A DNA stretch of 64,000 nucleotides from Actinomycetota bacterium (GTDB lineage Bacteria; Actinomycetota; Geothermincolia; Geothermincolales; RBG-13-55-18), in contig JACIXD010000005.1 of the NCBI GenBank assembly GCA_014360645.1, positions 186,001-250,000 of the forward strand. Direction: 5' to 3'. Numbering within the stretch: the first letter of the stretch is position 1; every line of letters starts with the position of its first letter. The translations under genes were made by a program, and so were the position numbers. The notes under the pieces were generated by a model. That model did no database searches. It saw only the letters and a list, made by a program, of their open reading frames with translations, and was not told the DNA's origin. Below are positions 1 to 64,000 of the stretch, piece after piece.

Positions 1-104
1 CGGTGTCCGCTTGGGGCCTATTTCAAGGTTCCATCTACGCCTAGAAGTTACATCGGCGGCAAGGGGCCGCGCCATTCCTCGCAGGTAGTAATTAATGGGA
101 AAAA

Positions 105-120
105 TAATACCGTGGTATTA
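105..120. promoter_or_regulatory. Inverted repeat, possible operator
   Basis: A 16-bp inverted repeat (TAATACC, GT, GGTATTA) lies in an AT-rich patch about 140 bp before the first gene. It resembles a dimeric repressor site, but no regulator can be assigned and the target may be a gene left of the window. Bases 1-254 otherwise hold nothing I recognise. Confidence 0.3.
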
Positions 121-260
121 GAAAAACGGGAAAAAGGCATTATCGGCGGAAGCAAGAATCGCCTGCGCGCCGTGCGCCGCGCACGATCACGGCCGGCATG
201 CCGCAGGGTCGGGCTGTGTTACACTAGGGGACGTTCGGAACGGGACGGAAGGACATGCAG

Positions 261-953
261 ATGGTAGTGGATCTTCACGTGCATACCCGGACCTCCTCCA
301 GGTGCAGCGAGATCGCGCCGCCGGACATGATCGTCCAGGCACGGGCAATGGGGCTGGACGCGGTGGCGGTGACCGAACACGGAACCATGCACGGAGCGCT
401 GGTCGCCCGTGAGCTGGGCCGCGAGGAGGGTTTCACCGTTTTCGCGGGGGTGGAGGTCTATACCCCGGGCGGGGACTTACTGGTTTTCGGGGTGCGGGAC
501 GAGCTGCTGCCAGACATGGCCTTTGAGGAACTGCATGCGCTGGTCAGGGAAGAGGGAGGGATGATGGTGCTCGCCCATCCGGCACGGGGGTACTGGGGGC
601 ACCGCCGCAGATACAAGGGCTTTCCGCCTCGAGAGGTATTGCGCATGGTGGATGCGGTGGAGGTCCTGAACGGCTGCTGCTCTTACCATGAGAACGTGCT
701 GGCTACGCGCATGGCGCACGAAATGGGACTGCCGCAGGTGGGCGGGAGCGATGCCCATGACCTTCGCGGGCTGGGGCGTTGCGTCACGGTCCTGCCCCGC
801 GCGGCGGGGAGCGAGGAAGAGCTCGTGGCCATGGTGAAGGGGGGCGAGTGTAGGGCGGCCTATATCGAGGACGCCCTGCCGCGGGCATCGCATGTCCGCC
901 CCGGGATGGCGGAAGATGCTGTCCGCCCCGGCATCTTATCGCAGGGCGAGTGA
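261..953 (+). CDS. PHP domain metal-dependent phosphoesterase
   Basis: This 230-residue protein is a small PHP-fold hydrolase, a family that cleaves phosphoester bonds with a cluster of divalent metals; the substrate cannot be told. The metal ligands are visible in order: HVH at residues 6-8, TEH at 38-40, the GVE glutamate near 65, AHP near 106 and SDAH near 163-166. The start at 261 was preferred over the in-frame ATG at 255 because GGAAGG lies about 8 bases upstream of it and the protein then begins MVVDLHVHT as usual for the family. The last 20 or so residues are low-complexity and come from a locally repeated GTCCGCCCCGG sequence, so the C-terminus may be a recent extension. Confidence 0.85.
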   Translation: MVVDLHVHTRTSSRCSEIAPPDMIVQARAMGLDAVAVTEHGTMHGALVARELGREEGFTVFAGVEVYTPGGDLLVFGVRDELLPDMAFEELHALVREEGGMMVLAHPARGYWGHRRRYKGFPPREVLRMVDAVEVLNGCCSYHENVLATRMAHEMGLPQVGGSDAHDLRGLGRCVTVLPRAAGSEEELVAMVKGGECRAAYIEDALPRASHVRPGMAEDAVRPGILSQGE

Positions 954-1255
954 GCCTGGCCCACGGGCTTATGGCCCCCGGCCCCCGGCCCCCGGCCTTC
1001 GGCCTGGTGCCTTTCGTTTTTCGGTTCACGGGAGGAACGGGCCACGGTGAGAGCCTCCGGGCCGCATCCCTTGGCCATGCCGCGGGGTCGCCATGCCGCG
1101 GCCAGGCGGAGGCGTGAGGCAGGGGCACCGGGTCCCGGGACGGGCATGGATGAGGGATCGTGCGCGAGGTCGCCGGCGGCGAAGGCATGAAGGGGAAGTT
1201 CCCCCGTACCGGGCGCGACCTTCCCGTTTCGGCGCCTGGACGGAAGTGAGAGGTG
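954..1255. other. Intergenic, no gene seen
   Basis: About 300 bases with no convincing gene. It opens with a run of CCCCCGG units (about 975-1000) and is very GC-rich. No promoter or terminator stands out. Confidence 0.5.
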
Positions 1256-2485
1256 ATGGTGGACAGGAAGCAGGAAGACCTCTGGCAGCGCAGCCTGCAG
1301 GGGGTCAATGCGTTCATGGAAGGGGTGGCCAGGAGGCTCCCCCTCTACCGCTCCCTGCGCCGTGCCTTCCTGGAGGGGGGCGACGGCATGGTGGACTGGG
1401 AGCAGGCGCGGGAGATCGCCGTGCTGGTGGCCCAGTCCGAGCCCGCCGCGCCGCCGCGGGCCGCTCCGCCGCGAGAGGATTTCGAGGCCATGAAAGGCCG
1501 CAGCGAGGAGCTGGTGCGTGAGTACTCGCGCCTGGAGCCCAGGGAGCCCCTGGGGCCGCTCATGGTGTTCGACCGCCCCGACTGGATAGACGCCAACCTG
1601 GAGAGCTTCCGGCTCATATTCGAGCCGCTGGCGGAGAGCTACGGCAGGACCATCGGGAAGCTGGAGGAGCAGAGGAGGAAGCCGCTGCGCGCGGGTAGGG
1701 CCCTCACCCAGGGCGTCCTCACCGCCCAGCTCGGTATGGTCATGGGCTACCTCGCCCGAAACGTCCTGGGCCAGTTCGATCTGGGGCTGCCCCGGCCCGA
1801 GGACGGCGGCAGGCTGTACATCGTCTATCCCAACCTCCTGAAGGCGGAGGAGAAGATGCGGCTGGTGCCCGAGGATTTCCGCCTCTGGATAACCCTGCAC
1901 GAGGTGACCCACGCCTTCGAGTTCGCCGCCAATCCCTGGATAAAGGGTTACCTGCGGTCGCTGATGGAGAGGTATTTCGGCAGCGTTTCCCTGCGCCTGG
2001 AGGAGATGGGCATGCGCCTGCGCCCCCGGGAGCTCAGGGACTCCGTGCGCCTGAACGAGATCATCAACCAGGGCGGTCTCATCTCCGTCCTGCACACCCC
2101 GGAACAGAGGGAGATCCTCGCGAGCATTCAGGCGTTCATGTCCCTGGTGGAGGGATACAGCAACCTCGTCATGGACCTTGCGGGGAAGGAGGTCATCCCC
2201 TCCTTCCAGGCGATGAGCGCCGCTTTCCGCCGCCGCCGCGAGGGGAAGTCGGGGGCGGAGCGCTTCGTGGAGAGGATGCTGGGTTTCGACCTAAAGCTGC
2301 AGCAGTACCAGGTGGGGGAGCTCTTCTGCCGTGAGGTGGCGGAGAAGAAAGGCATCGATTTCCTCAACCGCGCCTGGAAAAGAAAGGAATACCTGCCCAC
2401 CGCCGAGGAGATAAGGTACGCCTTCCGCTGGATAGAGCGCATGGAGGAGGAGGAGAGGCGCGCCGTCCTGCGCCGCACCATCTAA
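1256..2485 (+). CDS. Zinc-dependent metallopeptidase-like protein, DUF2342 family
   Basis: A 409-residue cytoplasmic protein resembling the actinobacterial DUF2342 family of putative zinc hydrolases. The zincin motif HEVTHAFEF lies at about residues 215-223 and sits in a helical context. Upstream are the family's features: a stretch with VFDRPDWIDAN near 105 and a long amphipathic region ending LGQFDLGLPRP near 180. No signal peptide or membrane segment is seen. The ATG at 1256 follows GTG at 1253; either could be used, with GAGAGG just upstream. The biochemical substrate of this family is not established. It is separated from its neighbours by intergenic gaps and looks monocistronic. Confidence 0.75.
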   Translation: MVDRKQEDLWQRSLQGVNAFMEGVARRLPLYRSLRRAFLEGGDGMVDWEQAREIAVLVAQSEPAAPPRAAPPREDFEAMKGRSEELVREYSRLEPREPLGPLMVFDRPDWIDANLESFRLIFEPLAESYGRTIGKLEEQRRKPLRAGRALTQGVLTAQLGMVMGYLARNVLGQFDLGLPRPEDGGRLYIVYPNLLKAEEKMRLVPEDFRLWITLHEVTHAFEFAANPWIKGYLRSLMERYFGSVSLRLEEMGMRLRPRELRDSVRLNEIINQGGLISVLHTPEQREILASIQAFMSLVEGYSNLVMDLAGKEVIPSFQAMSAAFRRRREGKSGAERFVERMLGFDLKLQQYQVGELFCREVAEKKGIDFLNRAWKRKEYLPTAEEIRYAFRWIERMEEEERRAVLRRTI

Positions 2486-2545
2486 GCGCGGCGTTGCCGG
2501 AAGTCTCGCTCACGCGGGCCCGGATGCAGACCTCCCGCGCCGGCC

Positions 2546-3574
2546 TCAATCCGCCAGCAGCCACACCGCCACCGCCACCACCCTGGTCACGGCGCGCAGC
2601 CCCTCCTCCCCGAGGCGCTCCACGGTATCGCCGGGTTGGTGGAAGTCCGGGTGCTCGTCCCTTTCGAACCAGGACCAGTCGCAGGTCACCGCCGGCAGGT
2701 GATGGAGGAAAAAGGTGGCAGCCGAGGTGCCGGGGTCCGCCCCCCCGATCTCCAGGGTCACCTCCAGCATGGCGGCCGCCTCGTCCAGGGCCTCCACCGC
2801 GGGACGGTTCTTGCGGTAGTTGAGGTCCCAGACGTCCATGTAATCGCCCTCGCCCGCGCCCAGGCCTTCGAGGTTGATGATGTGCACGCGCGATTTGAAG
2901 CCCTTTTCCTCCAGGACCTCGGCCAGCGCGGAGGAGCCGTACCCCCCGCACTCCTCTGCTCCCAGGAGGGCGAAGACCACGGTGTTGCGGGGACGATCGG
3001 ACAGCGAGGAGATGACCCGCGCCAGCTCCAGCACCGCCGCCGTCCCCGAGGCGTTGTAGTCGGCGCCGGGAAAGTATTCCCCCGTGGCGGCATCCACGCC
3101 CAGCCCGTCGTAGTTGGCGGTGACCATCACCACCTCCTCGCCCCTCTCTCCCGGGAGTTCTCCCAGGATGTTGGCGCAGGTCACGGCGGGCTCGGAGGGA
3201 GGGTTCTCGAGGAAACACCGCTCCGCGGGCACCGGGAACTCCTGGCGAAAGCCCGACAGGCCCAGCTCCTCCACCGGCGCGAGCCCCAGCTCCTCCAAGC
3301 GCTGCGCCAGGAAGGCCTCCAGTTCCCGTGACTCGGAGGAGCCGGCCGGACGCCCCCGCAGCCCCTCTCCCGCAAGGTACTCTATATCACGCATCATGTG
3401 TCCGGGATCCACCGCGTCGGCGAGGGAGAGCAGGAAACCATCTTTTTCGCCATCCTGGGGCGCCGATCCTCCGCATCCCGCCACCACCAGGACGGCGGCG
3501 AGCAAGAGTATGAAAATGGGGTCACATCTTCGATCTTCGGTCTTGGCGGACCGGGGCTTAATCCTCGAGCGCAT
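2546..3574 (-). CDS. M28 family aminopeptidase-like lipoprotein
   Basis: A probable secreted, lipid-anchored M28 zinc peptidase of about 342 residues. A hydrophobic run IFILLLAAVLVVAGC ends in a lipobox cysteine. Metal-binding features follow: ADYNASGTAAVLEL (bridging aspartate), GAEECGGYGSSAL (catalytic and metal-binding glutamates) and HPDFHQPGDT near the C-terminus. Family members trim peptides outside the cell. The start is uncertain: I take ATG at 3574, which has no Shine-Dalgarno site. The region between it and the hydrophobic core (KTEDRRCDP) is encoded by one arm of the dispersed palindromic repeat, so the original 5' end was probably altered by insertion. Transcribed away from the GerMN gene's 3' end, on the same strand. 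Confidence 0.75.
   Translation of the reverse strand: MRSRIKPRSAKTEDRRCDPIFILLLAAVLVVAGCGGSAPQDGEKDGFLLSLADAVDPGHMMRDIEYLAGEGLRGRPAGSSESRELEAFLAQRLEELGLAPVEELGLSGFRQEFPVPAERCFLENPPSEPAVTCANILGELPGERGEEVVMVTANYDGLGVDAATGEYFPGADYNASGTAAVLELARVISSLSDRPRNTVVFALLGAEECGGYGSSALAEVLEEKGFKSRVHIINLEGLGAGEGDYMDVWDLNYRKNRPAVEALDEAAAMLEVTLEIGGADPGTSAATFFLHHLPAVTCDWSWFERDEHPDFHQPGDTVERLGEEGLRAVTRVVAVAVWLLAD
3515..3540 (+). repeat. REP-like palindromic element arm (single)
   Basis: AATGGGGTCACATCTTCG followed by ATCTTCGG, one arm of the dispersed element described at 58838, 60099 and elsewhere. Only one arm is recognisable here. It lies inside the 5' end of the M28 lipoprotein gene on the opposite strand. 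Confidence 0.8.
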
Positions 3575-3652
3575 GCTCGATAGCGGCGGTCGCGAGACCC
3601 GCATCCTTACGCCGAGAAGGCAACGGCCGCCCGCATCCTGCGGATGGCGGGC

Positions 3653-3757
3653 GGCCCCCTCTACGGATGCGGGACGGTCCACAGGTGCAGATCCTCCACC
3701 CTTCCCGGCCGGTACTGGGGAGGAGGCCCCCTCTACGGATGCGGGACGTTCCACAGG
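3653..3757. repeat. 33-bp direct repeat pair
   Basis: Two copies of a 33-bp sequence (GGCCCCCTCTACGGATGCGG onward, ending CCACAGG) lie at 3653-3685 and 3725-3757, with one mismatch. They sit in the gap between the GerMN gene and the M28 gene. Function unknown; they may have been the leader of the M28 gene. Confidence 0.7.
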
Positions 3758-3870
3758 GCCAGAAAACCCCGTTCCGGAATGCGCCGTGCCTCCCAAGCGG
3801 CTATCTCCCCTTCCCCCGCTTCTTTTTCTTCCTCTTCGCCCTCCTGTCGGCGGAGCCGGGAGTGCTCGGC

Positions 3871-4578
3871 TTACCGGCGCCCTTCCCCCGCTCCGCGCCG
3901 TTTCTTCCATACCAGGGCAGCGCCTGCGATGAGGAGCAGGGCTCCCAGGGAACCGAAGACCATACCAAGTATCAAGCCCGTCCTGGCGCCCCCGCCACCT
4001 TTCTCCTCTCCGCCGCTTGTTCCCGTGATCTCCGACCGGGAGAGCCCCAAGGCCTCATAAGCGTCCCGGGGCTGCCCGCCCGCGCCATCCCCCGCCACCG
4101 TGACTCCCACGTTCTGGATCCCCGATACGTCCTGCACCGTCCGCACGATCTGCACCATCGCCTTCCGGGAGGCCTCCGTGTCCCCCGCCAGCTGCATCAG
4201 CTCATGCGAGAGGTTGAGGCTGAACTCGCTGCGGTCCTGCTTGATGGTGGTGTACTGGAGCTTGGTGCCCTCGGGGATAAAGGTCACGTATCCGGCGGCC
4301 TTTTCCTCTTCCGTGGGGCCTTTGAGGAGCTCGAGGATGGCGAACTCCACCATCTGGCCTCCTCCGGTGATCTCGCGCTCCACCTGGGCCAGCTCGCCGT
4401 CCCGGAAGAAATATACGTGCCCGGGAGGGGCGGTCTCCCCGCCGGGCTGGGTGACCTCGGGCCCGAACTGCCCCTGGGCAGGCTCCGGTGTCGGCTGCTG
4501 TTCCTGTGCATACGCCACGCCGCATACCAGGAGGAGAAGCACCGCGGCGGCGATGACGGCGAACGGCTTCCTGGGCAT
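3871..4578 (-). CDS. GerMN domain protein, membrane-anchored
   Basis: A 235-residue exported protein. A signal peptide (KPFAVIAAAVLLLLVCGVAYAQ) is followed by a Pro/Gln-rich linker, a GerMN domain (about residues 50-165, with VYFFRDGEL, LLKGPTEEEKAAGYVTFIPEGTKL and FSLNLSHELMQL) and a C-terminal membrane helix (LILGMVFGSLGALLLIAGAALV) with a basic tail. GerMN domains occur in GerM and LpqB-type proteins and are thought to bind cell-wall or peptide partners; this one is probably on the outer face of the membrane. ATG 4578 is preferred over GTG 4584 because GGGAG lies 7 bases upstream. No sporulation genes are next to it. Confidence 0.75.
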   Translation of the reverse strand: MPRKPFAVIAAAVLLLLVCGVAYAQEQQPTPEPAQGQFGPEVTQPGGETAPPGHVYFFRDGELAQVEREITGGGQMVEFAILELLKGPTEEEKAAGYVTFIPEGTKLQYTTIKQDRSEFSLNLSHELMQLAGDTEASRKAMVQIVRTVQDVSGIQNVGVTVAGDGAGGQPRDAYEALGLSRSEITGTSGGEEKGGGGARTGLILGMVFGSLGALLLIAGAALVWKKRRGAGEGRR

Positions 4579-4584
4579 GGTCAC

Positions 4585-5255
4585 GCTCCCTTCGCGCCTT
4601 GACTAACCTTTGACCGATCCAGCGTGCGGTCCATGTAAGACCCGTGGACCGTAGAATACGGCCCTGCCTTATTGTATGGAGATGCCGGTGTCGCGGGCAA
4701 GGTTCCACCGGACGTGGATGGCGCCACGCCGCGGCGGATAAGCGCATCCCACGATGACCGTATGTCCCTCGGCCGGTTGCGACAGGGGGATGCCCACACC
4801 GGATCCGAGGCATGCCGCGGCATCCTCGTGTGGCCACCGGCGCGCGCCCGCTTTTGCCCCGCCCGGGGCGGAGACGAAGCGGTAGCGTCGCCGTGAGGTC
4901 GCCCCCTCGGCGGTCATGTACATGAAGGTGGCGGCGGAGATGTAGAGATGTAAGAAGGGGCGCCGCGTGCCCAGGCCACCCGCGCCATATGCCTCGCGCG
5001 AGTGTCGCTACCTCGTCCCCTCGTCCCAGGGAGCGCCGATAAGAGGAGACGTCGATGACACGAAGGTCCATCCGTCCCCTCGTCCCAGGCAGCGCCGGCG
5101 CGAGGCCCCGGTCCGTGTCGGGGACAGGCGCGTTTGCCCCGGAGCGCCGGGAGGGATAATCTGTAGGGTATGAGGTGCTCGGATGCGCCTCTGGGGCGAG
5201 GAAGGGTCGCCCCAGAGGCAGCGGCGGCTCCGAGGGCGTTTGCGACGTCGGGAAA
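4585..5255. other. Long intergenic region, no gene recognised
   Basis: About 670 bases without a convincing gene. Reading frames are open on both strands but have no family-like sequence. It holds a short direct repeat (CTCGTCCCAGG-AGCGCCG at about 5021 and 5075). It leads into the 148-bp tandem repeat. Confidence 0.5.
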
Positions 5256-5703
5256 AGAAGAAACACAGAACGGATGAGCCGTGCTTGCGGAAGCGTCATA
5301 CGGGAGGCGGGAGGCCGAAGGGGCTCCCATGGAACCGGGGTCCCCATTACTAGCCGGCCGACTCGAGAGCTCCTGAAGGCGGCCGGGAGAGAGGACGGCC
5401 CATGAGAGAAACAGAGAACGGATGAGCCGTGCTTGCGGAAGCGTCATACGGGAGGCGGGAGGCCGAAGGGGCTCCCATGGAACCGGGGTCCCCATTACTA
5501 GCCGGCCGACTCGAGAGCTCCTGAAGGCGGCCGGGAGAGAGGACGGCCCATGAGAGAAACAGAGAACGGATGAGCCGTGCTTGCGGAAGCGTCATACGGG
5601 AGGCGGGAGGCCGAAGGGGCTCCCATGGAACCGGGGTCCCCATTACTAGCCGGCCGACTCGAGAGCTCCTGAAGGCGGCCGGGAGAGAGGACGGCCCATG
5701 AGA
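5256..5703 (+). repeat. 148-bp tandem repeat, three copies, spanning a gene start
   Basis: Three head-to-tail copies with a period of exactly 148 bp (the marker GATGAGCC lies at 5273, 5421 and 5569). The copies are essentially identical apart from the left edge. The unit contains the ribosome-binding region (GGGAGAGAGGACGGCCC) and ATGAGAGA start of the downstream gene. In the internal copies this becomes an 8-codon reading frame (ATG at 5402 and 5550, product MRETENG, stop TGA). Only the last ATG, at 5698, continues into the real gene. High identity implies a recent expansion. Confidence 0.95.
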
Positions 5704-6729
5704 GAGACTGGCAAGCCGAAGGCGATAAGCAGGATAGGGGTGCCCCGCGCCCTCATGTTCTACCGTTACTACCCCTTTCTCAAGACCTTGCTGGAAGGAT
5801 TTGGGTACGAGGTGGTGGCCTCTCCTCCCACCAACCTGCGCATCATGGGTATGGGGACCGACCTCTGCGTGGACGATGTATGCGTGGCGGTAAAAGCCCT
5901 CTTCGGTCACGTGCGTTACCTCGAGGAGGAGGTGGACGCCGTGCTCATCCCCCGTCTTGTGAGCGTGGAGAAGAGAGACTACGACACCTTCACCTGTCCC
6001 AAGCTCATCGCCGCCCCGGACATGGTGCGCTTCTCCTTCCCGCATCTACCCCCTCCCCTGGAGTTCGTGGTCGATGTCGGCAGGGCGCCCTGGTGGTGGG
6101 GCTGCGTGAGGTTGGGCAGGAAGTTGGGGGTCCCGCTGCGCGGTATCGCGCGGGCTTACGCGGCGGCGGTACGCGAGCAGAGGCGTTTCGAGGACCTGCA
6201 GTATCAAGGCCTGCTGCCGGCCGACGCTTTGAAGAGGATGGAGAACGGCAACGGGGGGCTTCCCCCGGGTTACGCCTCGGAAGACCGGGATGTCGCCGTG
6301 GCCGTGGTGGGGCACCCCTACCTCCTTGGAGACCCGCTGGTGAACAAGCGCCTGGTGCACTGGCTCGATTCCTCGGGTGCGAGGGTGCTGGCGAGCACCA
6401 TGCTCTCGCCGCGCGAACTGGAGAGGGAGGCCCGCAGGCTGCCTGACCTGTCCTGGAGTTACGAGAGGGAGCTGTTGGCGGCGGTATCCCATTTTATGGA
6501 AAGGGAGGGAGTGGACGGCATCATCTACCTCACCAGCTTCGGCTGCGGCCCAGATTCGCTGGTCACGGAGATGGTGCGCCGGGAGGTGCCCAACCCCCAC
6601 GGCAGGGCCCTTTTGGACATGGTGCTGGACGAGCACAGCGCGGAGTCGGGGGTGAGGACGCGCGCCGAGGCTTTCGTGGACCTCCTGCGCCACCGCAAGA
6701 GGTCTCGTTCCAGGGCGGTGACGGCCTGA
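5698..6729 (+). CDS. CoA-dehydratase activase-related protein (DUF2229-like), first of pair
   Basis: A 343-residue cytoplasmic protein resembling the DUF2229 part of (R)-2-hydroxyglutaryl-CoA dehydratase activases and the related HgdB/C-type iron-sulfur proteins. Visible features are the N-terminal IGVPRALMFYRYYPFLKTLLE motif, conserved cysteines in DLCVDDVCVAVKALFGH near residues 56-61 and FTCPK near 101, and YLTSFGCGPDSL near 275. It lacks the ASKHA ATP-binding domain of full activases. The start overlaps the third copy of the 148-bp repeat. The stop overlaps the next gene by one base (TGATG), so the two are co-translated and probably form one complex, likely a [4Fe-4S] protein. Confidence 0.7.
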   Translation: MRETGKPKAISRIGVPRALMFYRYYPFLKTLLEGFGYEVVASPPTNLRIMGMGTDLCVDDVCVAVKALFGHVRYLEEEVDAVLIPRLVSVEKRDYDTFTCPKLIAAPDMVRFSFPHLPPPLEFVVDVGRAPWWWGCVRLGRKLGVPLRGIARAYAAAVREQRRFEDLQYQGLLPADALKRMENGNGGLPPGYASEDRDVAVAVVGHPYLLGDPLVNKRLVHWLDSSGARVLASTMLSPRELEREARRLPDLSWSYERELLAAVSHFMEREGVDGIIYLTSFGCGPDSLVTEMVRREVPNPHGRALLDMVLDEHSAESGVRTRAEAFVDLLRHRKRSRSRAVTA

Positions 6730-7847
6730 TGAAGGTGGCCTTCCCTCATATGGGCAACGCCTATATCCCCCTGCGCGCCCTGGTGGAGCACATGGGGGTG
6801 GAGGCGGTGGTGCCCGAGCGCCCCAACCGCGCCACCCTGGAACTGGGGGCCAGATACGCGCCGGAGTTCGTCTGCCTGCCCTTCAAGATCACCCTGGGCG
6901 ACTGCATCAACGCCCTGGAAAAGGGCGCCGACACCATGGCCATGGTCTGCGGCATGTGGGCATGCCGGTTCGGCAACTACGGGCACGTGCAGCACCTCAT
7001 CCTCAGGGATATGGGTTACGAGTTCGAGTCGCTGCTCATCGGCAGGGAAGAACCGCGCGTGGTATGGGAGAAGGTCAAACGCGCGGTGGGCAGGGGGGCT
7101 TTCCACCGCTTGTTGGGAGCGGCGGCCGTCTTCCGGGCTAAGGCCGCCGCGGTGGAGGAGATAGAACGACTGTCCCGCCATGCGAGGCCCCGCGAGGAGA
7201 GGGCGGGGGAGACGGAGGCCCTCATGCAGCGCTATCTCTCCAGGATCGACGAAGCAGACACCATAAGGCAGGTACACGAGATCCGGAGCGAGCTGCGGGA
7301 GGAGTTCTCGGCCCTGCCCTTAAGGGAGGAGAACGGCATCCTGCGCGTGCGTATCGTGGGAGAGCTCTACGTGCTCCTGGAGCCCTCCCTGAACTTCGAC
7401 CTGGTACGGAGGCTCGGCTCAGATCACGGCGTGGAGGCTCAGCCTATCCTCTCCACCTACCGCTGGTTGCTGAGCCCCCTCTGGCTGGACCCCTTCCTGC
7501 ATCTCTCCTCGTCGCGGGCGCGACGGGTCAGCCGCGCCTATCTGCCCTACGTGCTGGGAGGGGAGGAGCATATGACCATCACCGGCACCCTTGACGCCCC
7601 CCGCCAGGGGTTCGATGGGGTGATCCACGCCTATCCCCTGACCTGCATGCCTGAGAACATCTGCCGCACCATCCTCCCCCACATCAGCTCCACGCGGGAC
7701 GTCCCCCTGCTCAGCCTGTGCTTCGACGAGCACACCTCCACGGTGGGCACCGCCACGCGCCTGGAGGCCTTCATCGACATGCTGCGCTCCCGGGGGCGGT
7801 CCCATGCGCCTGCTCGCGGTGCCCTGTGGAGGCCGGAGAAAGCCTAG
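6729..7847 (+). CDS. CoA-dehydratase activase-related protein, second of pair
   Basis: A 372-residue partner of the preceding gene with the same overall fold family: MKVAFPHMGNAYIPLRALVEHMG at the N-terminus, then FVCLPFKITLGDCINALEKGAD and MVCGMWACRFGNYGHVQ with cysteines suited to an iron-sulfur cluster, and PENICRTILPH plus LCFDEHTS in the C-terminal part. Proteins of this type occur in anaerobes, often as adjacent pairs, and are thought to help activate or assemble CoA-dehydratase-like or benzoyl-CoA-reductase-like enzymes. No dehydratase subunits lie nearby, so the target is unknown. Its final residues (about 350-372) are basic and poorly conserved in character. Confidence 0.7.
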   Translation: MKVAFPHMGNAYIPLRALVEHMGVEAVVPERPNRATLELGARYAPEFVCLPFKITLGDCINALEKGADTMAMVCGMWACRFGNYGHVQHLILRDMGYEFESLLIGREEPRVVWEKVKRAVGRGAFHRLLGAAAVFRAKAAAVEEIERLSRHARPREERAGETEALMQRYLSRIDEADTIRQVHEIRSELREEFSALPLREENGILRVRIVGELYVLLEPSLNFDLVRRLGSDHGVEAQPILSTYRWLLSPLWLDPFLHLSSSRARRVSRAYLPYVLGGEEHMTITGTLDAPRQGFDGVIHAYPLTCMPENICRTILPHISSTRDVPLLSLCFDEHTSTVGTATRLEAFIDMLRSRGRSHAPARGALWRPEKA

Positions 7848-8022
7848 ATGCCGTACGAGTGGCACGGGAAACGTTTTATCGTACCGGGGCCGCCGAGAGA
7901 GGTCGCGAGAAAGGGCATCACGCCTCGCCGACAACACCCGGTGCCCGGCGGAAGAAGCCGGCGCTGCCCGGCATCATCGCAGGGGAGAGGCGCCGCTTCA
8001 GCGCTCCCTCACCGGGCTCGCT

Positions 8023-8475
8023 TCAATCCTCTACCTTCACCTCGACGGAGCAATTGCTAGGGAGGATCTCCATGTAGTATTTGCCGGGCGTCAGATAGAT
8101 CGTCTTTTGGTGGGGGCCGGGCTCGAAGGCGTTGGCGCCCGCCTGCATCTTGCCGTCAAGGTGTGAATAAACGATTATGGTAACCTGTGAGTCCTCTCCC
8201 CCGATGACGTTGTAATGGAGCGTCTGCGAGCTGGTGAAGACCTCGAAGACGTCGGTCTTGGTGTCCTGGCTCACGGTGGTGGAGAACACGTATTCCCCAC
8301 CCTGCGCGGCCGCAGGCGAGGTATCGCTTTCCGCGCCTTTTTCGGCACCCGTTTCAGCGCTGGGAGCCGCGCCCTTATCCCCGGATCCGCAGCCGAGGGT
8401 GAAGGTGGCGCAGAATAGGACGACGAGGGCCCCGATGATCGCTGCCAGAATCGCGTTTTTCCTGTTGCCGGCCAT
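8023..8475 (-). CDS. Small lipoprotein, copy 1 of a duplicated pair
   Basis: A 150-residue lipoprotein: basic n-region MAGNRKN, hydrophobic core, lipobox TLGC near residue 29, an Ala/Ser/Glu-rich linker, then a compact beta-rich domain (about 60-150) containing FEVFTSSQTLHYNVIGGEDS and KTIYLTPGKYYMEILPSNC. The domain looks like a PPC- or bacterial pre-peptidase-type beta sandwich, but I cannot assign a family. AAGGAGG lies 8 bases upstream of the ATG. A near-identical copy lies at 9371-9823; the two differ at only four residues that I can see (Q/G, L/P, K/T, E/Q), so the duplication is recent. Confidence 0.85.
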   Translation of the reverse strand: MAGNRKNAILAAIIGALVVLFCATFTLGCGSGDKGAAPSAETGAEKGAESDTSPAAAQGGEYVFSTTVSQDTKTDVFEVFTSSQTLHYNVIGGEDSQVTIIVYSHLDGKMQAGANAFEPGPHQKTIYLTPGKYYMEILPSNCSVEVKVED

Positions 8476-8522
8476 TTCACACCTCCTTTGAAGGGCCGTT
8501 TTGCTTAAGGGCTTTTCCTTAA

Positions 8523-8552
8523 AATATAGAGTGCATGCTCTGCTGCCTGCAA
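8523..8552 (-). promoter_or_regulatory. Probable sigma-70-type promoter of lipoprotein copy 1
   Basis: On the minus strand TTGCAG (8552-8547) and TATATT (8528-8523) are separated by 18 bases, about 48 bases upstream of the lipoprotein start. Copy 2 at 9371 does not share this upstream sequence, so the two copies have different promoters. Confidence 0.5.
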
Positions 8553-8699
8553 CATCCCCTCAAGGTTTACCGACCCTACCACATGCCGGGCCGGACCTCC
8601 GGAAATGGCAAATAAAAGAAATGCAGGCGAACGGTCCGTCCCCGTGATTGTGTCCCGCACCGCTGATCTAAGGTCCCCCAGAGCGACGCAGGTTCCCGG

Positions 8700-8727
8700 C
8701 ATCGAAGATCGAAGATGTGACCCCATT
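8700..8727 (-). repeat. REP-like element arm
   Basis: CATCGAAGATCGAAGATGTG followed by ACCCCATT, the reverse orientation of the dispersed element. It lies between lipoprotein copy 1 and tRNA-Ala, about 50 bases from the tRNA 3' end. Confidence 0.85.
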
Positions 8728-8778
8728 CGGTGATGAAAAGAGCCCGGTCCGGGAAATCCCCCGGCCGGGCATCCTCAA

Positions 8779-8853
8779 TGGTGGAGATGAGCGGATTCGA
8801 ACCGCCGACCTCCTGCTTGCAAGGCAGGCGCTCTCCCACTGAGCTACATCCCC
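8779..8853 (-). tRNA. tRNA-Ala (TGC anticodon)
   Basis: Reading the minus strand gives a complete cloverleaf: acceptor GGGGATG pairing with CATCTCC (one G-U), D arm GCTC-AGTGGGA-GAGC, anticodon arm CCTGC-CTTGCAA-GCAGG with anticodon TGC, T arm with GGTTCGAATCC, discriminator A and an encoded CCA. The length is 75 nt with CCA. It sits between the two copies of the duplicated lipoprotein gene and next to a REP-like arm and IS remnants, as is common for tRNA-associated insertion hot spots. Confidence 0.95.
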
Positions 8854-9007
8854 GCGTTCCCGCTGTCCACAAGGTGAATTATAAAGGGTGATTACCCTTG
8901 GTGCGAGGACGAGGACGAGAGCGAGGTCGGGCCCTCGGTGATAGGGACAGACGATCGGAGATTGCCCTGGGTGCGAGGACAAGGGCGAGCACGAGAGCCT
9001 GCGCTTA

Positions 9008-9295
9008 ACCCACGGCCACTCGACGGACCGCAGACCCGACCTCAAGCAGTTTTTCGTGAAGATGCTCTGCGCCTACCGCAACACCCCAGTCATCGGCGGC
9101 TGCAAGAGCGGCAATGAGTCCGACAAGAATATCAACAACCGGGCGCTCACCCACCCGTCTTCATACATGGCCTTCCACGGGCTCGTCCACGGGGCCTTCG
9201 TCTGCCCTCCATCGGCTCAAATCCAAAGGGTCATGCCCGGTATCTGGATTTTGCAAAAGAGGCAGCACCACGACTTTGACAAACCTGGACTATGA
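9008..9295 (+). pseudogene. IS1634-type (IS4 superfamily) transposase remnant
   Basis: A single frame from about 9008 reads THGHSTDRRPDLKQFFVKML, then TPVIGGCKSGNESDKNIN. This matches the well-known core of IS1634-family transposases, where GHSKDHRPDLKQ is followed by a short beta strand and a SGNxSDK motif around the first DDE region. No start codon, upstream N-terminal part or downstream catalytic domain is present; similarity fades after about 9200. It is a dead fragment on the plus strand, between tRNA-Ala and lipoprotein copy 2. Bases 8854-9007 before it show short degenerate repeats of GTGCGAGGACGAGG. Confidence 0.7.
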
Positions 9296-9308
9296 TGCGG
9301 GGCATTGC

Positions 9309-9371
9309 CATGATTGAAGACATGATCCCATGAACCCGAGTTAATCGCATCGAAGATACGATCCCAAGACT
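9309..9371 (-). repeat. Degenerate REP-like element
   Basis: TGATTGAAGACATGATCCCA (9309-9328) and CATCGAAGATACGATCCCAA (9349-9368) are two decayed arms in the same orientation as the one at 8700. The second abuts the stop codon of lipoprotein copy 2, so the element again marks a gene 3' end. Confidence 0.55.
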
Positions 9372-9823
9372 TAATCCTGGACCTTCACCTCGACGGAGCA
9401 ATTGCTAGGGAGGATCTCCATGTAGTATTTGCCGGGCGTCAGATAGATCGTCGTCTGGTGGGGGCCGGGCTCGAAGGCGTTGGCGCCCGCCTGCATCTTG
9501 CCGTCAGGGTGTGAATAAACGATTATGGTAACCCCTGAGTCCTCTCCCCCGATGACGTTGTAATGGAGCGTCTGCGAGCTGGTGAAGACCTCGAAGACGT
9601 CGGTCTTGGTGTCCTGGCTCACGGTGGTGGAGAACACGTATTCCCCACCCTGCGCGGCCGCAGGCGAGGTATCGCTTTCCGCGCCTTTTTCGGCACCCGT
9701 TTCAGCGCTGGGAGCCGCGCCCTTATCCCCGGATCCGCAGCCGAGGGTGAAGGTGGCGCAGAATAGGACGACGAGGGCCCCGATGATCGCTGCCAGAATC
9801 GCGTTTTTCCTGTTGCCGGCCAT
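9371..9823 (-). CDS. Small lipoprotein, copy 2 of a duplicated pair
   Basis: A 150-residue paralogue of the protein at 8023-8475 with the same lipobox and C-terminal beta-rich domain; the coding sequences and the AAGGAGG ribosome-binding site are nearly identical, and similarity stops just upstream of the ribosome-binding site. A longer in-frame extension to 9949 exists but is rejected because the ATG at 9823 has the matching ribosome-binding site. The upstream minus-strand sequence GGTTGGATATAATG near 9898 offers an alternative -10. Keeping two near-identical genes suggests gene-dose benefit or simply a recent event. Confidence 0.85.
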   Translation of the reverse strand: MAGNRKNAILAAIIGALVVLFCATFTLGCGSGDKGAAPSAETGAEKGAESDTSPAAAQGGEYVFSTTVSQDTKTDVFEVFTSSQTLHYNVIGGEDSGVTIIVYSHPDGKMQAGANAFEPGPHQTTIYLTPGKYYMEILPSNCSVEVKVQD

Positions 9824-10069
9824 TTCACACCTCCTTAAACAGGCCATTTTGCTGCAGACCTTCTCTATGGAGTATTTCCTATATGCGCCTCCCGATGTCA
9901 TTATATCCAACCTCCCTGCGGGCAAGCAGAAACGTCCAAGCCCCGGCATTCTTCCTTTCCCATGATGCCCTGCCTCGTTTTCGCGCCGGGAGCTTCGACT
10001 TAAGCGATATCCAGAGAAGCTTGAGCGCTCGAGGTGAGTTCCATAAGCAGTTACTCGTTGCCTACTGCC

Positions 10070-11077
10070 TCAGGCGGGAGCGGCGGCCAGGGAGCGGATG
10101 CGGGAAAGGACCCCGGCGAAGAGTCCCCCCGGCACCGCCGCCTCCGCCATCCGGAAGACCGTCCTTCTTGAGCGGTTTATGACCTTGACCCCCATCTTTA
10201 TCAGCTTGAGATGGACGCTTGAAAGCGACCAGCGGGATATCTCCCTCGGCGGGGCGAGGCGGCGCAGGAAGTCGCCCAGGTTGTGGGCCGAGCCGAAGAG
10301 GGCCAACCTCACCTGGTGGGCCATGTACCTGGTGCAGGATAACCTGGTCCAGGAGAGGGCATACTCGCCCTCCTCTACAGGCTGTTCGCATAAGCCACGC
10401 CGGCTGTAGAGCCTCGCCACCTTCTCCGCTGCCCCGCTTAAGCCGGTGACCATGAACCCGATGCGGAAAAAGAGCTCCCCGGCGCCGCTCTATCTTGGCG
10501 TGCACCCTCCTTGGCCTATCCCGGGAGGGCGCAGGGCAAAAAGTCATGGTAGAGGACCTTGGGCCTGGCGGAGGGCTCCGCCGGAGGCCTTTCCATGAGA
10601 TGTTCTACGGTGTCGCAGAGCCCGCTGCCGGCCTTGAGCCTCATGTCGTAGAGCGTCTTGTTATCCTCCAGGTATTCGTAGATATCGGGGGAAGCGTAGC
10701 AATTCCCGGTCGTTCATGTCCTCCTAGCCGACCAGACGCGCATAGACCGACTGGTGCAGCAGGCCGGTTGATTCATGCCTTACGTTCCTGCCCGTTCATC
10801 CGTCTTGTATCATCGCTCCCGCCATCTCGGTAAATCCAAGCGCCTCGTCCAGCTCCCGAACAGCGAGGCGGCCGGCGTCCGTCGTCACCTTCGCCCCCCA
10901 GGATCGCAGCCTCAGACGTGCGTCAAAACGGGGCTTCAGGCCCCCGCTTTCCGCTTCACCCGCAAGATTCCCGTGTTTTCCCTCTTGTATTGCCGCTATT
11001 GCATTATCCGATGCATATTTTATCAATACAAGCAAGGAATCCTTCCGTTTTAATATGAGAAATCCGGTATAAACCAA
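10070..11077 (-). pseudogene. IS1380-family transposase, decayed
   Basis: Minus-strand fragments in several frames line up in order with IS1380-type transposases. The N-terminal part (about 11010-10800) reads FDARLRLRSWGAKVTTDAG then LAVRELDEALGFTEMA; next comes LLHQSVYARLVG, an in-frame stop, and EDMNDRELLRF (about 10770-10700); then RLKAGSGLCDTVEHLM, VLYHDFLPC (about 10640-10540); and finally an intact C-terminal stretch from 10453 to 10070 with AEKVARLYSRRGLCEQPVEE, LSWTRLSCTRYMAHQVRLAL, HNLGDFLRRLAPP and KLIKMGVKVI. Frameshifts, stops and deletions show it is inactive. Full-length family members are near 430-470 residues, so a central part is missing. Confidence 0.8.
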
Positions 11078-11200
11078 AGGCCGCCGGCGATGAGGGGTTG
11101 TCCGGTGGCGCCCGGCTTTGAGGAGCCGTCCGGAAACGCGTGTTTTCCGAGCCGACCGGGATCAACCGGGAAAACAAGGGGCGTTACGGCGGAGCGCCGT

Positions 11201-11238
11201 TTGGCCGCCTGCGGATGGGTCATATAATTAGTATATGA
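11201..11238 (+). promoter_or_regulatory. Promoter with overlapping inverted repeat
   Basis: TTGGCC (11201-11206) and TATAAT (11223-11228) are 16 bases apart. The -10 lies inside an inverted repeat TCATATA-ATTAG-TATATGA (11220-11238) with perfect 7-bp arms. This is a plausible promoter and repressor site about 100 bases before the RAM-domain gene, consistent with autoregulation or control by an Lrp-type protein. Confidence 0.5.
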
Positions 11239-11339
11239 AGTAGTCGTTTAATGGTTGTTGTCCCAGACCGTCCTTCCGGAGGGAGGGGAACTCCCTGGCG
11301 GAGGAAAAGGAAGACGTCACGGGAAAGGGGGTCGCGGAG

Positions 11340-11573
11340 ATGAAGGCTTTCGTGCTCATCAAGGTGGAGCCGGGGAAGATAAAGGAGGTCATGCAGGCGG
11401 TCAGCCAGATGCCGCCGGTAAAGGAGGCCTATTGCGTGACCGGGCCGGACGACATCATTGCGGTGCTGGAATCCGACGATGCCAGGGGCATATCCGAGGT
11501 GGTCATCGCCGACCTTCATGACGTCGAGGGGATAAAGGGAACGGACACGCGCATCGTCGTGGACCTGGCCTGA
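11340..11573 (+). CDS. Stand-alone Lrp/AsnC ligand-binding (RAM) domain protein
   Basis: A 77-residue protein consisting only of the ligand-binding, oligomerisation domain of Lrp/AsnC regulators: MKAFVLIKVEPGKIKEVMQA, then VKEAYCVTGPDDIIAVLESD and HDVEGIKGTDTRIVVDLA. There is no DNA-binding helix-turn-helix. Such single-domain proteins form ring-like multimers that sense amino acids and may modulate full-length Lrp proteins or enzymes. The start ATG follows GGTCGCGGAG. The gene is monocistronic behind a promoter with an overlapping inverted repeat. Confidence 0.85.
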   Translation: MKAFVLIKVEPGKIKEVMQAVSQMPPVKEAYCVTGPDDIIAVLESDDARGISEVVIADLHDVEGIKGTDTRIVVDLA

Positions 11574-11811
11574 CCCGGCAGCCCCCTGCCTGCATCCCCG
11601 CCGGCGCGCCGGCCCGCAAGGGAACCCGGGGCATGGCGGAGAAAGTCTATCCATAGGAGAGCCGGATGAAGGCGCTGGACTCTCAAGGCGCACGGCAGCG
11701 GGGAAAGAGGCCCGACCCGCCTGTGAGGCGTCATTGGAGGCGCCGCGGGGTTGATGTTAAACTTTAACCCGGCCGCGGCAAGGGCCCGGTCCGGTCCGGA
11801 ATAGCGTACGC

Positions 11812-12930
11812 GTGATGGAAGGCGGGAGGATGACGGAGCAGGAAACGCTTGCCAGGAGGACGGCGAGGCGCAGGCGCCGTGGCGGGCTCAAGTTCACGCG
11901 GCGTTTCTACGCATTGGTGGCCGCCCTAGGGCTGATCGTCATCACCGTCATTCTGGTGGCTTCACTGTCCGGCGGCGGCACGGGGGCCGACTTCAAAGCC
12001 GCCGTTACCGGCGCCATAGGCCTGAGCGAGGGCGAGCTGAACCGCCTCAAGGTCAACGAGCTCGGCGCGGTGATGGTCCTGGAGTACCACCGCATCGCCG
12101 AGGAGGGACGCTGGTCGCGCACTCCGGAGAACTTCCGCGCGGACCTCGAATACCTCTACGAACAGGGCTACCGCTGCATAGGCCTTGACGACCTGGTGAG
12201 CAACGACATCAATGTCGAGCCCGGCTACACTCCGGTGGTGCTGACCTTCGATGACGCGGACCCCAGCCAGTTCCGCTACGTCGAGCAGAACGGGGATCTG
12301 GTCATAGACCCCCGCTGCGCGGTCGGGGTCATGGAGGAATTTCGCCGTGAGCACCCCGATTTCAACATCACCGCAACCTTCTACGTGCTGCCCACCCTTT
12401 TCGGGCAGGAGGAGTATGCTGAGAAAAAGCTCGCCTGGCTGGTGGAGAATGGCTACGATATCGGAAACCATACCATAAACCACCCCTCCCTTGGGGACCT
12501 GGACGACGAAAGTGCGTTGAAGGAACTGGCCGGGAATATAAAGATGGTGCAGAAATACCTGCCCGGATACGAGCAGGCGAGCATCGCCCTGCCCAACGGC
12601 TCGGAGCCCAAGAATCCCGCCATCCTCACCCACGGCACCTACGACGGGGTGGAGGTCAGGTTCCAGGCCTCGCTCCTGGTGGGGGCCAATCCCGCCCCCT
12701 CGCCCGTGGATCATTCCTTCGACCCCCTACGCCTTCCCCGCGTACAGGCGCTGGACCCCTCGCTGGACACCGGCAACTGCGGGATCTACGCGTGGATACA
12801 GTATTTCATGGAGAACCCCGAGCGGCGTTACCGCAGCGACGGAAACCCCGCCACGGTGACCGTTCCCAGGCACATGGCCGACCGCGTGGACATGAGCAGG
12901 CTCGGGGGCAAGGAGCTGAGGACCTATTGA
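11812..12930 (+). CDS. Membrane-anchored polysaccharide deacetylase family protein
   Basis: A protein of about 372 residues with a basic N-terminus, one membrane helix (FYALVAALGLIVITVILVASL, about 31-51) and an extracellular NodB-like domain. VMVLEYHRIAEE near 85, TPVVLTFDDADPSQ near 145 (metal-binding DD pair) and YDIGNHTINHPSL near 215 (HxxxH-type metal ligands) support a carbohydrate esterase 4 fold, probably acting on cell-wall glycans. Starts at 11812 (GTG), 11815 and 11830 are all in frame; none has an ideal ribosome-binding site, so the N-terminus is uncertain by six residues. It may form a surface-polysaccharide pair with the next gene. Confidence 0.8.
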   Translation: MMEGGRMTEQETLARRTARRRRRGGLKFTRRFYALVAALGLIVITVILVASLSGGGTGADFKAAVTGAIGLSEGELNRLKVNELGAVMVLEYHRIAEEGRWSRTPENFRADLEYLYEQGYRCIGLDDLVSNDINVEPGYTPVVLTFDDADPSQFRYVEQNGDLVIDPRCAVGVMEEFRREHPDFNITATFYVLPTLFGQEEYAEKKLAWLVENGYDIGNHTINHPSLGDLDDESALKELAGNIKMVQKYLPGYEQASIALPNGSEPKNPAILTHGTYDGVEVRFQASLLVGANPAPSPVDHSFDPLRLPRVQALDPSLDTGNCGIYAWIQYFMENPERRYRSDGNPATVTVPRHMADRVDMSRLGGKELRTY

Positions 12931-13062
12931 CGTTGCGCCTGGCCCGCGGGTTTTCCGGCTGCGGGGCTATGAGGCAGGGGTCGCCCCCGTGCCTTGTCGG
13001 CGACCGCGAGGGAGAGGAAGAGGAGGGCTGGTGCGGAGAGGCAGGGCTCCGGAAGGACTGGA

Positions 13063-14820
13063 TTGGCTTACTATCCCGGAAGCGGTAAGAGGATCTTCAC
13101 CCGGCGGCGCCTGAGGTCGCGCATAGCGCCGCGCGCCAAGATAACCGGCGCGCGGGCCGTTTCGGCCGGTACCGCCCGGACCGGGGGAGCGAGAACGGCC
13201 GAGCCGAGGCCGGGGATGAGGTCCACGGGGGTGAGGCGCCCCACCGTCCGTCCCCGCCAGCGCATCTACCGCCAGAGGACGAAGATGAACCCGCGCGCGG
13301 TCTGGGCGCTGGTCGGTCTAGGCTCCGTGGTCTTCCTCATCGTCATGCTCGTGGTGCTGCTGCACTCCCCGGCCGTCAGCGGTTTGGTGCCCGCCGACGG
13401 ATCCCTGGTTGCGGGCTCGCCAGTGCACATCGAGGCCTCATTGAGGAGCAACATCAACCCCGGGTCGGTGGGGGTGCTGGTGGACGGAGAGGACCGCAGG
13501 GAACAGGCGGCGGTGGAGAAAGGGAAGCTCTCCCTGGACCTCGACCTGGAGGACGGAGTGCACGTGGTGGAGATCGCGGTGGGGGACAAGGTCGAGGCCT
13601 CGTCGCGTTTCACGGTGGACGGCACCCCGCCGCTGGTGCAGGTGGAGGAGTGGGAGTTAAGGGACGATGGCAAGACGGTCATCAGGGGCAGGTGCGAGGG
13701 AGCCGACGTCTTGATGCTGGACGACAGGAGGCTCTCGCTGGGAGCGGACGGCTCCTTCCAGGTCGAGGTGGACCGCTACGAGCGCAAGGCCGTTACCCTG
13801 GTGGCTCTGGACCGGGCGGGAAACCGCAGGGAGATACTCGTGGATACCGCGCCGCCCCCCAAGGTCAAGGGCATCCACGTCTCCATCTGGGTGGCGGCGG
13901 ATCGCGTGCTCTTCAAGAAGATGGTGGACCTGGTGATGAGGACCGAGCTCAACGGCATGCAGATCGACGTGAAGGACGAGAGCGGGCGCGTGGCCTATCC
14001 CAGCGAGGTCCCTTTGGCGGTGGAGACGGACAGCCATCTCACCAAAGGTGGGGTGGATATCGGCCGGGTCATGGACAAGTGCTGGTACAACGAAATCTAC
14101 ACCATTGCCCGCATCGTCTGCTTCAAGGACCCCGTAGTGGCCTCGAAGCGCCCCGACCTAGCGGTGCACAACACCGCCGGAGGAAGGTGGGGGGACGGGA
14201 ACTGGCTCGATCCCTACAACCGCGAGAACTGGGATTACATCCTGGGGCTGGCCGTGGAGGCGGCACGCAAGGGCTTCAAGGAGATACAGCTCGACTACGT
14301 GCGCTTCCCCTCCGACGGCGACACGAGGACCTGCGTCTTCCCCGCCCAGGGAAGCGACACCCGCACCAAGTCCCAGGTGATCACCGATTTCCTCGCCTTC
14401 ATGCGCGACGGCCTCAAGCCCCTGGGGGTGGCCTTCTCCGCCGACGTCTTCGGCCTCACCGCCTCCGGGCAGGGGGACATGGGCATCGGACAGGACGTCG
14501 CGGCCATGGGCCGCTACCTGGACTACATGTCTCCCATGGTCTATCCCTCCCACTACAACCGGGGCGAGTACAACATCGGCGACCCCGAGGCCAACCCCCA
14601 TGACACCGTCTATGCCAGCCTGGTGGACTTCCAGAAGAAGCTGGAGGGCACGGGGTGCAAGCTGCGCCCCTGGCTGCAGGACTTCTCGCTGAGCCTCAAT
14701 TACGGCGCCGCGGAGGTGCAGGCCCAGATCCGCGCCTGTTACGAGCTGGGCATCGAGGAGTGGCTGCTGTGGGACCCCAACTGCACCTTCACGGAGGAAG
14801 CCCTCCGGCCCGCCTCATAG
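13063..14820 (+). CDS. Membrane-anchored putative glycoside hydrolase, DUF4015
   Basis: A 585-residue protein: a long basic cytoplasmic tail, one membrane helix (VWALVGLGSVVFLIVMLVVLL), then Ig-like beta domains (GLVPADGSLVAGSPVHIEAS; VDGTPPLVQVEE) and a C-terminal TIM-barrel of the DUF4015 type from KGIHVSIWVAADRVLFKKMV onward. Barrel motifs include LNGMQIDVKDESG, WLDPYNRENWDYI, IQLDYVRFPSDGD and YMSPMVYPSHYN. DUF4015 proteins are predicted glycosidases of the GH13-like clan with no proven substrate. TTG 13063 is chosen because GGAAGG lies 6 bases upstream; an upstream TTG at 12994 is also in frame. It follows the deacetylase gene by about 130 bases and probably acts with it on surface glycans. 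Confidence 0.75.
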   Translation: MAYYPGSGKRIFTRRRLRSRIAPRAKITGARAVSAGTARTGGARTAEPRPGMRSTGVRRPTVRPRQRIYRQRTKMNPRAVWALVGLGSVVFLIVMLVVLLHSPAVSGLVPADGSLVAGSPVHIEASLRSNINPGSVGVLVDGEDRREQAAVEKGKLSLDLDLEDGVHVVEIAVGDKVEASSRFTVDGTPPLVQVEEWELRDDGKTVIRGRCEGADVLMLDDRRLSLGADGSFQVEVDRYERKAVTLVALDRAGNRREILVDTAPPPKVKGIHVSIWVAADRVLFKKMVDLVMRTELNGMQIDVKDESGRVAYPSEVPLAVETDSHLTKGGVDIGRVMDKCWYNEIYTIARIVCFKDPVVASKRPDLAVHNTAGGRWGDGNWLDPYNRENWDYILGLAVEAARKGFKEIQLDYVRFPSDGDTRTCVFPAQGSDTRTKSQVITDFLAFMRDGLKPLGVAFSADVFGLTASGQGDMGIGQDVAAMGRYLDYMSPMVYPSHYNRGEYNIGDPEANPHDTVYASLVDFQKKLEGTGCKLRPWLQDFSLSLNYGAAEVQAQIRACYELGIEEWLLWDPNCTFTEEALRPAS

Positions 14821-14837
14821 ATATCCGGCGATACATA

Positions 14838-14866
14838 CCTGGCAAGACCTGCCAGGCCCGAGCTTT
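14838..14866 (+). terminator. Possible intrinsic terminator
   Basis: CCTGGCA-AGACC-TGCCAGG forms a 7-bp stem at 14838-14856, followed loosely by CCCGAGCTTTT. It lies 18 bases after the DUF4015 stop. The T tract is short, so this is a weak call. The remaining bases up to 15100 before the convergent ATPase gene hold nothing I recognise. Confidence 0.35.
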
Positions 14867-15100
14867 TCCCGCCCTTATATCGCCGCACGTTCCACAAGCA
14901 CAGCCTTAGGCACCGGCCATGCTTACGAGACATCATCCTGGGGGCATCCTGCGGCCGGAAAGTCGCCCTCTGCCTTCGCAGAAGGGATTCATGTACCCGG
15001 TCAGCACGGCCGGGATCCGCCGGCACGCGACACCGAGCCTTCGCCCTTGCGCCCCCTTCTGTCAGGAGCGGCCGTGGGTGCGCGGTTCCCACCCAAACTT

Positions 15101-17791
15101 CTACCCGCCCCGCCTTCGAAGCGCCACCTTTACGCGGTCCACGAGCACTGACGGCAGCACCGAGCAGGCGAGGATGAGTCCCCATCCCTCCGCGCCCAAC
15201 GGGGCGGTTCCGAAGAGGCGCATCAGAGGCGGGACCAGCACCACCATGAGCTGCAGGCCCAGGGAGGCGAGGACCGCGCCGATGAGGGCCCGGTTGTCGA
15301 AGAAGGAGAGCTCGGCGATGGAGAGGCGCTCGGAGCGCGAGTTGAAGGCGTGGATGAGCTGGGAGATCACCAGGGTGGTGAAGGTCACCGTCTGGGCCTT
15401 CGCCGCGTGGTGTGGGTAGAGGATGGAGCGCGAGACGAAAAAGGCGGCCAGGGCTCCCAGGGAAAGCAGGAGGCCCTGCCACACCACCAGAAGCTGCTTG
15501 CGGTAGGAGAGGATGCTCTCCGAGGGGTCGCGCGGCGGGCGCAGCATGATGTCCGGGGCGGGGGTGTCCACCCCCAGGGCCATGGCCGGAAAGCCGTCGG
15601 TCACCAGGTTCATCCACAGCACCTGCACCGCCCGGAGCGGGGTCACGGAGGAGAAGAGCATGCCGATGAACATGGTGGAGACCTCACTCATGTTGCAGGA
15701 GAGCAGAAAGTAGATGAACTTCTTCAGGTTGTCGTAGATGATCCTGCCCTCCTCCACCGCGTTGACGATGGTGGCGAAGTTGTCGTCGGCGAGGACCATG
15801 TCCGAGGCCTCCTTGCTCACGTCGGTGCCGGTGATGCCCATGGCCACCCCGATGTCCGCGTTTTTCAGGGCCGGGGCGTCGTTGACCCCGTCCCCGGTCA
15901 TGGCCACCGTCTTGCCCCGCGACTTCCAGGCGCGCACGATCTTGACCTTGTCGGATGGGGAGACGCGGGCATAGACGGCTATCCTCTCCACCCGAGAGGC
16001 CAGCTCCTCGTCGCTTATGTGCGCCAGCTCCGGACCGGTGACCAGTTCCTTGCCGGGGGTGAGGATGGCCAGCTCCTCGGCGATGGCGCGGGCGGTGGCG
16101 GCGTGGTCCCCGGTGATCATCACCACCTCTATGCTCGCCCTGCGGCATTTCTCGAGGGCGGCGAAGACCTCGGGGCGCGGCGGGTCCATGAGTCCGGCCG
16201 TCCCCAGGTATATGAGGTCCCTCTCCAGCGCCGCGGCCTCTGCCTCCTCGGGCGCTTCGTCAAGGGGGCGGCAGGCGAAGGCCATGGTGCGCAGGGCGCG
16301 CTCGGCCATCCTTTCCGCCTCGGCGGAGTAACGCACGCGGCTTCCGCTCCCCATCTCCTCCAGGCCTGCGGGGGTGAGGACATGGGTGCAGCGGTTGAGC
16401 ACCGCCTCCGGCGCCCCCTTGACCAGGAGGAGGTAGGGGGCGTGAGGGAGGGGGAAGTAGCGGTCGCCCTCTCCGCGGCGGTGCACGGTGCTCATCATCT
16501 TGCGCTCGCTCTCGAAGGGCAGCTCCTCCACGCGGGGCAGGGCGGCCAGGGCCTCATGGCGCGAGAAGCCCACCTGGAGGGCGGCCCGCAGCAGACCTAT
16601 CTCCGTCCCCTCCCCCAGGAATTCCCCCTCCTGCTCCCTGGCGTCGTTGCAGAGCACCGCCGTGGCCAGCAGGGGCTGCAATGCCTCCCGGCCCCCACCC
16701 TCACGCGCCGCCTCCTCCAGCGACACGGGCGGACGCCCCGGAAGGAGCACCTCCCGCACCTCCATCTCGTTGCGGGTGAGGGTGCCGGTCTTGTCGGTGC
16801 AGATGACGTCGGCGCAGCCCAGGGTCTCCACGGCGGGCAGCTTGCGCAGCAGCGCGTTGTGTGAGGCCATGCGCCTTACCCCCAGGGCCAGGGCGATGGT
16901 GACGATGGCGGGAAGTCCCTCGGGGATGGCGGCCACCGCGAGGCTGACGGAGAAGAGGAACATATCCGCCCATTCCAGCCTGCGCATGACCCCCGCCGCG
17001 AAGATCACCGCGCACACGCCAAGGCAGAGAAGGGCGATGCGCTTCCCCACCCGGCCCAGCTCCACCTGGAGGGGGGTCTTCTCCTCACCGGCCTCCCCGA
17101 TCATCTCCGCGATGCGCCCCAGCTGCGTCTCCCGGCCCGTGGCCACCACCAAGGCCCTGCCGCGGCCGTGCACGGCATGGGTGCCCGTGAAGACCATGTT
17201 CCTGCAGTCCCCGGGGGGGAGGGATCCGGGGGCATGACAGGAGGCGTTCTTGTCCACCGCTCCCGACTCGCCGGTGAGGGAGGCCTCCTCCAGGCGCAGC
17301 CCGTGGACCTCCACCAGGCGCGCGTCCCCGGGGATGCGGTCGCCGGCCTCCAGGAGGATGAGGTCGCCGGGCACCAGCTCCGAGGAGGGGATGCTCATCT
17401 CTTTCCCGCCCCGCACCACGCGCGCCGTGGGGGCGCTTAGCTTCTTCAGGCTCTCCAGGGCTTTCTCGGCACGGTATTCCTGCACGAATCCGAGCAACGC
17501 GTTGGCGATGACGATGAACATGATCACCGCCGCGTCGAGGTATTCGCGCAGCACGGCGCCGGAGATCACCGCCGCCGCCAGCAGCACGTAGATCATGAAG
17601 TCGCGGAACTGGTCCAGGAAGAGGGAGAGCGGGTTGACGCGCTCCTCCTCGCGGATGAGGTTGGGACCGTGCAGGCGCAGGCGCTCCCTTGCCTCATCCT
17701 CCGATATCCCGTCCACGATCGACGTCCCCAGCCGCGTGGCGGCTTCGTCGACCTCCAGGGCATGCCAGTATATGTCCTTGTCCGCCCCCAT
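15101..17791 (-). CDS. Cation-transporting P-type ATPase, Ca2+ (P2A) type
   Basis: An 896-residue membrane pump that uses ATP to export a cation, most likely Ca2+. All P2-type landmarks are present: N-terminal cation-ATPase domain, TGES at about 173-176 (actuator), PEGLP near 290 in M4 (ion site), the phosphorylation motif DKTGTLT starting at D333, MTGDGVNDAPALK (hinge), and a C-terminal block with LWMNLVTDGFPAMALGVD (M6 ion ligands) as in SERCA/PMR1 pumps. The start at 17791 is preferred over the longer frame from 17821 because AGGAAAAAGCG precedes it and the protein then begins MGADKDIYWHAL. It faces the DUF4015 gene convergently and the fbp gene divergently. Mn2+ transport is possible. Confidence 0.9.
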   Translation of the reverse strand: MGADKDIYWHALEVDEAATRLGTSIVDGISEDEARERLRLHGPNLIREEERVNPLSLFLDQFRDFMIYVLLAAAVISGAVLREYLDAAVIMFIVIANALLGFVQEYRAEKALESLKKLSAPTARVVRGGKEMSIPSSELVPGDLILLEAGDRIPGDARLVEVHGLRLEEASLTGESGAVDKNASCHAPGSLPPGDCRNMVFTGTHAVHGRGRALVVATGRETQLGRIAEMIGEAGEEKTPLQVELGRVGKRIALLCLGVCAVIFAAGVMRRLEWADMFLFSVSLAVAAIPEGLPAIVTIALALGVRRMASHNALLRKLPAVETLGCADVICTDKTGTLTRNEMEVREVLLPGRPPVSLEEAAREGGGREALQPLLATAVLCNDAREQEGEFLGEGTEIGLLRAALQVGFSRHEALAALPRVEELPFESERKMMSTVHRRGEGDRYFPLPHAPYLLLVKGAPEAVLNRCTHVLTPAGLEEMGSGSRVRYSAEAERMAERALRTMAFACRPLDEAPEEAEAAALERDLIYLGTAGLMDPPRPEVFAALEKCRRASIEVVMITGDHAATARAIAEELAILTPGKELVTGPELAHISDEELASRVERIAVYARVSPSDKVKIVRAWKSRGKTVAMTGDGVNDAPALKNADIGVAMGITGTDVSKEASDMVLADDNFATIVNAVEEGRIIYDNLKKFIYFLLSCNMSEVSTMFIGMLFSSVTPLRAVQVLWMNLVTDGFPAMALGVDTPAPDIMLRPPRDPSESILSYRKQLLVVWQGLLLSLGALAAFFVSRSILYPHHAAKAQTVTFTTLVISQLIHAFNSRSERLSIAELSFFDNRALIGAVLASLGLQLMVVLVPPLMRLFGTAPLGAEGWGLILACSVLPSVLVDRVKVALRRRGG

Positions 17792-17986
17792 CGCTTTTTC
17801 CTGACCCCTTCCCGGGAACAAGAGCGTTAAACCGGGCCGCGGATGCCGGGCCGCGGGCTCCCGCGAAGCGGAGATGGCCGCCGGCGCGCGGCGACCTCCA
17901 CTTTACGGTCAACCGGTCGAGCCCGGAGCTGCCCGGCAGGGCGCCTTCCGGCACGGGAGGGCCGCGCGAACCCGCCCGGCGCGTTT

Positions 17987-18015
17987 TTGAAATGATACCG
18001 TATAGATATTATAAT
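17987..18015 (+). promoter_or_regulatory. Strong sigma-70-type promoter for the FBPase gene
   Basis: TTGAAA (17987-17992) and a perfect TATAAT (18010-18015) with a 17-base spacer, 89 bases before the start codon. The match is the best of its kind in the window. No operator-like palindrome is seen next to it. Confidence 0.7.
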
Positions 18016-18103
18016 GGCGACTGTCCTATGACCGGGGTGAGAACAAGAGGAACAGGGCGGAAGAGGAGCTTTCGGGCTTCCTCGAGTCAAAGGAGGTAGT
18101 GGC

Positions 18104-19219
18104 ATGAAGGTCACGTTGAGCATAATCAAGGCCGACGTGGGCGGTTACGTCGGTCACTCCGACGTGCACCCGGCCATGCTCAGCCGCACACGCGAGCTGT
18201 TGGCGGAGGCGAAGGAGAAGGGCTTGCTCATCGACTACTGCCAGGCCAAGTGCGGCGACGACATCGCCATGATCATGACCCACAAGAAAGGCCCCGACAA
18301 CGAGGAGATCCACCGCTTCGCCTGGGACACCTTCGAGGCGGTGACCGAGGTGGCCAAGGAGCTCGGGCAGTACGGGGCGGGGCAGGACCTGCTCACCGAC
18401 GCCTTCTCCGGCAACCTGCGGGGCATGGGTCCGGGATTCGCGGAGATGGAGTTCGAGGAGCGCAAGAGCGAGCCGGTGATCGTCTTCCTGGCCGACAAGA
18501 CGGAGCCCGGCTCCTGGAACTTCCCCCTCTACAAGATGTTTGCGGACCCCTTCAACACCGCCGGGCTGGTCATCGACCCCTCCATGCACAACGGATTCCG
18601 CTTCGAGGTGCACGACCTCATCGAGGAGAAGAAGGTCATCTTCAACACCCCGGAGGAGATCTACGACATGCTGGTGTTCATCGGCGCCCCCTCGCGCTAC
18701 GTCATCAAGCACGTCTTCCGCAAGGGCGACGACGAGCCGGTGGCGGTGACCTCCACCCAGCGCCTCTTCCTCATGGCCGGGCGCTACGTGGGCAAGGACG
18801 ACCCGGTGATGGCGGTGCGCTGCCAGAGCGGGCTCCCGGCAGTGGGCGAGGTGCTGGAGCCCTTCGCCTTCCCCTACACCGTGGCGGGATGGATGCGCGG
18901 CAGCCACCACGGCCCGTTCATGCCCGTGGGCACCGACTGGGACACCCCCACCCGTTTCGACGGCCCACCGCGCGTGGTGGCCCTCGGCTTCCAGCTCATC
19001 GGCGGCAGGCTGGTAGGGCCCAGGGACATGTTCGCGGACCCCAGCTACGACAATGCGAGGCAGAAGGCCCTGGACATAGCGGACTACCTGCGCGCGCACG
19101 GACCCTTCGAGCCGCACCGCCTGCCCCTGGACGAGATGGAATACACCACCATGCCCGCGGTGCTGGAGAAGCTGGCCGACCGCTTCATCCCCCTGGAGGG
19201 CTCGGAGCGGGATCACTAA
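18104..19219 (+). CDS. fbp: Fructose-1,6-bisphosphate aldolase/phosphatase (class V FBPase)
   Basis: A 371-residue enzyme matching the bifunctional archaeal-type FBP aldolase/phosphatase, which converts triose phosphates straight to fructose-6-phosphate in gluconeogenesis. The N-terminus MKVTLSIIKADVGGYVGH is the family signature, and the metal- and substrate-binding stretches CGDDIAMIMTHKKG, GNLRGMGPGFAEMEFEER, ADPFNTAGLVIDPSMHNGF and GTDWDTPTRFDGPPRVVALGF are all present, giving full length for the family. AAAGGAGG precedes the ATG. Class V enzymes are typical of archaea and deep-branching, often thermophilic or autotrophic, anaerobic bacteria; in this organism the enzyme suggests unidirectional gluconeogenesis. 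Confidence 0.93.
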   Translation: MKVTLSIIKADVGGYVGHSDVHPAMLSRTRELLAEAKEKGLLIDYCQAKCGDDIAMIMTHKKGPDNEEIHRFAWDTFEAVTEVAKELGQYGAGQDLLTDAFSGNLRGMGPGFAEMEFEERKSEPVIVFLADKTEPGSWNFPLYKMFADPFNTAGLVIDPSMHNGFRFEVHDLIEEKKVIFNTPEEIYDMLVFIGAPSRYVIKHVFRKGDDEPVAVTSTQRLFLMAGRYVGKDDPVMAVRCQSGLPAVGEVLEPFAFPYTVAGWMRGSHHGPFMPVGTDWDTPTRFDGPPRVVALGFQLIGGRLVGPRDMFADPSYDNARQKALDIADYLRAHGPFEPHRLPLDEMEYTTMPAVLEKLADRFIPLEGSERDH

Positions 19220-19254
19220 GGCCGGGACGCGGTCTCCGCGGAGTACGCGAGAGG

Positions 19255-19285
19255 AAAAACGCGCCGCCCCGGGCGGCGCGTTTTT
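19255..19285. terminator. Bidirectional intrinsic terminator
   Basis: AAAAACGCGCCGCCC and its exact reverse complement GGGCGGCGCGTTTTT flank a single C, giving a very stable GC stem with A and T tracts on either side. It lies between the convergent fbp and DUF4349 genes and should end transcription from both. Confidence 0.9.
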
Positions 19286-19318
19286 CCTTTACTCGACCCG
19301 TCACGTGGTGCCCGTCCG

Positions 19319-20299
19319 CTACCGGCCGGCTTCGGTCCCCTCTCCGGAGCGGGACCTGCGAGCGCGCCTCACCAGCAGCCATACCGCCCCCGTCACCAAC
19401 GCCAGGATGAGCAGGTAGGGAAGGGCGTAGAAGAAGCCCACCGCCAGCTTCTTCATGCCGCGTCCGAAGCTCTTGAAGGCCTCGCCCACCCTGTCCCAGA
19501 ATTCCTCGCCTCCCCCCTCGCTGGACGTCTCGTCCACCGAAAGGGTGAGGGTGGAGAAGCCCACCTGCTTGTCGAGAAAGTTCATGCGCCCCTGCACCTG
19601 CTCCTTCTCGAGCTGGATGGAGTCGAGATGTTCCCGGATGGAGATCATCTCCTGGATGGTCTGAGCCCTCGAGATGAGGGTGAGGTAAAACTGCTCCTGG
19701 GCCTGCAGGTGCCGCAGCCTGCTCTCCAGGTCCACGTACTCCTCGCTCACGTCCTGGGTCTTGACCTGGCTCGAGGTCACCTCCCCCAGGGAGGACACCT
19801 CCCCCAGGAGCTCGTCGAACCTGTCCGCAGGGACACGCAGGGTGAGGGTGGCGTGGGTGTAGCCGTCGCCGTCGCGGCTGGAGCTCTCGTCCTCCACGTA
19901 ACCTCCCGCCGCTTTGGCCGCCGCCACCGCGTCCTCCCGCACCGAGCCGTACTCTCCCTTTGCGAGCTCCATCTTCACCAGAGCGGTCTTGATCACCTTG
20001 AGCTGCAGCTGTTCCAGGACGGCGGAGGTTCCGGCGGAAGAAGTCGCCTGGGGCGGAGTCGGCGCGCTCCATCCCGAGGCGGCCTCGGCACTCATGTTCT
20101 CCATCCCCTCCGAAAACAAACCTCTTTCGCCCTGTGAGCGCCCCTTGTCCGCTTCTCCTCCCGCGCGGTCGGAAAGAACGCTCTCGTCGCCGACGACGGA
20201 TCCGGCCTCTTTCGTCCCGCATCCCAGCACGGCGGCGGAGACCGTCACCGAGACCAGCACCAGCAGCACCGCCGCCCATAACCATTTTCTCCCAGCCAT
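19319..20299 (-). CDS. DUF4349 domain lipoprotein
   Basis: A 326-residue envelope protein. It has a signal peptide with a lipobox cysteine (VSAAVLGC), a low-complexity linker, and a DUF4349 domain from about residue 95 (LQLKVIKTALVKMELAKGEY, ATLTLRVPADRFDELLGEVSSLG, then a long coiled coil with VSEEYVDLESRLRHLQAQEQ). A C-terminal membrane helix (FYALPYLLILALVTGAVWLLV) and basic tail end the protein. The family is widespread and of unknown function, thought to be a membrane-bound coiled-coil sensor or scaffold. GGAGGGGAG precedes the ATG. Confidence 0.85.
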   Translation of the reverse strand: MAGRKWLWAAVLLVLVSVTVSAAVLGCGTKEAGSVVGDESVLSDRAGGEADKGRSQGERGLFSEGMENMSAEAASGWSAPTPPQATSSAGTSAVLEQLQLKVIKTALVKMELAKGEYGSVREDAVAAAKAAGGYVEDESSSRDGDGYTHATLTLRVPADRFDELLGEVSSLGEVTSSQVKTQDVSEEYVDLESRLRHLQAQEQFYLTLISRAQTIQEMISIREHLDSIQLEKEQVQGRMNFLDKQVGFSTLTLSVDETSSEGGGEEFWDRVGEAFKSFGRGMKKLAVGFFYALPYLLILALVTGAVWLLVRRARRSRSGEGTEAGR

Positions 20300-20690
20300 C
20301 TCTCCCCTCCGTTAAGCTCTCCCTCGATCCCCTCTCTTTGTTGACGCCCCGGGAACGGCCGCGGTTCCTTTCGGAAGGCGGGGCTGCGGACGACGGGGTC
20401 CGGGTTTCTCTCGCCGGCGCGGGAGGACGTAGGCGGGCTGCCGTGTATCGGCCAGAGATGAACGAACGGTCAAGTTACAGGAAATTCCTCCCAACCAGAT
20501 GCCGGTCGCCCGTTCTTTTTGCTTTTGAAGGATCTCCGTAAAGCCGGTGCACTCGTGGGAGATCGTCCTGATGATGTGATTCTCCGGCGCGGAGCCCCAC
20601 GATATAATAGGGGGACCGACGCCGAACGCCACCTCGCGTATGCCGGGGATGGTGACGACAGCAGCCCGATACGGAAAAAGGAGAGCACGG
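20300..20690. other. Intergenic between divergent genes, with probable promoter
   Basis: About 390 bases between divergent genes. A perfect TATAAT lies at 20603-20608 with TTCTCC 17 bases upstream (20580-20585), a likely promoter for the flavoprotein gene. Nothing else recognised. Confidence 0.5.
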
Positions 20691-22094
20691 ATGAGCGAAG
20701 ACGGCGGAAAGAAGAAAAGGGTGAAGATAGACCGCGTGAAGATGCCGGAGCAGGACCCGGAGGTGCGCCGGTTCAATTTCGAGGAGGTAGCCCTGGGCCT
20801 GGATGCCGAGGCCGCCGCCGCGGAGGCCTCGCGCTGCCTGCAGTGCAAGAAAAAGCCCTGCGTGGCCGGCTGCCCGGTGGAGATCGACATCCCCGCCTTC
20901 ATCAAGCTCATAGAGGAAGGCGACCCCATGGCCGCCGCCGCCAAGCTGAAGGAGAAGAACAGCCTCCCCGCCATCTGCGGGCGCGTGTGCCCCCAGGAGA
21001 CGCAGTGCGAGGCGGTGTGCACCCTGGGCAGGAAAGGCGAGCCGGTGGCCATAGGGAGGCTGGAGCGCTTCGCCGCCGATTACGAGGCGGCGCGGGGAGA
21101 GATCGTTATGCCCCCCAAGGAACGCCCGACGGGGAAGCGGGTGGCGGTCATAGGGTCGGGACCCGGCGGCCTCACCTGCGCCGGCGACCTCGCCCGCATG
21201 GGGCACGAGGTCACCATCTTCGAGGCCCTGAACGCGCCGGGCGGGGTGCTTACCTACGGCATCCCGGAGTTCCGACTCCCCAAGGCCATCGTCATGCGCG
21301 AGGTGGAATACGTGCGTCGCCTGGGGGTGGAGATCAGGCTGGACCAGGTCATCGGCTGCAGCTACACCCTGCAGGAGCTCTTCGCGGACGGCTATGACGC
21401 CGCCTTCATCGCCATCGGGGCGGGCCTGCCCATGTTCATGGACATACCGGGTGAGAACCTCAACGGCGTATATTCCGCCAACGAGTACCTCACGCGCTCC
21501 AACCTCATGAAGGCCTACCTCTTCCCCGATTACGACACCCCCATCAAGCGGGGCAAGCGGGTGGCGGTGATCGGGGGCGGCAACGTGGCCCTGGACAGCG
21601 CGCGCACCGCCCTGCGCCTGGGGGCTGAGGAGGTGACCATCGTCTACCGGCGCTCGCGGCAGGAGATGCCGGCGCGGGCGGAGGAGATCGCCCATGCCGC
21701 CGAGGAGGGGGTGGCCTTCAAATTCCTCACCCTGCCGGTGCGCATCCTCGGGGACGAGTGGGTGCGGGGCATGGAGTGCCTGCGCATGGAGTTGGGGGAG
21801 CCGGACGAGAGCGGCAGGCGCCGCCCCGTCCCGATCAAGGGCTCCGAGTTCGAGCTGGAGGTGGACCTGGTGGTCATGGCCATCGGCACCCGCGCCAACC
21901 CCCTTCTCACCTCCACCCTCCCGGAGGTAAAGCTGAACAAGTGGGGATACATAGAGGCGGACCCGGAGACGGGTCAGACCTCGGTGCCCAACATCTTTGC
22001 CGGCGGAGACATCGTGACCGGGTCCGCGACGGTCATCGAGGCCATGGGGGCGGGAAAGAGGGCGGCCCGCGCCATCCATTCCCTCCTCTCCTGA
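20691..22094 (+). CDS. gltA: Glutamate synthase small-subunit-like / NfnB-like flavoprotein
   Basis: A 467-residue FAD- and iron-sulfur-containing oxidoreductase of the NADPH-dependent glutamate synthase small-subunit family, which includes the NfnB (NfnL) subunit of electron-bifurcating ferredoxin:NADP oxidoreductase. N-terminal cysteines near 49-61 (CLQCKKKPCVAGCPV) and 87-100 (CGRVCPQETQCEAVC) bind two [4Fe-4S] clusters; VAVIGSGPGGLTCAGDLA binds FAD and VAVIGGGNVALDSARTALRLG binds NADPH; the C-terminus has IFAGGDIVTGSATVIEAMGAG. Start 20691 has AAGGAGA 8 bases upstream and gives the usual length. An NfnA-like partner lies far away at 35482, not adjacent, so stand-alone homotetrameric GltA-type activity is equally possible. 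Confidence 0.85.
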   Translation: MSEDGGKKKRVKIDRVKMPEQDPEVRRFNFEEVALGLDAEAAAAEASRCLQCKKKPCVAGCPVEIDIPAFIKLIEEGDPMAAAAKLKEKNSLPAICGRVCPQETQCEAVCTLGRKGEPVAIGRLERFAADYEAARGEIVMPPKERPTGKRVAVIGSGPGGLTCAGDLARMGHEVTIFEALNAPGGVLTYGIPEFRLPKAIVMREVEYVRRLGVEIRLDQVIGCSYTLQELFADGYDAAFIAIGAGLPMFMDIPGENLNGVYSANEYLTRSNLMKAYLFPDYDTPIKRGKRVAVIGGGNVALDSARTALRLGAEEVTIVYRRSRQEMPARAEEIAHAAEEGVAFKFLTLPVRILGDEWVRGMECLRMELGEPDESGRRRPVPIKGSEFELEVDLVVMAIGTRANPLLTSTLPEVKLNKWGYIEADPETGQTSVPNIFAGGDIVTGSATVIEAMGAGKRAARAIHSLLS

Positions 22095-22488
22095 GAGGGA
22101 CGCCGACCCCGCTCCCGGGCGGCGCATCCCGCCGCGCGCGGGGGCCCTTCACGTCCGGGTATCTCCCGCAAGAGGCCCGTGCGGTGTCCCCGCCGCCTTC
22201 CGGGCGTCCGGCCGCGTGGCGGGAGCGGCAGCGCGCTCGAGGGGACGGACGGCATGTCGAAGGGGCTGCGAGGAGCGGCAGGCGCTCTACCCCTGCGAGG
22301 CCGGGGCGGCGCGCTCGAGGGGCGGATGGCTTATTATTATAGAAACGGAGACCCGGAGGGATGATTCCGGGCACGGGGCTGCGGCGGCCGGGTTTTGCGA
22401 ACAGGGAAAACGGGACATGGAAACGGCACCGGGTAGCGGCCTGCTGGCGGCCGAGGAGAACGACGGCGAAAAGAACGAGGTGAGGTGA
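22095..22488. other. Intergenic, no gene recognised
   Basis: About 390 bases. It has two loose copies of GGCGCGCTCGAGGGG-CGGA (about 22230 and 22305) and an AT-rich TTATTATTATAG (about 22330-22342) that could be a -10 region for the following zinc-ribbon gene. No gene seen. Confidence 0.4.
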
Positions 22489-22968
22489 ATGGGATTTTTT
22501 GACAAGATCAAGGAGCAGGCCTCCAGCCTGGGATCCCAGCTCGACCAAGCCCTGGATACCACCAGGCAGAAGGGCCAGGTGAACGCCCTGCGCAAACAGA
22601 GGGGCGAGCTGGTGGCAAGGCTGGGAGAGGCACTGGTGGAACAGTTCAGGCAGCAGCAGGTGGACGCCGAGCTGCTGCGCCCTCAGGTGGACGAGATCTT
22701 CAACCTCGAGTGGCAGATCATCGAGCTGGAGAAGCAGATCGAGGAACAGAGGGCCGCCGCCCAGGCGCCCGCCGCGGCTGCGGCGCCGCCCCCGCCGGGT
22801 GCCGCTCCCGCTCCCCCAGCACCCCCCGCGGCTCCGGCACAGGCTGCCCCTCCGCCCCCTCCCGGGGCCGCCCCACAGCCCGCCGCGGGCGCCGGCACCT
22901 GTCCTTCCTGCGGAGGAGAGGTCCCCGAGGGCTCGGCCTTCTGCCCCAACTGCGGGACGAAGATCTAG
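22489..22968 (+). CDS. Coiled-coil protein with C-terminal zinc ribbon
   Basis: A 159-residue cytoplasmic protein in three parts: an alpha-helical N-terminus (MGFFDKIKEQASSLGSQL to about residue 90) likely to form a coiled coil, a Pro/Ala-rich linker (about 90-140), and a zinc ribbon CPSCGGEVPEGSAFCPNCG. The family is seen in actinobacteria next to membrane proteins; no activity is known. GAGGTGA precedes the ATG. It starts a run of four small genes on the plus strand that share zinc ribbons or lipoprotein signals. Confidence 0.75.
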   Translation: MGFFDKIKEQASSLGSQLDQALDTTRQKGQVNALRKQRGELVARLGEALVEQFRQQQVDAELLRPQVDEIFNLEWQIIELEKQIEEQRAAAQAPAAAAAPPPPGAAPAPPAPPAAPAQAAPPPPPGAAPQPAAGAGTCPSCGGEVPEGSAFCPNCGTKI

Positions 22969-23003
22969 GGGAAGGCCGGCGGACGCATACCCGGGGAACG
23001 GAG

Positions 23004-23510
23004 ATGGCCTTCCGTGCCGCCAGGGTCCTCCTTCCGCTGGCCGCCGCGCTGGCGCTCTGTCTGGCGGCGGCAGGATGCGGACAGGAGACGCCGGAGGGAA
23101 CGGTGTACAAGTTCCTGGGCTCTGTGCAGTCCCACGACCTCCCGGCCATGCGCTCATGCGTCAATCCCGAGGCTCTGAAAAGGGTCTCTGAAGGGGATGG
23201 GGAACTGGCGCGCGCCTGGGAGGGTCTATATCGTGTGTATCTCGCCGCGCCCGTGGACTGGCGCATGGCCTTCACGGGCATAAGGCTGGAGGCCGACTAC
23301 CTGGATGGGGAACGTGCCCTGGTGAGGATCGTCTCCGGCCGCTGCGTGCTCTACCGCAGGGCGGGAGGAGCCTGGATAAAGAAAGGAGAGGTGGATTTCG
23401 CGCGCGAGGATTTCGTGCCACTTTACCTGGTGCGCAGAGACGGCGTATGGTACCTGGAGGCACTCGACCTCTACATTATCCGCGCCCTCGAGGAAGCGGC
23501 GAGATCGTGA
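23004..23510 (+). CDS. Lipoprotein with NTF2-like domain
   Basis: A 168-residue exported protein beginning MAFRAARVLLPLAAALALCL with lipobox AAAGC. The mature part starts ETPEGTVYKFLGSVQSHDLPAMRSCVNPEAL, the usual layout of a SnoaL/NTF2-like lumenal domain, and continues with beta strands ending VWYLEALDLYI. The function is unknown. The start at 23004 is chosen because the signal peptide begins there; longer frames upstream run into the zinc-ribbon gene. The same layout recurs in the next two genes. Confidence 0.7.
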   Translation: MAFRAARVLLPLAAALALCLAAAGCGQETPEGTVYKFLGSVQSHDLPAMRSCVNPEALKRVSEGDGELARAWEGLYRVYLAAPVDWRMAFTGIRLEADYLDGERALVRIVSGRCVLYRRAGGAWIKKGEVDFAREDFVPLYLVRRDGVWYLEALDLYIIRALEEAARS

Positions 23511-23800
23511 AGCGGTGAATGGGAATACGTGCGTGTCAGAGAATGCGCGGCGACGTCCACCGCGGCGCGGAAGGTGGCAAGGTCGGGGTCGGCACGTGGC
23601 AGACCAAGGAACGCCCGCGTTCAAGGGAGGGTGCGCGGGTTCCGGAAGGCGGTTAGAATATACTGAGGAACGGAGTCGCTCACGAAAGCTCCGGGAAAGG
23701 CCGGGTCACTTGACGGGATACCTTGTGCCGGCGTTTTCGGCCCCGCCGCGCGTGGAAGTGGATATGCGTGGGCTTGCCCGGATGGACAAGGGGGTTTGAG

Positions 23801-24532
23801 TTGCGTTGTCCCAACTGCGGGTTCGATAACCCGGAGGGGCGCCGTTACTGCGAGGAGTGCGGCGAGAAGATAATGGAACTCGAAGCGTTGAAGGCGCGCG
23901 CCCGCAGGCGTTCCCAGCGCGAGGCGGCGCGCTACCGCCGTGAGGCCCTCCGCAAGGGCCTGGACGCCGAGGAGGCCGAGAGGAGGAGGCGCCGCGCCCG
24001 CCGCCGCACCAGCCCCCTGGTGGGTTTGCTGCTCCTGGCGGCGTTGGTAGCGGCGGCGGTGGTGCTCGTGATGGTGCTGGCCGGAGGCGGGGAGAGCGGG
24101 CCCGAGAAAGCGGTCAAGGAGTTCTACGGCGCCATCCGCGACAAGGACGTCATGCTCTTCCTCAAGCACACGGACATGGAGCTGTACAAGATGGCGCAGC
24201 GGGGCGAATACGAGCCCGATCCCTACACCGAGGGCATCGATTACGACTACTATCTCCTGGAGGGGCTCAAGACGCGCTTGGTAAAGGAGGAGGGGGATTA
24301 CGCGGAAGTCGAGTTGGTGGGGGGGACCTTCAAGGGCTTCTACAACTCGGGGGGCGACAGCGGCGGAATCGATTTCGCCCAGTACCCGAGGACGGTGCGC
24401 CTGGTGAGGGTGGAGGGCGCGTGGGTGGTACAGGATTACCAGCTGGCCAAACTGCCCTACTACTATGAGGATATCGGACCCGGGGAGCCGGAGTTTCCGG
24501 AGGTCGAGGAAGGGGCGCAGGGGCCGAGCTGA
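23801..24532 (+). CDS. Zinc-ribbon, single-pass membrane protein with extracellular NTF2-like domain
   Basis: A 243-residue protein starting with a zinc ribbon (LRCPNCGFDNPEGRRYCEECGEKI), a highly basic stretch, one membrane helix (SPLVGLLLLAALVAAAVVLVMVLA, near 90-113) and an external domain starting GPEKAVKEFYGAIRDKDVMLFLKHTD, similar in layout to the preceding lipoprotein. TTG 23801 is chosen: AAGGGGG lies 6 bases upstream and the zinc ribbon starts right there. The cytoplasmic zinc ribbon with an external sensor-like domain suggests a structural or sensing role. A TAGAAT-type -10 near 23654 may serve it. Confidence 0.7.
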   Translation: MRCPNCGFDNPEGRRYCEECGEKIMELEALKARARRRSQREAARYRREALRKGLDAEEAERRRRRARRRTSPLVGLLLLAALVAAAVVLVMVLAGGGESGPEKAVKEFYGAIRDKDVMLFLKHTDMELYKMAQRGEYEPDPYTEGIDYDYYLLEGLKTRLVKEEGDYAEVELVGGTFKGFYNSGGDSGGIDFAQYPRTVRLVRVEGAWVVQDYQLAKLPYYYEDIGPGEPEFPEVEEGAQGPS

Positions 24533-24658
24533 CAGGCGTGGGCCGGTGCAATATACTTAGGCGGTCGAGACGGAGGTGCGCCGGCCGGATGGCCGTGCCG
24601 GGCGCATGATGAGGGCCGGCTACTTGCTCCGCTCGCGGGATCGGGGCGAGGTGTCTCT

Positions 24659-25309
24659 GTGGACAGGAGGTCGAGCTTGCGGATACCGAGATGGTTCGGA
24701 TATGCCGCCGCGGCGGTGTTTCTTCTCGCCTGCGCGGGATGCGGATGGAGCAGCGGGGCTTCCTTCAAGGAAGAGTTCGACCCCAAGGACAAGAGCCCGG
24801 TGACGGCGGTCAAGAAATGGTTCAAGTCCATGGAGTGGAAGGAGGGCGAGAGCTCCGGCGGCAAGACGGTGCGCGATCCCGAGAAGGGGCGCGATTTCGA
24901 CCTCTATCTGGAGGTGGTGAACCCCGCCTTCCTGCAGGACGAGAAGGGGCAGTTCGTGGGCATGGAGCAGGTGGATTCCCTGCGGGAGATGTGGAACTCC
25001 AGGGAGTGGGAGATAGAGTTCCTGGAAGTGCAGATGGAGGAGGTCAGCAACGACGGCAGGGATGCCACGGTGGCCCTCACCGGCGGGGGCGTGCGCTATA
25101 TCGGCAAGGAGATGTTCGGGAGCCCCGAGTACAAGCAGGACAGCTTCGGCGACAAGAAGGGCGAGATATATCTCCGCTGGTACGAAGACGCGGCGAACGA
25201 CCCCCTGCTCTTCATCCCCGGCTTCGAAGAACTGGCCGGCAGGGGACGCTGGGTGGTGGTGGGAGGCCTGGACCTCTCGGAGGATGAACCTTGGGGCGAG
25301 ACCCCCTGA
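24659..25309 (+). CDS. Lipoprotein of unknown function
   Basis: A 216-residue protein with a signal peptide (RWFGYAAAAVFLLACAGC) and lipobox cysteine. The mature part has an NTF2-like layout: TAVKKWFKSMEWKEGES, VVNPAFLQDEKGQFVGMEQV, and a C-terminal RGRWVVVGGLDLSEDEPW. I do not recognise a named family. GTG 24659 is used as start; a nearby TTG is possible. It is the last of four related small genes. Its stop lies just before the 113-bp tandem repeat that belongs to the convergent phosphoesterase gene. Confidence 0.65.
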   Translation: MDRRSSLRIPRWFGYAAAAVFLLACAGCGWSSGASFKEEFDPKDKSPVTAVKKWFKSMEWKEGESSGGKTVRDPEKGRDFDLYLEVVNPAFLQDEKGQFVGMEQVDSLREMWNSREWEIEFLEVQMEEVSNDGRDATVALTGGGVRYIGKEMFGSPEYKQDSFGDKKGEIYLRWYEDAANDPLLFIPGFEELAGRGRWVVVGGLDLSEDEPWGETP

Positions 25310-25318
25310 AAGCCCCGC

Positions 25319-25614
25319 GCCGGCGCCGCTTCAATCCAGCCATACCAGGGACGGAACGATGGCGCCGTTCTCGACGGTGAGCAACGCATGACAACCGTGG
25401 CCCGCGAGAGCCGAAGCCCTTTCCGCCTAGGACCGGCGCCGCTTCAATCCAGCCATACCAGGGACGGAACGATGGCGCCGTTCTCGACGGTGAGCAACGC
25501 ATGACAACCGTGGCCCGCGAGAGCCGAAGCCCTTTCCGCCTAGGACCGGCGCCGCTTCAATCCAGCCATACCAGGGACGGAACGATGGCGCCGTTCTCGA
25601 CGGTGAGCAACGCA
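25319..25614 (-). repeat. 113-bp tandem repeat containing a gene 3' end
   Basis: Two full units and a partial third with a period of exactly 113 bp (marker TCAATCCAGCCATACC at 25331, 25444 and 25557). The shared part of each unit carries the last 18 or so codons and the stop of the minus-strand phosphoesterase gene; only the right-hand copy (25557-25614) is joined to the gene. The other two are orphan copies of the gene end, with a spacer TGACAACCGTGGCCCGCGAG and onward. The copies look identical, so the expansion is recent. Confidence 0.95.
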
Positions 25615-26045
25615 AAGGAGAGGCGGTCGGAGAAGCGCAGGTCAGTGGGGGTGCCGGGGTTTACCAGCAACACTCCCCTGCGTTCCTCTACGAGGGCCTT
25701 GTGGGTATGGCCGAAGACCACCGCGTCCACCCCCGAGAAGCGCGAGAGCACCCTCCTCTCGATGCCCATGGGGGGGCCCGATCCGTGGGTTAGGCCGATC
25801 AGCTTCCCCTCCACCTCCACGGTGACCTGCTGGGGCAGCACCGAACTCACCTCCGGCAGGTCCATGTTCCCCGCCACCGCGCGCACCGGGGCCAGGGAAC
25901 GCAGCTCGTCCAGCACCCTCATCTCCACCAAGTCTCCGGCGTGCAGCACCAGGTCCGCTCTGCTTGCCGCCTCCAGGACCTCCCGCGGCAGCGAATCGCT
26001 CACCTTGGGTATGTGGGTGTCCGATATCACCAACACCTTCGCCAT
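25557..26045 (-). CDS. YfcE/MJ0936-family metallophosphoesterase
   Basis: A 162-residue cytoplasmic phosphodiesterase of the calcineurin-like superfamily. The metal-binding motifs are in order: VLVISDTHIPK near 4-14, HAGDLVE near 36-42, AVAGNMDLP near 57, LTHGSGPP near 85 and VFGHTHKA near 110. The family hydrolyses model phosphodiesters; the natural substrate is unknown. The last 18 codons are duplicated downstream in the 113-bp tandem array, which would change the mRNA 3' end but not the protein. Divergent from the cyclo-ligase gene. Confidence 0.88.
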   Translation of the reverse strand: MAKVLVISDTHIPKVSDSLPREVLEAASRADLVLHAGDLVEMRVLDELRSLAPVRAVAGNMDLPEVSSVLPQQVTVEVEGKLIGLTHGSGPPMGIERRVLSRFSGVDAVVFGHTHKALVEERRGVLLVNPGTPTDLRFSDRLSFALLTVENGAIVPSLVWLD

Positions 26046-26107
26046 GCCGTCTCCTCCCCCTCGAGCATAGCCGACTTTTCTCTCACGGCCGCCCCCCGCG
26101 CCGCGGG

Positions 26108-26135
26108 TTGCCTTTTCCCCGGCCTGCTATATTAT
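26108..26135 (+). promoter_or_regulatory. Probable promoter of the cyclo-ligase gene
   Basis: TTGCCT (26108-26113) and TATTAT (26130-26135), 16 bases apart, followed by a GGAGG and the start codon 31 bases on. Moderate match. Confidence 0.45.
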
Positions 26136-26165
26136 TATAGGAGGTCAGGACCTCGGGAGAACGAC

Positions 26166-26765
26166 ATGATCCACAAGAAGAAGAAAGAGTTGCGCAAGAA
26201 GGTCCAGGAGCTCCGCGACGCCATAGATCCCGAGCAGAGGAAGCTGCTTTCGGCGTGCGTGGCCGAGAACCTGTGGACGGTCCCCGAGTTCGCGGCGGCG
26301 AAGACCGTTCTCTTCTTTATCTCCTTCCGCAGCGAGGTGGACACCTTGCCCATGATCCGGCGCGCCCTGGAGGAAGGCAAGGTGGTCTGTGTTCCCTGCA
26401 CCAACGACGGTGACAAGAGCATGGTGGCCTCGCGCATCCTCGACCTGCAGGAGGACCTCGCGCCGGGGAACTACGACATCCTGGAGCCCAGGTGCGAATG
26501 CCTGCGGCCGGTGCCTCCGGAGGAGATAGACGTGGTGCTCATGCCGGGCGTGGCCTTCGACCTCTCCGGAGGCAGGCTGGGATACGGCGGCGGCTACTAC
26601 GACCGCTTCCTGGAGAAGTGCAGCCCCCGCTGCCGTCTCATCGCCGTGGCCTTCGAGCTACAGATCGTGGAGCACGTGCCCTGCGCCGACCACGACGCGC
26701 GTATCCACAGTATCGTCACCGAGAAGCGGGTCATCGACTGCCCCGCCGCCTGCCGCCTGCGCTGA
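26166..26765 (+). CDS. 5-formyltetrahydrofolate cyclo-ligase
   Basis: A 199-residue ATP-dependent enzyme that converts 5-formyl-THF to 5,10-methenyl-THF in one-carbon metabolism. The N-terminus KKKKELRKKVQELRDAIDPE, the central FFISFRSEVDTLPMIRRAL and the C-terminal signature GVAFDLSGGRLGYGGGYYDRFL (the ATP- and folate-binding loop) are all present, with full family length. The start is ATG 26166, the first before the helical N-terminus. In an acetogen-like anaerobe this folate step would link to the methyl branch, but no other such gene is nearby. Confidence 0.92.
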   Translation: MIHKKKKELRKKVQELRDAIDPEQRKLLSACVAENLWTVPEFAAAKTVLFFISFRSEVDTLPMIRRALEEGKVVCVPCTNDGDKSMVASRILDLQEDLAPGNYDILEPRCECLRPVPPEEIDVVLMPGVAFDLSGGRLGYGGGYYDRFLEKCSPRCRLIAVAFELQIVEHVPCADHDARIHSIVTEKRVIDCPAACRLR

Positions 26766-26985
26766 CCGCGGCGGGCCTGCCTCACCTCCGCGTGGTATAA
26801 TCAACCAGTACAGGCTGCGGGAGCCCCGTGCGTGGAAGTCGCGAAAAACGTGCGCGAGTGGTCGGAAAGGGCGTGTGCTGGGCACGGCCGGCACGGTCTC
26901 GAGTCCGAGCCGGTTCCGGGCCGGGCGCGGGGATCCCAGACCCACCGGCGGACAAGCGGGAGTGATATGACCTTGGAGGACAGCC
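26766..26985. other. Intergenic with possible promoter
   Basis: About 220 bases. TGGTATAATC near 26793-26802 gives a TATAAT-type -10 for the transporter gene. Nothing else recognised. Confidence 0.4.
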
Positions 26986-28260
26986 ATGCCCGCCAGGGAG
27001 GGGCGCAGGAAAAGGAGGCTGACCCGCCGGGAACTGCTGCTGTTCCTGGCCGTGCTCGGCCCCGGCATCATCGTGAACATGGTGGACACCGATGCCGGGG
27101 GCATCGCCACCTATTCCGTTTCCGGCGCCCGCTACGGGTATGACCTCCTCTGGGTCCTCACCGTCACCGCCGTCTTTCTCGCCCTCATCCAGGAGGTCAT
27201 CGTGCGCCTGGGGACGGTCACCGGCAGGGGCCTGGCCGCCCTGATCAGGGAGCGCTTTTCGCTGCGCCTTACCGCTCTGGTGATGCTCGCCCTTCTCTTC
27301 ACCAACTTCGCCAACACCGTCTCCAACTTCGCCGGGCTGGCCGCCAGCCTGCAGCTCTTCCACCTCCCTCCCCTGCTGGCCATACCCCCCCTCGCCTTCG
27401 CGGTGTGGTGGCTGGTGGTCAAGGGGACCTACAAGCGGGTGGAGAAGATCTTTTTGGTGGTGAGCCTGGTCTACATAGCCTATTTCGTCTCCGCCTTCCT
27501 GGCCGGGCCGGACTGGTCCGAGGTGGGGCGCTCGCTGGTGGTCCCCAGGCTGAGCATGGAGACGCCCTACCTCGTGCTGGCGGTGACCAACATCGGCACC
27601 ACCATCGCCCCCTGGATGCTCTTCTACCAGCAGTCCTCCATCGTGGACAAGGGACTGGACGCGGATAAGCTGGCCTACGAGCGCGCCGACACCCTGGTGG
27701 GGGTGTTCTTCGCCGTGGTGGTGGGGATGTTCATCATCATCTGCTGCGCCGCCGCCTTCTATTACAAGCCCGGGGTGGGCGCCGTCAACATCACCTCCGC
27801 CGAGGAGGCGGCCGCCGGGCTTGCTCCGGTGGCGGGGGGTTATGCCTCCTACCTCTTCGCCTTCGGCCTCTTCGCCGCCTCCCTTTTCGCCGCCTCCATC
27901 CTTCCCCTCACCACCGCTTACACGGTGTGCGAGGCCTTCGGCTGGGAGGCGACCATCGACCGCCCCTACCGCGAGGCGCCCCAGTTCTACCTCACCTACA
28001 CCCTGTTCATAGCGGGTAGCGCCCTGCTGGTGATGATCCCCCGCATCAACCTGGTCTTCATCATGGTGGCCTCCCAGACCCTGAACGGCATCCTGCTGCC
28101 GGTGATCGTGACCTTCATGATGATCCTGGTGAACGACCGCGAGTTGATGGGAGAATATGCCAATTCACCGCGTTTCAACGCCGTGATGTGGACGGTGACG
28201 GTGTTTCTCTACCTCGTAAACCTGGCCATGATCGTGTCCACTTTTATACCATCCGGATAA
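26986..28260 (+). CDS. Nramp-related divalent metal transporter
   Basis: A 424-residue membrane protein with about eleven hydrophobic segments in the LeuT/Nramp fold, likely importing a divalent cation with protons. In helix 1 canonical transporters have DPGN; here the matching stretch reads GPGIIVNMVDTDAGGIATYS. In helix 6 the canonical MPH is replaced by TTIAPWMLFYQQS. These are the substrate-binding segments, so selectivity probably differs from Mn2+/Fe2+ Nramps; Mg2+-type Nramp relatives also have altered motifs here (family knowledge; assignment is inference). The start ATG opens a basic N-terminus. The PRC-barrel gene follows 15 bases downstream, a likely regulatory partner. Confidence 0.8.
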   Translation: MPAREGRRKRRLTRRELLLFLAVLGPGIIVNMVDTDAGGIATYSVSGARYGYDLLWVLTVTAVFLALIQEVIVRLGTVTGRGLAALIRERFSLRLTALVMLALLFTNFANTVSNFAGLAASLQLFHLPPLLAIPPLAFAVWWLVVKGTYKRVEKIFLVVSLVYIAYFVSAFLAGPDWSEVGRSLVVPRLSMETPYLVLAVTNIGTTIAPWMLFYQQSSIVDKGLDADKLAYERADTLVGVFFAVVVGMFIIICCAAAFYYKPGVGAVNITSAEEAAAGLAPVAGGYASYLFAFGLFAASLFAASILPLTTAYTVCEAFGWEATIDRPYREAPQFYLTYTLFIAGSALLVMIPRINLVFIMVASQTLNGILLPVIVTFMMILVNDRELMGEYANSPRFNAVMWTVTVFLYLVNLAMIVSTFIPSG

Positions 28261-28275
28261 GGGGGGTGAGGGTGC

Positions 28276-28848
28276 GTGGAGGAAGGCCAGTTGATGCTGG
28301 CGTCCCTGCTCAGGCGCGAGGTCAGGGACGCGAAGGACCGGGAGGTCGGCCATCTGGAGGACCTCGCCTTTGACCTCGCGGCGAGGCCGCCCGTGGCCAC
28401 CGACATCGCCGTACACCTGGAGTGGACGGACCGCGTGGGGGAACTGCTGCTTCCCCGGCCCGTGGAGGACATCGTGCTCTTGCTGCCGTGGTCGGAGGTG
28501 GAGGCCCTGGAGCCGGAGGCGGTCTACCTGCGGCATGAGCATCCGCGTTTCGAGGTCTCCTCCAGCGAGGGGAAGCTGCTCCTGCGCAGGGACGTCCTCA
28601 ATAAGCAGATGGTGGACGCGGAGGGGAACCGCCTGCAGCGCGTGGACGCGGTCATCCTCAAGCGTGAGGGGGTGCTTCTCTTCCTGGAGGGGTTGCAGGT
28701 GGGCATGGAATGGTTCCCCGCGGGGAAGCGGATGGAGCGCCTGGTGGGGAAGCTGCGCCGCCGCTACAACCGCGCCGGGGAGGCGAACGTCATCCCTTAC
28801 GAGGCCATCGTGCGCGTGGACGAGGAGGCCCTGGTCATACGGACCTGA
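28276..28848 (+). CDS. Tandem PRC-barrel protein, likely transporter partner
   Basis: A 190-residue soluble protein with two PRC-barrel-like domains: LRREVRDAKDREVGHLEDLAFD (about 10-85) and LLRRDVLNKQMVDAEGNRLQRVDAVIL (about 100-190). PRC barrels occur at the front of MgtE-like and Nramp-linked proteins. It begins with GTG 28276, 15 bases after the transporter stop, with GGGGGGTGAGG as ribosome-binding site, so the two are one operon. I infer it gates or senses metal for the transporter at the membrane's inner face; no CBS domain is seen. Confidence 0.7.
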   Translation: MEEGQLMLASLLRREVRDAKDREVGHLEDLAFDLAARPPVATDIAVHLEWTDRVGELLLPRPVEDIVLLLPWSEVEALEPEAVYLRHEHPRFEVSSSEGKLLLRRDVLNKQMVDAEGNRLQRVDAVILKREGVLLFLEGLQVGMEWFPAGKRMERLVGKLRRRYNRAGEANVIPYEAIVRVDEEALVIRT

Positions 28849-28872
28849 AGGGCCGGGGGACGCGCGAGGGCT

Positions 28873-29064
28873 CTAAGCCGTCGGCTTGAGCAGGACCTTG
28901 TGCTCCAGCAGGGTGATGGAGGCGACCTCGGCCTCGAGGGTGCTCTCCTCCCCGATGATGTTGGAGAGGATCACCTTGCCCCCTTCCTCCCGGATGCTTA
29001 TCACGTCCTCCATGACCAGCCGCTCTTCCTCGCCCTCCAGAAGATAGGCGTGGGATTCGCACAT
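28873..29064 (-). CDS. cooT: CooT-family nickel-binding protein
   Basis: A 63-residue protein starting MCESHAYLLEGEEERLV, matching CooT, a small dimeric Ni(II)-binding protein involved in nickel delivery to carbon monoxide dehydrogenase. In CooT the nickel ligand is Cys2, so the start matters. ATG 29064 is right: GGAGG lies 8 bases upstream, while the in-frame GTG at 29073 overlaps that site. The stop of the DUF5318 gene is one base before this ATG, so the two are probably coupled. No CODH gene is in the window, but CooC is at 36810. Confidence 0.8.
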   Translation of the reverse strand: MCESHAYLLEGEEERLVMEDVISIREEGGKVILSNIIGEESTLEAEVASITLLEHKVLLKPTA

Positions 29065-29065
29065 C

Positions 29066-29440
29066 TTAGCCACCTCCGGCGTTCTTGAAGCTGATGCTGC
29101 GCACCAGGTGGTTCCAGCTGCAACCTATGCACACCTCCACCACGTAGCAGGTGAAGTCGCGGTAGCGTTTCCTCAGCCCGTCGAAGACCACCTCGGTGGG
29201 AAACACGCGGCCGTTGTCCCCGTCGAGCTCGTTGCCGTAGACGAAGTTGAGCAGGCGCAGGTTATGCTTGCGGCAGACCGGGCAGAGGCACGAGGTGGTC
29301 TCGCCCACGTTGGTGGCGATGCGGCGGATCTCGGGATGGGCGTCGCAGACGTCGTAGACCGAGAGGCGCCCGCAGCGGTAGTCGCGCAGCACGGAGCGCT
29401 TGCGCAGAGTGTAATCCACCGTCGTCGCCACGCTTCTCAT
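29066..29440 (-). CDS. DUF5318-like protein
   Basis: A 124-residue cytoplasmic protein matching DUF5318, a family from actinobacteria: LRKRSVLRDYRCGRLSVYDVCDAHPEIRRIA, then a CLCPVC pair, FVYGNEL and a C-terminal TCYVVEVCIGCSWNHLVRS. The cysteines in CPVC and CIGC suit a zinc-binding site. Function unknown. It ends one base before the CooT start, suggesting coupled translation and perhaps a link to metal handling. Confidence 0.75.
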   Translation of the reverse strand: MRSVATTVDYTLRKRSVLRDYRCGRLSVYDVCDAHPEIRRIATNVGETTSCLCPVCRKHNLRLLNFVYGNELDGDNGRVFPTEVVFDGLRKRYRDFTCYVVEVCIGCSWNHLVRSISFKNAGGG

Positions 29441-29548
29441 CTTCCCTCACTCCCATCCCGTCGCGTCCATTATACCCTACGCGCCGGGACGCCGGGGCGT
29501 CGTGGATCAGGATACGGATCGGGTCCCCGCGCGCCGGGCGGCGCCTTT

Positions 29549-30175
29549 TTAAGTCTGCTGGTCGTTGCTCTCCAGGCCGCGGAGGTGGGCCACGTCGTTC
29601 ATGCGCCGCAACACCCATCCCCGCTCCCCGCGGGTGATGACGTTGATCGCCCCGTTGGACTGCTCCACCCTCCAGATGCCCCGCGTGGGCAGGTCGAGGA
29701 CGATGCAGATGACCAGGCGGTTGATGAGCTTGTGCCCCACCACCAGCACCTTTCCCGCATGGCGGGAGGAGAGCCACTCCAGCCCCCGGCGCAGCCTTTC
29801 CCTCACTTCCCGCACCGATTCGCCGCCCGGGAAGACGGCCTTCTCGGGGTCATCGGACCAGGCCGCGAACTCCTCCGGCCAGGTCTCCCTGATCTCGTCG
29901 ACGCTCTTTCCGCTCCACTCGCCGTAATCGACGTCGAGGAAGAGGTCGAGGGCCTCCACCTCCGCCCCGTGCCGCGCGGCGATGGCGCGGGCGGTCTGCA
30001 TGGAACGGGCAAGGGGGCTGGAGTAGAAGGCCTCGAAGCACTCGCCCTCCAGGTAGCGCGCCGCCGCCTCCGCCTGCTCCCGTCCCCGTTCGTTCAGCGG
30101 GAGATCGACGCGGCCGCGGAAGACGTCCGCGCGGTTGTATTCCGTCTCTCCGTGTCTTACCAGCACGAGGTCCAA
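29549..30175 (-). CDS. Histidine phosphatase family protein (CobC/GpmB-like)
   Basis: A 208-residue phosphatase of the phosphoglycerate-mutase superfamily. The phospho-accepting LVRHGETEYNR near residue 5-15, FYSSPLARSMQTARAIA, LDVDYGEWSGK and VVGHKLINRL (second catalytic His) are all in place. Related proteins are alpha-ribazole phosphatases (cobalamin) or broad sugar phosphatases; the context does not decide. It stands alone on the minus strand. Confidence 0.87.
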   Translation of the reverse strand: MDLVLVRHGETEYNRADVFRGRVDLPLNERGREQAEAAARYLEGECFEAFYSSPLARSMQTARAIAARHGAEVEALDLFLDVDYGEWSGKSVDEIRETWPEEFAAWSDDPEKAVFPGGESVREVRERLRRGLEWLSSRHAGKVLVVGHKLINRLVICIVLDLPTRGIWRVEQSNGAINVITRGERGWVLRRMNDVAHLRGLESNDQQT

Positions 30176-30268
30176 TACTCTATCCTTTCTCCCAGGCTTT
30201 CATCGCAGGGGTTCCGTTCCATATGAGCGTGGGCGCTGCTGAGACCCGCGGGGATGAAGGCGTTCCGT

Positions 30269-30721
30269 TCAACCCGAGGCCCTGGCGGCATCCAGGGCTT
30301 CCATGTAACCGAGGGTGGTGTAGTAGACGGCGCGGTCGAAGTAGAGGACCACCTGGTTGTTGAGCTCCAGGGCCTGATAGAGCTCGAGATTGGTCTGGGT
30401 GAGCCCCTCCGAGAGCACCTCCAGCCAGAGGTACCGCTTGAGGAGGATGAGGGCCATGATCACTTCCTCGAGCCGGAACCCCTCCTGGTAGCGGCGCTGT
30501 CCCAGGTTCATATAGAAGTGCCTTATCTCCTCCTGCTTGGTCTCCGGACTCAACCAGTACCCCAGTCGCTCGTAGACCGCCATGGCCCGCTCGAAGAGGA
30601 TTTCCTCGGGAAAGTGGTGGTAGGTGGGAGTGTATTTGGACTGCCTGACTTCCTTCAACCAGAGTTTGGCCACCTTGTCCGCCCTGGTCTCGATCATTTT
30701 AACGAATCGTCTGGTCAGCAC
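30269..30721 (-). CDS. RsbRD-type N-terminal domain protein
   Basis: A 150-residue all-helical protein matching the RsbRD N-terminal domain (RsbT co-antagonist, non-heme-globin-like fold): VAKLWLKEVRQSKYTPTYHHFPEE, LYQALELNNQVVLYFDRAVYYTTLGY. In stress-signalling proteins this domain sits before a STAS domain; here it stands alone. It may be a signalling input domain without its own effector. No RsbT, RsbS or sigma-B gene lies nearby. Confidence 0.7.
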   Translation of the reverse strand: MLTRRFVKMIETRADKVAKLWLKEVRQSKYTPTYHHFPEEILFERAMAVYERLGYWLSPETKQEEIRHFYMNLGQRRYQEGFRLEEVIMALILLKRYLWLEVLSEGLTQTNLELYQALELNNQVVLYFDRAVYYTTLGYMEALDAARASG

Positions 30722-30821
30722 GGCAACCTCCGCAGGTGCGATATCCGTTCGGGCTCCATGTAGGGCGAAAGACAGGGATATTATAACCGTTTCAAGGCCC
30801 TTTTCAAATCGTCCCCGTCTC

Positions 30822-31319
30822 TCACGGGACGGCGCACTCCCCGCCGTCGCCGCGCAGCTTGTCCAGGCCGTGGGGGAGGGCGGGCATGATGACCTCCAGG
30901 TTCTCGCGCGCCCCGCGGGGACTTCCCGGGAGGTTCACGATGAGGGTGGAGGAGCGCAGGCCGCTCACGGCGCGAGAGAGCATGGCGTGGGGGGTTCTGG
31001 CCAGGGAGGCGGCGCGCATGGCCTCGGCGAAGCCCGGCGCCTCTCTCTCGATGACGCGGCGCGTGGCCTCCGGGGTCACGTCCCGGGGACTCAGGCCCGT
31101 GCCCCCGGTGGTGAGGACCAGGTCCACCTTGAGCTCGTCGCAGTAACGCACCAGGCGCTCCGCGATGGCCTCCTCCTCGTCGGGGACGACCTCGCGGACC
31201 TCCACGCTCCATCCCCGGGCGAGGACGGCCTCCTCCAGGGCCGCGCCCGAGAGGTCCTCCCGCTCTCCACGCGAGCCCTTGTCGCTCACCGTGAGTATCG
31301 CCACCCGGTATACCGTCAT
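30822..31319 (-). CDS. mogA: Molybdopterin adenylyltransferase / MoaB-type
   Basis: A 165-residue MoCF-domain enzyme that activates molybdopterin with AMP before metal insertion. It starts MTVYRVAILTVSDKGSRGEREDLSG (typical N-terminus) and contains VDLVLTTGGTGLSPRDVTPEAT and AMLSRAVSGLR near the C-terminal half. The upstream frame to 31457 has no family sequence and is rejected. It is the last gene of a molybdenum cofactor run (MoaA, MoaC, MOSC, MogA), all on the minus strand. Confidence 0.88.
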   Translation of the reverse strand: MTVYRVAILTVSDKGSRGEREDLSGAALEEAVLARGWSVEVREVVPDEEEAIAERLVRYCDELKVDLVLTTGGTGLSPRDVTPEATRRVIEREAPGFAEAMRAASLARTPHAMLSRAVSGLRSSTLIVNLPGSPRGARENLEVIMPALPHGLDKLRGDGGECAVP

Positions 31320-31485
31320 CCTGCTTGCTCCCCTGCCCTTTTCCACTCTTCGTCTCGAGGTCCGTCCGCCCCAGCACGCCGTTGTTCCGCCGCCGCGGAT
31401 CGCTCCGTGGCCAGAGGTGATGCGCGCCCGGTCTTTTTTTAGTCCGTGCCGCTTCACCCTCCGGGCGCGGCGTTCCGGGACGGCC

Positions 31486-31929
31486 CTATCCCTCTTTCCG
31501 CACCGCGTCTCCGGGCACGACAGCCCCGCCTTCGATCACCCGCGCGAAGATCCCCTCGCGGGGCATGATGCAGTCGCCCGCGGCATAGTAGATGGCGCAG
31601 CGGTCGACGCATTCCTTGCCCACCTGTGAGACCTCTAGGACCACCATGTCGCCCACCCGCAGGCGGTCCCCTATCTGCAGCGAGAGGAGGTCGATGCCCC
31701 GGGTGAGGAGGTTCTCCCCGAAGGCCCCGGGCTTGAGGTCCTTGACGCCCTTTTCCCGCATCTTGTCCACGCTCTCGTCCGCCAGCAGGCTTACCTGGCG
31801 GTGGCCGAAGCCGTAATGCGCGTCGCCCTCGATGCCCTTATCGGGGACCAGCACTACCCGGTCCACCGCCTGTTTCTGCACGTGCTTTTCCGCGCTGACG
31901 CAGACCGCCTCTATCCTTCCCTCCGCCAT
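31486..31929 (-). CDS. MOSC domain protein
   Basis: A 147-residue MOSC-domain protein, beta-strand rich, with RIEAVCVSAEKHVQKQAVDRV, LVPDKGIEGDAHYGFGHRQVSLL and a C-terminal cysteine-bearing stretch CVDRCAIYYAAGDC then MPREGIFARVIEGG. MOSC domains act in sulfur transfer to or handling of Mo cofactor. Position between MoaC and MogA supports that. It could also use an iron-sulfur or persulfide intermediate at the clustered cysteines (inference). Confidence 0.88.
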   Translation of the reverse strand: MAEGRIEAVCVSAEKHVQKQAVDRVVLVPDKGIEGDAHYGFGHRQVSLLADESVDKMREKGVKDLKPGAFGENLLTRGIDLLSLQIGDRLRVGDMVVLEVSQVGKECVDRCAIYYAAGDCIMPREGIFARVIEGGAVVPGDAVRKEG

Positions 31930-31981
31930 TCAGACCTACCTCCGGTTCAGTCCGTATCCGGGTGTCATGGCCCGCCGCCCT

Positions 31982-32485
31982 TTACTCTTCCCGCCGGTAC
32001 GTCCCCGACTTGCCGCCGGTCTTGAAGAGCAGCTTAACCTCGGTGACCGCCATGTCGCGGTCCACCGCCTTGCACATGTCATAGATGGTGAGGGCCGCCA
32101 CCGCGGCCCCGGTGAGGGCTTCCATCTCGATCCCGGTGCGGTCCCGGGTCCGGGCGGTGACCACGGCGGTGATGGCGGAGGCCTCCTCGTCCACCTTGAA
32201 CTCCAGGTCCACCCCGGTGATGGCGATGGGGTGGCACATGGGGATGATCTCGCTGGCCTTCTTGGCGGCCATGATCCCCGCCACCTGGGCCACCGCCAGC
32301 ACGTCACCCTTCTCGATCCCGCCGCCCGTGATGAGCTCGAGGGTGGACCTCCGCATGGTCACGGTGGCCTGGGCCACCGCCTCCCGCGCGGTGACCTGCT
32401 TGGCCGACACGTCCACCATCCTGGCGCGTCCCGACGCGTCCAGGTGGGAGAGCCTGCCTTTTTTCCTCTCTCCGGTACCCGCCAC
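31982..32485 (-). CDS. moaC: Cyclic pyranopterin monophosphate synthase
   Basis: A 167-residue MoaC, which acts after MoaA to form cyclic pyranopterin monophosphate. SHLDASGRARMVDVSAK opens the protein, and the active-site stretches IPMCHPIAITGVDLEF and GIEMEALTGAAVAALTIYDMCKAVDRDM are intact. It follows MoaA by only 3 bases (32486-32488), so the two are one transcript. Confidence 0.95.
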   Translation of the reverse strand: MAGTGERKKGRLSHLDASGRARMVDVSAKQVTAREAVAQATVTMRRSTLELITGGGIEKGDVLAVAQVAGIMAAKKASEIIPMCHPIAITGVDLEFKVDEEASAITAVVTARTRDRTGIEMEALTGAAVAALTIYDMCKAVDRDMAVTEVKLLFKTGGKSGTYRREE

Positions 32486-32488
32486 CCC

Positions 32489-33463
32489 TCAACCTCCTAT
32501 CTGGGACATGGTCCTGCCCGGGGCGCCGCTGGCCAGCCCCCCGTGGTCGCGCGGCTTGGCGGCCAGGGAGGCCTGCAGGGCGGCGAGGATGTCGGCGTCG
32601 CTGCCTCCCTCCCGCATGATCGCCAGGAGGTCGGTCTCCGAGGGGGAGAAGAGGCAGGGCTTGAGTTTCCCGTCCGCGGTGAGGCGCAGGCGGTTGCACT
32701 GGGGACAGAAATGCGAGCTCACCGGGGATATGAAGCCGATGGTGCCGCGAGCGCCCGGGAGGCGGAAGTAACGCGCCGGGCCCGCCCCCCGGGGCGGTTC
32801 GCATCGCCTAAGTTCCCCGTGCCTCTCCAGCGCCTCCCGTATCCTCTCCGCGGGCACGTAATAGCTGCCGTCGACCACCCCGCAGGGGCTCATGTATTCT
32901 ATGAACCTCACATGCACCGGGAGGCGCCGCACCAGGGACACGAAATCCTCCAGCTCTTCGGGGAGGTGGGGCAGCACCACCACGTTGACCTTCACTGGGT
33001 CCATGCCCGCCGCCAGGGCGGCCTCCAGGCCTCGCAGGGCGTCGCCCAGCCTGCCGGTGCGCGTCAGGGAACGGTAGGTCTCCTCGCGCAGGGAGTCGAT
33101 GCTGATGTTCACCCGGCGCAGGCCCGCGTCGGCCAGCCTTTCCGCCTGGTCCGCGAGGAGGGTGCCGTTGGTGGTGAGGGAGAGGTCGAGGGAGGGGCGC
33201 AGGGACGCCACCTCGCTCACCAGGTGCTCGAGGTCCTTGCGCACCAGGGGCTCGCCTCCCGTGAGGCGCAGCTTGCTGATGCCCGCCTCCACCGCGACCC
33301 CGAGCACGCGCACGATCTCCTCGTAGGTGAGGACCTCGGCGTGGTCGAGGTGGGGCACCCCCTCGGGGGGCATGCAGTAGACGCAGCGCAGGTTGCAGCG
33401 GTCGGTGACCGCCAGCCGCAGGTAATCGATCTTCCTGGCGTAGGGGTCTTTAAGGGAGGTCAT
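32489..33463 (-). CDS. moaA: GTP 3',8-cyclase
   Basis: A 324-residue radical SAM enzyme for the first step of Mo-cofactor synthesis. The N-terminal [4Fe-4S] motif CNLRCVYCMPPEG and the C-terminal cysteines (FCPQCNRLRLTADGKLKPCLFS) bind two clusters; LRLTGGEPLVRKDL is the SAM-binding GGEP region. ATG 33463 with GGGAG 8 bases upstream is preferred over the longer frame to 33511. The usual GG C-terminal tail is only partly present (ends QIGG). Confidence 0.93.
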   Translation of the reverse strand: MTSLKDPYARKIDYLRLAVTDRCNLRCVYCMPPEGVPHLDHAEVLTYEEIVRVLGVAVEAGISKLRLTGGEPLVRKDLEHLVSEVASLRPSLDLSLTTNGTLLADQAERLADAGLRRVNISIDSLREETYRSLTRTGRLGDALRGLEAALAAGMDPVKVNVVVLPHLPEELEDFVSLVRRLPVHVRFIEYMSPCGVVDGSYYVPAERIREALERHGELRRCEPPRGAGPARYFRLPGARGTIGFISPVSSHFCPQCNRLRLTADGKLKPCLFSPSETDLLAIMREGGSDADILAALQASLAAKPRDHGGLASGAPGRTMSQIGG

Positions 33464-33846
33464 CTTATATCTCCCGGACGCGTAAAAAATAGGGCGAACC
33501 CGCGCCGCCACATGCGTAGATCACCGCCTATGCAGGTCTTTCGCTCACGGGGAGATTATAGCACAGGGGTCGGCAGGGGACCCGGCGCGAGAGCATGCCC
33601 TTCGGCGCTCCCCGGAAGGTGGTGTTGCCGGCATCCCGCGGCTGCCCCTCGTCTTGTTGTTGAAAAGTACCTGGCCCGAGTGAAGGCATCCGAGCTCGAA
33701 AAGGCGTCGCAACAGGGCCGGCTTGTCCACATGGGCGAGCGGCAATACATCGCGCGCTATGGTGGTTTCGAAAAGCGCGTCCTTTATGTAGCTTGATTTG
33801 CTAGGGGCCTTTCAGTTTATACATCACTACCGGGGACTCTAGCGGC
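33464..33846. other. Intergenic, with a possible gene remnant
   Basis: About 380 bases. A plus-strand frame ending at 33796 (KASELEKASQQGRLVHMGER and onward to FEKRVLYVA) has protein-like composition but no start or recognised family; it may be the end of a decayed gene in front of the AbiEii-like fragment. Confidence 0.35.
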
Positions 33847-34188
33847 ATGAGCAGGAGGGATCGGCGCGATATATCGCTCGATGACATAGGATACGACATC
33901 AACGAATTGCATAACGTTCTCCTGCCCACTCTACGCAATGATTATGCATCGTATATCAAGGTTGTCAGTTCTTGGGCGGACCGCCTGGTGCTCGAGTGCC
34001 GGGAGGGTCTTTCCGACCTCTTGCCTTTGCGAGCGAACAAAATCGATTTCCTTACACTCTTAAAGGACGAGGGGGAAATACATCCTGTGCTGCTCACTTC
34101 GGGTAAGCATCTATTGCGCAAGATCGAGAGGGAACCTGGATTGCTCTGGAAAGCTCAGAATGTGAAGGAATACAGACGAAAGGCTTAA
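33847..34188 (+). pseudogene. AbiEii-like nucleotidyltransferase C-terminal fragment
   Basis: A 113-residue frame of noticeably lower GC than its neighbours. The end, FLTLLKDEGEIHPVLLTSG then LLRKIEREPGLLWKAQNVKEY, resembles the C-terminus of AbiEii/AbiGii-type nucleotidyltransferases of type IV toxin-antitoxin systems. The N-terminal catalytic domain (GSxxD motif) is absent and the ATG has no clear ribosome-binding site, so I read it as a leftover. It could instead be a small independent gene. The base composition suggests horizontal acquisition. Confidence 0.4.
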
Positions 34189-34340
34189 GAGCCGTAAACA
34201 CGGGAGGTTTCCGGCATTCGATACTTCACTTCGATGACTTCTAGCGACAGCAACCTCTATTCTCCACACAGGTCATGTCCAAGGCATCGGCATGACCGTC
34301 ACGGGGCCTGGCCGTCCTCATCCCGGGGGGGAAAGCCATC

Positions 34341-35474
34341 CTACCTCAACTCGCGCAGGAGGGAAGCCGTTTCCCTGCAGGCCTTCTCCAGCAGAGGCTC
34401 CGCGAAGCGCATGCTCTCTTCCCGACTCATGGGGCCGCGAGCGATGCCCAGGAGCGCGGTCACCCCCAGTTCGTGCAGCTTCTCCGCTCCCGCGGCGACC
34501 TCACCACCCAGGGCCAGCACCGGGATACCGCGGCGCGCGGCGGCCCGGGCGACCCCGGTGACCGTCTTCCCCTGGGCGGTTTGGGCGTCAAGCCTTCCCT
34601 CTCCGGTGACCACGAGGTCGCAGGCGTCCAGCCTTTCCTCGAAGCCCACCGCCTCCATGACCACCTCTATGCCCGGTCGGACCTCGGCCCCCAGGAAGGC
34701 CATGAGCCCGAAGCCCAGGCCTCCCGCGGCCCCGGCACCGGGACGGTCCGCGCAGTCCAGGCCCAGCGTCCTCTCCGTGACCTCCGCCAGCCTCGCCAGC
34801 CCCCGCTCTAGGCGCTCCACCGCACAGGCATCCGCGCCCTTCTGGGGAGCATAGACCCTCGATGCGCCCTCCTCCCCCAGCAGGGGGTTGGCCACGTCGC
34901 AGGCGACGATCACCTCCGTCTCCTCCAGGCGCGAGTCCAGCCCCGTGAGGTCTATGGTGGCAAGATCTACCAGGCCGCCCCCTCCCGGCGGGAGCTCCGC
35001 GCCCGAGGAGTCCAGGAAGCATGCCCCCAAGGCGGCGGCCATGCCCGTGCCCCCGTCGTTGGTGGCGCTGCCCCCGATGCCCACGACGATGCGGCGCAGG
35101 CCGGCGTCGAGGGCGCACCGTATGAGGTCCCCCGTGCCCGTGGTGGTGGCGATAAGGGGGTTACGCATCACGGCCGGGACCAGCGCCAGGCCCGAGGCGG
35201 CGGCCATCTCCACCACCGCGGTAGCCCCGTCCCCCAGGATGCCCAGGGGGGCGCGGCGGGGTTCGCCCAGCGGGCCCCTGACCTCGCAGTCCAGCGTCCT
35301 GCCGCCGGTGGCCTCCACCAGAAGCTCCAACGTGCCCTCTCCCCCGTCGGCCAGGGGACAGAGCTCAACCTCCGCCTCCGGCCAGGCGCTCCTGAAGCCT
35401 CGGGCCATGGCCTCGGCGGCCTCCTGCGCGCTCAGGGATCCCTTGAACTTGTCCGGGGCGACCAATACCCGCAT
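34341..35474 (-). CDS. Glycerate kinase
   Basis: A 377-residue glycerate kinase of the GlxK/GarK family, which phosphorylates D-glycerate to 2-phosphoglycerate (or 3-). MRVLVAPDKFKGSLSAQEAA is the typical start, followed by PLADGGEGTLELL, GIGGSATNDGGTGMAAALGA and DLVVTGEGRLDAQTAQGKT. The frame upstream of 35474 overlaps the NfnA-like gene end and is rejected. It ends the minus-strand group with NfnA and CooC-side genes. Confidence 0.9.
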   Translation of the reverse strand: MRVLVAPDKFKGSLSAQEAAEAMARGFRSAWPEAEVELCPLADGGEGTLELLVEATGGRTLDCEVRGPLGEPRRAPLGILGDGATAVVEMAAASGLALVPAVMRNPLIATTTGTGDLIRCALDAGLRRIVVGIGGSATNDGGTGMAAALGACFLDSSGAELPPGGGGLVDLATIDLTGLDSRLEETEVIVACDVANPLLGEEGASRVYAPQKGADACAVERLERGLARLAEVTERTLGLDCADRPGAGAAGGLGFGLMAFLGAEVRPGIEVVMEAVGFEERLDACDLVVTGEGRLDAQTAQGKTVTGVARAAARRGIPVLALGGEVAAGAEKLHELGVTALLGIARGPMSREESMRFAEPLLEKACRETASLLRELR

Positions 35475-35481
35475 CGGCGGA

Positions 35482-36297
35482 TCAAATAGGAAGGCGTCGG
35501 GCGATCTCCTCCTCTTCCCGGTACTGGTCGAGGCGGGAGAGCAGCAGGTTCCAGTCCACGGCATGGCCGTCGAACTCGGGGCCGTCCACGCAGGCGAAGC
35601 GGGTCTTGCCCTCGACCTCGCACCGGCAGGTACCGCACATGCCCGTTCCGTCCAGCATGATGGAGTTGAGGCTCACCCTGGTGGGGACGTCGTATTCCGC
35701 CGTCACCGCGCTTGCGAACTTCATCATGATGGCGGGGCCGATGGCGATGACCAGGTCCACCTTCTCGCCTTTCAGGCGCTCCTCGAGGGCCCAGGTCACG
35801 CGCCCCTTCAACCCCCTGCTCCCGTCATCGGTGGTGAGCACCAGCTCGTCGGTAACCCCCGCCATCTCCTCCTCCAGGATGAGGAGGTCGGCGCTGCGGG
35901 CTCCGATTATCCCGGTCACGCGGTTGCCCGCCTCCCGCAGGGCGCGGCATATGGGGAAGATGGCGGCGATGCCCACGCCCCCTCCCACGCATACCACGTG
36001 TCCGTAGTCGCATATCTCCGTGGGCCGGCCCAGGGGCCCCACCAGGTCCAGGATGTCGTCTCCCTCCTCCATGAGGCTGAGCTTGCGGGTGGAACGGCCC
36101 ACCACCTGCAGCACCAGCCGTATCCACCCCTCCTCGGGCGACCAGTCGCAGAGGGTGAGGGGGAAGCGCTCGCCCGTCTCGTCCAGGCGCAGGATGACGA
36201 ACTGCCCCGCCCGCGCCCTGCGCGCCACTTTCTCCGCCCTGACCTTCACGGAGAAAACCGTCTCCGCCAGTTGCTCCTTTGCCGTGATGGGAAACAT
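35482..36297 (-). CDS. NfnA-like FAD/NAD(P)-binding iron-sulfur oxidoreductase
   Basis: A 271-residue protein of the sulfide dehydrogenase/ferredoxin-NADP reductase alpha-subunit family (NfnA, also like dihydroorotate dehydrogenase electron-transfer subunit). It has a FNR-type FAD fold (GQFVILRLDETGERFPLTL), the NAD(P)-binding VCVGGGVGIAAIFPI and a C-terminal [2Fe-2S] site DGTGMCGTCRCEVEGK plus FACVDG. Start ATG has AAAAGGAGG in front. The NfnB-like partner is 15 kb away at 20691, an unusual separation if the two work together. It is 7 bases from the glycerate kinase start. Confidence 0.85.
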   Translation of the reverse strand: MFPITAKEQLAETVFSVKVRAEKVARRARAGQFVILRLDETGERFPLTLCDWSPEEGWIRLVLQVVGRSTRKLSLMEEGDDILDLVGPLGRPTEICDYGHVVCVGGGVGIAAIFPICRALREAGNRVTGIIGARSADLLILEEEMAGVTDELVLTTDDGSRGLKGRVTWALEERLKGEKVDLVIAIGPAIMMKFASAVTAEYDVPTRVSLNSIMLDGTGMCGTCRCEVEGKTRFACVDGPEFDGHAVDWNLLLSRLDQYREEEEIARRLPI

Positions 36298-36809
36298 GCG
36301 ACCTCCTTTTCAGCACCCAATGGGGAAGCTGGTCGTCCGGGACCTCCGCCGCGGCGGAGATGGGTTCGTCCCGCCGGGCGCGGCGCCGCGACCCGGCCCC
36401 CGGCCCCCGCCGTCTTTGAGCCACGGAGAGCTCGCTAAATAAGATACCATAACCGCCGCGGAGACGTTCCACAGCAGCACGGTAGGGCCGTGACCGCAGC
36501 CGGGTCTCATGGACTTCGTTTCGGCGTGCGGCAAAGACTACATCCATGGTCGGGTTACGGTGCATCGCCTGAAGAGAGGGAGCCGGGCATAGGTTCGTAC
36601 CGGTTGTTGCGGGATCCGTGTGTACGGAAACCCCTCCGCATATCTACCTCGCGCGATTTCCTTGGCCGCCACGCGGCATTCCCCGTGCACGCGGATCGGG
36701 TGACGCCCGCGAGGACTTTGCCGGGGCCTCGGCACGGTTTCCCGCGCATGCGTAGCGGGTCGCGTCATGATCGCGGCGAGCTTGCGGACAGAAGATGAGG
36801 CGCCCTCGC
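36298..36809. other. Long intergenic region, no gene recognised
   Basis: About 510 bases between two minus-strand genes. Several short frames are open but none looks like a protein family. No clear terminator or riboswitch seen. Confidence 0.5.
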
Positions 36810-37598
36810 TCAGCCCGCCTGGCGTCCCAGTTCCTGGAAAAGCCTCTCCTTGATCGCCCTGACCTCGGAGACGAAGGCGGGATCGGCATCGTAGGGACTC
36901 GTGCCCTCCAGGTCGGAGCGCCGTATGCTCTGGTTGTAGGAGATGGAGCCCAGGAAGGGAAGTCCGTCCAGGCGGCCCTTCACCAGCTCCTCCTCACGGG
37001 CATCCTGGACCTTGTTGAGCACCACGAAAACGTTCTTCACCTTGAGGTCGGAGGCCAGGCGGCGGATGGTGTTGGCGGTCTGCACGCTCCGCATGCCCGG
37101 CTCGATGACCACGATCATGGCATCCACCGCCCCCGCGGTTCCCCTTCCCAGGTGCTCGAGCCCCGCCTCCATGTCCAGGATCACCACGTCGTCGCGGGCG
37201 AGCAGGAGGTGCTGCAGCAGCGCCTTGAGCATCACCGACTCCGGGCACACGCAGCCGCCGCCTCCCTCCTTGACCGTGCCCATCACCAGCAGGCGCACCC
37301 CTTTGTGCACCCGCGAGAGGGCTTCGGGGAGGTCGTCCACCCTGGGGTTCATCTTGAAATAGGTGCCGAAGGTGCCCGGCTTTGACCCCGTGCGTTCGGC
37401 GATGAGTTCCTTCATGTCCGCGATGGGCACCACGCCCGTCATCTCCTCCTCGGAGATGCCCAGGCTGGACGCCAGGTTGGCGTCGGGATCCGCGTCAACC
37501 GCGATGACGTTGTAACCCTCGTCTGCGAGCAGCCGCGCCAGGCCGCCCGCCAGGGTGGTCTTTCCCACCCCTCCTTTGCCGGTGACCGCTATCTTCAA
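36810..37598 (-). CDS. cooC: CooC-type nickel insertion ATPase
   Basis: A 262-residue MinD-type ATPase matching CooC, which uses ATP to insert nickel into the C-cluster of carbon monoxide dehydrogenase. It starts with a deviant Walker A GKGGVGKTT at residues 7-15 and has a CVC motif at 116-118, the CxC nickel-binding site of CooC1-type dimers. VDADPDANLASSLGIS and ILDMEAGLEHLGRGT follow the family. TTG 37598 is chosen since AAAGGAG is 8 bases upstream and the protein then starts (M)KIAVTGKGG. No CODH gene is in the window. Confidence 0.88.
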   Translation of the reverse strand: MKIAVTGKGGVGKTTLAGGLARLLADEGYNVIAVDADPDANLASSLGISEEEMTGVVPIADMKELIAERTGSKPGTFGTYFKMNPRVDDLPEALSRVHKGVRLLVMGTVKEGGGGCVCPESVMLKALLQHLLLARDDVVILDMEAGLEHLGRGTAGAVDAMIVVIEPGMRSVQTANTIRRLASDLKVKNVFVVLNKVQDAREEELVKGRLDGLPFLGSISYNQSIRRSDLEGTSPYDADPAFVSEVRAIKERLFQELGRQAG

Positions 37599-37827
37599 GA
37601 CCACCACTCCTTTGCATACGCGCTTATGCGCTACGCCGTGCCGCGGCCCGTTTCCGCATCCGCGTTCCCGTCCCCGCGGCCCCACCGTGACCATGATAGG
37701 ACGCCGGGGATCCCGAGGCACTGCCCTGGCTCATGTACATCTCTTCCCCTGTCGGGAGCGCCAAGCCCCCGTCTCGCGGCGACTTCCCCTATTGGCGGGA
37801 ACCCCGGCGGGCAATTACCGGAAATCA

Positions 37828-38340
37828 TCAGGCGGAGCCGGGCCCCTCGCGCCTCCCGCCTTTCCGGCGCTCCACCACGGGCTGCCCCTGGGCGGGTGCG
37901 ACGCGGTCGCGCCACATCAGCGCCCGCGCCACGTCCACCATGGACAAGCTTCCCACCAGCTTCCCCTCGCTGACCACGGGCAGCGCCCCGCCTCCTCCCT
38001 CCAGGAGTAGGCCGAAGGCGCCCTCCAGGGACTGTTCCGGGTCGAGGAAGATGCGGACCCGCCGCATCACCTCTTTTACCTTGAGGTGGGGGAGGAGGTC
38101 GGTCGAGCGGCGGTGCGGGTGCAGCCGCGATGGAGCGCCGCGCTCCTCCACAAGCCGGTCATATTCGGGGACGAGGCAGCGCAGCAGTTCCTCGGCCCCG
38201 ATCATCCCCACCGCCTCTTCGCCTGACGTGACCACGAGGTCGCCGGCCTGGGTCAAGGCCATCCTCTCCGCGGCCTCCTTTATGGTGGCGGTATCGTGGA
38301 TGCGGGGCGGGTTGCGGTTCATCGCTTCCTTAACGAGCAT
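37828..38340 (-). CDS. CBS domain protein
   Basis: A 170-residue protein with two CBS motifs, MLVKEAMNRNPPRIHDTATIKEAAERM and VKEVMRRVRIFLDPEQSLEGAF, each followed by the usual LPVVSEGKLVGSLSMVDVARAL-type strand. CBS pairs bind adenosine nucleotides and regulate enzymes or channels. No catalytic domain is attached, so it probably acts in trans. ATG 38340 has GGAGGGACG in front. The tail after residue 150 is basic and low-complexity. Confidence 0.85.
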   Translation of the reverse strand: MLVKEAMNRNPPRIHDTATIKEAAERMALTQAGDLVVTSGEEAVGMIGAEELLRCLVPEYDRLVEERGAPSRLHPHRRSTDLLPHLKVKEVMRRVRIFLDPEQSLEGAFGLLLEGGGGALPVVSEGKLVGSLSMVDVARALMWRDRVAPAQGQPVVERRKGGRREGPGSA

Positions 38341-38533
38341 CGTCCCTCCTTCTGTACGGCGCCTTTTCCGCCCGCTCGGCTTTATTATGCCCTCCATCCG
38401 TCTCCCGGTCACGCCTAGTGGGGGTGGAGGGACGGTGGCGGCAGGAGGTCTGGGTTTCCTTCGGGGGTGCCGGAGTCCGGCGGTTCTAAAATGCACGACA
38501 CCGCTGGTTGTAAGGCGAATAAACGGCACCATA

Positions 38534-38790
38534 GACAAAAACTGCCGGCCTGCCTCTTTTAGTACGGGGACTCGCTCACGCGGCAGTGGGTCGCTCGGCG
38601 GACCTCCCATGGTGAAAACTGCCGGCGTGACTTTTCAGGACGGGGGTCCTATCTCCGCGCTCACTACAACGCCCTTCCCCGCAGTGGTGAAAGCTACATG
38701 CATGCAGTCTACTTATACGAGCCTTACCGCCCCTCTCCTTCTACTGCTTTACCGCAGTGGTGAAAACTGCCTGCATGCAGCCCTTCAGGG
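38534..38790 (+). repeat. Degenerate repeats with about 75-bp period
   Basis: A motif GGTGAAAACTGCC recurs at about 38534, 38611, 38686 and 38759 (spacings 77, 75 and 73 bases) with a partly conserved flank; the last two copies share CCGCAGTGGTGAAA and CATGCAG. Copy 1 is weak. The near-constant spacing suggests a decayed tandem or CRISPR-like array, but the copies are too diverged to prove it. Confidence 0.4.
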
Positions 38791-39022
38791 TCAAGTCCCG
38801 GAAAGCCTGCAAAAAACGGACTGACTCGTACCGTGCCGGGCTTCCCGGAGGTATGACCTGAACAGGAGGCGCGCTATTGTTTACTGCTGGAGGGCGAGAT
38901 GATAATATGATTTTTCAGTTTTTCGCGCTTCTGTCTGGCATGATCTTCTGGCGTGGTCTGGTGTTCTGGAGCGCTTTGCCTGGAGGGCGGGCAGGGCGGG
39001 TCGGCGAAACGGAGGTGCCGCG

Positions 39023-40255
39023 GTGCCGGAGGAGGGCAGGGAGAGGAGATACCTGGTCATCGTGAATCCCGTCTCCAGGGGCGGCAAGGCCCAGGAGGAG
39101 GGTATCTGGCTGCTCAATCGCCTTAAACGCGCCGGGGTGAAGTACGAGGCCTTGTTCACGGAGCGCGCAGGCCACGCCGAGGAGATGGTGGTACAGTGGG
39201 CCGATGAATTCGACGTGGTGGTCTCGGTCTCGGGCGACGGTACCACCAACGAGATCATCAACGGCATCATGAAGGTCCCCTCCGCCGACCTCAAGCTGGC
39301 CATGTTCCCCGCCGGCACCGCCGACGACTTCGCCTGCAACATGGGGTATGACCGCAAGGACAAGGAGCAGGCGCTTAAGGCCATCCTGGGAAACGCCTAC
39401 CGCACCATCGACCTCATCCGTTACGACGACCGGTACGCCGCCGTGACCTGGGGGCTGGGGGTCGATTCGGAGATCGCCGACGGCGCCTACAAGTGGAAGC
39501 GCTTCCGCATCCCCGCCTACTTCTACAGCGGCCTCAAGAAGTGCTTCTTCGAGGAGCGCAAGCGGTACCATGTCCGCTTCGACTACGAGGGACAGACCTT
39601 CGAGGGGTGGGTGCTCATCTCCATCCTCTGCAACGCGCCGGTCTTCGGCCGCTATATCCGGATCAATCCCAATGCGCGTATGAACGACGGCCTGCTGGAC
39701 CTCACCATAGGCCGGGAGATGCCCAACGTATACGGCCTGCTGCTCTTCGCCTTCGCCTGCATGGGAGGCCGGCACGGCTTCTCCCGCCTGGTCTCCTACC
39801 ACCAGGTGCGGAGCATGCGCGTGGAGTGTAAGACGGAGACCTACGCCCAGATCGACGGCGAGGTCTACAAGTTCGATGCGGGGAGGGTCATCAACCTCTC
39901 GGTGGTCCCGCGGGCCCTGAAGGTGCTGGTGCCCGCCGCTTCCCTCAAGAACAGGAGATTGCCCTTCGTCCCCACGGAGGAACCCTCGGAGCCCGTGCAG
40001 CTCCGGCTGATCCCCCAGCGGGAAGGGGTCTCGGAGGAGCTCGAGGAGCTGTCCCGGAGGGTGAAGGCCAGGGTGGACCAGGCCTTGGAGGCGGCGCGCC
40101 TTGGACCTCGCCTGGCCCCCACCTTCAGCCGCCGGCGCAAGACCGGGCGGCAGCAGGTCCTTTTCCGCCCGGACCGCGAGGAGAGGTTGGTGCGGGGAGC
40201 GGCCCGAAGGCTGAAAAAGGAGGCCAAGGCCAGGGGTTCCCGCGGCGGGAGATAG
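39023..40255 (+). CDS. Diacylglycerol kinase family lipid kinase
   Basis: A 410-residue protein with a DAGK catalytic domain: YLVIVNPVSRGGKAQEEG, VSVSGDGTTNEIINGI and LAMFPAGTADDFACNMG (the nucleotide-binding GDGT and PxGTxNDF-type motifs, here AGTADDF). The C-terminal half is a beta-sandwich with DGLLDLTIGREM and QIDGEVYKFDAG. A basic extension follows (about 330-410), rich in Lys and Arg, which could bind membranes. It probably phosphorylates a diacylglycerol or related lipid at the inner membrane face. GTG 39023 is the first in-frame start before the motif. Confidence 0.85.
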   Translation: MPEEGRERRYLVIVNPVSRGGKAQEEGIWLLNRLKRAGVKYEALFTERAGHAEEMVVQWADEFDVVVSVSGDGTTNEIINGIMKVPSADLKLAMFPAGTADDFACNMGYDRKDKEQALKAILGNAYRTIDLIRYDDRYAAVTWGLGVDSEIADGAYKWKRFRIPAYFYSGLKKCFFEERKRYHVRFDYEGQTFEGWVLISILCNAPVFGRYIRINPNARMNDGLLDLTIGREMPNVYGLLLFAFACMGGRHGFSRLVSYHQVRSMRVECKTETYAQIDGEVYKFDAGRVINLSVVPRALKVLVPAASLKNRRLPFVPTEEPSEPVQLRLIPQREGVSEELEELSRRVKARVDQALEAARLGPRLAPTFSRRRKTGRQQVLFRPDREERLVRGAARRLKKEAKARGSRGGR

Positions 40256-40487
40256 CGGCTCGGGCGGGACGGAACGCAAGCCCCCTTCGGGGTACGAGGA
40301 GAGATGCTTGTGCGCGGGGTAGCACGGAAAGACCGCGGCGCGCCGGAGGGGAAGGGGGTCTCGGGGCATCGCGCGGGCGGGGTCGCCATCAGGGACAGAG
40401 CAGTCTGGATGGGGGCGGGCCGGCAAATCCCCTGATAGGGGCATGATACATATCATCCTTTTGGCGGAAGAAAAGTGGACGTTCTGC

Positions 40488-40516
40488 TTGACATGGAAAT
40501 ACCACTCTGCTAACTT
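40488..40516 (+). promoter_or_regulatory. Predicted promoter without a protein gene
   Basis: TTGACA (40488-40493) and TAACTT (40511-40516) with a 17-base spacer, in a locally AT-rich patch. No protein-coding gene on the plus strand follows before 41124, but the predicted structured RNA and terminator do. A weak hairpin (GCCCC-ATCC-GGGGT) with seven Ts lies between at 40559-40582. Confidence 0.5.
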
Positions 40517-40603
40517 CGAATCGACGGGTGGGACGACATATATGGTAGCGATTCTTGAGCCCCATCCGGGGTCGATTTTTTTGGACATTGAAAAGGGCCC
40601 TAC

Positions 40604-40701
40604 GCTATAAGCTGCCGGCCAACCCCATATGCCCTATAGCATGAGATGGAATCAGCACATTCCACCCCCTGAAATAGCCCTATCCGCCGGTGGCTTATAG
40701 C
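40604..40701 (+). ncRNA. Predicted structured RNA
   Basis: GCTATAAGCTGCCGGC (40604-40619) pairs over its whole length with GCCGGTGGCTTATAGC (40686-40701), a 16-bp helix with only two G-U wobbles. Within it are hairpins ATGC-CCTATA-GCAT (40629-40642) and TGGAAT-CAGCAC-ATTCCA (40647-40664). A strong terminator follows at 40714. Together this is a multi-branched RNA of about 100 nt with a promoter upstream. No protein gene overlaps it, and I do not recognise an RNA family. Orientation is inferred from the terminator. Confidence 0.5.
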
Positions 40702-40713
40702 TCCCCTTTAAGA

Positions 40714-40742
40714 GGAGGCGCTTCGGCGCCTCCCTTCCTTTT
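40714..40742 (+). terminator. Intrinsic terminator with UUCG loop
   Basis: GGAGGCGC-TTCG-GCGCCTCC is a perfect 8-bp stem with a UUCG tetraloop, followed by CTTCCTTTT. On the plus strand it would end transcripts coming from the region of the predicted RNA (or read-through from the lipid kinase gene 460 bases upstream). Confidence 0.75.
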
Positions 40743-41123
40743 AAGCTGTTGGAGAATTCAGGAAAGCAGATCAAGGATAAAAGGTGCGGGGCCTCCCAGA
40801 AAAGTGATGGAGTCGAGCCGTATACGTGCGGAGCAAGGACCTTTTACGGCGCAAAGGGTAAGGGGGGATCATGCAGCGGACAGGTGGCGCGGGGGTCTGC
40901 CGCACCGGCAAAGGATGGATCCACACCGTTTGTTCCCCTCGCGCAGCGCCGCACTTCCGGGTCAGGCGAAGGGCACATGCCATGTCGTGTTTGGAAGGGC
41001 CGCGCCGTACCGGCAAAGAAAGGCGATCCATACCCGTTCAATTGACGTATGGCATCGGCTCCCAAGGGGAAAGCGAAAGCCGCACGGGCTTCCCGGGACC
41101 GCCGGGGAGGCGCCGCTTTCCCG
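40743..41123. other. Structured non-coding stretch with direct repeat
   Basis: Between two convergent genes. TAAAAGGT (40778-40785) pairs with ACCTTTTA (40840-40847) around a hairpin CCGTA-TACG-TGCGG (40819-40832) with a UACG loop. Further on, CACCGGCAAAGGATGGATCC (about 40905) recurs as TACCGGCAAAGAAAGGCGAT (about 41010). No protein gene found. Confidence 0.4.
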
Positions 41124-41921
41124 CTAGCCCGTCCGCCCCGGGACCCGTTCCACGAACTCGGGCAGCATCAGCACCTCGACGTCCCCTCCGGCGGGAAGGA
41201 CCGTCAGGGCCTGTCCATAGCAGCCGGTGCACACGGTGACCAGGGTGTCGGTGAGTACGCTCGCGGCGATATGGGCGGCGCCCTCCGGCCGGTAACAGCA
41301 TTGCGGCGCGTCGATGCGGTTCACCTTAAGTCCTTCCAGGCGGGAGAAGACCTCCTCGGTGGATTCCAGGTCCATGGGCACAGGGGAGAACCTGCGGTGA
41401 AGCCGGTAACAGCCGGCGTAGTAGTCGATCTCCCTGTCGAGGGATGTCTTTTCCAGGGCTTCGGCCAGGGCGCGCGGGTAGAAGACGATGTCCCGGTCGG
41501 GAAAGGCGTGCTTGTAGATGGGATAGCAGGGCGAACAGAAGATCACCAGCCTCCTCGCTCCCAGTTCGTCAGCCCGCATGAGGTTGAGGGCCACGAACTC
41601 CTTGGAGAGCTCGCGGCACTGCCCCAGGGCCTCCTCGTCACGCGCCTTGATGGCGGGGCGGTAGAGGTAGTTGCCGCAGCAGTACTCGCGAGAGAGAAAG
41701 GTGTAGGAGAAGTCGCCGCGGTCCAGCACGCGCGCCAGGGAGGCGAGCACGTGGGGGAGGAGGTGCAGCACCTGGCAGCCGGTGACGATGACGTTCTCCG
41801 CCTCGCGGTCATATGGCAGGCTGTGTTTCTCCAGCACCTCCGCCCGCGGCGGGAGCCCGGCTGCGGCGTTCCCGGTCTCCCTGATGGTCTCCACCATCCT
41901 CTCGTCTATCAATCCGCTCAT
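41124..41921 (-). CDS. CCG-domain (heterodisulfide reductase B-like) protein
   Basis: A 265-residue cysteine-rich protein resembling HdrB / CCG-domain redox proteins: VIVTGCQVLHLLPHVLASL, FLSREYCCGNYLY, VIFCSPCYPIYKHAFP, DYYAGCYRLHRRF, IDAPQCCYRPEG and VTVCTGCYGQALTVL. The two CCG-like clusters suggest a noncubane [4Fe-4S] or thiol redox site. Exact partners are unknown; HdrA and HdrC are not adjacent. ATG 41921 is chosen as AAAGGAGGAGAAG precedes it, while the longer frame lacks a site. Confidence 0.75.
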   Translation of the reverse strand: MSGLIDERMVETIRETGNAAAGLPPRAEVLEKHSLPYDREAENVIVTGCQVLHLLPHVLASLARVLDRGDFSYTFLSREYCCGNYLYRPAIKARDEEALGQCRELSKEFVALNLMRADELGARRLVIFCSPCYPIYKHAFPDRDIVFYPRALAEALEKTSLDREIDYYAGCYRLHRRFSPVPMDLESTEEVFSRLEGLKVNRIDAPQCCYRPEGAAHIAASVLTDTLVTVCTGCYGQALTVLPAGGDVEVLMLPEFVERVPGRTG

Positions 41922-42039
41922 CTTCTCCTCCTTTTGTCCCTTCAGGGTCAGATCTTCGCTCCTGGACCTGAAACCACGTAATGTCACATACCGAACCAAC
42001 CCGCCTTGCATCCAATAACCCATATATTGGTAATGATGG

Positions 42040-43152
42040 TCATGGACCTGCCCTCATCTTGAGAAAAGACGGCCTGTAGGGCCGCGGAACCGCGAGCTCG
42101 GGCCGGCCGCAGGGAGGCGCGTCCAGGTCTGGGCAGGTGGCGTGGCAATTGGCCGTGCACCCCGGGATGGGGGCGAGCTCCCCCGGGCCCACGCGGCGCG
42201 AAAAGGGCATGGCGAATGCTTCGCAGTGGGGAAGCCCCGGCGTGTCCGCCTCGTCCGCCGAAAGCTCTTGGCAGACGGCGTAGGTCATGCCCAGCTCACA
42301 CGCGGCAGCGCGCATGGCGAGGTGGAAGTCCAGGCGCAGGGGATGGCGCAGCATGTAGCCGCCGGACGTGTAGGAGCGGTCGTAGGCATAATCCCGCGCC
42401 AGCGCCGCTGCACCGCGGGCGGACAGGCCTCGCGCCAGCTCGCGCAACCTAGCCAGGGTGGAGCGTGTGAGGCGCCCCGTGGAGCCGACCACGTGAGCGG
42501 CTCCGACGGAGGCGCAGTCCTTCAGCAGATCCCACGCCCGTTCCATCCACTCTTCGCCGTAGAGCGCCCGCCACAGGGGAGGGATTACCGGGTCCAGGCG
42601 CACCAGGGCGGGCAGGCCCCGCGACGCGGCCCAGCGCAGGGCGGCGAGCCTCTGCCCGTAGGCGGGCGCCTGTGGCGAGAGGATGTCCAGGACCTCCGGA
42701 GGCCCCTCGACGGTCACGGCGAGAAAGAACCGGCCCGGGCCCGGAAACCCCGGGACCTCCTCCAGGAAAGAGGGATCGCCCTTGGTGATGACGTGGAAGC
42801 TCGCCCCCCATGCCACCAACACGCCCACCAGCTCTTTCACCGCCCGCCGCAGCTGGGGCACCTCCTGGCAGGGGTCGGTGACGTTGGAGATGGAGATGGG
42901 AGGGCACAGTTCCAGCCGGGACAGCTCCCGCTCCACTACGGAGGCCAGGTTGGTATACACCACCATGCCTTCCTCATGGCGCCGGGAATAGACCGCGTCG
43001 CGCGCGTAGCAGTAAAGACACGCGTGCAGGCATTGCTCCTTCCCCGGGGGAGTGACGTTCACGATCCACTTGTGGTAGCACTTGCGCCCCTCCCCCCGGT
43101 AGGGGAAATCGTGCAGGGTGGGAGAGCGGCGCTCCCTCATGGTTATCTTCAT
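42040..43152 (-). CDS. Spore photoproduct lyase-like radical SAM protein
   Basis: A 370-residue radical SAM protein with CLHACLYCYARD (Cys 41, 45 and 48), the CxxxCxxC cluster of the SPL-like family, followed by SISNVTDPCQEVPQLRRAV and ITKGDPSFLEEV. The family includes DNA repair lyases and many uncharacterised enzymes. Extra cysteines in the C-terminal GCTANCHATCPDLDAPPCG could bind another cluster. ATG 43152 is preferred; the in-frame ATG at 43170 is possible. No SPL repair substrate can be inferred here. Confidence 0.8.
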   Translation of the reverse strand: MKITMRERRSPTLHDFPYRGEGRKCYHKWIVNVTPPGKEQCLHACLYCYARDAVYSRRHEEGMVVYTNLASVVERELSRLELCPPISISNVTDPCQEVPQLRRAVKELVGVLVAWGASFHVITKGDPSFLEEVPGFPGPGRFFLAVTVEGPPEVLDILSPQAPAYGQRLAALRWAASRGLPALVRLDPVIPPLWRALYGEEWMERAWDLLKDCASVGAAHVVGSTGRLTRSTLARLRELARGLSARGAAALARDYAYDRSYTSGGYMLRHPLRLDFHLAMRAAACELGMTYAVCQELSADEADTPGLPHCEAFAMPFSRRVGPGELAPIPGCTANCHATCPDLDAPPCGRPELAVPRPYRPSFLKMRAGP

Positions 43153-43383
43153 GCCCTCATGATATCCCATGGGCTTGTGTCAAGGCCTGCCTCAGCCTCG
43201 GGCCGGGGGGCAGAGCCGGATCCTGGGTCGCGGGCGGGATCAGGGATGGCAGTCGTGGATTGACCGTACAGTGGACCTGGGATGTGAAATGGGTCGCCGG
43301 GGGAGTTCTCGCGGGAGGATGAAGGGATGTAGTGGCGAGCGGGCTTTAGGCTTTCGTTCACGGCCCCCGGGAGGTGGCCCGGA

Positions 43384-43835
43384 CGGGTCCCTTGCGCGAG
43401 GGAAAATCATCAGTATGTGGCAAGCGGAAAAGGAATAATGCGGCGGGCCCCCTTGCGCAGGGGAAGGTCAGATGGCAGTGGCCCTCTCACGGACCGTTAT
43501 CGGAAAGTCCCATTTGCACGGGGGAAGCTCGTAGCCAGGTAGAGCTCGCGCAAGCGGACGAAGGTGGTCTCCCTTGCCCGGGTGGAGACCGCAGATGAAT
43601 CCAAAAACTGTCTCTATAAGAGCAGCGTCTCCCCTTGCGTGCGCGGGGGAGATGTGTTGTCCCGCCCGTCCAATTGTCAATTGTCTCCCCTTGCGCGCGC
43701 GGGGGAGATGATGCCCTGCACCAAGCCCACCAGCACCAGGTTTGTCTCCCCTTGCGCGCGCGGGGGAGATCGCTCATGGAGAAAAAGATAGACATTTGTG
43801 ACACGGGCAAGCCCCATTGCGCGGGGGGGGAGAGC
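43384..43835 (+). CRISPR. Orphan, decaying type I-E-like CRISPR array
   Basis: Eight repeats at 43384, 43445, 43507, 43567, 43627, 43683, 43744 and about 43808, with a period of about 61 bp (one interval of 56). The three best copies are 27 bp, starting GTCTCCCCTTGCG and ending GCGGGGGAGAT, a palindromic GC stem as in type I-E repeats. Spacers are about 29-37 nt. Repeats at both ends are degenerate (GGGTCCCTTGCGCGAGGG at left, GCCCCATTGCGCGGGG at right). No cas gene is in the window, so the array is orphan and probably not renewed. Strand chosen arbitrarily. Confidence 0.85.
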
Positions 43836-44091
43836 CGTTAATCTGCGATTTCGCACGGGCCGGGAGCTGACACACGGTTGCCTTCAAGCCGTCGCCGAAC
43901 GTATAATTAACGTCGGACGGTAAGGGCGGAAGGAACGGTCACAGCAATGTTCGCAGCCGGTCTTCTCATAGTCTCAAGCGTTTCATCCCTCAAGGAAAAG
44001 CGGGGTTTCGCGCCCCTTCACATACAACCCGTTCCGAGATAACCCGGGCATCGCAAGATGCCGACCTTGGCGACTTGAAGGAGGGGAAGTT

Positions 44092-45282
44092 ATGGCCAGG
44101 GAACTGCAGGAAGTCTATCTCATCGACGCCTGCCGCACCGCCTTCGGCAAAGCCCGGCCCGACGGCATCTTCGCTCAGACGCGCGCCGATGACATGGTGG
44201 TAAAGGTGATCCGCAGCCTGCTGGACCGCAACCCGGAGGTCCCCAAAGACAGGGTGGACGACAACGTGTGGGCGGCCTCCACACAGTGGGGCGACCAGGG
44301 CCTGACCATCGGACGCACCACCGCGTTGCTGGCGGGCCTGCCCGTCTCCACGCCGGGATGCGCCGTGGACCGCATGTGCGCGGGGGGCATGACCGCCATC
44401 TGCTTCGGCGCCTCCGAGATCCAGGTGGGCGCCGCGGACATCGTCATCGCCGGGGGCGTGGAGCACATGGGCAATCACCCCATGGGACAGGGCGCCGACC
44501 CCAACCCCCGCTTCTTGGCGGAGAAGCTGGTGGACCAGAGCGCGCTGAACATGGGCATGACCGCCGAGAACCTGCACGACATGTACCCTGACATCACCAA
44601 GGAGATGTGCGACGAGTACGCCGTGGTCTGCCAGCAGAAGGCCAAGAAGGCTCTGGACGAGGGCAAGTTCGAGAAGATCATCGTGCCCATGACGGTGTGG
44701 ACGGGCAACGGCTGGAAGGTCGCGGACAGGGACGAGCAGCCGCGGCCGGACGCCACCCTGGAGGGCATGAAAGGCCTGCGCACCCCCTTCCGGGTCAAGG
44801 GCAGGGTCACCCCCGGCAACGCCTCCGGTCTCAACGACGGCGCCGCGGGAGCCATCCTGGCCTCGGAGAGGGCGGTCAAGGAATACGGCCTCAAGCCCAA
44901 GATGCGCCTGGTGCAGTACGCCTTCGCGGCGGTGAAGCCCGAGATCATGGGCCTGGGCCCCGTCCCCGCCACCCACAAGGTGCTGGAGAGGGCGGGCATG
45001 AAGTTCGAGGACTTGGACGTCATCGAGATCAACGAGGCCTTCGCGGTGCAGGTCATCGCCTTCATGAAGGAGTTCGGCATCGAGAAGTACGATGATCCGC
45101 GCCTCAACCCCTGGGGAGGGGCCATCGCCTTCGGGCATCCCCTTGCCTCTTCCGGAGGCCGCCTCATGGCCCAGCTCGCCTTTTACTTCGCGGAGCACCC
45201 CGAGGCGAAGTACGGCCTGGCCACCATGTGCGTGGGGCTGGGACAGGGCGGCTCGGTGGTCTGGGAGAACGTCCAGAGCTAG
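44092..45282 (+). CDS. Thiolase (acetyl-CoA C-acyltransferase)
   Basis: A 396-residue thiolase that cleaves 3-ketoacyl-CoA (or condenses acyl-CoAs). Cys96 in VDRMCAGGM is the acylated cysteine, EINEAFAVQ holds the family glutamate/asparagine, AIAFGHPLASSGGR the catalytic histidine and MCVGLGQGGS the second cysteine. GAAGGAGGGG precedes the ATG. The FadB-like fusion follows after 27 bases with its own AAAGGAGG, so the two form a fatty-acid beta-oxidation operon and probably a trifunctional complex. The region before it holds the CRISPR array. Confidence 0.93.
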   Translation: MARELQEVYLIDACRTAFGKARPDGIFAQTRADDMVVKVIRSLLDRNPEVPKDRVDDNVWAASTQWGDQGLTIGRTTALLAGLPVSTPGCAVDRMCAGGMTAICFGASEIQVGAADIVIAGGVEHMGNHPMGQGADPNPRFLAEKLVDQSALNMGMTAENLHDMYPDITKEMCDEYAVVCQQKAKKALDEGKFEKIIVPMTVWTGNGWKVADRDEQPRPDATLEGMKGLRTPFRVKGRVTPGNASGLNDGAAGAILASERAVKEYGLKPKMRLVQYAFAAVKPEIMGLGPVPATHKVLERAGMKFEDLDVIEINEAFAVQVIAFMKEFGIEKYDDPRLNPWGGAIAFGHPLASSGGRLMAQLAFYFAEHPEAKYGLATMCVGLGQGGSVVWENVQS

Positions 45283-45309
45283 GATGAGGAGAAGGAAAGG
45301 AGGAAAGAG

Positions 45310-47343
45310 ATGCCCGACGAGCTGGTAACCCAGTTTAAGGATACCTATTTCGAGTCGCCGGCGGGAAAGATCGCCATCGTCACCATGGACAACGGCGAGG
45401 ACTACCGCAAGCCCAACAGCTTCGGGATGGGGGGCATGGCCAGCCTCAACGCCTGCCTGGATTGCGTGCTGGCTGAGCCCGACGTCAAGGCCATGATCCT
45501 CACCGGCAAGCCCTTTATCTTCGGGGCGGGGGCCGACCTCACCCAGGTGCCCCTGATCAAGACCCGCGAGCAGGCGCTGGAGATCGCCCGCACGGGACAC
45601 GCCGCCTTCAAGCGCATCATGGACCTGCCCTTCCCCACCGTGGCGGCCGTCAACGGCGTGGCCCTGGGCGGGGGGCTGGAGATCGCCCTGGCATGCGATT
45701 ACCGCACCGTATCCAGCGGCGTCACCGCCATCGGCTTCCCCGAGTGCTTCCTGGGGCTCATCCCGGGATGGGGCGGGACCACCTTGTTGCCCAAGCTCAT
45801 CGGCCCCGAGAAGGCGCTGCAGATCATCATCCACAACGCCCTCAACAACAACCGAATGATCAACGGCAAGACCGCCTTCGAGCTGGGCATCGCCGACCGT
45901 ATCTACGAGCCCGTGGACCTCATGGACAAGACCATCGCCTTCACCGTGGGCCTGCTCGAGGGCACGGAAGAGGTGGAGAGGCCGGAGCCCGACTGGTCCA
46001 ACCTCGATGCCCTCGTCGAGCAGGCCAGGGCGGTGGCCGACTCCAAGGTGCATGGCAACTCCAAAGCCCCCTACATGGCCATCGACATCATCGCCAAGGC
46101 CAAAGACATCTCGGTGGATGAAGGGTTCGCCATGGAGGACGAGGCCCTGGCGGAGCTCATCCCCTCGCCCCAGATGCAAGCGGGGGCCTACGCCTTCGAC
46201 CTCACCCAGCGCCGCGCCAAGAAGCCGGTGGGCGTGCCCGAGGGGGCTCCTCTGCCGGTGCGCAAGGTGGGCATCCTGGGAGCGGGGCTCATGGGCAGCC
46301 AGCTGGCGGTGCTCTTCCTGCGGCGCATGAGGATACCCGTGGTGATCAAGGACATCAAGCAGGAGTTCGTGGACAAGGGGATGGGCTACATCACCCAGGA
46401 GATCAGCCGCCAGGCCGAGAAGGGCCGCATCGACAAGGACAAGGTGGCGTGGCTGCTGAGCCTGGTGGAGCCCACCCTGGACTACAAGGACATGGCCGAC
46501 TGCGACTTCGTCATCGAGGCGGTGCTGGAGGAGATGCCCATCAAGAAGCAGGTCTTCGGGGAGCTGGAGGAGCACGTCTCCGAGACCTGCATCCTGGCCA
46601 CCAACACCTCCTCGCTGTCGGTGACGGAGATGGCCTCCGACCTCAAGCACCCTGGCCGGGTGGTGGGCTTCCACTTCTTCAACCCCGTGGCGGCCATGCC
46701 CCTGCTGGAGATCATCAAGGCGGAGAAGACCGACGACCCCACCCTCATCACCGCCTTCGACGTGGGAAAGAAGCTGGGGAAGCGCTGCGTGCTGTGCAAG
46801 GACGCCCCAGCCTTCATCGTCAACCGCCTCCTGCTGCGCTCCATGGTGGAGACGGTGAAGCTGGTGGACGAGGGCAACGACTTCAAGGAAGTGGACCAGG
46901 CGCTGTGGGCGCTGGGAACCCCCATGCCTCCCTTCGGGCTGCTGGCCTTGGTGGGACCGGCCATAGCCCTGCACACCAACGAGACCCTCGCCGCCGCCTT
47001 CCCGGACCGCTATACGGTGAGCGAGAACTTCAAGGAGCTGGTGGCGCGCAAGAAGCCCGGCGTGTACGGTCCCGACGGAGAGGTGGACCCGGAGGTGCGC
47101 GAGTTCTGGAAGCAGGCCGATCCTCCGAACAAGCTCAGCCCCCAGGAGATGCGCGACCGCGTGAGCGAGGCGCTGGCCGACGAGTGCTGGAGGATGCTGG
47201 AAGAGGGCGTGGTAGGGGCGCCGCAGGAGATCGACATCTGCATGATCTTCGGCGCCGGTTACCCCTTCTATATGGGCGGCCTGACCAGGTACCTGGACTA
47301 CGCCGGATACTCCGAGAAGGTCAAAGGAAAGAAGTTCCAATAA
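45310..47343 (+). CDS. Enoyl-CoA hydratase / 3-hydroxyacyl-CoA dehydrogenase fusion
   Basis: A 677-residue fusion of the FadB/FadJ type. The crotonase half has GKPFIFGAGADLTQVPL, PTVAAVNGVALGGGLEIALACDYR and IGFPECFLGLIPGWGG (oxyanion-hole and catalytic residues). The dehydrogenase half opens VRKVGILGAGLMGSQLAVLF (NAD-binding) and has NTSSLSVTEMA, VVGFHFFNPVAAMPLLEII and the C-terminal FGAGYPFYMGGL. Paired with the thiolase gene upstream. The stop TAA overlaps the first base of a REP-like element (TAATGGGGTC), which directly supplies the stop's context. Confidence 0.93.
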   Translation: MPDELVTQFKDTYFESPAGKIAIVTMDNGEDYRKPNSFGMGGMASLNACLDCVLAEPDVKAMILTGKPFIFGAGADLTQVPLIKTREQALEIARTGHAAFKRIMDLPFPTVAAVNGVALGGGLEIALACDYRTVSSGVTAIGFPECFLGLIPGWGGTTLLPKLIGPEKALQIIIHNALNNNRMINGKTAFELGIADRIYEPVDLMDKTIAFTVGLLEGTEEVERPEPDWSNLDALVEQARAVADSKVHGNSKAPYMAIDIIAKAKDISVDEGFAMEDEALAELIPSPQMQAGAYAFDLTQRRAKKPVGVPEGAPLPVRKVGILGAGLMGSQLAVLFLRRMRIPVVIKDIKQEFVDKGMGYITQEISRQAEKGRIDKDKVAWLLSLVEPTLDYKDMADCDFVIEAVLEEMPIKKQVFGELEEHVSETCILATNTSSLSVTEMASDLKHPGRVVGFHFFNPVAAMPLLEIIKAEKTDDPTLITAFDVGKKLGKRCVLCKDAPAFIVNRLLLRSMVETVKLVDEGNDFKEVDQALWALGTPMPPFGLLALVGPAIALHTNETLAAAFPDRYTVSENFKELVARKKPGVYGPDGEVDPEVREFWKQADPPNKLSPQEMRDRVSEALADECWRMLEEGVVGAPQEIDICMIFGAGYPFYMGGLTRYLDYAGYSEKVKGKKFQ

Positions 47344-47368
47344 TGGGGTCACATCTTCGATCTTCGAC
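47342..47368 (+). repeat. REP-like element arm at a gene end
   Basis: AATGGGGTCACATCTTCGAT then CTTCGACGG. It overlaps the stop codon of the FadB-like gene. A weak second arm (CTGAAGACCAAAGATACAGA) may lie near 47410. Same family as at 58838 and 60099. Confidence 0.8.
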
Positions 47369-47537
47369 GGTGTTTGAAAACCCGGCGAGTTCGCCTTGAT
47401 CCCTGGCGACTGAAGACCAAAGATACAGATACGGTTCCCTTCAGCAGCCAGCTCAAGTATCCGGGGCCAAAGCAGACGGCGAATACCGCCGTGTCGTCGG
47501 GATTGCGCGGGCGCGCGGGATGAAATATCATTGAGGC

Positions 47538-48470
47538 ATGTTGCCCGAAGGTATCTTCCTGCACCGGGACGAGGAGACCATCTGGCCGGCCTCGGCCAAT
47601 ACGCTCATGATCCGGGACGCCGACGGCGCGATCCTGGTGGACGTGGGCTGCGGAAAGGAGGAGGTGTACGCCCGGCTGAAGGGGTTTGTCTCCTCGCACG
47701 GCCTCTCCATGGGCGACGTGCACACCGTGGTGCTCACCCACGCCCACCCCGACCACATGGGCGCCATGCGCTACCTCCTGGAGGAGACATCGCCGCGGGT
47801 GTTCCTGCACCCGGTAGAGGTGCCCCTGGCGGCGGAGCCATCCCGCCTCAACGGGACCTTCGACATGGCCCTGCCGTTGCGCTACGGCATCAACCCCTTC
47901 AACCTGGAGAGGCCGGACATCCTGGAATACTTCAGCAACCTCTGTCCCATGGCACGTGCCGACGCCACCGATCTCATCGACCCCGACGGCGAGCTGGAGC
48001 TGGGACGGTTCAGGTTCCGGGTCATCGTCACCCCCGGCCACGCCAACGGCCTCGTTTCCCTCTTCGAGCCGGAGAGCGGCGCGCTCTTCACCGCAGACGC
48101 GGTGGGGGACGTGGTCGCCTGGTACTCGCCTTCCTCGGGCGGACTCACCGGCTTTCTGGAGGGGCTGGACCGCCTGGCGGCCGTCCCCGCGTCCTTCCTC
48201 GTCCCCTCACATGGGAAGACGAGCGGCGCGCCGGCGCGCGAGATCGCCAGGACCAGGGAACGCCTCCTGCGCCGCGAGGAGAAGATACTGGGGGAGCTGG
48301 CGGCGGGGCCGGTCCCCTTTCCCGAGCTGGCATCCCGCGTGTTCAGAAACCCCCTCATCGCCTTCTTCCCCGGACCCCAGATCCTCCAGTGCCACCTGGA
48401 CAAGCTGGAGGCGGAGGGAAAGGTTAAGTGCCGGGGAGAGGAGGACGGCTGGCTGGTGGAAGCGCTGTGA
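47538..48470 (+). CDS. MBL-fold metallo-hydrolase
   Basis: A 310-residue metallo-beta-lactamase-fold hydrolase. The metal site VLTHAHPDHMGAMRYLL near 75-90 is complete, with GHANGLVSLFEPE and FTADAVGD later giving further ligands. A C-terminal region (about 235-310) looks like a winged-helix LACTB2-type extension. Substrates may be CoA thioesters or nucleic acids; adjacency to beta-oxidation genes suggests the former only weakly. Preceded by a 194-base gap holding the REP-like element. Confidence 0.82.
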   Translation: MLPEGIFLHRDEETIWPASANTLMIRDADGAILVDVGCGKEEVYARLKGFVSSHGLSMGDVHTVVLTHAHPDHMGAMRYLLEETSPRVFLHPVEVPLAAEPSRLNGTFDMALPLRYGINPFNLERPDILEYFSNLCPMARADATDLIDPDGELELGRFRFRVIVTPGHANGLVSLFEPESGALFTADAVGDVVAWYSPSSGGLTGFLEGLDRLAAVPASFLVPSHGKTSGAPAREIARTRERLLRREEKILGELAAGPVPFPELASRVFRNPLIAFFPGPQILQCHLDKLEAEGKVKCRGEEDGWLVEAL

Positions 48471-48590
48471 ATCACGGGCACGGCTCCACGGATGCGAGCG
48501 CATGAGGCGGGGTTAACAGGGCTCGGATGACAGGGATAGGAAAACTGGCGCGCACGGCCCTGGTGAATGAGTTTATAATCGGGGTGACCG

Positions 48591-48899
48591 GTGGCGGCGG
48601 AGCGCGAGGAAGGCGAGGTGGTGAACGCCTTTTTCATCTATTCCGAGGGACGCCCTGTCTTCACCGGCCTATGTTCCCTCATCCTCGGGGCCCTCATCGC
48701 CCTGCTCATGCTCATCTTCCAGAGCAGGGGCCTGGGAGGGGTGGCCATACTCTTCTCCATCTTCGCCCTGGGCATGGCCATCACCAACCTCACCACCATA
48801 CTGCGCAGCGAGGGGATCTCCATGGGGGTGGGGACGGTCATCTTCATCGCCTTCTCTTTCCTGGGACTGGTGGGGGGAGGCATGGCTATGTCCGGCTGA
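48591..48899 (+). CDS. Small membrane protein of unknown function
   Basis: A 102-residue protein with three predicted membrane helices (FTGLCSLILGALIALLMLIF, GGVAILFSIFALGMAITNL, VGTVIFIAFSFLGLVGGGMA). No family recognised. GTG 48591 start; TATAAT near 48573 could be a -10. It lies between the MBL gene and the second lipid-kinase-like gene on the same strand. Confidence 0.55.
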   Translation: MAAEREEGEVVNAFFIYSEGRPVFTGLCSLILGALIALLMLIFQSRGLGGVAILFSIFALGMAITNLTTILRSEGISMGVGTVIFIAFSFLGLVGGGMAMSG

Positions 48900-49185
48900 C
48901 GGAGGAGGCGGCCGGCGTCACCGTCGGAGGATACGGCCACGCAGGCATGGACGCACGGACATGGATCGGACAGGCCGGGTGACCCGCAGCGCAATCCGGG
49001 TTTCGAGCCGGCTTTGTTCCGGACCCCGGGCGGTCATGGCCCTGCCCTTACCGATACCATGGCAGGAAATGGTATTAAGTGAGCGGCATCCGGCACGATT
49101 AGACGCGGGATCTCGGCATCAGATGCCGCGGCCGGCCGGGGTTTGCCGCGGGGCGACGGAGAATCCGGACGATAAAGGAGATGTC

Positions 49186-50313
49186 TTGAGGCCCGAAAAC
49201 GGCGAGATGGGATTGCGACGCAGGCCCGCGCGGCCCGGGTCCTCATTTCATGCCGCACTCCTCATGCTGGCGCTCCTGTCGCTGGCTTTAGCCCTCACCG
49301 GCGGCGGGCACGGGAGATCGCCGCACGCAGTGCTTTCCCTTCCTCTACTTGGCATAGCCGTGCTCACCAACGTGGAGGCGGGCAGGAACCGCTTCGGGCG
49401 CTACAAGCGCTACGGCATCCCGGAGATGGTGGGGAACCGGGGCCTGGTCATGGAGACGGAGACCATGGAGGAGATCGACGGCGCAGTGGAGCGCATGCTC
49501 GCCCGCGGTGAGCGCCTCCTGTGCCTCAACGGCGGGGACGGCACCGTGCAGCGGACCGTCACCCACATGGTGAACAAATACGGGGAGGGCTCCGACCGCA
49601 TACCGGTGATCTTCCCCCTGCGCGGGGGAACCATGAACCTATTGGCGGACCACCTCGGCATCAAGGGCACGCCGCCCGAACTGCTGCGCCGCGCCCTGGA
49701 CACCGAGCGCTCTCTTGACGAGCTGCCCTGCGTGGATGTTCCCACCCTGCGGGTGACTCGCCGCACGGGCGAGAGGGAGGAAAGGGTATACGGGTTCTTT
49801 TTCGGCAACGGCGCCCTCTACCGTTTTCACCGCGTCTATTACCGCGAGACCAAAGGGGGGCCGGTGGCCGCCGCCAAGCTCTTCGCCAAGTGCGCCTTCG
49901 GCGGCGCAACCCGCCGCACCCGCTACCGGGACGTCTTCGGCCTCACCCCGGCGCGGGTGGCCATCGACGACTTCGAGCTCCCGGCGGAAGAGGTGACGGT
50001 GGTGCTGGCGGTCGTCTTTCAGGTGGTGGTGATAACCTTCGACGCCTTCCGTGACGAGGGCGAGGGCGATTTCTACGTCATCGCCACCAGCGTCCCCATC
50101 TTCCGCCTCGCCCGCAGGCTGCACCGGCTGCTGTGGGCGAGGGGGAGCGAGCCCCCCTACCCCAGGGAGGAGTTCTTCAACCAGCGCGCCTCCCGCATCC
50201 GCATGGAATGTCGCGAGGGCTACAGCCTGGACGGGGAGGTCTTCGAGCTGGAGGAGCCCTACGCCCTCACCATCGAGCGCGGCCCCTCGATCAGGGTCCT
50301 GAACCCTGTATAG
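49186..50313 (+). CDS. Diacylglycerol kinase catalytic-domain protein
   Basis: A 375-residue protein with two hydrophobic N-terminal stretches and a DAGK-like catalytic domain. IAVLTNVEAGRNRFGRYKRY, LLCLNGGDGTVQRTVTHMV and IFPLRGGTMNLLADHLG are the nucleotide-binding motifs (GGDGT; the usual PxGTxN region is changed to LRGGTMN). It also has SLDGEVFELEE. TTG 49186 is chosen because AAAGGAG lies 5 bases upstream; the longer frame from 48961 lacks a site. The other DAGK-like protein at 39023 is only distantly similar. Substrate unknown. Confidence 0.75.
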   Translation: MRPENGEMGLRRRPARPGSSFHAALLMLALLSLALALTGGGHGRSPHAVLSLPLLGIAVLTNVEAGRNRFGRYKRYGIPEMVGNRGLVMETETMEEIDGAVERMLARGERLLCLNGGDGTVQRTVTHMVNKYGEGSDRIPVIFPLRGGTMNLLADHLGIKGTPPELLRRALDTERSLDELPCVDVPTLRVTRRTGEREERVYGFFFGNGALYRFHRVYYRETKGGPVAAAKLFAKCAFGGATRRTRYRDVFGLTPARVAIDDFELPAEEVTVVLAVVFQVVVITFDAFRDEGEGDFYVIATSVPIFRLARRLHRLLWARGSEPPYPREEFFNQRASRIRMECREGYSLDGEVFELEEPYALTIERGPSIRVLNPV

Positions 50314-50891
50314 TGCCATGCCTCATAACCATTGGTCGCCCCGTCTGGATTAAAGTCCGCCGCCAGCTCAATTTACGTGGGCCAAGACAATACCTTAGCC
50401 TTAGGGTTTGCAATCGAGACCTCATGCCCTGCTCATATCGACAATCCGCTTTTGCCGTCTTTTTCCGGCGTTATTGGTCCTTTCGAGATGTTGACGCCAT
50501 GAACCATCTATGCTTAAATATGGGTGACCGGTCACCCATATTCATGCATATGAGAGACATGAAAGGAAATCGGTCGATCATGGTGTTTCTCGGAGCGCGC
50601 TTCCGGTGTCCCGGATCTCGAGAAAAGAGTCCGGTTGGATCTCACGGCGTCGCTATTGTCGCCTGCCCATTCCAGTGAAGAGTCAGCTTGAGCGGCAGGC
50701 ACAGAGAAAATGGAGGGCAAGTCCTTCGAACCGTGGGTACGGATGTTGGTCCGGTCGTCGGAGTCCTTGTCAGGTTTGCCTCGATGTGAGCGTTAGCGCA
50801 TGAGTGATCCGTTTTCGCCGTTGCGATAACGGTCGATACCGAGATGTGGCAGAGTATTGGTTTCGCGAAGACTTGACAAAGGAGAGTGGTA
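50314..50891. other. Intergenic, start of lower-GC block
   Basis: About 580 bases of lower GC than the left side by eye. It holds a promoter and a perfect palindrome at 50491-50542 and no recognised gene. The long gap between the promoter and the first gene (about 370 bases) leaves room for a leader RNA, but I see no known riboswitch. Confidence 0.5.
50491..50542 (+). promoter_or_regulatory. Promoter with overlapping 26-bp perfect palindrome operator
   Basis: TTGACG (50491-50496) and TTAAAT (50514-50519) with a 17-base spacer form a promoter. A perfect palindrome, AATATGGGTGACC plus GGTCACCCATATT (50517-50542), overlaps the -10 and expected start site. This is the geometry of a repressor operator, and the core GTGACCGGTCAC resembles TetR-family sites. 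The only TetR gene nearby is at 54231-54908, at the far end of the same block. Confidence 0.65.
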
Positions 50892-51482
50892 ATGGGAGAC
50901 ACAAAAGAGGGCAGGGTGACTTGGGAGGAATTGCGCCTCGAGTTACTCGGACTTCCTAAGGAAAAACTGGTCGATCTTATCGACATGTGGGTGAGGAACT
51001 ACTGGACGAACCAGAATTACTGGATAGTCTTTACGGAGAGGGATTTCGGCGAGGAGGCCGCTGCGAGGCTTGACGGGGAGATCTGGGAAAGGACCGCACG
51101 CGCTCAAGCATATCGGTTAAAAAGGATCCTCGAGCTGGGGGATGACATACAGAGCCTTGCCACTATCCTGAAGTTTTCCGCTGCACAATGGGTCAACGCT
51201 GGCTTCAGGTGGGAATTCCTATGCGTCGAGGAAAAGCGTCTGGCATTCAGAGTCAATGAATGCCCCATGGGCAAATATAGAAAAGAGTTGAATCTACCGT
51301 TGTTTCCCTGCAAGATCGGCTCCCCGCCCCTGTATATCGCAATGGCCCATGCGGTCAACGAGGGTTTTGTCGTGAATTGTCTTCATGCTCACCCCGATCC
51401 CCCGAAGGAGAACGTCATGTGTGAATGGGAGTTCATCTTGCCGGATGGCGAGAGCGGGAGGTGTGCAAAATGTCCGAGTTAA
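50892..51482 (+). CDS. DUF6125-like protein
   Basis: A 196-residue cytoplasmic protein matching DUF6125 by pattern: RLELLGLPKEKLVDLIDMWVRNYW and FTERDFGEEAAARLDGEIWER near the start, KLAF-type strand LAFRVNECPMG, PLFPCKIGSPPL and a C-terminal cysteine/histidine region NCLHAHPDPPKENVMCEWEF. The family is uncharacterised and related by layout to L-2-amino-thiazoline-4-carboxylate hydrolases. AAGGAG lies 9 bases upstream of ATG 50892. The stop overlaps the CaiB gene start by 13 bases, so they are co-translated. Confidence 0.65.
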   Translation: MGDTKEGRVTWEELRLELLGLPKEKLVDLIDMWVRNYWTNQNYWIVFTERDFGEEAAARLDGEIWERTARAQAYRLKRILELGDDIQSLATILKFSAAQWVNAGFRWEFLCVEEKRLAFRVNECPMGKYRKELNLPLFPCKIGSPPLYIAMAHAVNEGFVVNCLHAHPDPPKENVMCEWEFILPDGESGRCAKCPS

Positions 51483-52693
51483 AAAAACCTCTTGAAGGAG
51501 TAAGGATTCTCGATCTCACCTGGGTATACGCCGGGCCTTTCGCGACACTCGTGCTCAGCGACCTAGGGGCGGAAGTGATCAAATTGGAAGGGCCGCCGGT
51601 GGGCGACTATACGAGGGTCTTTCCCCCTATGAGGAACGGGTGGAGCGGGTATTACTACATGTTGAATCGCGGCAAAAAGTCCATAGCTTTGAACTTAAAA
51701 ATGGAGGAAGGGAAAAAGATCTTCCTCGACCTGTGCAAGAGATTTGATGTGATCACGGAGAATTTCGTGGCCGGAACCATGGATAGGCTAGGCCTCGGAT
51801 ATGAAACCGTTAAAAAAGTGAACCCTTCCATGATTTACGCGGCTATAAGCGGGTTCGGTAGTTACGGCCCCTATTCCAAGATGCCCTGCGTCGATCCCGT
51901 CGCACAAGCTATGGGCGGGTTGATGAGCATGACGGGATACCCTGGGATGCCGCCACTCAAGACGGGACCCGCCGTCGCGGATTCGCTGACGGGACTATTC
52001 CTTGCCGTCGGCATCCTCGCAGCGCTGCGGAAAAGAGACGTCACGGGTCACGGGCAGAGGATCGAGGTCGCAATGATGGACGCCGTATTCTCGGTTCTCG
52101 AGGAGAGCGTGATAAGAGCGAGCATGACGGGCGATTCCCTACCCGCCAGGGGAAATACCGATCCCTTAGGGGCGCCTTGGGATGCTTTTCAGACCAGGGA
52201 TGGTAAATGGGTGATGGTTTGTTGTGTCGGCAGTGACAAGTTCGACAGGATCTACCGGCATATCGGCAGGGACGACATAGCGGATAAATATAAGGGCGAC
52301 TCGGAGCAAGCGATCGAGGCGAGATCACGCGACCTCGCTTACCTTAACTCCGCTTTCGCCGAGTGGGTGAAAACACAGGAATCATCAGCGTTGCTTGATT
52401 TCCTGCTCGAGATGAGTATCCCGTGTGGGATTGTAAAGGACGTTGTTGAACTACTCGACGATCCCCATCTTTATGCTCGTAGGATGATTCTCGAGCATGA
52501 CCATCCAAGCCTGGGAAAAGTCAAGACTTTCAACCAGCCCATCAGGTTTCTCGATGATCGAGGTGTCGATGAAGCAGTAAAGCTGCACGACAAAGCCCTG
52601 GGCAATGACACCAAAGCCATCCTTGCGAAAGAGCTCGGCATCTCGGAAGAGGAGATAAGCAACCTCAGGGAAAAGGGCGTCGTCTGGGCCTGA
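51470..52693 (+). CDS. CaiB/BaiF family CoA-transferase
   Basis: A 407-residue class III CoA-transferase that moves CoA between a donor thioester and an acid. LEGVRILDLTWVYAGPFATLVLSDLGAEVIKLE is the typical start; LNRGKKSIALNLK, GFGSYGPYSKMPCVDPVAQAM (catalytic aspartate in the D of CVDP) and GTGHGQRIEVAMMDAVFS follow. GGGAGG precedes ATG 51470. It lies in an operon with DUF6125 and an APC permease, pointing to uptake and CoA activation of an organic acid or amine (inference). Confidence 0.88.
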   Translation: MSELKKPLEGVRILDLTWVYAGPFATLVLSDLGAEVIKLEGPPVGDYTRVFPPMRNGWSGYYYMLNRGKKSIALNLKMEEGKKIFLDLCKRFDVITENFVAGTMDRLGLGYETVKKVNPSMIYAAISGFGSYGPYSKMPCVDPVAQAMGGLMSMTGYPGMPPLKTGPAVADSLTGLFLAVGILAALRKRDVTGHGQRIEVAMMDAVFSVLEESVIRASMTGDSLPARGNTDPLGAPWDAFQTRDGKWVMVCCVGSDKFDRIYRHIGRDDIADKYKGDSEQAIEARSRDLAYLNSAFAEWVKTQESSALLDFLLEMSIPCGIVKDVVELLDDPHLYARRMILEHDHPSLGKVKTFNQPIRFLDDRGVDEAVKLHDKALGNDTKAILAKELGISEEEISNLREKGVVWA

Positions 52694-52716
52694 AGGTCTC
52701 GAGAGGGAGGGGTTCG

Positions 52717-54135
52717 ATGGAGGAAACAGCGCGCATAGACGGCCATCTCGCAAAAACGCTTTCCAGGTGGGAGCTGTTGGCCATCGGGTTGGGGGCGGTG
52801 ATCGGATGGTCCTGGGTCATCTATTCGGGGATATGGAGCTCGGACGGGGGAACGCTCGGAGGCATCCTCGCTTTTGTGGCCTGCGGCCTGCTCTGCAGTT
52901 TTGTAGGCCTGGTATACGCCGAGCTCACATCCGCATTTCCTCGCGCTGGAGGGGAAGTCATTTTCGCTTTTGAGGGCATAGGTGAAAGGGCTGCCATTGC
53001 GGTGTCCTGGGGCATGATCCTTCTGTGGGGAGGACTGATAGTCATAGAAACATTGATGTTTCCCGTAATACTGGAAGGCTTTGGCATTAATGTCCCCAAG
53101 TTCGGCGAACTGTACAGCATAGGAGGCTCCCCTGTCTATTTGAGTTATCTGCTGGTTTCGTTGTTGGGCAACGCTGTTTTTGCATGCTTGAATTTCCGTG
53201 GTGCTAAGATATCAGGTGTCTTTCAGACATTCGCCGTTGCCGTGCTCCTGATTGCCGCCCTGTTCTTTGCGGGCAGCGGCGTCATCAAGGGCTCGCCTCA
53301 GAACGCCAAACCTCTCTTTGGAGAACTGGATGGGCTGGCCTTGGTGTTTCTCATGGTGCCCGGGTTTTTATCCGGTTTCAACGCCATACCGCAAGCATCC
53401 GAGGAAACGGCGGTGAGCAGCAGAAGCATGGGGAGACTGGTGGTCTACACCGTTTGGGGATCCGTCCTCTTCTACGTGCTCATAATCCTCGGTCTTGGCT
53501 TTGCTGCCGACCTCACGCTGAGGTCTGGCGAAGGGCTGGTGGTCCTGGATGCCATCGATCAGCTTTTCGGCGGTTCAGATGTCGCAAGGATTTTCGTCAC
53601 CTTTGCAGCCTTGATGGGCATGCTGACGACGTGGAACGCGGCCTATATGGCCGGCAGCAGGCTCATCCTGGGACTTGCGCGCGCGAAGTTCATCCCGGAG
53701 AGGATAGCGGTGATACACCCGAAACACAGGACTCCCTCGCGCATCATCACCATGCTCTTCCTTTTCAGTACCGCCTTCTGTCTGCTCGGCACCAGCAAGG
53801 CCATCTATGTAGGGATTGTGAATATCTTTTCCCTGTTCCTGGTGGTGACTTGGATGTTGGTCTCGATATCTTTTCTCAGGCTGCGGTCGAGGAGGCCCGA
53901 TCTGGAAAGGCCCTATCGAGTGCCTGCAGGGAAGTTTATAGGATGGGTGGCAACCATTTTTGCCGCTGCGTATATCCTGGTATATACGCCTATAAGCCCG
54001 GGCGGCCTGAGCTGGGGTGAATGGCTGGCTACAGGGGTTATCATCTTGGTGATGATCATCACTTATTTCGCTTGGAACGCCAGGAAAGGTTATCTTGCGC
54101 CCGAAGAAAGGAGGAGGAGGCTCACCGCGACATGA
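52717..54135 (+). CDS. APC family permease
   Basis: A 472-residue membrane permease with about twelve hydrophobic segments, in the amino acid/polyamine/organocation family. LSRWELLAIGLGAVIGWSWVIY is the first-helix signature region, FVGLVYAELTSAFPRAGGEV and YMAGSRLILGLARAKFIPE (cytoplasmic loop) are family features. Probably imports an amino acid or related zwitterion into the pathway of the preceding CoA-transferase. GGGAGGGG precedes the ATG. It ends close to the convergent TetR gene. Confidence 0.85.
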   Translation: MEETARIDGHLAKTLSRWELLAIGLGAVIGWSWVIYSGIWSSDGGTLGGILAFVACGLLCSFVGLVYAELTSAFPRAGGEVIFAFEGIGERAAIAVSWGMILLWGGLIVIETLMFPVILEGFGINVPKFGELYSIGGSPVYLSYLLVSLLGNAVFACLNFRGAKISGVFQTFAVAVLLIAALFFAGSGVIKGSPQNAKPLFGELDGLALVFLMVPGFLSGFNAIPQASEETAVSSRSMGRLVVYTVWGSVLFYVLIILGLGFAADLTLRSGEGLVVLDAIDQLFGGSDVARIFVTFAALMGMLTTWNAAYMAGSRLILGLARAKFIPERIAVIHPKHRTPSRIITMLFLFSTAFCLLGTSKAIYVGIVNIFSLFLVVTWMLVSISFLRLRSRRPDLERPYRVPAGKFIGWVATIFAAAYILVYTPISPGGLSWGEWLATGVIILVMIITYFAWNARKGYLAPEERRRRLTAT

Positions 54136-54230
54136 TGTTCGATGCAGAAATGCATGGGATAGCTGATACTTGCCCGGGCTATCCGTATATATAACTGGAA
54201 GCTTTCGACCATATCCTGATCAGGATGGGA

Positions 54231-54908
54231 TCAGGTATTTGCCGGGGGTTTCCCCCGGGCTTTTTTTGAAACGTTCTTTTTCGAAGAAGCCGGTTTCACC
54301 TCGCGATCCTGCCTCGCTTTCAAGCCATTGAGCATGACATCGGCTATCTTGGCGAAGACGAGCTCGACATCTCCGAGTTGTCTGAAGAGAGTGTCGTAGA
54401 AAGCAATGGTCAACTCGCTGAACCCGAGCAACATATATGAGGTTACGACGGGGTCGACATCACGGAACACACCCTCCTCAATGCACTTCTTAACCAGGTC
54501 CTCTACGAGCTGGTAATACTCCTGCAGGACCGAAGCCGCGGTACCTGCGAAATGACGGTTGTCGCCGAAAAACGAGGTGATCCAGAGCTGGGCCAGTTCT
54601 TTATGCCTGACTCCCAGGAGAACATCGAGTTTAAGCAGCTCGACGAGCGCTTCCAGGCTATCTCCTTCCGACTCGACTATTGCCTTCGCCTTTTCCATCC
54701 ATGCGTCATTGCTTTCGCGCAGGGCCTGAATATAGAGGTCTTCTTTGTTCTTGAAATAGAGATATATGGTGCCCTTACCGATACCGCTCATTTCGGCGAT
54801 GTGGTTGATGTTCGCTCTCTGGTAGCCTTTTTTTACGAATTCTTTGGCCGCCGTTTCGATTATCTTCTTCCTCTTCTTGTCTCTAGAATCGGATTTTATA
54901 CCGGCCAT
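54231..54908 (-). CDS. TetR/AcrR family transcriptional regulator
   Basis: A 225-residue regulator. The N-terminal HTH runs from KIIETAAKEFVKKGYQRANINHIAEMSGIGKGTIYLYFKNKEDL, typical TetR; the C-terminal ligand domain is generic (FadR/QacR-type). The C-terminus is basic (PASSKKNVSKKARGK). It faces the CaiB operon convergently; the promoter palindrome at 50517 is a good candidate operator. Base composition is similar to that block. Confidence 0.88.
   Translation of the reverse strand: MAGIKSDSRDKKRKKIIETAAKEFVKKGYQRANINHIAEMSGIGKGTIYLYFKNKEDLYIQALRESNDAWMEKAKAIVESEGDSLEALVELLKLDVLLGVRHKELAQLWITSFFGDNRHFAGTAASVLQEYYQLVEDLVKKCIEEGVFRDVDPVVTSYMLLGFSELTIAFYDTLFRQLGDVELVFAKIADVMLNGLKARQDREVKPASSKKNVSKKARGKPPANT
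54241..54267 (+). terminator. Intrinsic terminator of the CaiB/APC operon
   Basis: GCCGGGGG-TTT-CCCCCGGGC with one bulge, followed by TTTTTTT. It lies about 105 bases after the permease stop and inside the last codons of the convergent TetR gene, so the two transcripts overlap in antisense. Confidence 0.65.
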
Positions 54909-55020
54909 CCCATCTCCTCTCCATCATGAAAGATTATACGACATACGACTTGTTGTGATGAGGCACGGGGCCATGCAATCGTGGGTAAGGCCGGCCAGTG
55001 TCGGCACATATCCCTCCTGC

Positions 55021-57210
55021 CTATTCCTCCATGACCACGCGCACGTCGCCCTGCTTGTCGATGACGCTGAAGACGGTGACCTCTTCCTCGCGGCGGAAGA
55101 GTAAAGACAGCCTAGCCTGACCTACGCGCAGGTTGCGCAGGGTGACCTTCTCCAGCCAGGGAGGGAGGCAGGGGTTGTTGACGTAGAGCACACCCTTGGC
55201 GGCGTCAGGGGAGAGCCCCAGCAGCGACTGCAGGATGAGGAATATGGCGCCGGATGCCCATGCCTGGGGGCTGCACGCCACGGGGTAGGGAACGGGTTCG
55301 GCGAAACGCCCCCGCCTGAAGCCGCAAAAGAGCTCCGGCAGGCGCAGGTCGTTCATGCTCACGGCGGCTCGATAGATCCCCTCCACCACCCCCAGGAGGG
55401 CGTCGCGCTCGCCGTAGCGCTTGACGCCCTTGAGGATGATGGCGTTGTCGTGCGGCCAGATGCTGCCGTTATGGTAACTTATGGGATTGTAGTAGAACTC
55501 GCGCGTGCTCAGGGTGCGGATGCCCCAGCCCGAGAACATGTCGTTGTCGGTGAGGCGCGCGATGACCCGGTGCGCACGCTCCGGCGCCGGCAGGCCGGTG
55601 AAGAGCAAGTGCCCCCCGTTGGAGGACACCGCGCGCACGGGCCTTTTCTCCCCGTCCAGCGCGATGACGTAGAACCCAAGCTCCTCGTCCCAGAAGAGCT
55701 CCTCCACGCGGCGGCGCAGCTCCTCCGCCTCCCCCACCAGCCGCTTCCCCTTCTCCAGATCACCCTGGAAGATGTAGAGTTCTCCCAGTCGGCGCTTGGC
55801 GTAATAGACGTATCCCTGGGTCTCCACCGTGGCCACGGGCGGGCAGGGGAGCCTACCCCCGGGCAGGAGAATGGAGTCCCCGGAATCTTTCCAGAACTGG
55901 TTGGTGAGACCCCTCTCGCTGCGGCGGCTGTATTCCACCAGGCCGTCGCCGTCCAGGTCTCCGTACTCGTCGATCCACCGCAGCGCCGCTTCCACGTTAT
56001 CCTCCAGGGCGTTGAAGGTGTCCATGTCGTCGGTCCATTTCAGGTACTCGGTGAGCAGGAGGAGGAAAAGGGGCGTGGAATCAACGGAGCCGTAGTAGGG
56101 GGTATGGGGGATCTCCCCTCTCCGCGCCATCTCGCCCTGCCTGATCTCGTGCAGGATCTTACCCGGCTCCTCGTCCCGCCAGTCGTCCACCTCTCTGCCC
56201 TGGAAGGCGGCGAGGAAGTGGAGGCTGTCGCGCGCCAGGTCCGGCTTGAGCATGAGGGCCTCATAGCAGGTGATGAGGGCGTCTCGCCCGAAAGGCGCCG
56301 AGTACCACGGCACTCCCCCCACGATGATATCCCCGTAGCGGGTGCGGGTGTGCAGGGCCCTGAGATCGCGCACGCTGCGCTGGATGATGAGGTCGAAGAC
56401 GTTATTGTCGGTATCGATGCGGGTGGCCGGCTCCACCCATTCCTCGTAGGAACGGCGGAGATCGGCGCGGGCTTCGCTGAAACCGACCAGCTCCTTTTCC
56501 TCCCCTTCCTCCAGGGGGATCACGTGAAGCTCGAGGAGCTCCAACTCGTACTGGTTGAGGAGGAAATGGAAGGTCACCTCTACCCCCGCCCGTCCCAGCC
56601 GCCATCCGTCGGGCCGGCGCGAGAAGACGATGCGCGTGCTGCGCCGCATGCGGTCGGTGCCGGTGTAGGAGAGCACGAAGGCGCCGTTCTCCACCCGGGG
56701 GCGGTGCAGGCGGCCGCGTTTCTCCCGGCGCATGCCGCGCACCTCGAAGATGTCCGCGAAGTCGGAGGTGAAGGCGAGGCTGAAGCTGAGGTGCACGGGG
56801 GCTATATGATAGTTGCGGATATAGAGCCGTTCGATGAGCCCGTTGCGGATGAGCCGGCTGCGCCGGATGCTCACGGAGTCCTGCGGGATCACCGCCTCGC
56901 CGTCGGAGATGATGTCGGGGTTGGAGAGGTGGATGTTGGCCATATACCCGCGCTCCACGGAGGAGGAGAGGAACAGCGGGGGCATGCCCTCCACCCGCGT
57001 CTCCAGGCTGGAGAGGAAACGGGTGTCGCGGTAATAGAGGCCCAGTCCGGCCCGGTTGCCGTGGGACATGTCCCCGTTCTCATAGGTGTAGAGGAAGTAC
57101 TCTCCCTCCTTGATGATCAGGGACTGCCGGGGCACCTCGCTGACGATGAAGGGTAACCCGCCGCTGCTCTCGAGACACAGGGAACCTTCACCCGGGACCA
57201 TCTCCTCCAT
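55021..57210 (-). CDS. Amylo-alpha-1,6-glucosidase / glycogen debranching-type enzyme
   Basis: A 729-residue protein with the N-terminal glycogen debranching domain (SGGLPFIVSEVPRQSLIIKEGEYFLYTYENGDMS, LGLYYRDTRFLSSLE) and a C-terminal six-hairpin GDE domain (GVPWYSAPFGRDALITCYEALML, HTPYYGSVDSTPLFLLLL, GDLDGDGLVEYSRRSERGL, ISYHNGSIWPHDNAII). This architecture is used for glucan and trehalose-type hydrolysis in bacteria. ATG 57210 with a GAGG upstream is chosen; a longer frame runs to 57351. The start region is duplicated (see repeat at 57191). Confidence 0.87.
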   Translation of the reverse strand: MEEMVPGEGSLCLESSGGLPFIVSEVPRQSLIIKEGEYFLYTYENGDMSHGNRAGLGLYYRDTRFLSSLETRVEGMPPLFLSSSVERGYMANIHLSNPDIISDGEAVIPQDSVSIRRSRLIRNGLIERLYIRNYHIAPVHLSFSLAFTSDFADIFEVRGMRREKRGRLHRPRVENGAFVLSYTGTDRMRRSTRIVFSRRPDGWRLGRAGVEVTFHFLLNQYELELLELHVIPLEEGEEKELVGFSEARADLRRSYEEWVEPATRIDTDNNVFDLIIQRSVRDLRALHTRTRYGDIIVGGVPWYSAPFGRDALITCYEALMLKPDLARDSLHFLAAFQGREVDDWRDEEPGKILHEIRQGEMARRGEIPHTPYYGSVDSTPLFLLLLTEYLKWTDDMDTFNALEDNVEAALRWIDEYGDLDGDGLVEYSRRSERGLTNQFWKDSGDSILLPGGRLPCPPVATVETQGYVYYAKRRLGELYIFQGDLEKGKRLVGEAEELRRRVEELFWDEELGFYVIALDGEKRPVRAVSSNGGHLLFTGLPAPERAHRVIARLTDNDMFSGWGIRTLSTREFYYNPISYHNGSIWPHDNAIILKGVKRYGERDALLGVVEGIYRAAVSMNDLRLPELFCGFRRGRFAEPVPYPVACSPQAWASGAIFLILQSLLGLSPDAAKGVLYVNNPCLPPWLEKVTLRNLRVGQARLSLLFRREEEVTVFSVIDKQGDVRVVMEE

Positions 57211-57278
57211 CACCTGCCTCGAGCAAGTGGCCCGCATGGTGTCGCCGCTCGCGACCCTCCCGGGACCATCTCCTTCAT
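57191..57278 (-). repeat. Duplicated gene-start segment, 68-bp spacing
   Basis: The minus-strand sequence ATGGAGGAGATGGTCCCGGG (57210-57191), the start of the debranching enzyme gene, recurs as ATGAAGGAGATGGTCCCGGG (57278-57259). The upstream copy starts a frame that ends after 22 codons. It is the third case here of a gene end copied in tandem. Confidence 0.8.
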
Positions 57279-57806
57279 AACCCGCCGTAACCCCCCTGCG
57301 CGGGCGGGAGGACCGGTACAACGAACTCTGCCCCCGCTCCCGCAGTAACATCCATAACCTGTCGTCACACTCCTAGCGGGACTCCCGCCCCCGAAGAATA
57401 CGCGATATCTACAGGGATACACAGAACGCGGCCGCGGTCAAGGTGGTCTGCCCGGCCCGGAGCCCTCTCTTTCCACGGCACGATAACGCCATCATTCCCG
57501 GTTTTTCGCACCGGCAAACCCCGCCCTTTCCCCGTCTGGGAACTTGGGAGGACTCCTCGCCGTCGGAGTTTAACGAAAGCGTCCCGTGGAAAGAATGGTA
57601 TTTGAACGGGATTCAATCGGGTTCTCCGAGAGCTTCCAGGTTACAAACGCGGCGGTGCCGTTTCTATGGATTCCGATGATGCCCGTGGAATCGGGAAACG
57701 GATAGGGAAACGGAATCCGGAAACGGAATGACGATGGGGTAACCATGTTGGCGGAAGTGAGTTTACCTGATGGGCATATAGAACGCGTAAAAGGAGGTCG
57801 ATCGGA
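57279..57806. other. Intergenic with short iterations
   Basis: About 530 bases between divergent genes. GGGAAACGG recurs at 57693, 57705 and (CGGAAACGG) 57718, 12-13 bases apart, about 90 bases before the glycosyltransferase start. These iterations could be regulatory or a slippage tract. No gene seen. Confidence 0.5.
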
Positions 57807-58874
57807 TTGCGTATCGCCATGGTGGCGCCGGTATGGATACCCATCCCCCCCGATGGATACGGGGGGATAGAGAGAGTGCTCAAGCTGCTGGTCGACGAAC
57901 TGGTGGATCGGGGCGAGGAGGTGACCCTTTTCGCGGCGGGCGATTGCAGGACCCGCGCCCGGCAGCGCATCGTGCTCGAACATGCTCCCACGCAGCATAT
58001 GGGCGAGACCCTTTTCGACGCCCTCCACGTGGGGCAGGCCTACCGGGAGATCAGCGCCGGCGGTTTCGACATCGTCCACGACCATTCCGGCTTCCTGGGC
58101 CCGGCCTTCGCCGGCCTGCTGCCGCTGCCCGTGGTCCATACCCTCCACGGGCCCTTCACCCGCGACACGCGGCTCTTTTACGAGAACTTCAAGAACGACT
58201 GCTGGTACGTGGCCATCAGCCGCAAGCAGATGGACGGGTGCCCGGGCCTGAACTACTTGGGAGTGGTGCCCAACGGGGTGGACGTCGAGGAGTACCGCCT
58301 CCAGGGGGAGAAGGATGACTACCTGGTCTGCGTGAGCCGCATATGCGAAGCCAAGGGTACGGAGAACGCCGTGCGCCTGGCCCTTAAGACGGGCCACCGC
58401 ATCCTCCTGGCGGGAAAGATCGACCCCGGGGCGGACCGGGAATATTTCGAGACGCGCGTGAAGCCGCTCCTGGACGGCGAGCGCGCCGTCTACCTGGGGG
58501 AGGTGTCCCAGGAGGAGAAGGTGCGGCTGGTATCGCGAGCCCGCGCCTTCATCTTCCCCATCCAGTGGGAGGAGCCCTTCGGCCTGGTGATGGCCGAAGC
58601 CCTGGCGTGCGGTACGCCGGTGCTGGCCACGCGCTGGGGGGCGGTGCCCGAGGTGGTGGAACACGGGGTGACCGGGTTCCTCGCCGATACCCCCGAGGAG
58701 CTAGAGCCCTACCTGGAACGTATTGACGAGATAGACCCGGCGGCCTGCCGGCGCGCGGCGGAGGAGCGCTTCAGCCCGCGCGCCATGGCCGACAGCTATC
58801 TCGAGATATACCGCAAAGCCCTGGAGGCGGAGGCCCTAATGGGGTCAGATCTTCGATCTTCGATCATGACATGA
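57807..58874 (+). CDS. Glycosyltransferase family 4 protein
   Basis: A 355-residue GT4 enzyme transferring sugar from a nucleotide donor. MRIAMVAPVWIPIPPDGYGGIERVL opens it, HDHSGFLGPAFAG and HTLHGPFTRDTRLF follow, VPNGVDVEEYRL and SRAFIFPIQWEEPFGLVMAEALACGTPVLA carry the EX7E donor-binding motif. TTG 57807 has GGAGG upstream. The last 11 residues (MGSDLRSSIMT) are encoded by a REP-like element, so the natural stop has been replaced by one inside the element. Confidence 0.87.
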   Translation: MRIAMVAPVWIPIPPDGYGGIERVLKLLVDELVDRGEEVTLFAAGDCRTRARQRIVLEHAPTQHMGETLFDALHVGQAYREISAGGFDIVHDHSGFLGPAFAGLLPLPVVHTLHGPFTRDTRLFYENFKNDCWYVAISRKQMDGCPGLNYLGVVPNGVDVEEYRLQGEKDDYLVCVSRICEAKGTENAVRLALKTGHRILLAGKIDPGADREYFETRVKPLLDGERAVYLGEVSQEEKVRLVSRARAFIFPIQWEEPFGLVMAEALACGTPVLATRWGAVPEVVEHGVTGFLADTPEELEPYLERIDEIDPAACRRAAEERFSPRAMADSYLEIYRKALEAEALMGSDLRSSIMT

Positions 58875-58926
58875 CCGAATGTCTTCCCCCGGCCTCCCTC
58901 CATCAAAGATCGAAGATGCGACCCCA
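58838..58926 (+). repeat. REP/BIME-like inverted pair at a gene end
   Basis: TAATGGGGTCAGATCTTCGA then TCTTCGATCATGAC (58838-58871) and CATCAAAGATCGAAGATGCG then ACCCCA (58901-58926) are inverted arms about 30 bases apart. The left arm encodes the C-terminus of the glycosyltransferase. Such paired palindromes form a long hairpin. Confidence 0.9.
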
Positions 58927-59027
58927 AAGCTCACCTGGTATGGTGAAAAGGAACGGGGCCCGGTCCCGGTGGAGGTAGAGCGGCGTGGGGACCGGGCACA
59001 GGGAATGCTGGGCAAGGGAGGAAGGTC

Positions 59028-60185
59028 TTGCACTACGACGCGATGGTCATCGGGGCGGGTCCAGCCGGCTGCATGGCGGCCCGCACCTTGACGCGGGCGG
59101 GCTTTAAGGTGCTGCTGCTGGAGAAGGAGAGGATACCCAGGGACAAGGCCTGCGGTGGGTTCCTGCCCCCCGGCGCGGTTCGGATGGTGGAGGAATCCTT
59201 CGGCCCCATACCCGCCGACTGCCTAGCGCAGGATCCGGAGATGCTGGGTGCCCGCCTGCTGTGCGAGGGAGGAGGGGAATACGAGCTGCCTTTCCCCTCT
59301 CCCGGGCTCGCGGTGGACCGCCGCCGTTTCGACGCCTTTCTGGCCGAGGAGTGCGGCGCCGAGCTCAGGGATGGCAGGGAGGTCGAGGAGTTCACCGCCC
59401 TGCGGTTCAACGTGCACCTGGTGGCCGTGGGGGAGGAGGGGCGCGAGGAACTGTCGTCCACCTACCTGGTGGCGGCGGACGGCGCCGATTCCCTTTCCCT
59501 GCGCCTGCTGCGTCCGGAGTTTCACCGCCTGTACGCCGTCCCCGCCCTGGGGTACGGCATGCTGGTGAGCGGCGAGGGGGATCTGGACTGGGACCCGCGC
59601 TGGATGGGGCTGGCCTTGCTGCGCAGGGGCAGCGGCCTGGCACGCTTCTTCAGGCGCGGCGACCTGGTGGTGTTGGCGGTGAACATCATGCCTGGCAGGG
59701 AATGGAAAGTGGAGCTGGACCGACTCATGGTCTTCCTGCGCGAGCGGGTGGGCCTGCGTATGGAGGGGGAGATGGTGCGCAGGACGGCGGCCTCCAACCG
59801 TATGGGGTCGGCGGGCCACTACAACCTGGGCGCGGGATGCGCGTTGCTGGCGGGGGAGGCGGCCGGGCTGCTGGATCCCTGGGGGTTCGGCATCAGGCTG
59901 GCCCTGGAGAGCGGCCGTGTGGCGGCGGAATCCCTGGTGGAGAGCGCGGGGGAGCGCATCACTCCCCACGTGCGCTACCGCTACCGCATGCGGGGGATCC
60001 TGGAGAGGGAGGCCGGCCAGCGCAAGAAACTAGGCGGGCTGGTTGGCGAACTCGACACCTCCTCCCTCTCCTCAGGGAAGAACGCCCGCCGCGATTTTAA
60101 TGGGGTCAGATCTTCGATCTTCGGTCACGACAGAACCCAGCGCCTTTCCCTTGCATCCCGACTCCATCGAAGATCGAAGATGTGA
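59028..60185 (+). CDS. Geranylgeranyl reductase-type FAD-dependent oxidoreductase
   Basis: A 385-residue flavoprotein. The N-terminus YDAMVIGAGPAGCMAARTLTRAGFKVLLLEKE is the FAD-binding fold; CGGFLPPGAV and AADGADSLSLRLLRP fit the geranylgeranyl reductase family, which reduces isoprenoid chains of lipids or quinones. TTG 59028 has GGAGGAAGG before it. The last part of the protein (about residues 358-385, FNGVRSSIFGHDRTQR and onward) is encoded by a REP-like element and ends in its right arm, so the native C-terminus was probably near residue 355. Confidence 0.8.
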   Translation: MHYDAMVIGAGPAGCMAARTLTRAGFKVLLLEKERIPRDKACGGFLPPGAVRMVEESFGPIPADCLAQDPEMLGARLLCEGGGEYELPFPSPGLAVDRRRFDAFLAEECGAELRDGREVEEFTALRFNVHLVAVGEEGREELSSTYLVAADGADSLSLRLLRPEFHRLYAVPALGYGMLVSGEGDLDWDPRWMGLALLRRGSGLARFFRRGDLVVLAVNIMPGREWKVELDRLMVFLRERVGLRMEGEMVRRTAASNRMGSAGHYNLGAGCALLAGEAAGLLDPWGFGIRLALESGRVAAESLVESAGERITPHVRYRYRMRGILEREAGQRKKLGGLVGELDTSSLSSGKNARRDFNGVRSSIFGHDRTQRLSLASRLHRRSKM

Positions 60186-60190
60186 CCCCA
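60099..60190 (+). repeat. REP/BIME-like inverted pair shared by two gene ends
   Basis: TAATGGGGTCAGATCTTCGA then TCTTCGGTCACGAC (60099-60132) and CCATCGAAGATCGAAGATGT then GACCCCACC (60164-60192). It sits between convergent genes, and both genes read into it: the flavoprotein on the plus strand and the ATC-hydrolase-like gene on the minus strand. Their reading frames overlap across the whole element. Confidence 0.92.
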
Positions 60191-60909
60191 CCTAGCTGGT
60201 CGGGGCCCCTGGTCACCAACGTCCAGATCGCTCCCGCGACACTCTTGAGGGCCTGCATGGCCAGCTTTTCCCGCAGCCCCGGCACCTCGAGGCGTGGGGG
60301 GAATTCTCCCGGCGTGGCCTGCGGGGAAGGCTTGCTCGCCTCGCGGCGTGCGAGGGGCAGCTCGATCACCGCCCGGCAACAGGGGTCGCCTCGCGAAAGC
60401 AGCTCGGTTATCTCCGGAATCTTGAGGTCTGGGTTGAGCGCGGAGAAAGTCCCCGCCTCCATGGCCACCATGAGCTCGGAGCAGACCTCGGGGCAGCGCT
60501 CGAGCTCCCGCGCGGCGGGACAGTAGCGCTCCTCCTTCACCGCGCGCCCCCGGGTCTCCTCGGTCCAGATCCCCCTCACCCCCACCAGCCCGTCCTCGTA
60601 GTCGAGTACGCGCCCCAGGCTGCGCGCGTCGTAGGGATCGATATCCAGGGCCTCGCGCAGGATGGGCGCACGGTCCTCGCCGATACGGTAGAAGACGTAC
60701 TGCAGGGCACGCACCCCGCGTTCCCCAAAGCGGGCGTGGAGCTCGGGCAGCAGCCACGCCAGGCTGCGCATGGTGATGCGCATGGGCACCTCGCGGTGCC
60801 AGGAGGGATCCAGGAGTTCCGCGGGCTTCGGATGCAGGGACCAAGCCGCCGCCCCGTAAGCGACCATGCCGAGGACCACAGCCCTTTTGACTTTCCTGTA
60901 CACTCCCAT
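60106..60909 (-). CDS. L-2-amino-thiazoline-4-carboxylate hydrolase-like protein
   Basis: A 267-residue protein matching the ATC hydrolase-like family by pattern: SWHREVPMRITMRSLAWLLPEL, RALQYVFYRIGEDRAPILREALDI, VKEERYCPAARELERCPEVCSELMVAME and LNPDLKIPEITELLSRGDPCCRAVIEL. True ATC hydrolase acts in bacterial cysteine synthesis from thiazoline, but many relatives have other roles. The N-terminus has a hydrophobic stretch (RAVVLGMVAYGAAAWSL). The C-terminal tail (GVTSSIFDGVGMQGK and onward to RDRRSKI) comes from the REP-like element. Start at 60909 or 60915. Confidence 0.7.
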   Translation of the reverse strand: MGVYRKVKRAVVLGMVAYGAAAWSLHPKPAELLDPSWHREVPMRITMRSLAWLLPELHARFGERGVRALQYVFYRIGEDRAPILREALDIDPYDARSLGRVLDYEDGLVGVRGIWTEETRGRAVKEERYCPAARELERCPEVCSELMVAMEAGTFSALNPDLKIPEITELLSRGDPCCRAVIELPLARREASKPSPQATPGEFPPRLEVPGLREKLAMQALKSVAGAIWTLVTRGPDQLGGVTSSIFDGVGMQGKGAGFCRDRRSKI

Positions 60910-60966
60910 CTCCATCTCCCTCCCCTTACGGCAGGCCCCAACCACCTCCTGTAGGGATTATAACCG

Positions 60967-61107
60967 GGTGGGGTCGTATCTTCGATCTTCAATCATGATA
61001 TTCCGGCAATAGGAGTAATAGAGGTCACTTATCCAATCTTCGAATACATACGACAGAGTGTTTACCCCAGGCCTCTCGACGCAATCGAAGATGAAAGATA
61101 CGAACCC
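60967..61107 (+). repeat. REP/BIME-like inverted pair, diverged
   Basis: GGGTCGTATCTTCGATCTTC then AATCATGAT (60971-60999) and GCAATCGAAGATGAAAGATA then CGAACCC (61081-61107). The arms are about 80 bases apart and diverged from the pairs at 58838 and 60099. It lies in the 250-base gap between two minus-strand genes. Confidence 0.75.
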
Positions 61108-61163
61108 GCGCTACCGCTTTCCACACAAGTCGAAGTCTGTGGAGACAACCCCTCCCGGTCGCC

Positions 61164-62270
61164 TCAGCTCAAGGGGCGGTTGACGTCTATCTCCACCACC
61201 TCGCCGCTGCCCGCGCGCACGGCGAAGACGATTCCCTTGGAATTATATTCCATAATGGTCATCTCCTCGCCCTGGTGGCTGACGGTGCTCTGCCTCTCAG
61301 GGCTTCCGAACTCCTTTATCACGTCGTTCGAGGAGGACCCTATGCCCACCCCCTTGGGGGTCTTTCCCTGGTAGGGGCTGCGCACGCTGATGGAGACCAC
61401 GGTGTCGAATTCGCCCAGCGCCTCGTTCTTGTCCTGGTCCTCGAGGTAGAGGTTGAGCTTCCAGGTGCCGTAACCCCCCGTGTAGGTGGCGAAGACGTAC
61501 CCCTCGGTGGTGAAGCCGGAGCTGTCGGGAGACCCATATAGCTCTTTGGCCGCCCTGAAATCGTCGCCCACGTTGATCCCCGCCGCCGTCTGCCCGGGCA
61601 CGATGGGGGCGGAGGCGTAGGACCCGAAGACCCCGCCGGCCTTGCCGCCGTCCTGTCCCCCGCTCTCCGCCGGACGCAGGCCCCCGTAGGAGGTCACCAG
61701 CACGGTGATCACCCCCTCCTCGGGCGAGGCGAGGAACTCCACCCCCCTCTGCAGGTAAGAATAAAGTTCCAGGACCTTCCCCTCAGGGCCACGCGAGGAG
61801 GTCACGCTCTCGGCTTTGCCGAACTCCCCCTCGATGTCCTGGGGCGTACTCCCGATCCCCATCCCGCCCGCGGTCCTGCCGTAGTAAGGGGCGGACACCT
61901 CCACCCCGCCCACCTCGTCCTCCGCGTCGAGGTAGCCGTTGCCGTTGTCGTAAAGGGTCACCACCAGCCGCCAAGAGGCGGGATCATCTATATGCCCGCC
62001 TTCCCGGGTGCGGCCGTAATAGGCATAGAGGTAGCCGCCTTCCTTGCGCTTATCGTCGGGGTCGCCGTGCACGTCCTGGACGGAAGAGAAGCTGGCGCCG
62101 ATCTCTATCTCCGCCAGGGAATATCCCGGCACTATGGGGTCGCGTTCCCAGGACGCGAGGTCCTGCCCCCCCTTCCCGCACGCCGCCGCGGAGAGAGCAA
62201 GAGCGACGGCCAAAAGCGTCACGGCCAACGTCCGTGATCCCCAGGTGAACGGGAGCATATTCCCTCTCAC
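61164..62270 (-). CDS. Lipoprotein with two repeated domains
   Basis: A protein of about 368 residues with a signal peptide (SRTLAVTLLAVALALSAAAC) and lipobox. It contains two similar domains: ERDPIVPGYSLAEIEIGASFSSVQDVHGDPD ... PYYGRTAGGMGIGSTPQDIEGEFGKAES and SAPIVPGQTAAGINVGDDFRAAKELYGSPD ... PYQGKTPKGVGIGSSSNDVIKEFGSPER, joined by a Gly-rich linker. This looks like an internal duplication of a BLIP-like / SmpA-OmlA-type small domain. Function unknown. GTG 62270 overlaps the previous stop (GTGA); ATG 62258 is an alternative start. Confidence 0.7.
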   Translation of the reverse strand: MRGNMLPFTWGSRTLAVTLLAVALALSAAACGKGGQDLASWERDPIVPGYSLAEIEIGASFSSVQDVHGDPDDKRKEGGYLYAYYGRTREGGHIDDPASWRLVVTLYDNGNGYLDAEDEVGGVEVSAPYYGRTAGGMGIGSTPQDIEGEFGKAESVTSSRGPEGKVLELYSYLQRGVEFLASPEEGVITVLVTSYGGLRPAESGGQDGGKAGGVFGSYASAPIVPGQTAAGINVGDDFRAAKELYGSPDSSGFTTEGYVFATYTGGYGTWKLNLYLEDQDKNEALGEFDTVVSISVRSPYQGKTPKGVGIGSSSNDVIKEFGSPERQSTVSHQGEEMTIMEYNSKGIVFAVRAGSGEVVEIDVNRPLS

Positions 62271-62836
62271 CGTCCGCCGGTCTCCCCGGCCTCCGTCCCG
62301 TTCTTGATGCCGCGGCGCGTGTAGGAGACCGGGAGGTCCGCGGCCTCCGCCAGGGCCTGCGCGACGAGGAAAGCGGCGCGGCGGTTGTCGGCGGGCGCGC
62401 CGGTCATGCCGGAACGGAACACCTTCAGCCGCTTCCCCCCGGAAAATGTCAAGTAGACGCGTACGTAGTAGGAAAGATCGTGGCGCGATCCCCTTTCTCC
62501 CTCGGGGGCGGGAAGCCGAGGGGATTCCACGACCTCGACGCCCTCCAACGCGTCGCGGGGAAGCGCTACGCGGCGGGGGAGAAAGAAATGGTACTTCAGC
62601 AGACTTATGCCGCCTTTGTCGATGACGATGAAACGGGGGCTGGAGAAGATGGCGAGCATGCTGTAGAAGAGGAGGACGATGCAGGCGATGCCCAAATAGA
62701 CCCGCAAGACGCCCGCCGTTGCCAGCACCGCCATGGTCAACGCGACGTAGAAGACCACGGCGTGTACGCCTTCCCAGGCTCCGCCTCGGATCTCGAACTC
62801 CACCCTGTCTTCCGCGCCGGCCACTGCTTCCTGCAT
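62267..62836 (-). CDS. Membrane protein with PH-like domain
   Basis: A protein of about 189 residues with two adjacent membrane helices (VHAVVFYVALTMAVLATAGVL and VYLGIACIVLLFYSMLAIF) followed by a PH-like bacterial domain (RFIVIDKGGISLLKYHFFLPRRVALPRDALEGVEVVE). This layout (bPH2/YdbT-like) is common and uncharacterised. Starts at 62836 and 62857 are both possible; GGGGGG lies just before 62836. It overlaps the next gene by 4 bases (GTGA), so the two are co-translated. Confidence 0.65.
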   Translation of the reverse strand: MQEAVAGAEDRVEFEIRGGAWEGVHAVVFYVALTMAVLATAGVLRVYLGIACIVLLFYSMLAIFSSPRFIVIDKGGISLLKYHFFLPRRVALPRDALEGVEVVESPRLPAPEGERGSRHDLSYYVRVYLTFSGGKRLKVFRSGMTGAPADNRRAAFLVAQALAEAADLPVSYTRRGIKNGTEAGETGGR

Positions 62837-62999
62837 CCGACCCCCCAGTACGGTCATTATTTTACAGGCGGGCTGTCTTTCCCGCCGCGGCAACGTGCCC
62901 GCTGCCCTCGGGGACACCACAGGGATATTATACATGCCCGCTGCGACGGCACCGCGTCAGGCGCGCCGTCCTCTCATCGATGGTTATGCGCCAGTGGGG

Positions 63000-63254
63000 T
63001 TACTCTTCGATGATCTTGTAGACCACGTCGTGCTCGCGGGCGTGGCCCTCCACCTTGATGCCGACCACCGTCCCGGGACCGGCCTTTTCCACCGCGTCGT
63101 GCTCCACCTGCATGGAATCCACCCGCTGTTTCCAGTCCGAGGTGTGACCCCGCACGTGGATGGTGTCCCCCACCTTGAGCTCGTCTTCCAGCTCGATGGC
63201 GGCAACCCCGATCTTGCCGAAATAGTGGGTGACCCTGCCGACCTGCTTTTCCAT
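63000..63254 (-). CDS. EF-Tu domain 2-like small protein
   Basis: An 84-residue beta-barrel protein matching the stand-alone translation-factor domain 2 family, seen next to U32 peptidases in some bacteria: MEKQVGRVTHYFGKIGVAAIELEDELKVGDTIHVRGHTSDW, HDAVEKAGPGTVVGIKVEGHAREHDVVYKI. It has no GTPase domain. It may bind RNA or a metabolite. No U32 peptidase is adjacent. Confidence 0.8.
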   Translation of the reverse strand: MEKQVGRVTHYFGKIGVAAIELEDELKVGDTIHVRGHTSDWKQRVDSMQVEHDAVEKAGPGTVVGIKVEGHAREHDVVYKIIEE

Positions 63255-63587
63255 ATTTCACCACCTCTCGTCCAAGGACGCGCTTCCGGGGCGCTGCGAA
63301 AGATGTGCCTCTTATGAGCGCGCCGCGGCTTCCCCGCCTCCCCGGTCCGGGCTCTCTCCGCTCCCTGCCTTCCCCGCTTGAGGCCCCGCCGCGTACGGGG
63401 CGCTTCCCCACCCACAAAGCAACCGGCCGCGATCCCCTGTATGCCTTTCGTCCATATCCATACCCCGATCGCCCGCGTGTTAAACTGCTCGCACCTGCGG
63501 GATCGATCTGACCTTACGGTGAGAACAAAAACGGCGGGAAAAGGCGAAAAGATATTATAATGATGGCGGAGCGGGCGAGGAGGTATC
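63255..63587. other. Intergenic between divergent genes
   Basis: About 330 bases. TATAAT at 63556-63561, 26 bases before the CsoR-like start, may be its -10, but no good -35 lies at the right spacing. No gene or clear operator seen. Confidence 0.5.
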
Positions 63588-63881
63588 ATGCCGAAAAATG
63601 ACGACACCAGGGAGGCCATCCTGCGCAGGCTGCACCGCGTGGAGGGCCAGGTGCGTGGGATAATCCGCATGGTGGAGGAGGGCAAGGACTGCGAGGAGGT
63701 GCTCACCCAGGTGGCGGCGGCGCGCTCGGCCATGGACCGCGTGGGCATCCACATCATCACTCACCGTATGAAGGAGTGCCTGAAGGACAACCCGCCGGAA
63801 TCCCTCGAGGAGGCGGTGAGCGACGCCATCGACATCTTCCGCCGCTTCAGCTCCAGCCTCGGGCCCGTCCCCCCGGATTGA
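63588..63881 (+). CDS. CsoR/CstR-family sensor repressor
   Basis: A 97-residue all-helical regulator of the CsoR/FrmR family (LHRVEGQVRGIIRMVEEGKDCEEVL). The two family cysteines are Cys35 and Cys64, 29 residues apart as in CsoR and CstR. Copper-sensing CsoR needs a histidine four residues before the second cysteine; here that position is Arg60 and the neighbouring His59 is one off. That pattern fits sulfur/persulfide sensors (CstR) better than copper sensors. No sulfur or copper gene follows before the window ends. Confidence 0.8.
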   Translation: MPKNDDTREAILRRLHRVEGQVRGIIRMVEEGKDCEEVLTQVAAARSAMDRVGIHIITHRMKECLKDNPPESLEEAVSDAIDIFRRFSSSLGPVPPD

Positions 63882-64000
63882 CCCGTTTGCCTCGCGACGC
63901 TATTCGCCTGCAGTACTGAGCCTGGCCCGCCATTGCTTTGCCGGCATGCCCACATCCCCTTTGGTCTTCCCTCCCGCCCCCCGCGCGCGGGAGCACATTT

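Follow-up and report, generated by a model that had tools for sequence, protein, structure and literature searches.

A stand-alone gene for a structured small RNA (sRNA) lies between two convergent protein genes in an actinobacterium of the Ca. Geothermincolaceae/Solincola group (class Ca. Geothermincolia, Actinomycetota). On comparative sequence evidence it represents a new sRNA family, confined to two of the families in Ca. Geothermincolales. The kind of gene is itself ordinary, a stand-alone structured sRNA with its own promoter and terminator, a conserved structure and no open reading frame. No work on non-coding RNA in Ca. Geothermincolia turned up when open-licence papers were searched in full text.

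Genomic context

The window, the whole stretch of DNA that was analysed, comprises 64,000 nucleotides (contig C5, 186001-250000) of a 3.38-Mb genome that has Ca. Solincola species among its named relatives. The sRNA gene and its neighbors are arranged as follows.

39023-40255, plus strand: DAGK/YegS-type lipid kinase gene, upstream
40488-40742, plus strand: sRNA gene including promoter and terminator, single copy in the genome
41124-42023, minus strand: CCG/HdrB-like cysteine-rich-domain gene, downstream and convergent

The initial annotation had placed the RNA in a gap between convergent genes that holds no protein gene, and this is borne out. The kinase gene stops at 40255 and the CCG/HdrB-like gene at 41124, and the core of the element has no open frame, since its length shifts by 1 nt among homologues (e.g., L007, L013 and L015). 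A riboswitch is disfavored, as no same-strand gene follows the sRNA before the convergent one. A DAGK/YegS-type kinase gene lies upstream of the sRNA both in the family of the window's genome and in the second family that carries the element. In the two representatives of that second family (L015 of genome G016 and L017 of genome G017) the downstream neighbor differs: a radical-SAM-like protein resembling the one at 42040-43170 of the window is directly downstream in L015, and an unrelated protein takes that position in L017.

Further along the window, positions 43380-43770 carry repeat units set apart from one another, each about 29-30 nt long and built around a GC-rich palindrome. The unit TCTCCCCTTGCGCGCGCGGGGGAGAT occurs three times at 43625-43770, and two related units lie at 43380-43470, with a spacing of 56-61; the array may be CRISPR-like in its spacing or of the REP type.

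Core structure and closing helix

The core RNA consists of a 5' flank, a long closing helix and an enclosed interior, with the following parts.

40596-40701, plus strand: core RNA, made up of a 5' flank with GCCCUA, the closing helix and the invariant interior, and the basis of covariance model R1
40604-40619, plus strand: 5' arm of the closing helix (16 bp), no pair lost in any of 13 distinct aligned sequences
40686-40701, plus strand: 3' arm of the closing helix, likewise with all 16 pairs kept in the 13
40629-40642, plus strand: hairpin 1, AUGC-CCUAUA-GCAU, kept in 15 of 17 homologues
40647-40664, plus strand: hairpin 2, UGGAAU/AUUCCA, present in the window's genome but not conserved
40656-40671, plus strand: invariant C-rich segment CACAUUCCACCCCCUG, candidate target-contact site, identical in 17/17

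The closing helix was found as first described, with 16 bp and two G-U pairs, and is kept in all 17 relatives. Among 1000 dinucleotide shuffles a single one yielded a gapless helix of at least 16 bp, but the window is GC-rich and 8 of its 565 tiles of equal size also reach such a length, so that the helix by itself is moderate evidence. For 40520-40745 the folding energy is -78.8 kcal/mol, whereas shuffled sequences average -67.1 (z = -2.43) and 1 of 200 does as well. Conservation confirms that the observation is real. Among the 13 distinct sequences, 12 closing pairs are invariant, 3 have one-sided changes (U-G/C-G/U-A, G-U/A-U and G-C/G-U), one has a double change (U-A/A-U) and none is broken; the homologous helices thus do contain compensatory changes, on which the initial annotation had hung its structural claim. 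The preservation of every pair, together with the double change and the G-U-compatible changes, indicates that the closing helix is an RNA structure. The sequence varies so little that covariation is scarce: in shuffle controls the covariation score passed (6/500), and the number of covarying pairs did not (137/500).

A long inverted repeat could also be a DNA-level element, such as a cruciform, an attachment site or a replication site, and the closing helix is such a repeat. This reading is highly improbable, as two adjacent G-U pairs predominate in the helix and alternate in relatives with C-G, U-A and A-U, which suits RNA rather than DNA, and as a promoter and a terminator flank the helix on one strand. 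Model matches on the reverse strand at the locus stem from the near-palindromic closing helix.

The predicted fold is the same in all homologues, a 16-bp helix around an open interior of 66 nt. This interior contains 24 C and 10 G, is nearly invariant (about 60 nt) and is predicted to be mostly unpaired. The two internal hairpins that had been described within it fared differently. Hairpin 1 is intact in 15 of 17 homologues and is reduced in L014 and L016 to a 3-bp version with a 5-nt loop. Hairpin 2 is intact in 10 and broken in the other seven (L007, L008, L010, L011, L013, L014 and L016). Where it is broken, AUUC can pair instead with a downstream GAAU and so expose CACCCCCU in the loop; where it is intact, GAAU is interrupted by an extra A in 9 of 10 cases (Fisher p = 4e-4, kinship ignored). 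Because the state of hairpin 2 and the interruption of GAAU go together, it seems that AUUC retains a partner under either arrangement and that the C-rich stretch stays open. The C-rich part of CACAUUCCACCCCCUG has predicted unpaired probabilities of 0.69-0.98 and is mostly open or in a loop. The three copies of GCCCUA were considered as a repeated binding motif and rejected, as 14% of shuffles match them (p = 0.14).

Promoter, leader and terminator

The elements flanking the core are as follows.

40488-40516, plus strand: promoter (-35 TTGACA at 40488-40493, 17-nt spacer, TG of an extended -10 at 40508-40509, -10 TAACTT at 40511-40516), 17/17 homologues
40526-40532, plus strand: 5' box GGGTGGG, a few nt past the predicted start, invariant in 17/17
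40526-40582, plus strand: leader that can form either of two hairpins but not both at once; the 15 homologues of the window's family retain both arms
40714-40742, plus strand: intrinsic terminator GGAGGCGC-UUCG-GCGCCUCC with U-rich tail, stem-loop in 17/17

The proposed promoter stands as described, and the pattern TTGACA-17-TANNTT is kept in 17/17. This supports, from sequence, transcription from the gene's own sigma-70-type promoter, with a start inferred at about 40520-40524. The GGGTGGG box follows the -10 element by 8-15 nt in every homologue, despite a leader that ranges from 78-98 nt in the window's family to 142 and 182 nt in the second family. Genome-wide, the combined pattern of promoter and box occurs at exactly one site in each of 13 carriers and at none in 4 non-carriers. 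Since promoter and box are conserved upstream of the core and are unique in each of these 13 carriers, promoter, box and core form one inherited unit. Pairing of the box with the interior was considered and set aside, as the duplex of -14.1 kcal/mol (L001) is matched by 42% (L001) to 74% (L007) of shuffled interiors.

The initial annotation had worried that a weak early terminator at 40559-40582 might separate the promoter from the core. That doubt is largely resolved by the presence of promoter and box upstream of the core in 17/17. The suspected terminator is itself an arm of the conserved pair of leader hairpins, and its U-run is not conserved. In the window's family, GGGUGGG can pair with CCCCAUCC (40560-40567), and this pairing precludes the terminator-like hairpin CCCCAUCCGGGG. 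In the window, the second of the two hairpins, GCCCC-AUCC-GGGGU (40559-40572), is followed by U7 (40576-40582). The terminator-like leader hairpin is found in 14 of the 15 homologues of this family (its stem is broken in L012), while a clean run of 6-7 T follows it only in L001-L006 and L009 and is lost in L011, L014 and L016. Competing hairpins of this kind are an attenuator-like arrangement, yet no protein gene follows.

Attenuation is possible in some genera and is not a general feature. A stronger version would have the 5' hairpins as the functional part, with the core as read-through RNA or as a regulatory sensor for transcription in the region. Such a role would agree with the invariant GGGUGGG box and with the U7 run that accompanies the competing hairpins in the window's genus and in certain other genera. 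It is nonetheless distinctly improbable: no same-strand gene lies downstream to be controlled, conservation within the window's family is 93.9% in the core against 60.9% in the leader, the U-run is lost in the three homologues named above, and the leaders of the second family are unrelated to the others except for the box.

At the 3' end, the UUCG-loop terminator (40714-40733) was correctly recognized. Its paired bases differ in L009 and L014-L017 with the pairing preserved, which supports an RNA that would end at this intrinsic terminator and be about 220 nt long in the window's genome.

Distribution

Besides the window's genome, BLAST recovered the element in 14 members of its family and in 2 genomes from another family of the order, so that all 17 searched genomes of these two families are carriers (15 and 2, respectively). 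Covariance model R1, the 106-nt core, was searched against 397 genomes of the phylum and matched the same 17 at E 5e-25 or better. No match came from the sole genome of a third family, from the 13 remaining class members or from 366 further sampled genomes of the phylum, although a model built from close sequences could miss strongly diverged homologues. Beside the lipid-kinase homologues of the 14 other class members, a search without filtering reached at best 13.6 bits, which is chance level. The two best of these kinase-adjacent matches were rejected as divergent homologues, for they overlap each other on opposite strands as a plain palindrome would. The plasmid collection gave no match to the sRNA, and a single exact 17-mer match in IMG/VR, with no core around it, was taken as chance and not as a viral relative.

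Comparison with known RNA families

The initial annotation did not recognize the family of the RNA, and Rfam gave only chance matches both at the gathering score and at E up to 10. The RNA is neither a displaced SRP RNA nor a displaced RNase P, since the genome has both at other loci.

The 6C/B11 sRNA (RF01066) represses mRNAs by pairing its C-rich loops with G tracts (PMC10470900, PMC12395582). Like the present RNA, it is an actinobacterial sRNA that stands alone, exposes C-rich stretches and ends at an intrinsic terminator, and the two may also share pairing with G tracts near ribosome-binding sites. The architecture is different, in that 6C has two hairpins with loops of about six C, whereas here one 16-bp helix encloses an open domain. 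The loop of hairpin 1 is CCUAUA, and only the alternative AUUC/GAAU hairpin would show six C (CACCCCCU). The 6C model found no match at the locus, none in genome G000 and none above cut-off in 17 genomes, in a search of limited sensitivity whose controls, including C. glutamicum, also scored only below cut-off. One sub-threshold 6C match elsewhere (L117, G007:C15:8839-8906; 35.5 bits, E 0.0066) may be chance or a diverged 6C RNA. The LhrC/RsaE-type sRNAs of Gram-positive bacteria carry several short C-rich single-stranded motifs in repeated form; such motifs are found here as well, but the three GCCCUA copies do not exceed chance.

The hallmark of 6S and Ms1 RNAs is a long rod with a central bubble that mimics an open promoter. 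The present RNA lacks a central bubble in a long rod and has no sequence or model match to them, though it shares with Ms1 RNA/MTS2823 and 6S its size class, a closing helix around a large unpaired region and its single copy. The 6S model (RF00013), searched with E up to 10, matches nowhere in the genome; this absence says little because that model misses actinobacterial RNAs. Ms1 is about 300 nt long and is linked to a neighboring HAD hydrolase gene (PMC9130861), in contrast to the roughly 220 nt and the DAGK/YegS lipid kinase neighbor of this sRNA. The CoRP RNA of Corynebacterium glutamicum is 516 nt long, cleaved and flanked by tRNA genes (PMC11077062), which again differs from an RNA of this size; compared by description only, the two are alike as intergenic, lineage-limited structured RNAs of actinobacteria.

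Proposed function

The C-rich open stretch probably, on the modeled fold, pairs with messenger RNAs or binds a protein, and we put mRNA pairing somewhat ahead of protein binding. The favored reading, held tentatively and at a little under an even chance, is a real stand-alone sRNA gene whose product acts in trans by displaying C-rich loops in the manner of 6C/B11, without being a 6C member. It is suggested by the predicted accessibility of the invariant C-rich segment and by the 6C/B11 analogy. The gene's own promoter would give a short leader with two competing hairpins, then the core, then the intrinsic terminator. The 16-bp helix would hold open the nearly invariant, C-rich and G-poor domain of about 66 nt, and CACAUUCCACCCCCUG and the CCCUAU loops would pair in trans with G-rich stretches of mRNA, for example at ribosome-binding sites. 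In some genera part of the transcription may stop early at the leader hairpins and so adjust output. In carriers, CAGGGGGTG occurs at 295 sites 3-11 nt ahead of an RTG, compared with 231 for the pattern in reverse; the corresponding counts in non-carriers are 56 and 64. This surplus at start codons is weak and falls short of significance (p = 0.07, kinship ignored). Outside the locus, no place in the genome matches the 18-nt complement of the C-rich segment at fewer than 3 mismatches.

So long a near-invariant sequence, about 60 nt, exceeds what an mRNA-pairing sRNA usually needs, and is a better fit to a housekeeping-type RNA-protein particle that would bind RNA polymerase, as do 6S, Ms1 and CoRP, or sequester an RNA-binding protein through the C-rich domain. 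We regard such a particle, the chief alternative to mRNA pairing, as rather unlikely. An RNA of about 220 nt, in single copy and in every searched genome of the clade, would suit it, as would the lack of a detected 6S RNA in the genome and the precedent that different groups of Actinobacteria carry unrelated polymerase-binding RNAs (Ms1, PMC9130861; CoRP, PMC11077062). Against it stand the mostly open interior in place of a rod with a central bubble, the lack of a match to any Rfam 6S family and a GCCCUA triplicate that is within chance. The more specific proposal of an essential Geothermincolales particle, for instance a lineage-specific polymerase-binding RNA that replaces 6S and uses the C-rich open domain as its binding face, is unlikely.

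Significance

Whichever partner the RNA contacts, about 60 nt stay near-invariant across two families while the neighboring protein falls to 67-72% identity, a difference that implies strong function. For an uncultured actinobacterial class, the element is a previously undescribed RNA family, highly conserved and with its promoter, ends and structure defined. Should it prove to bind a protein, the short list of actinobacterial RNAs that take the place of 6S would grow by one.
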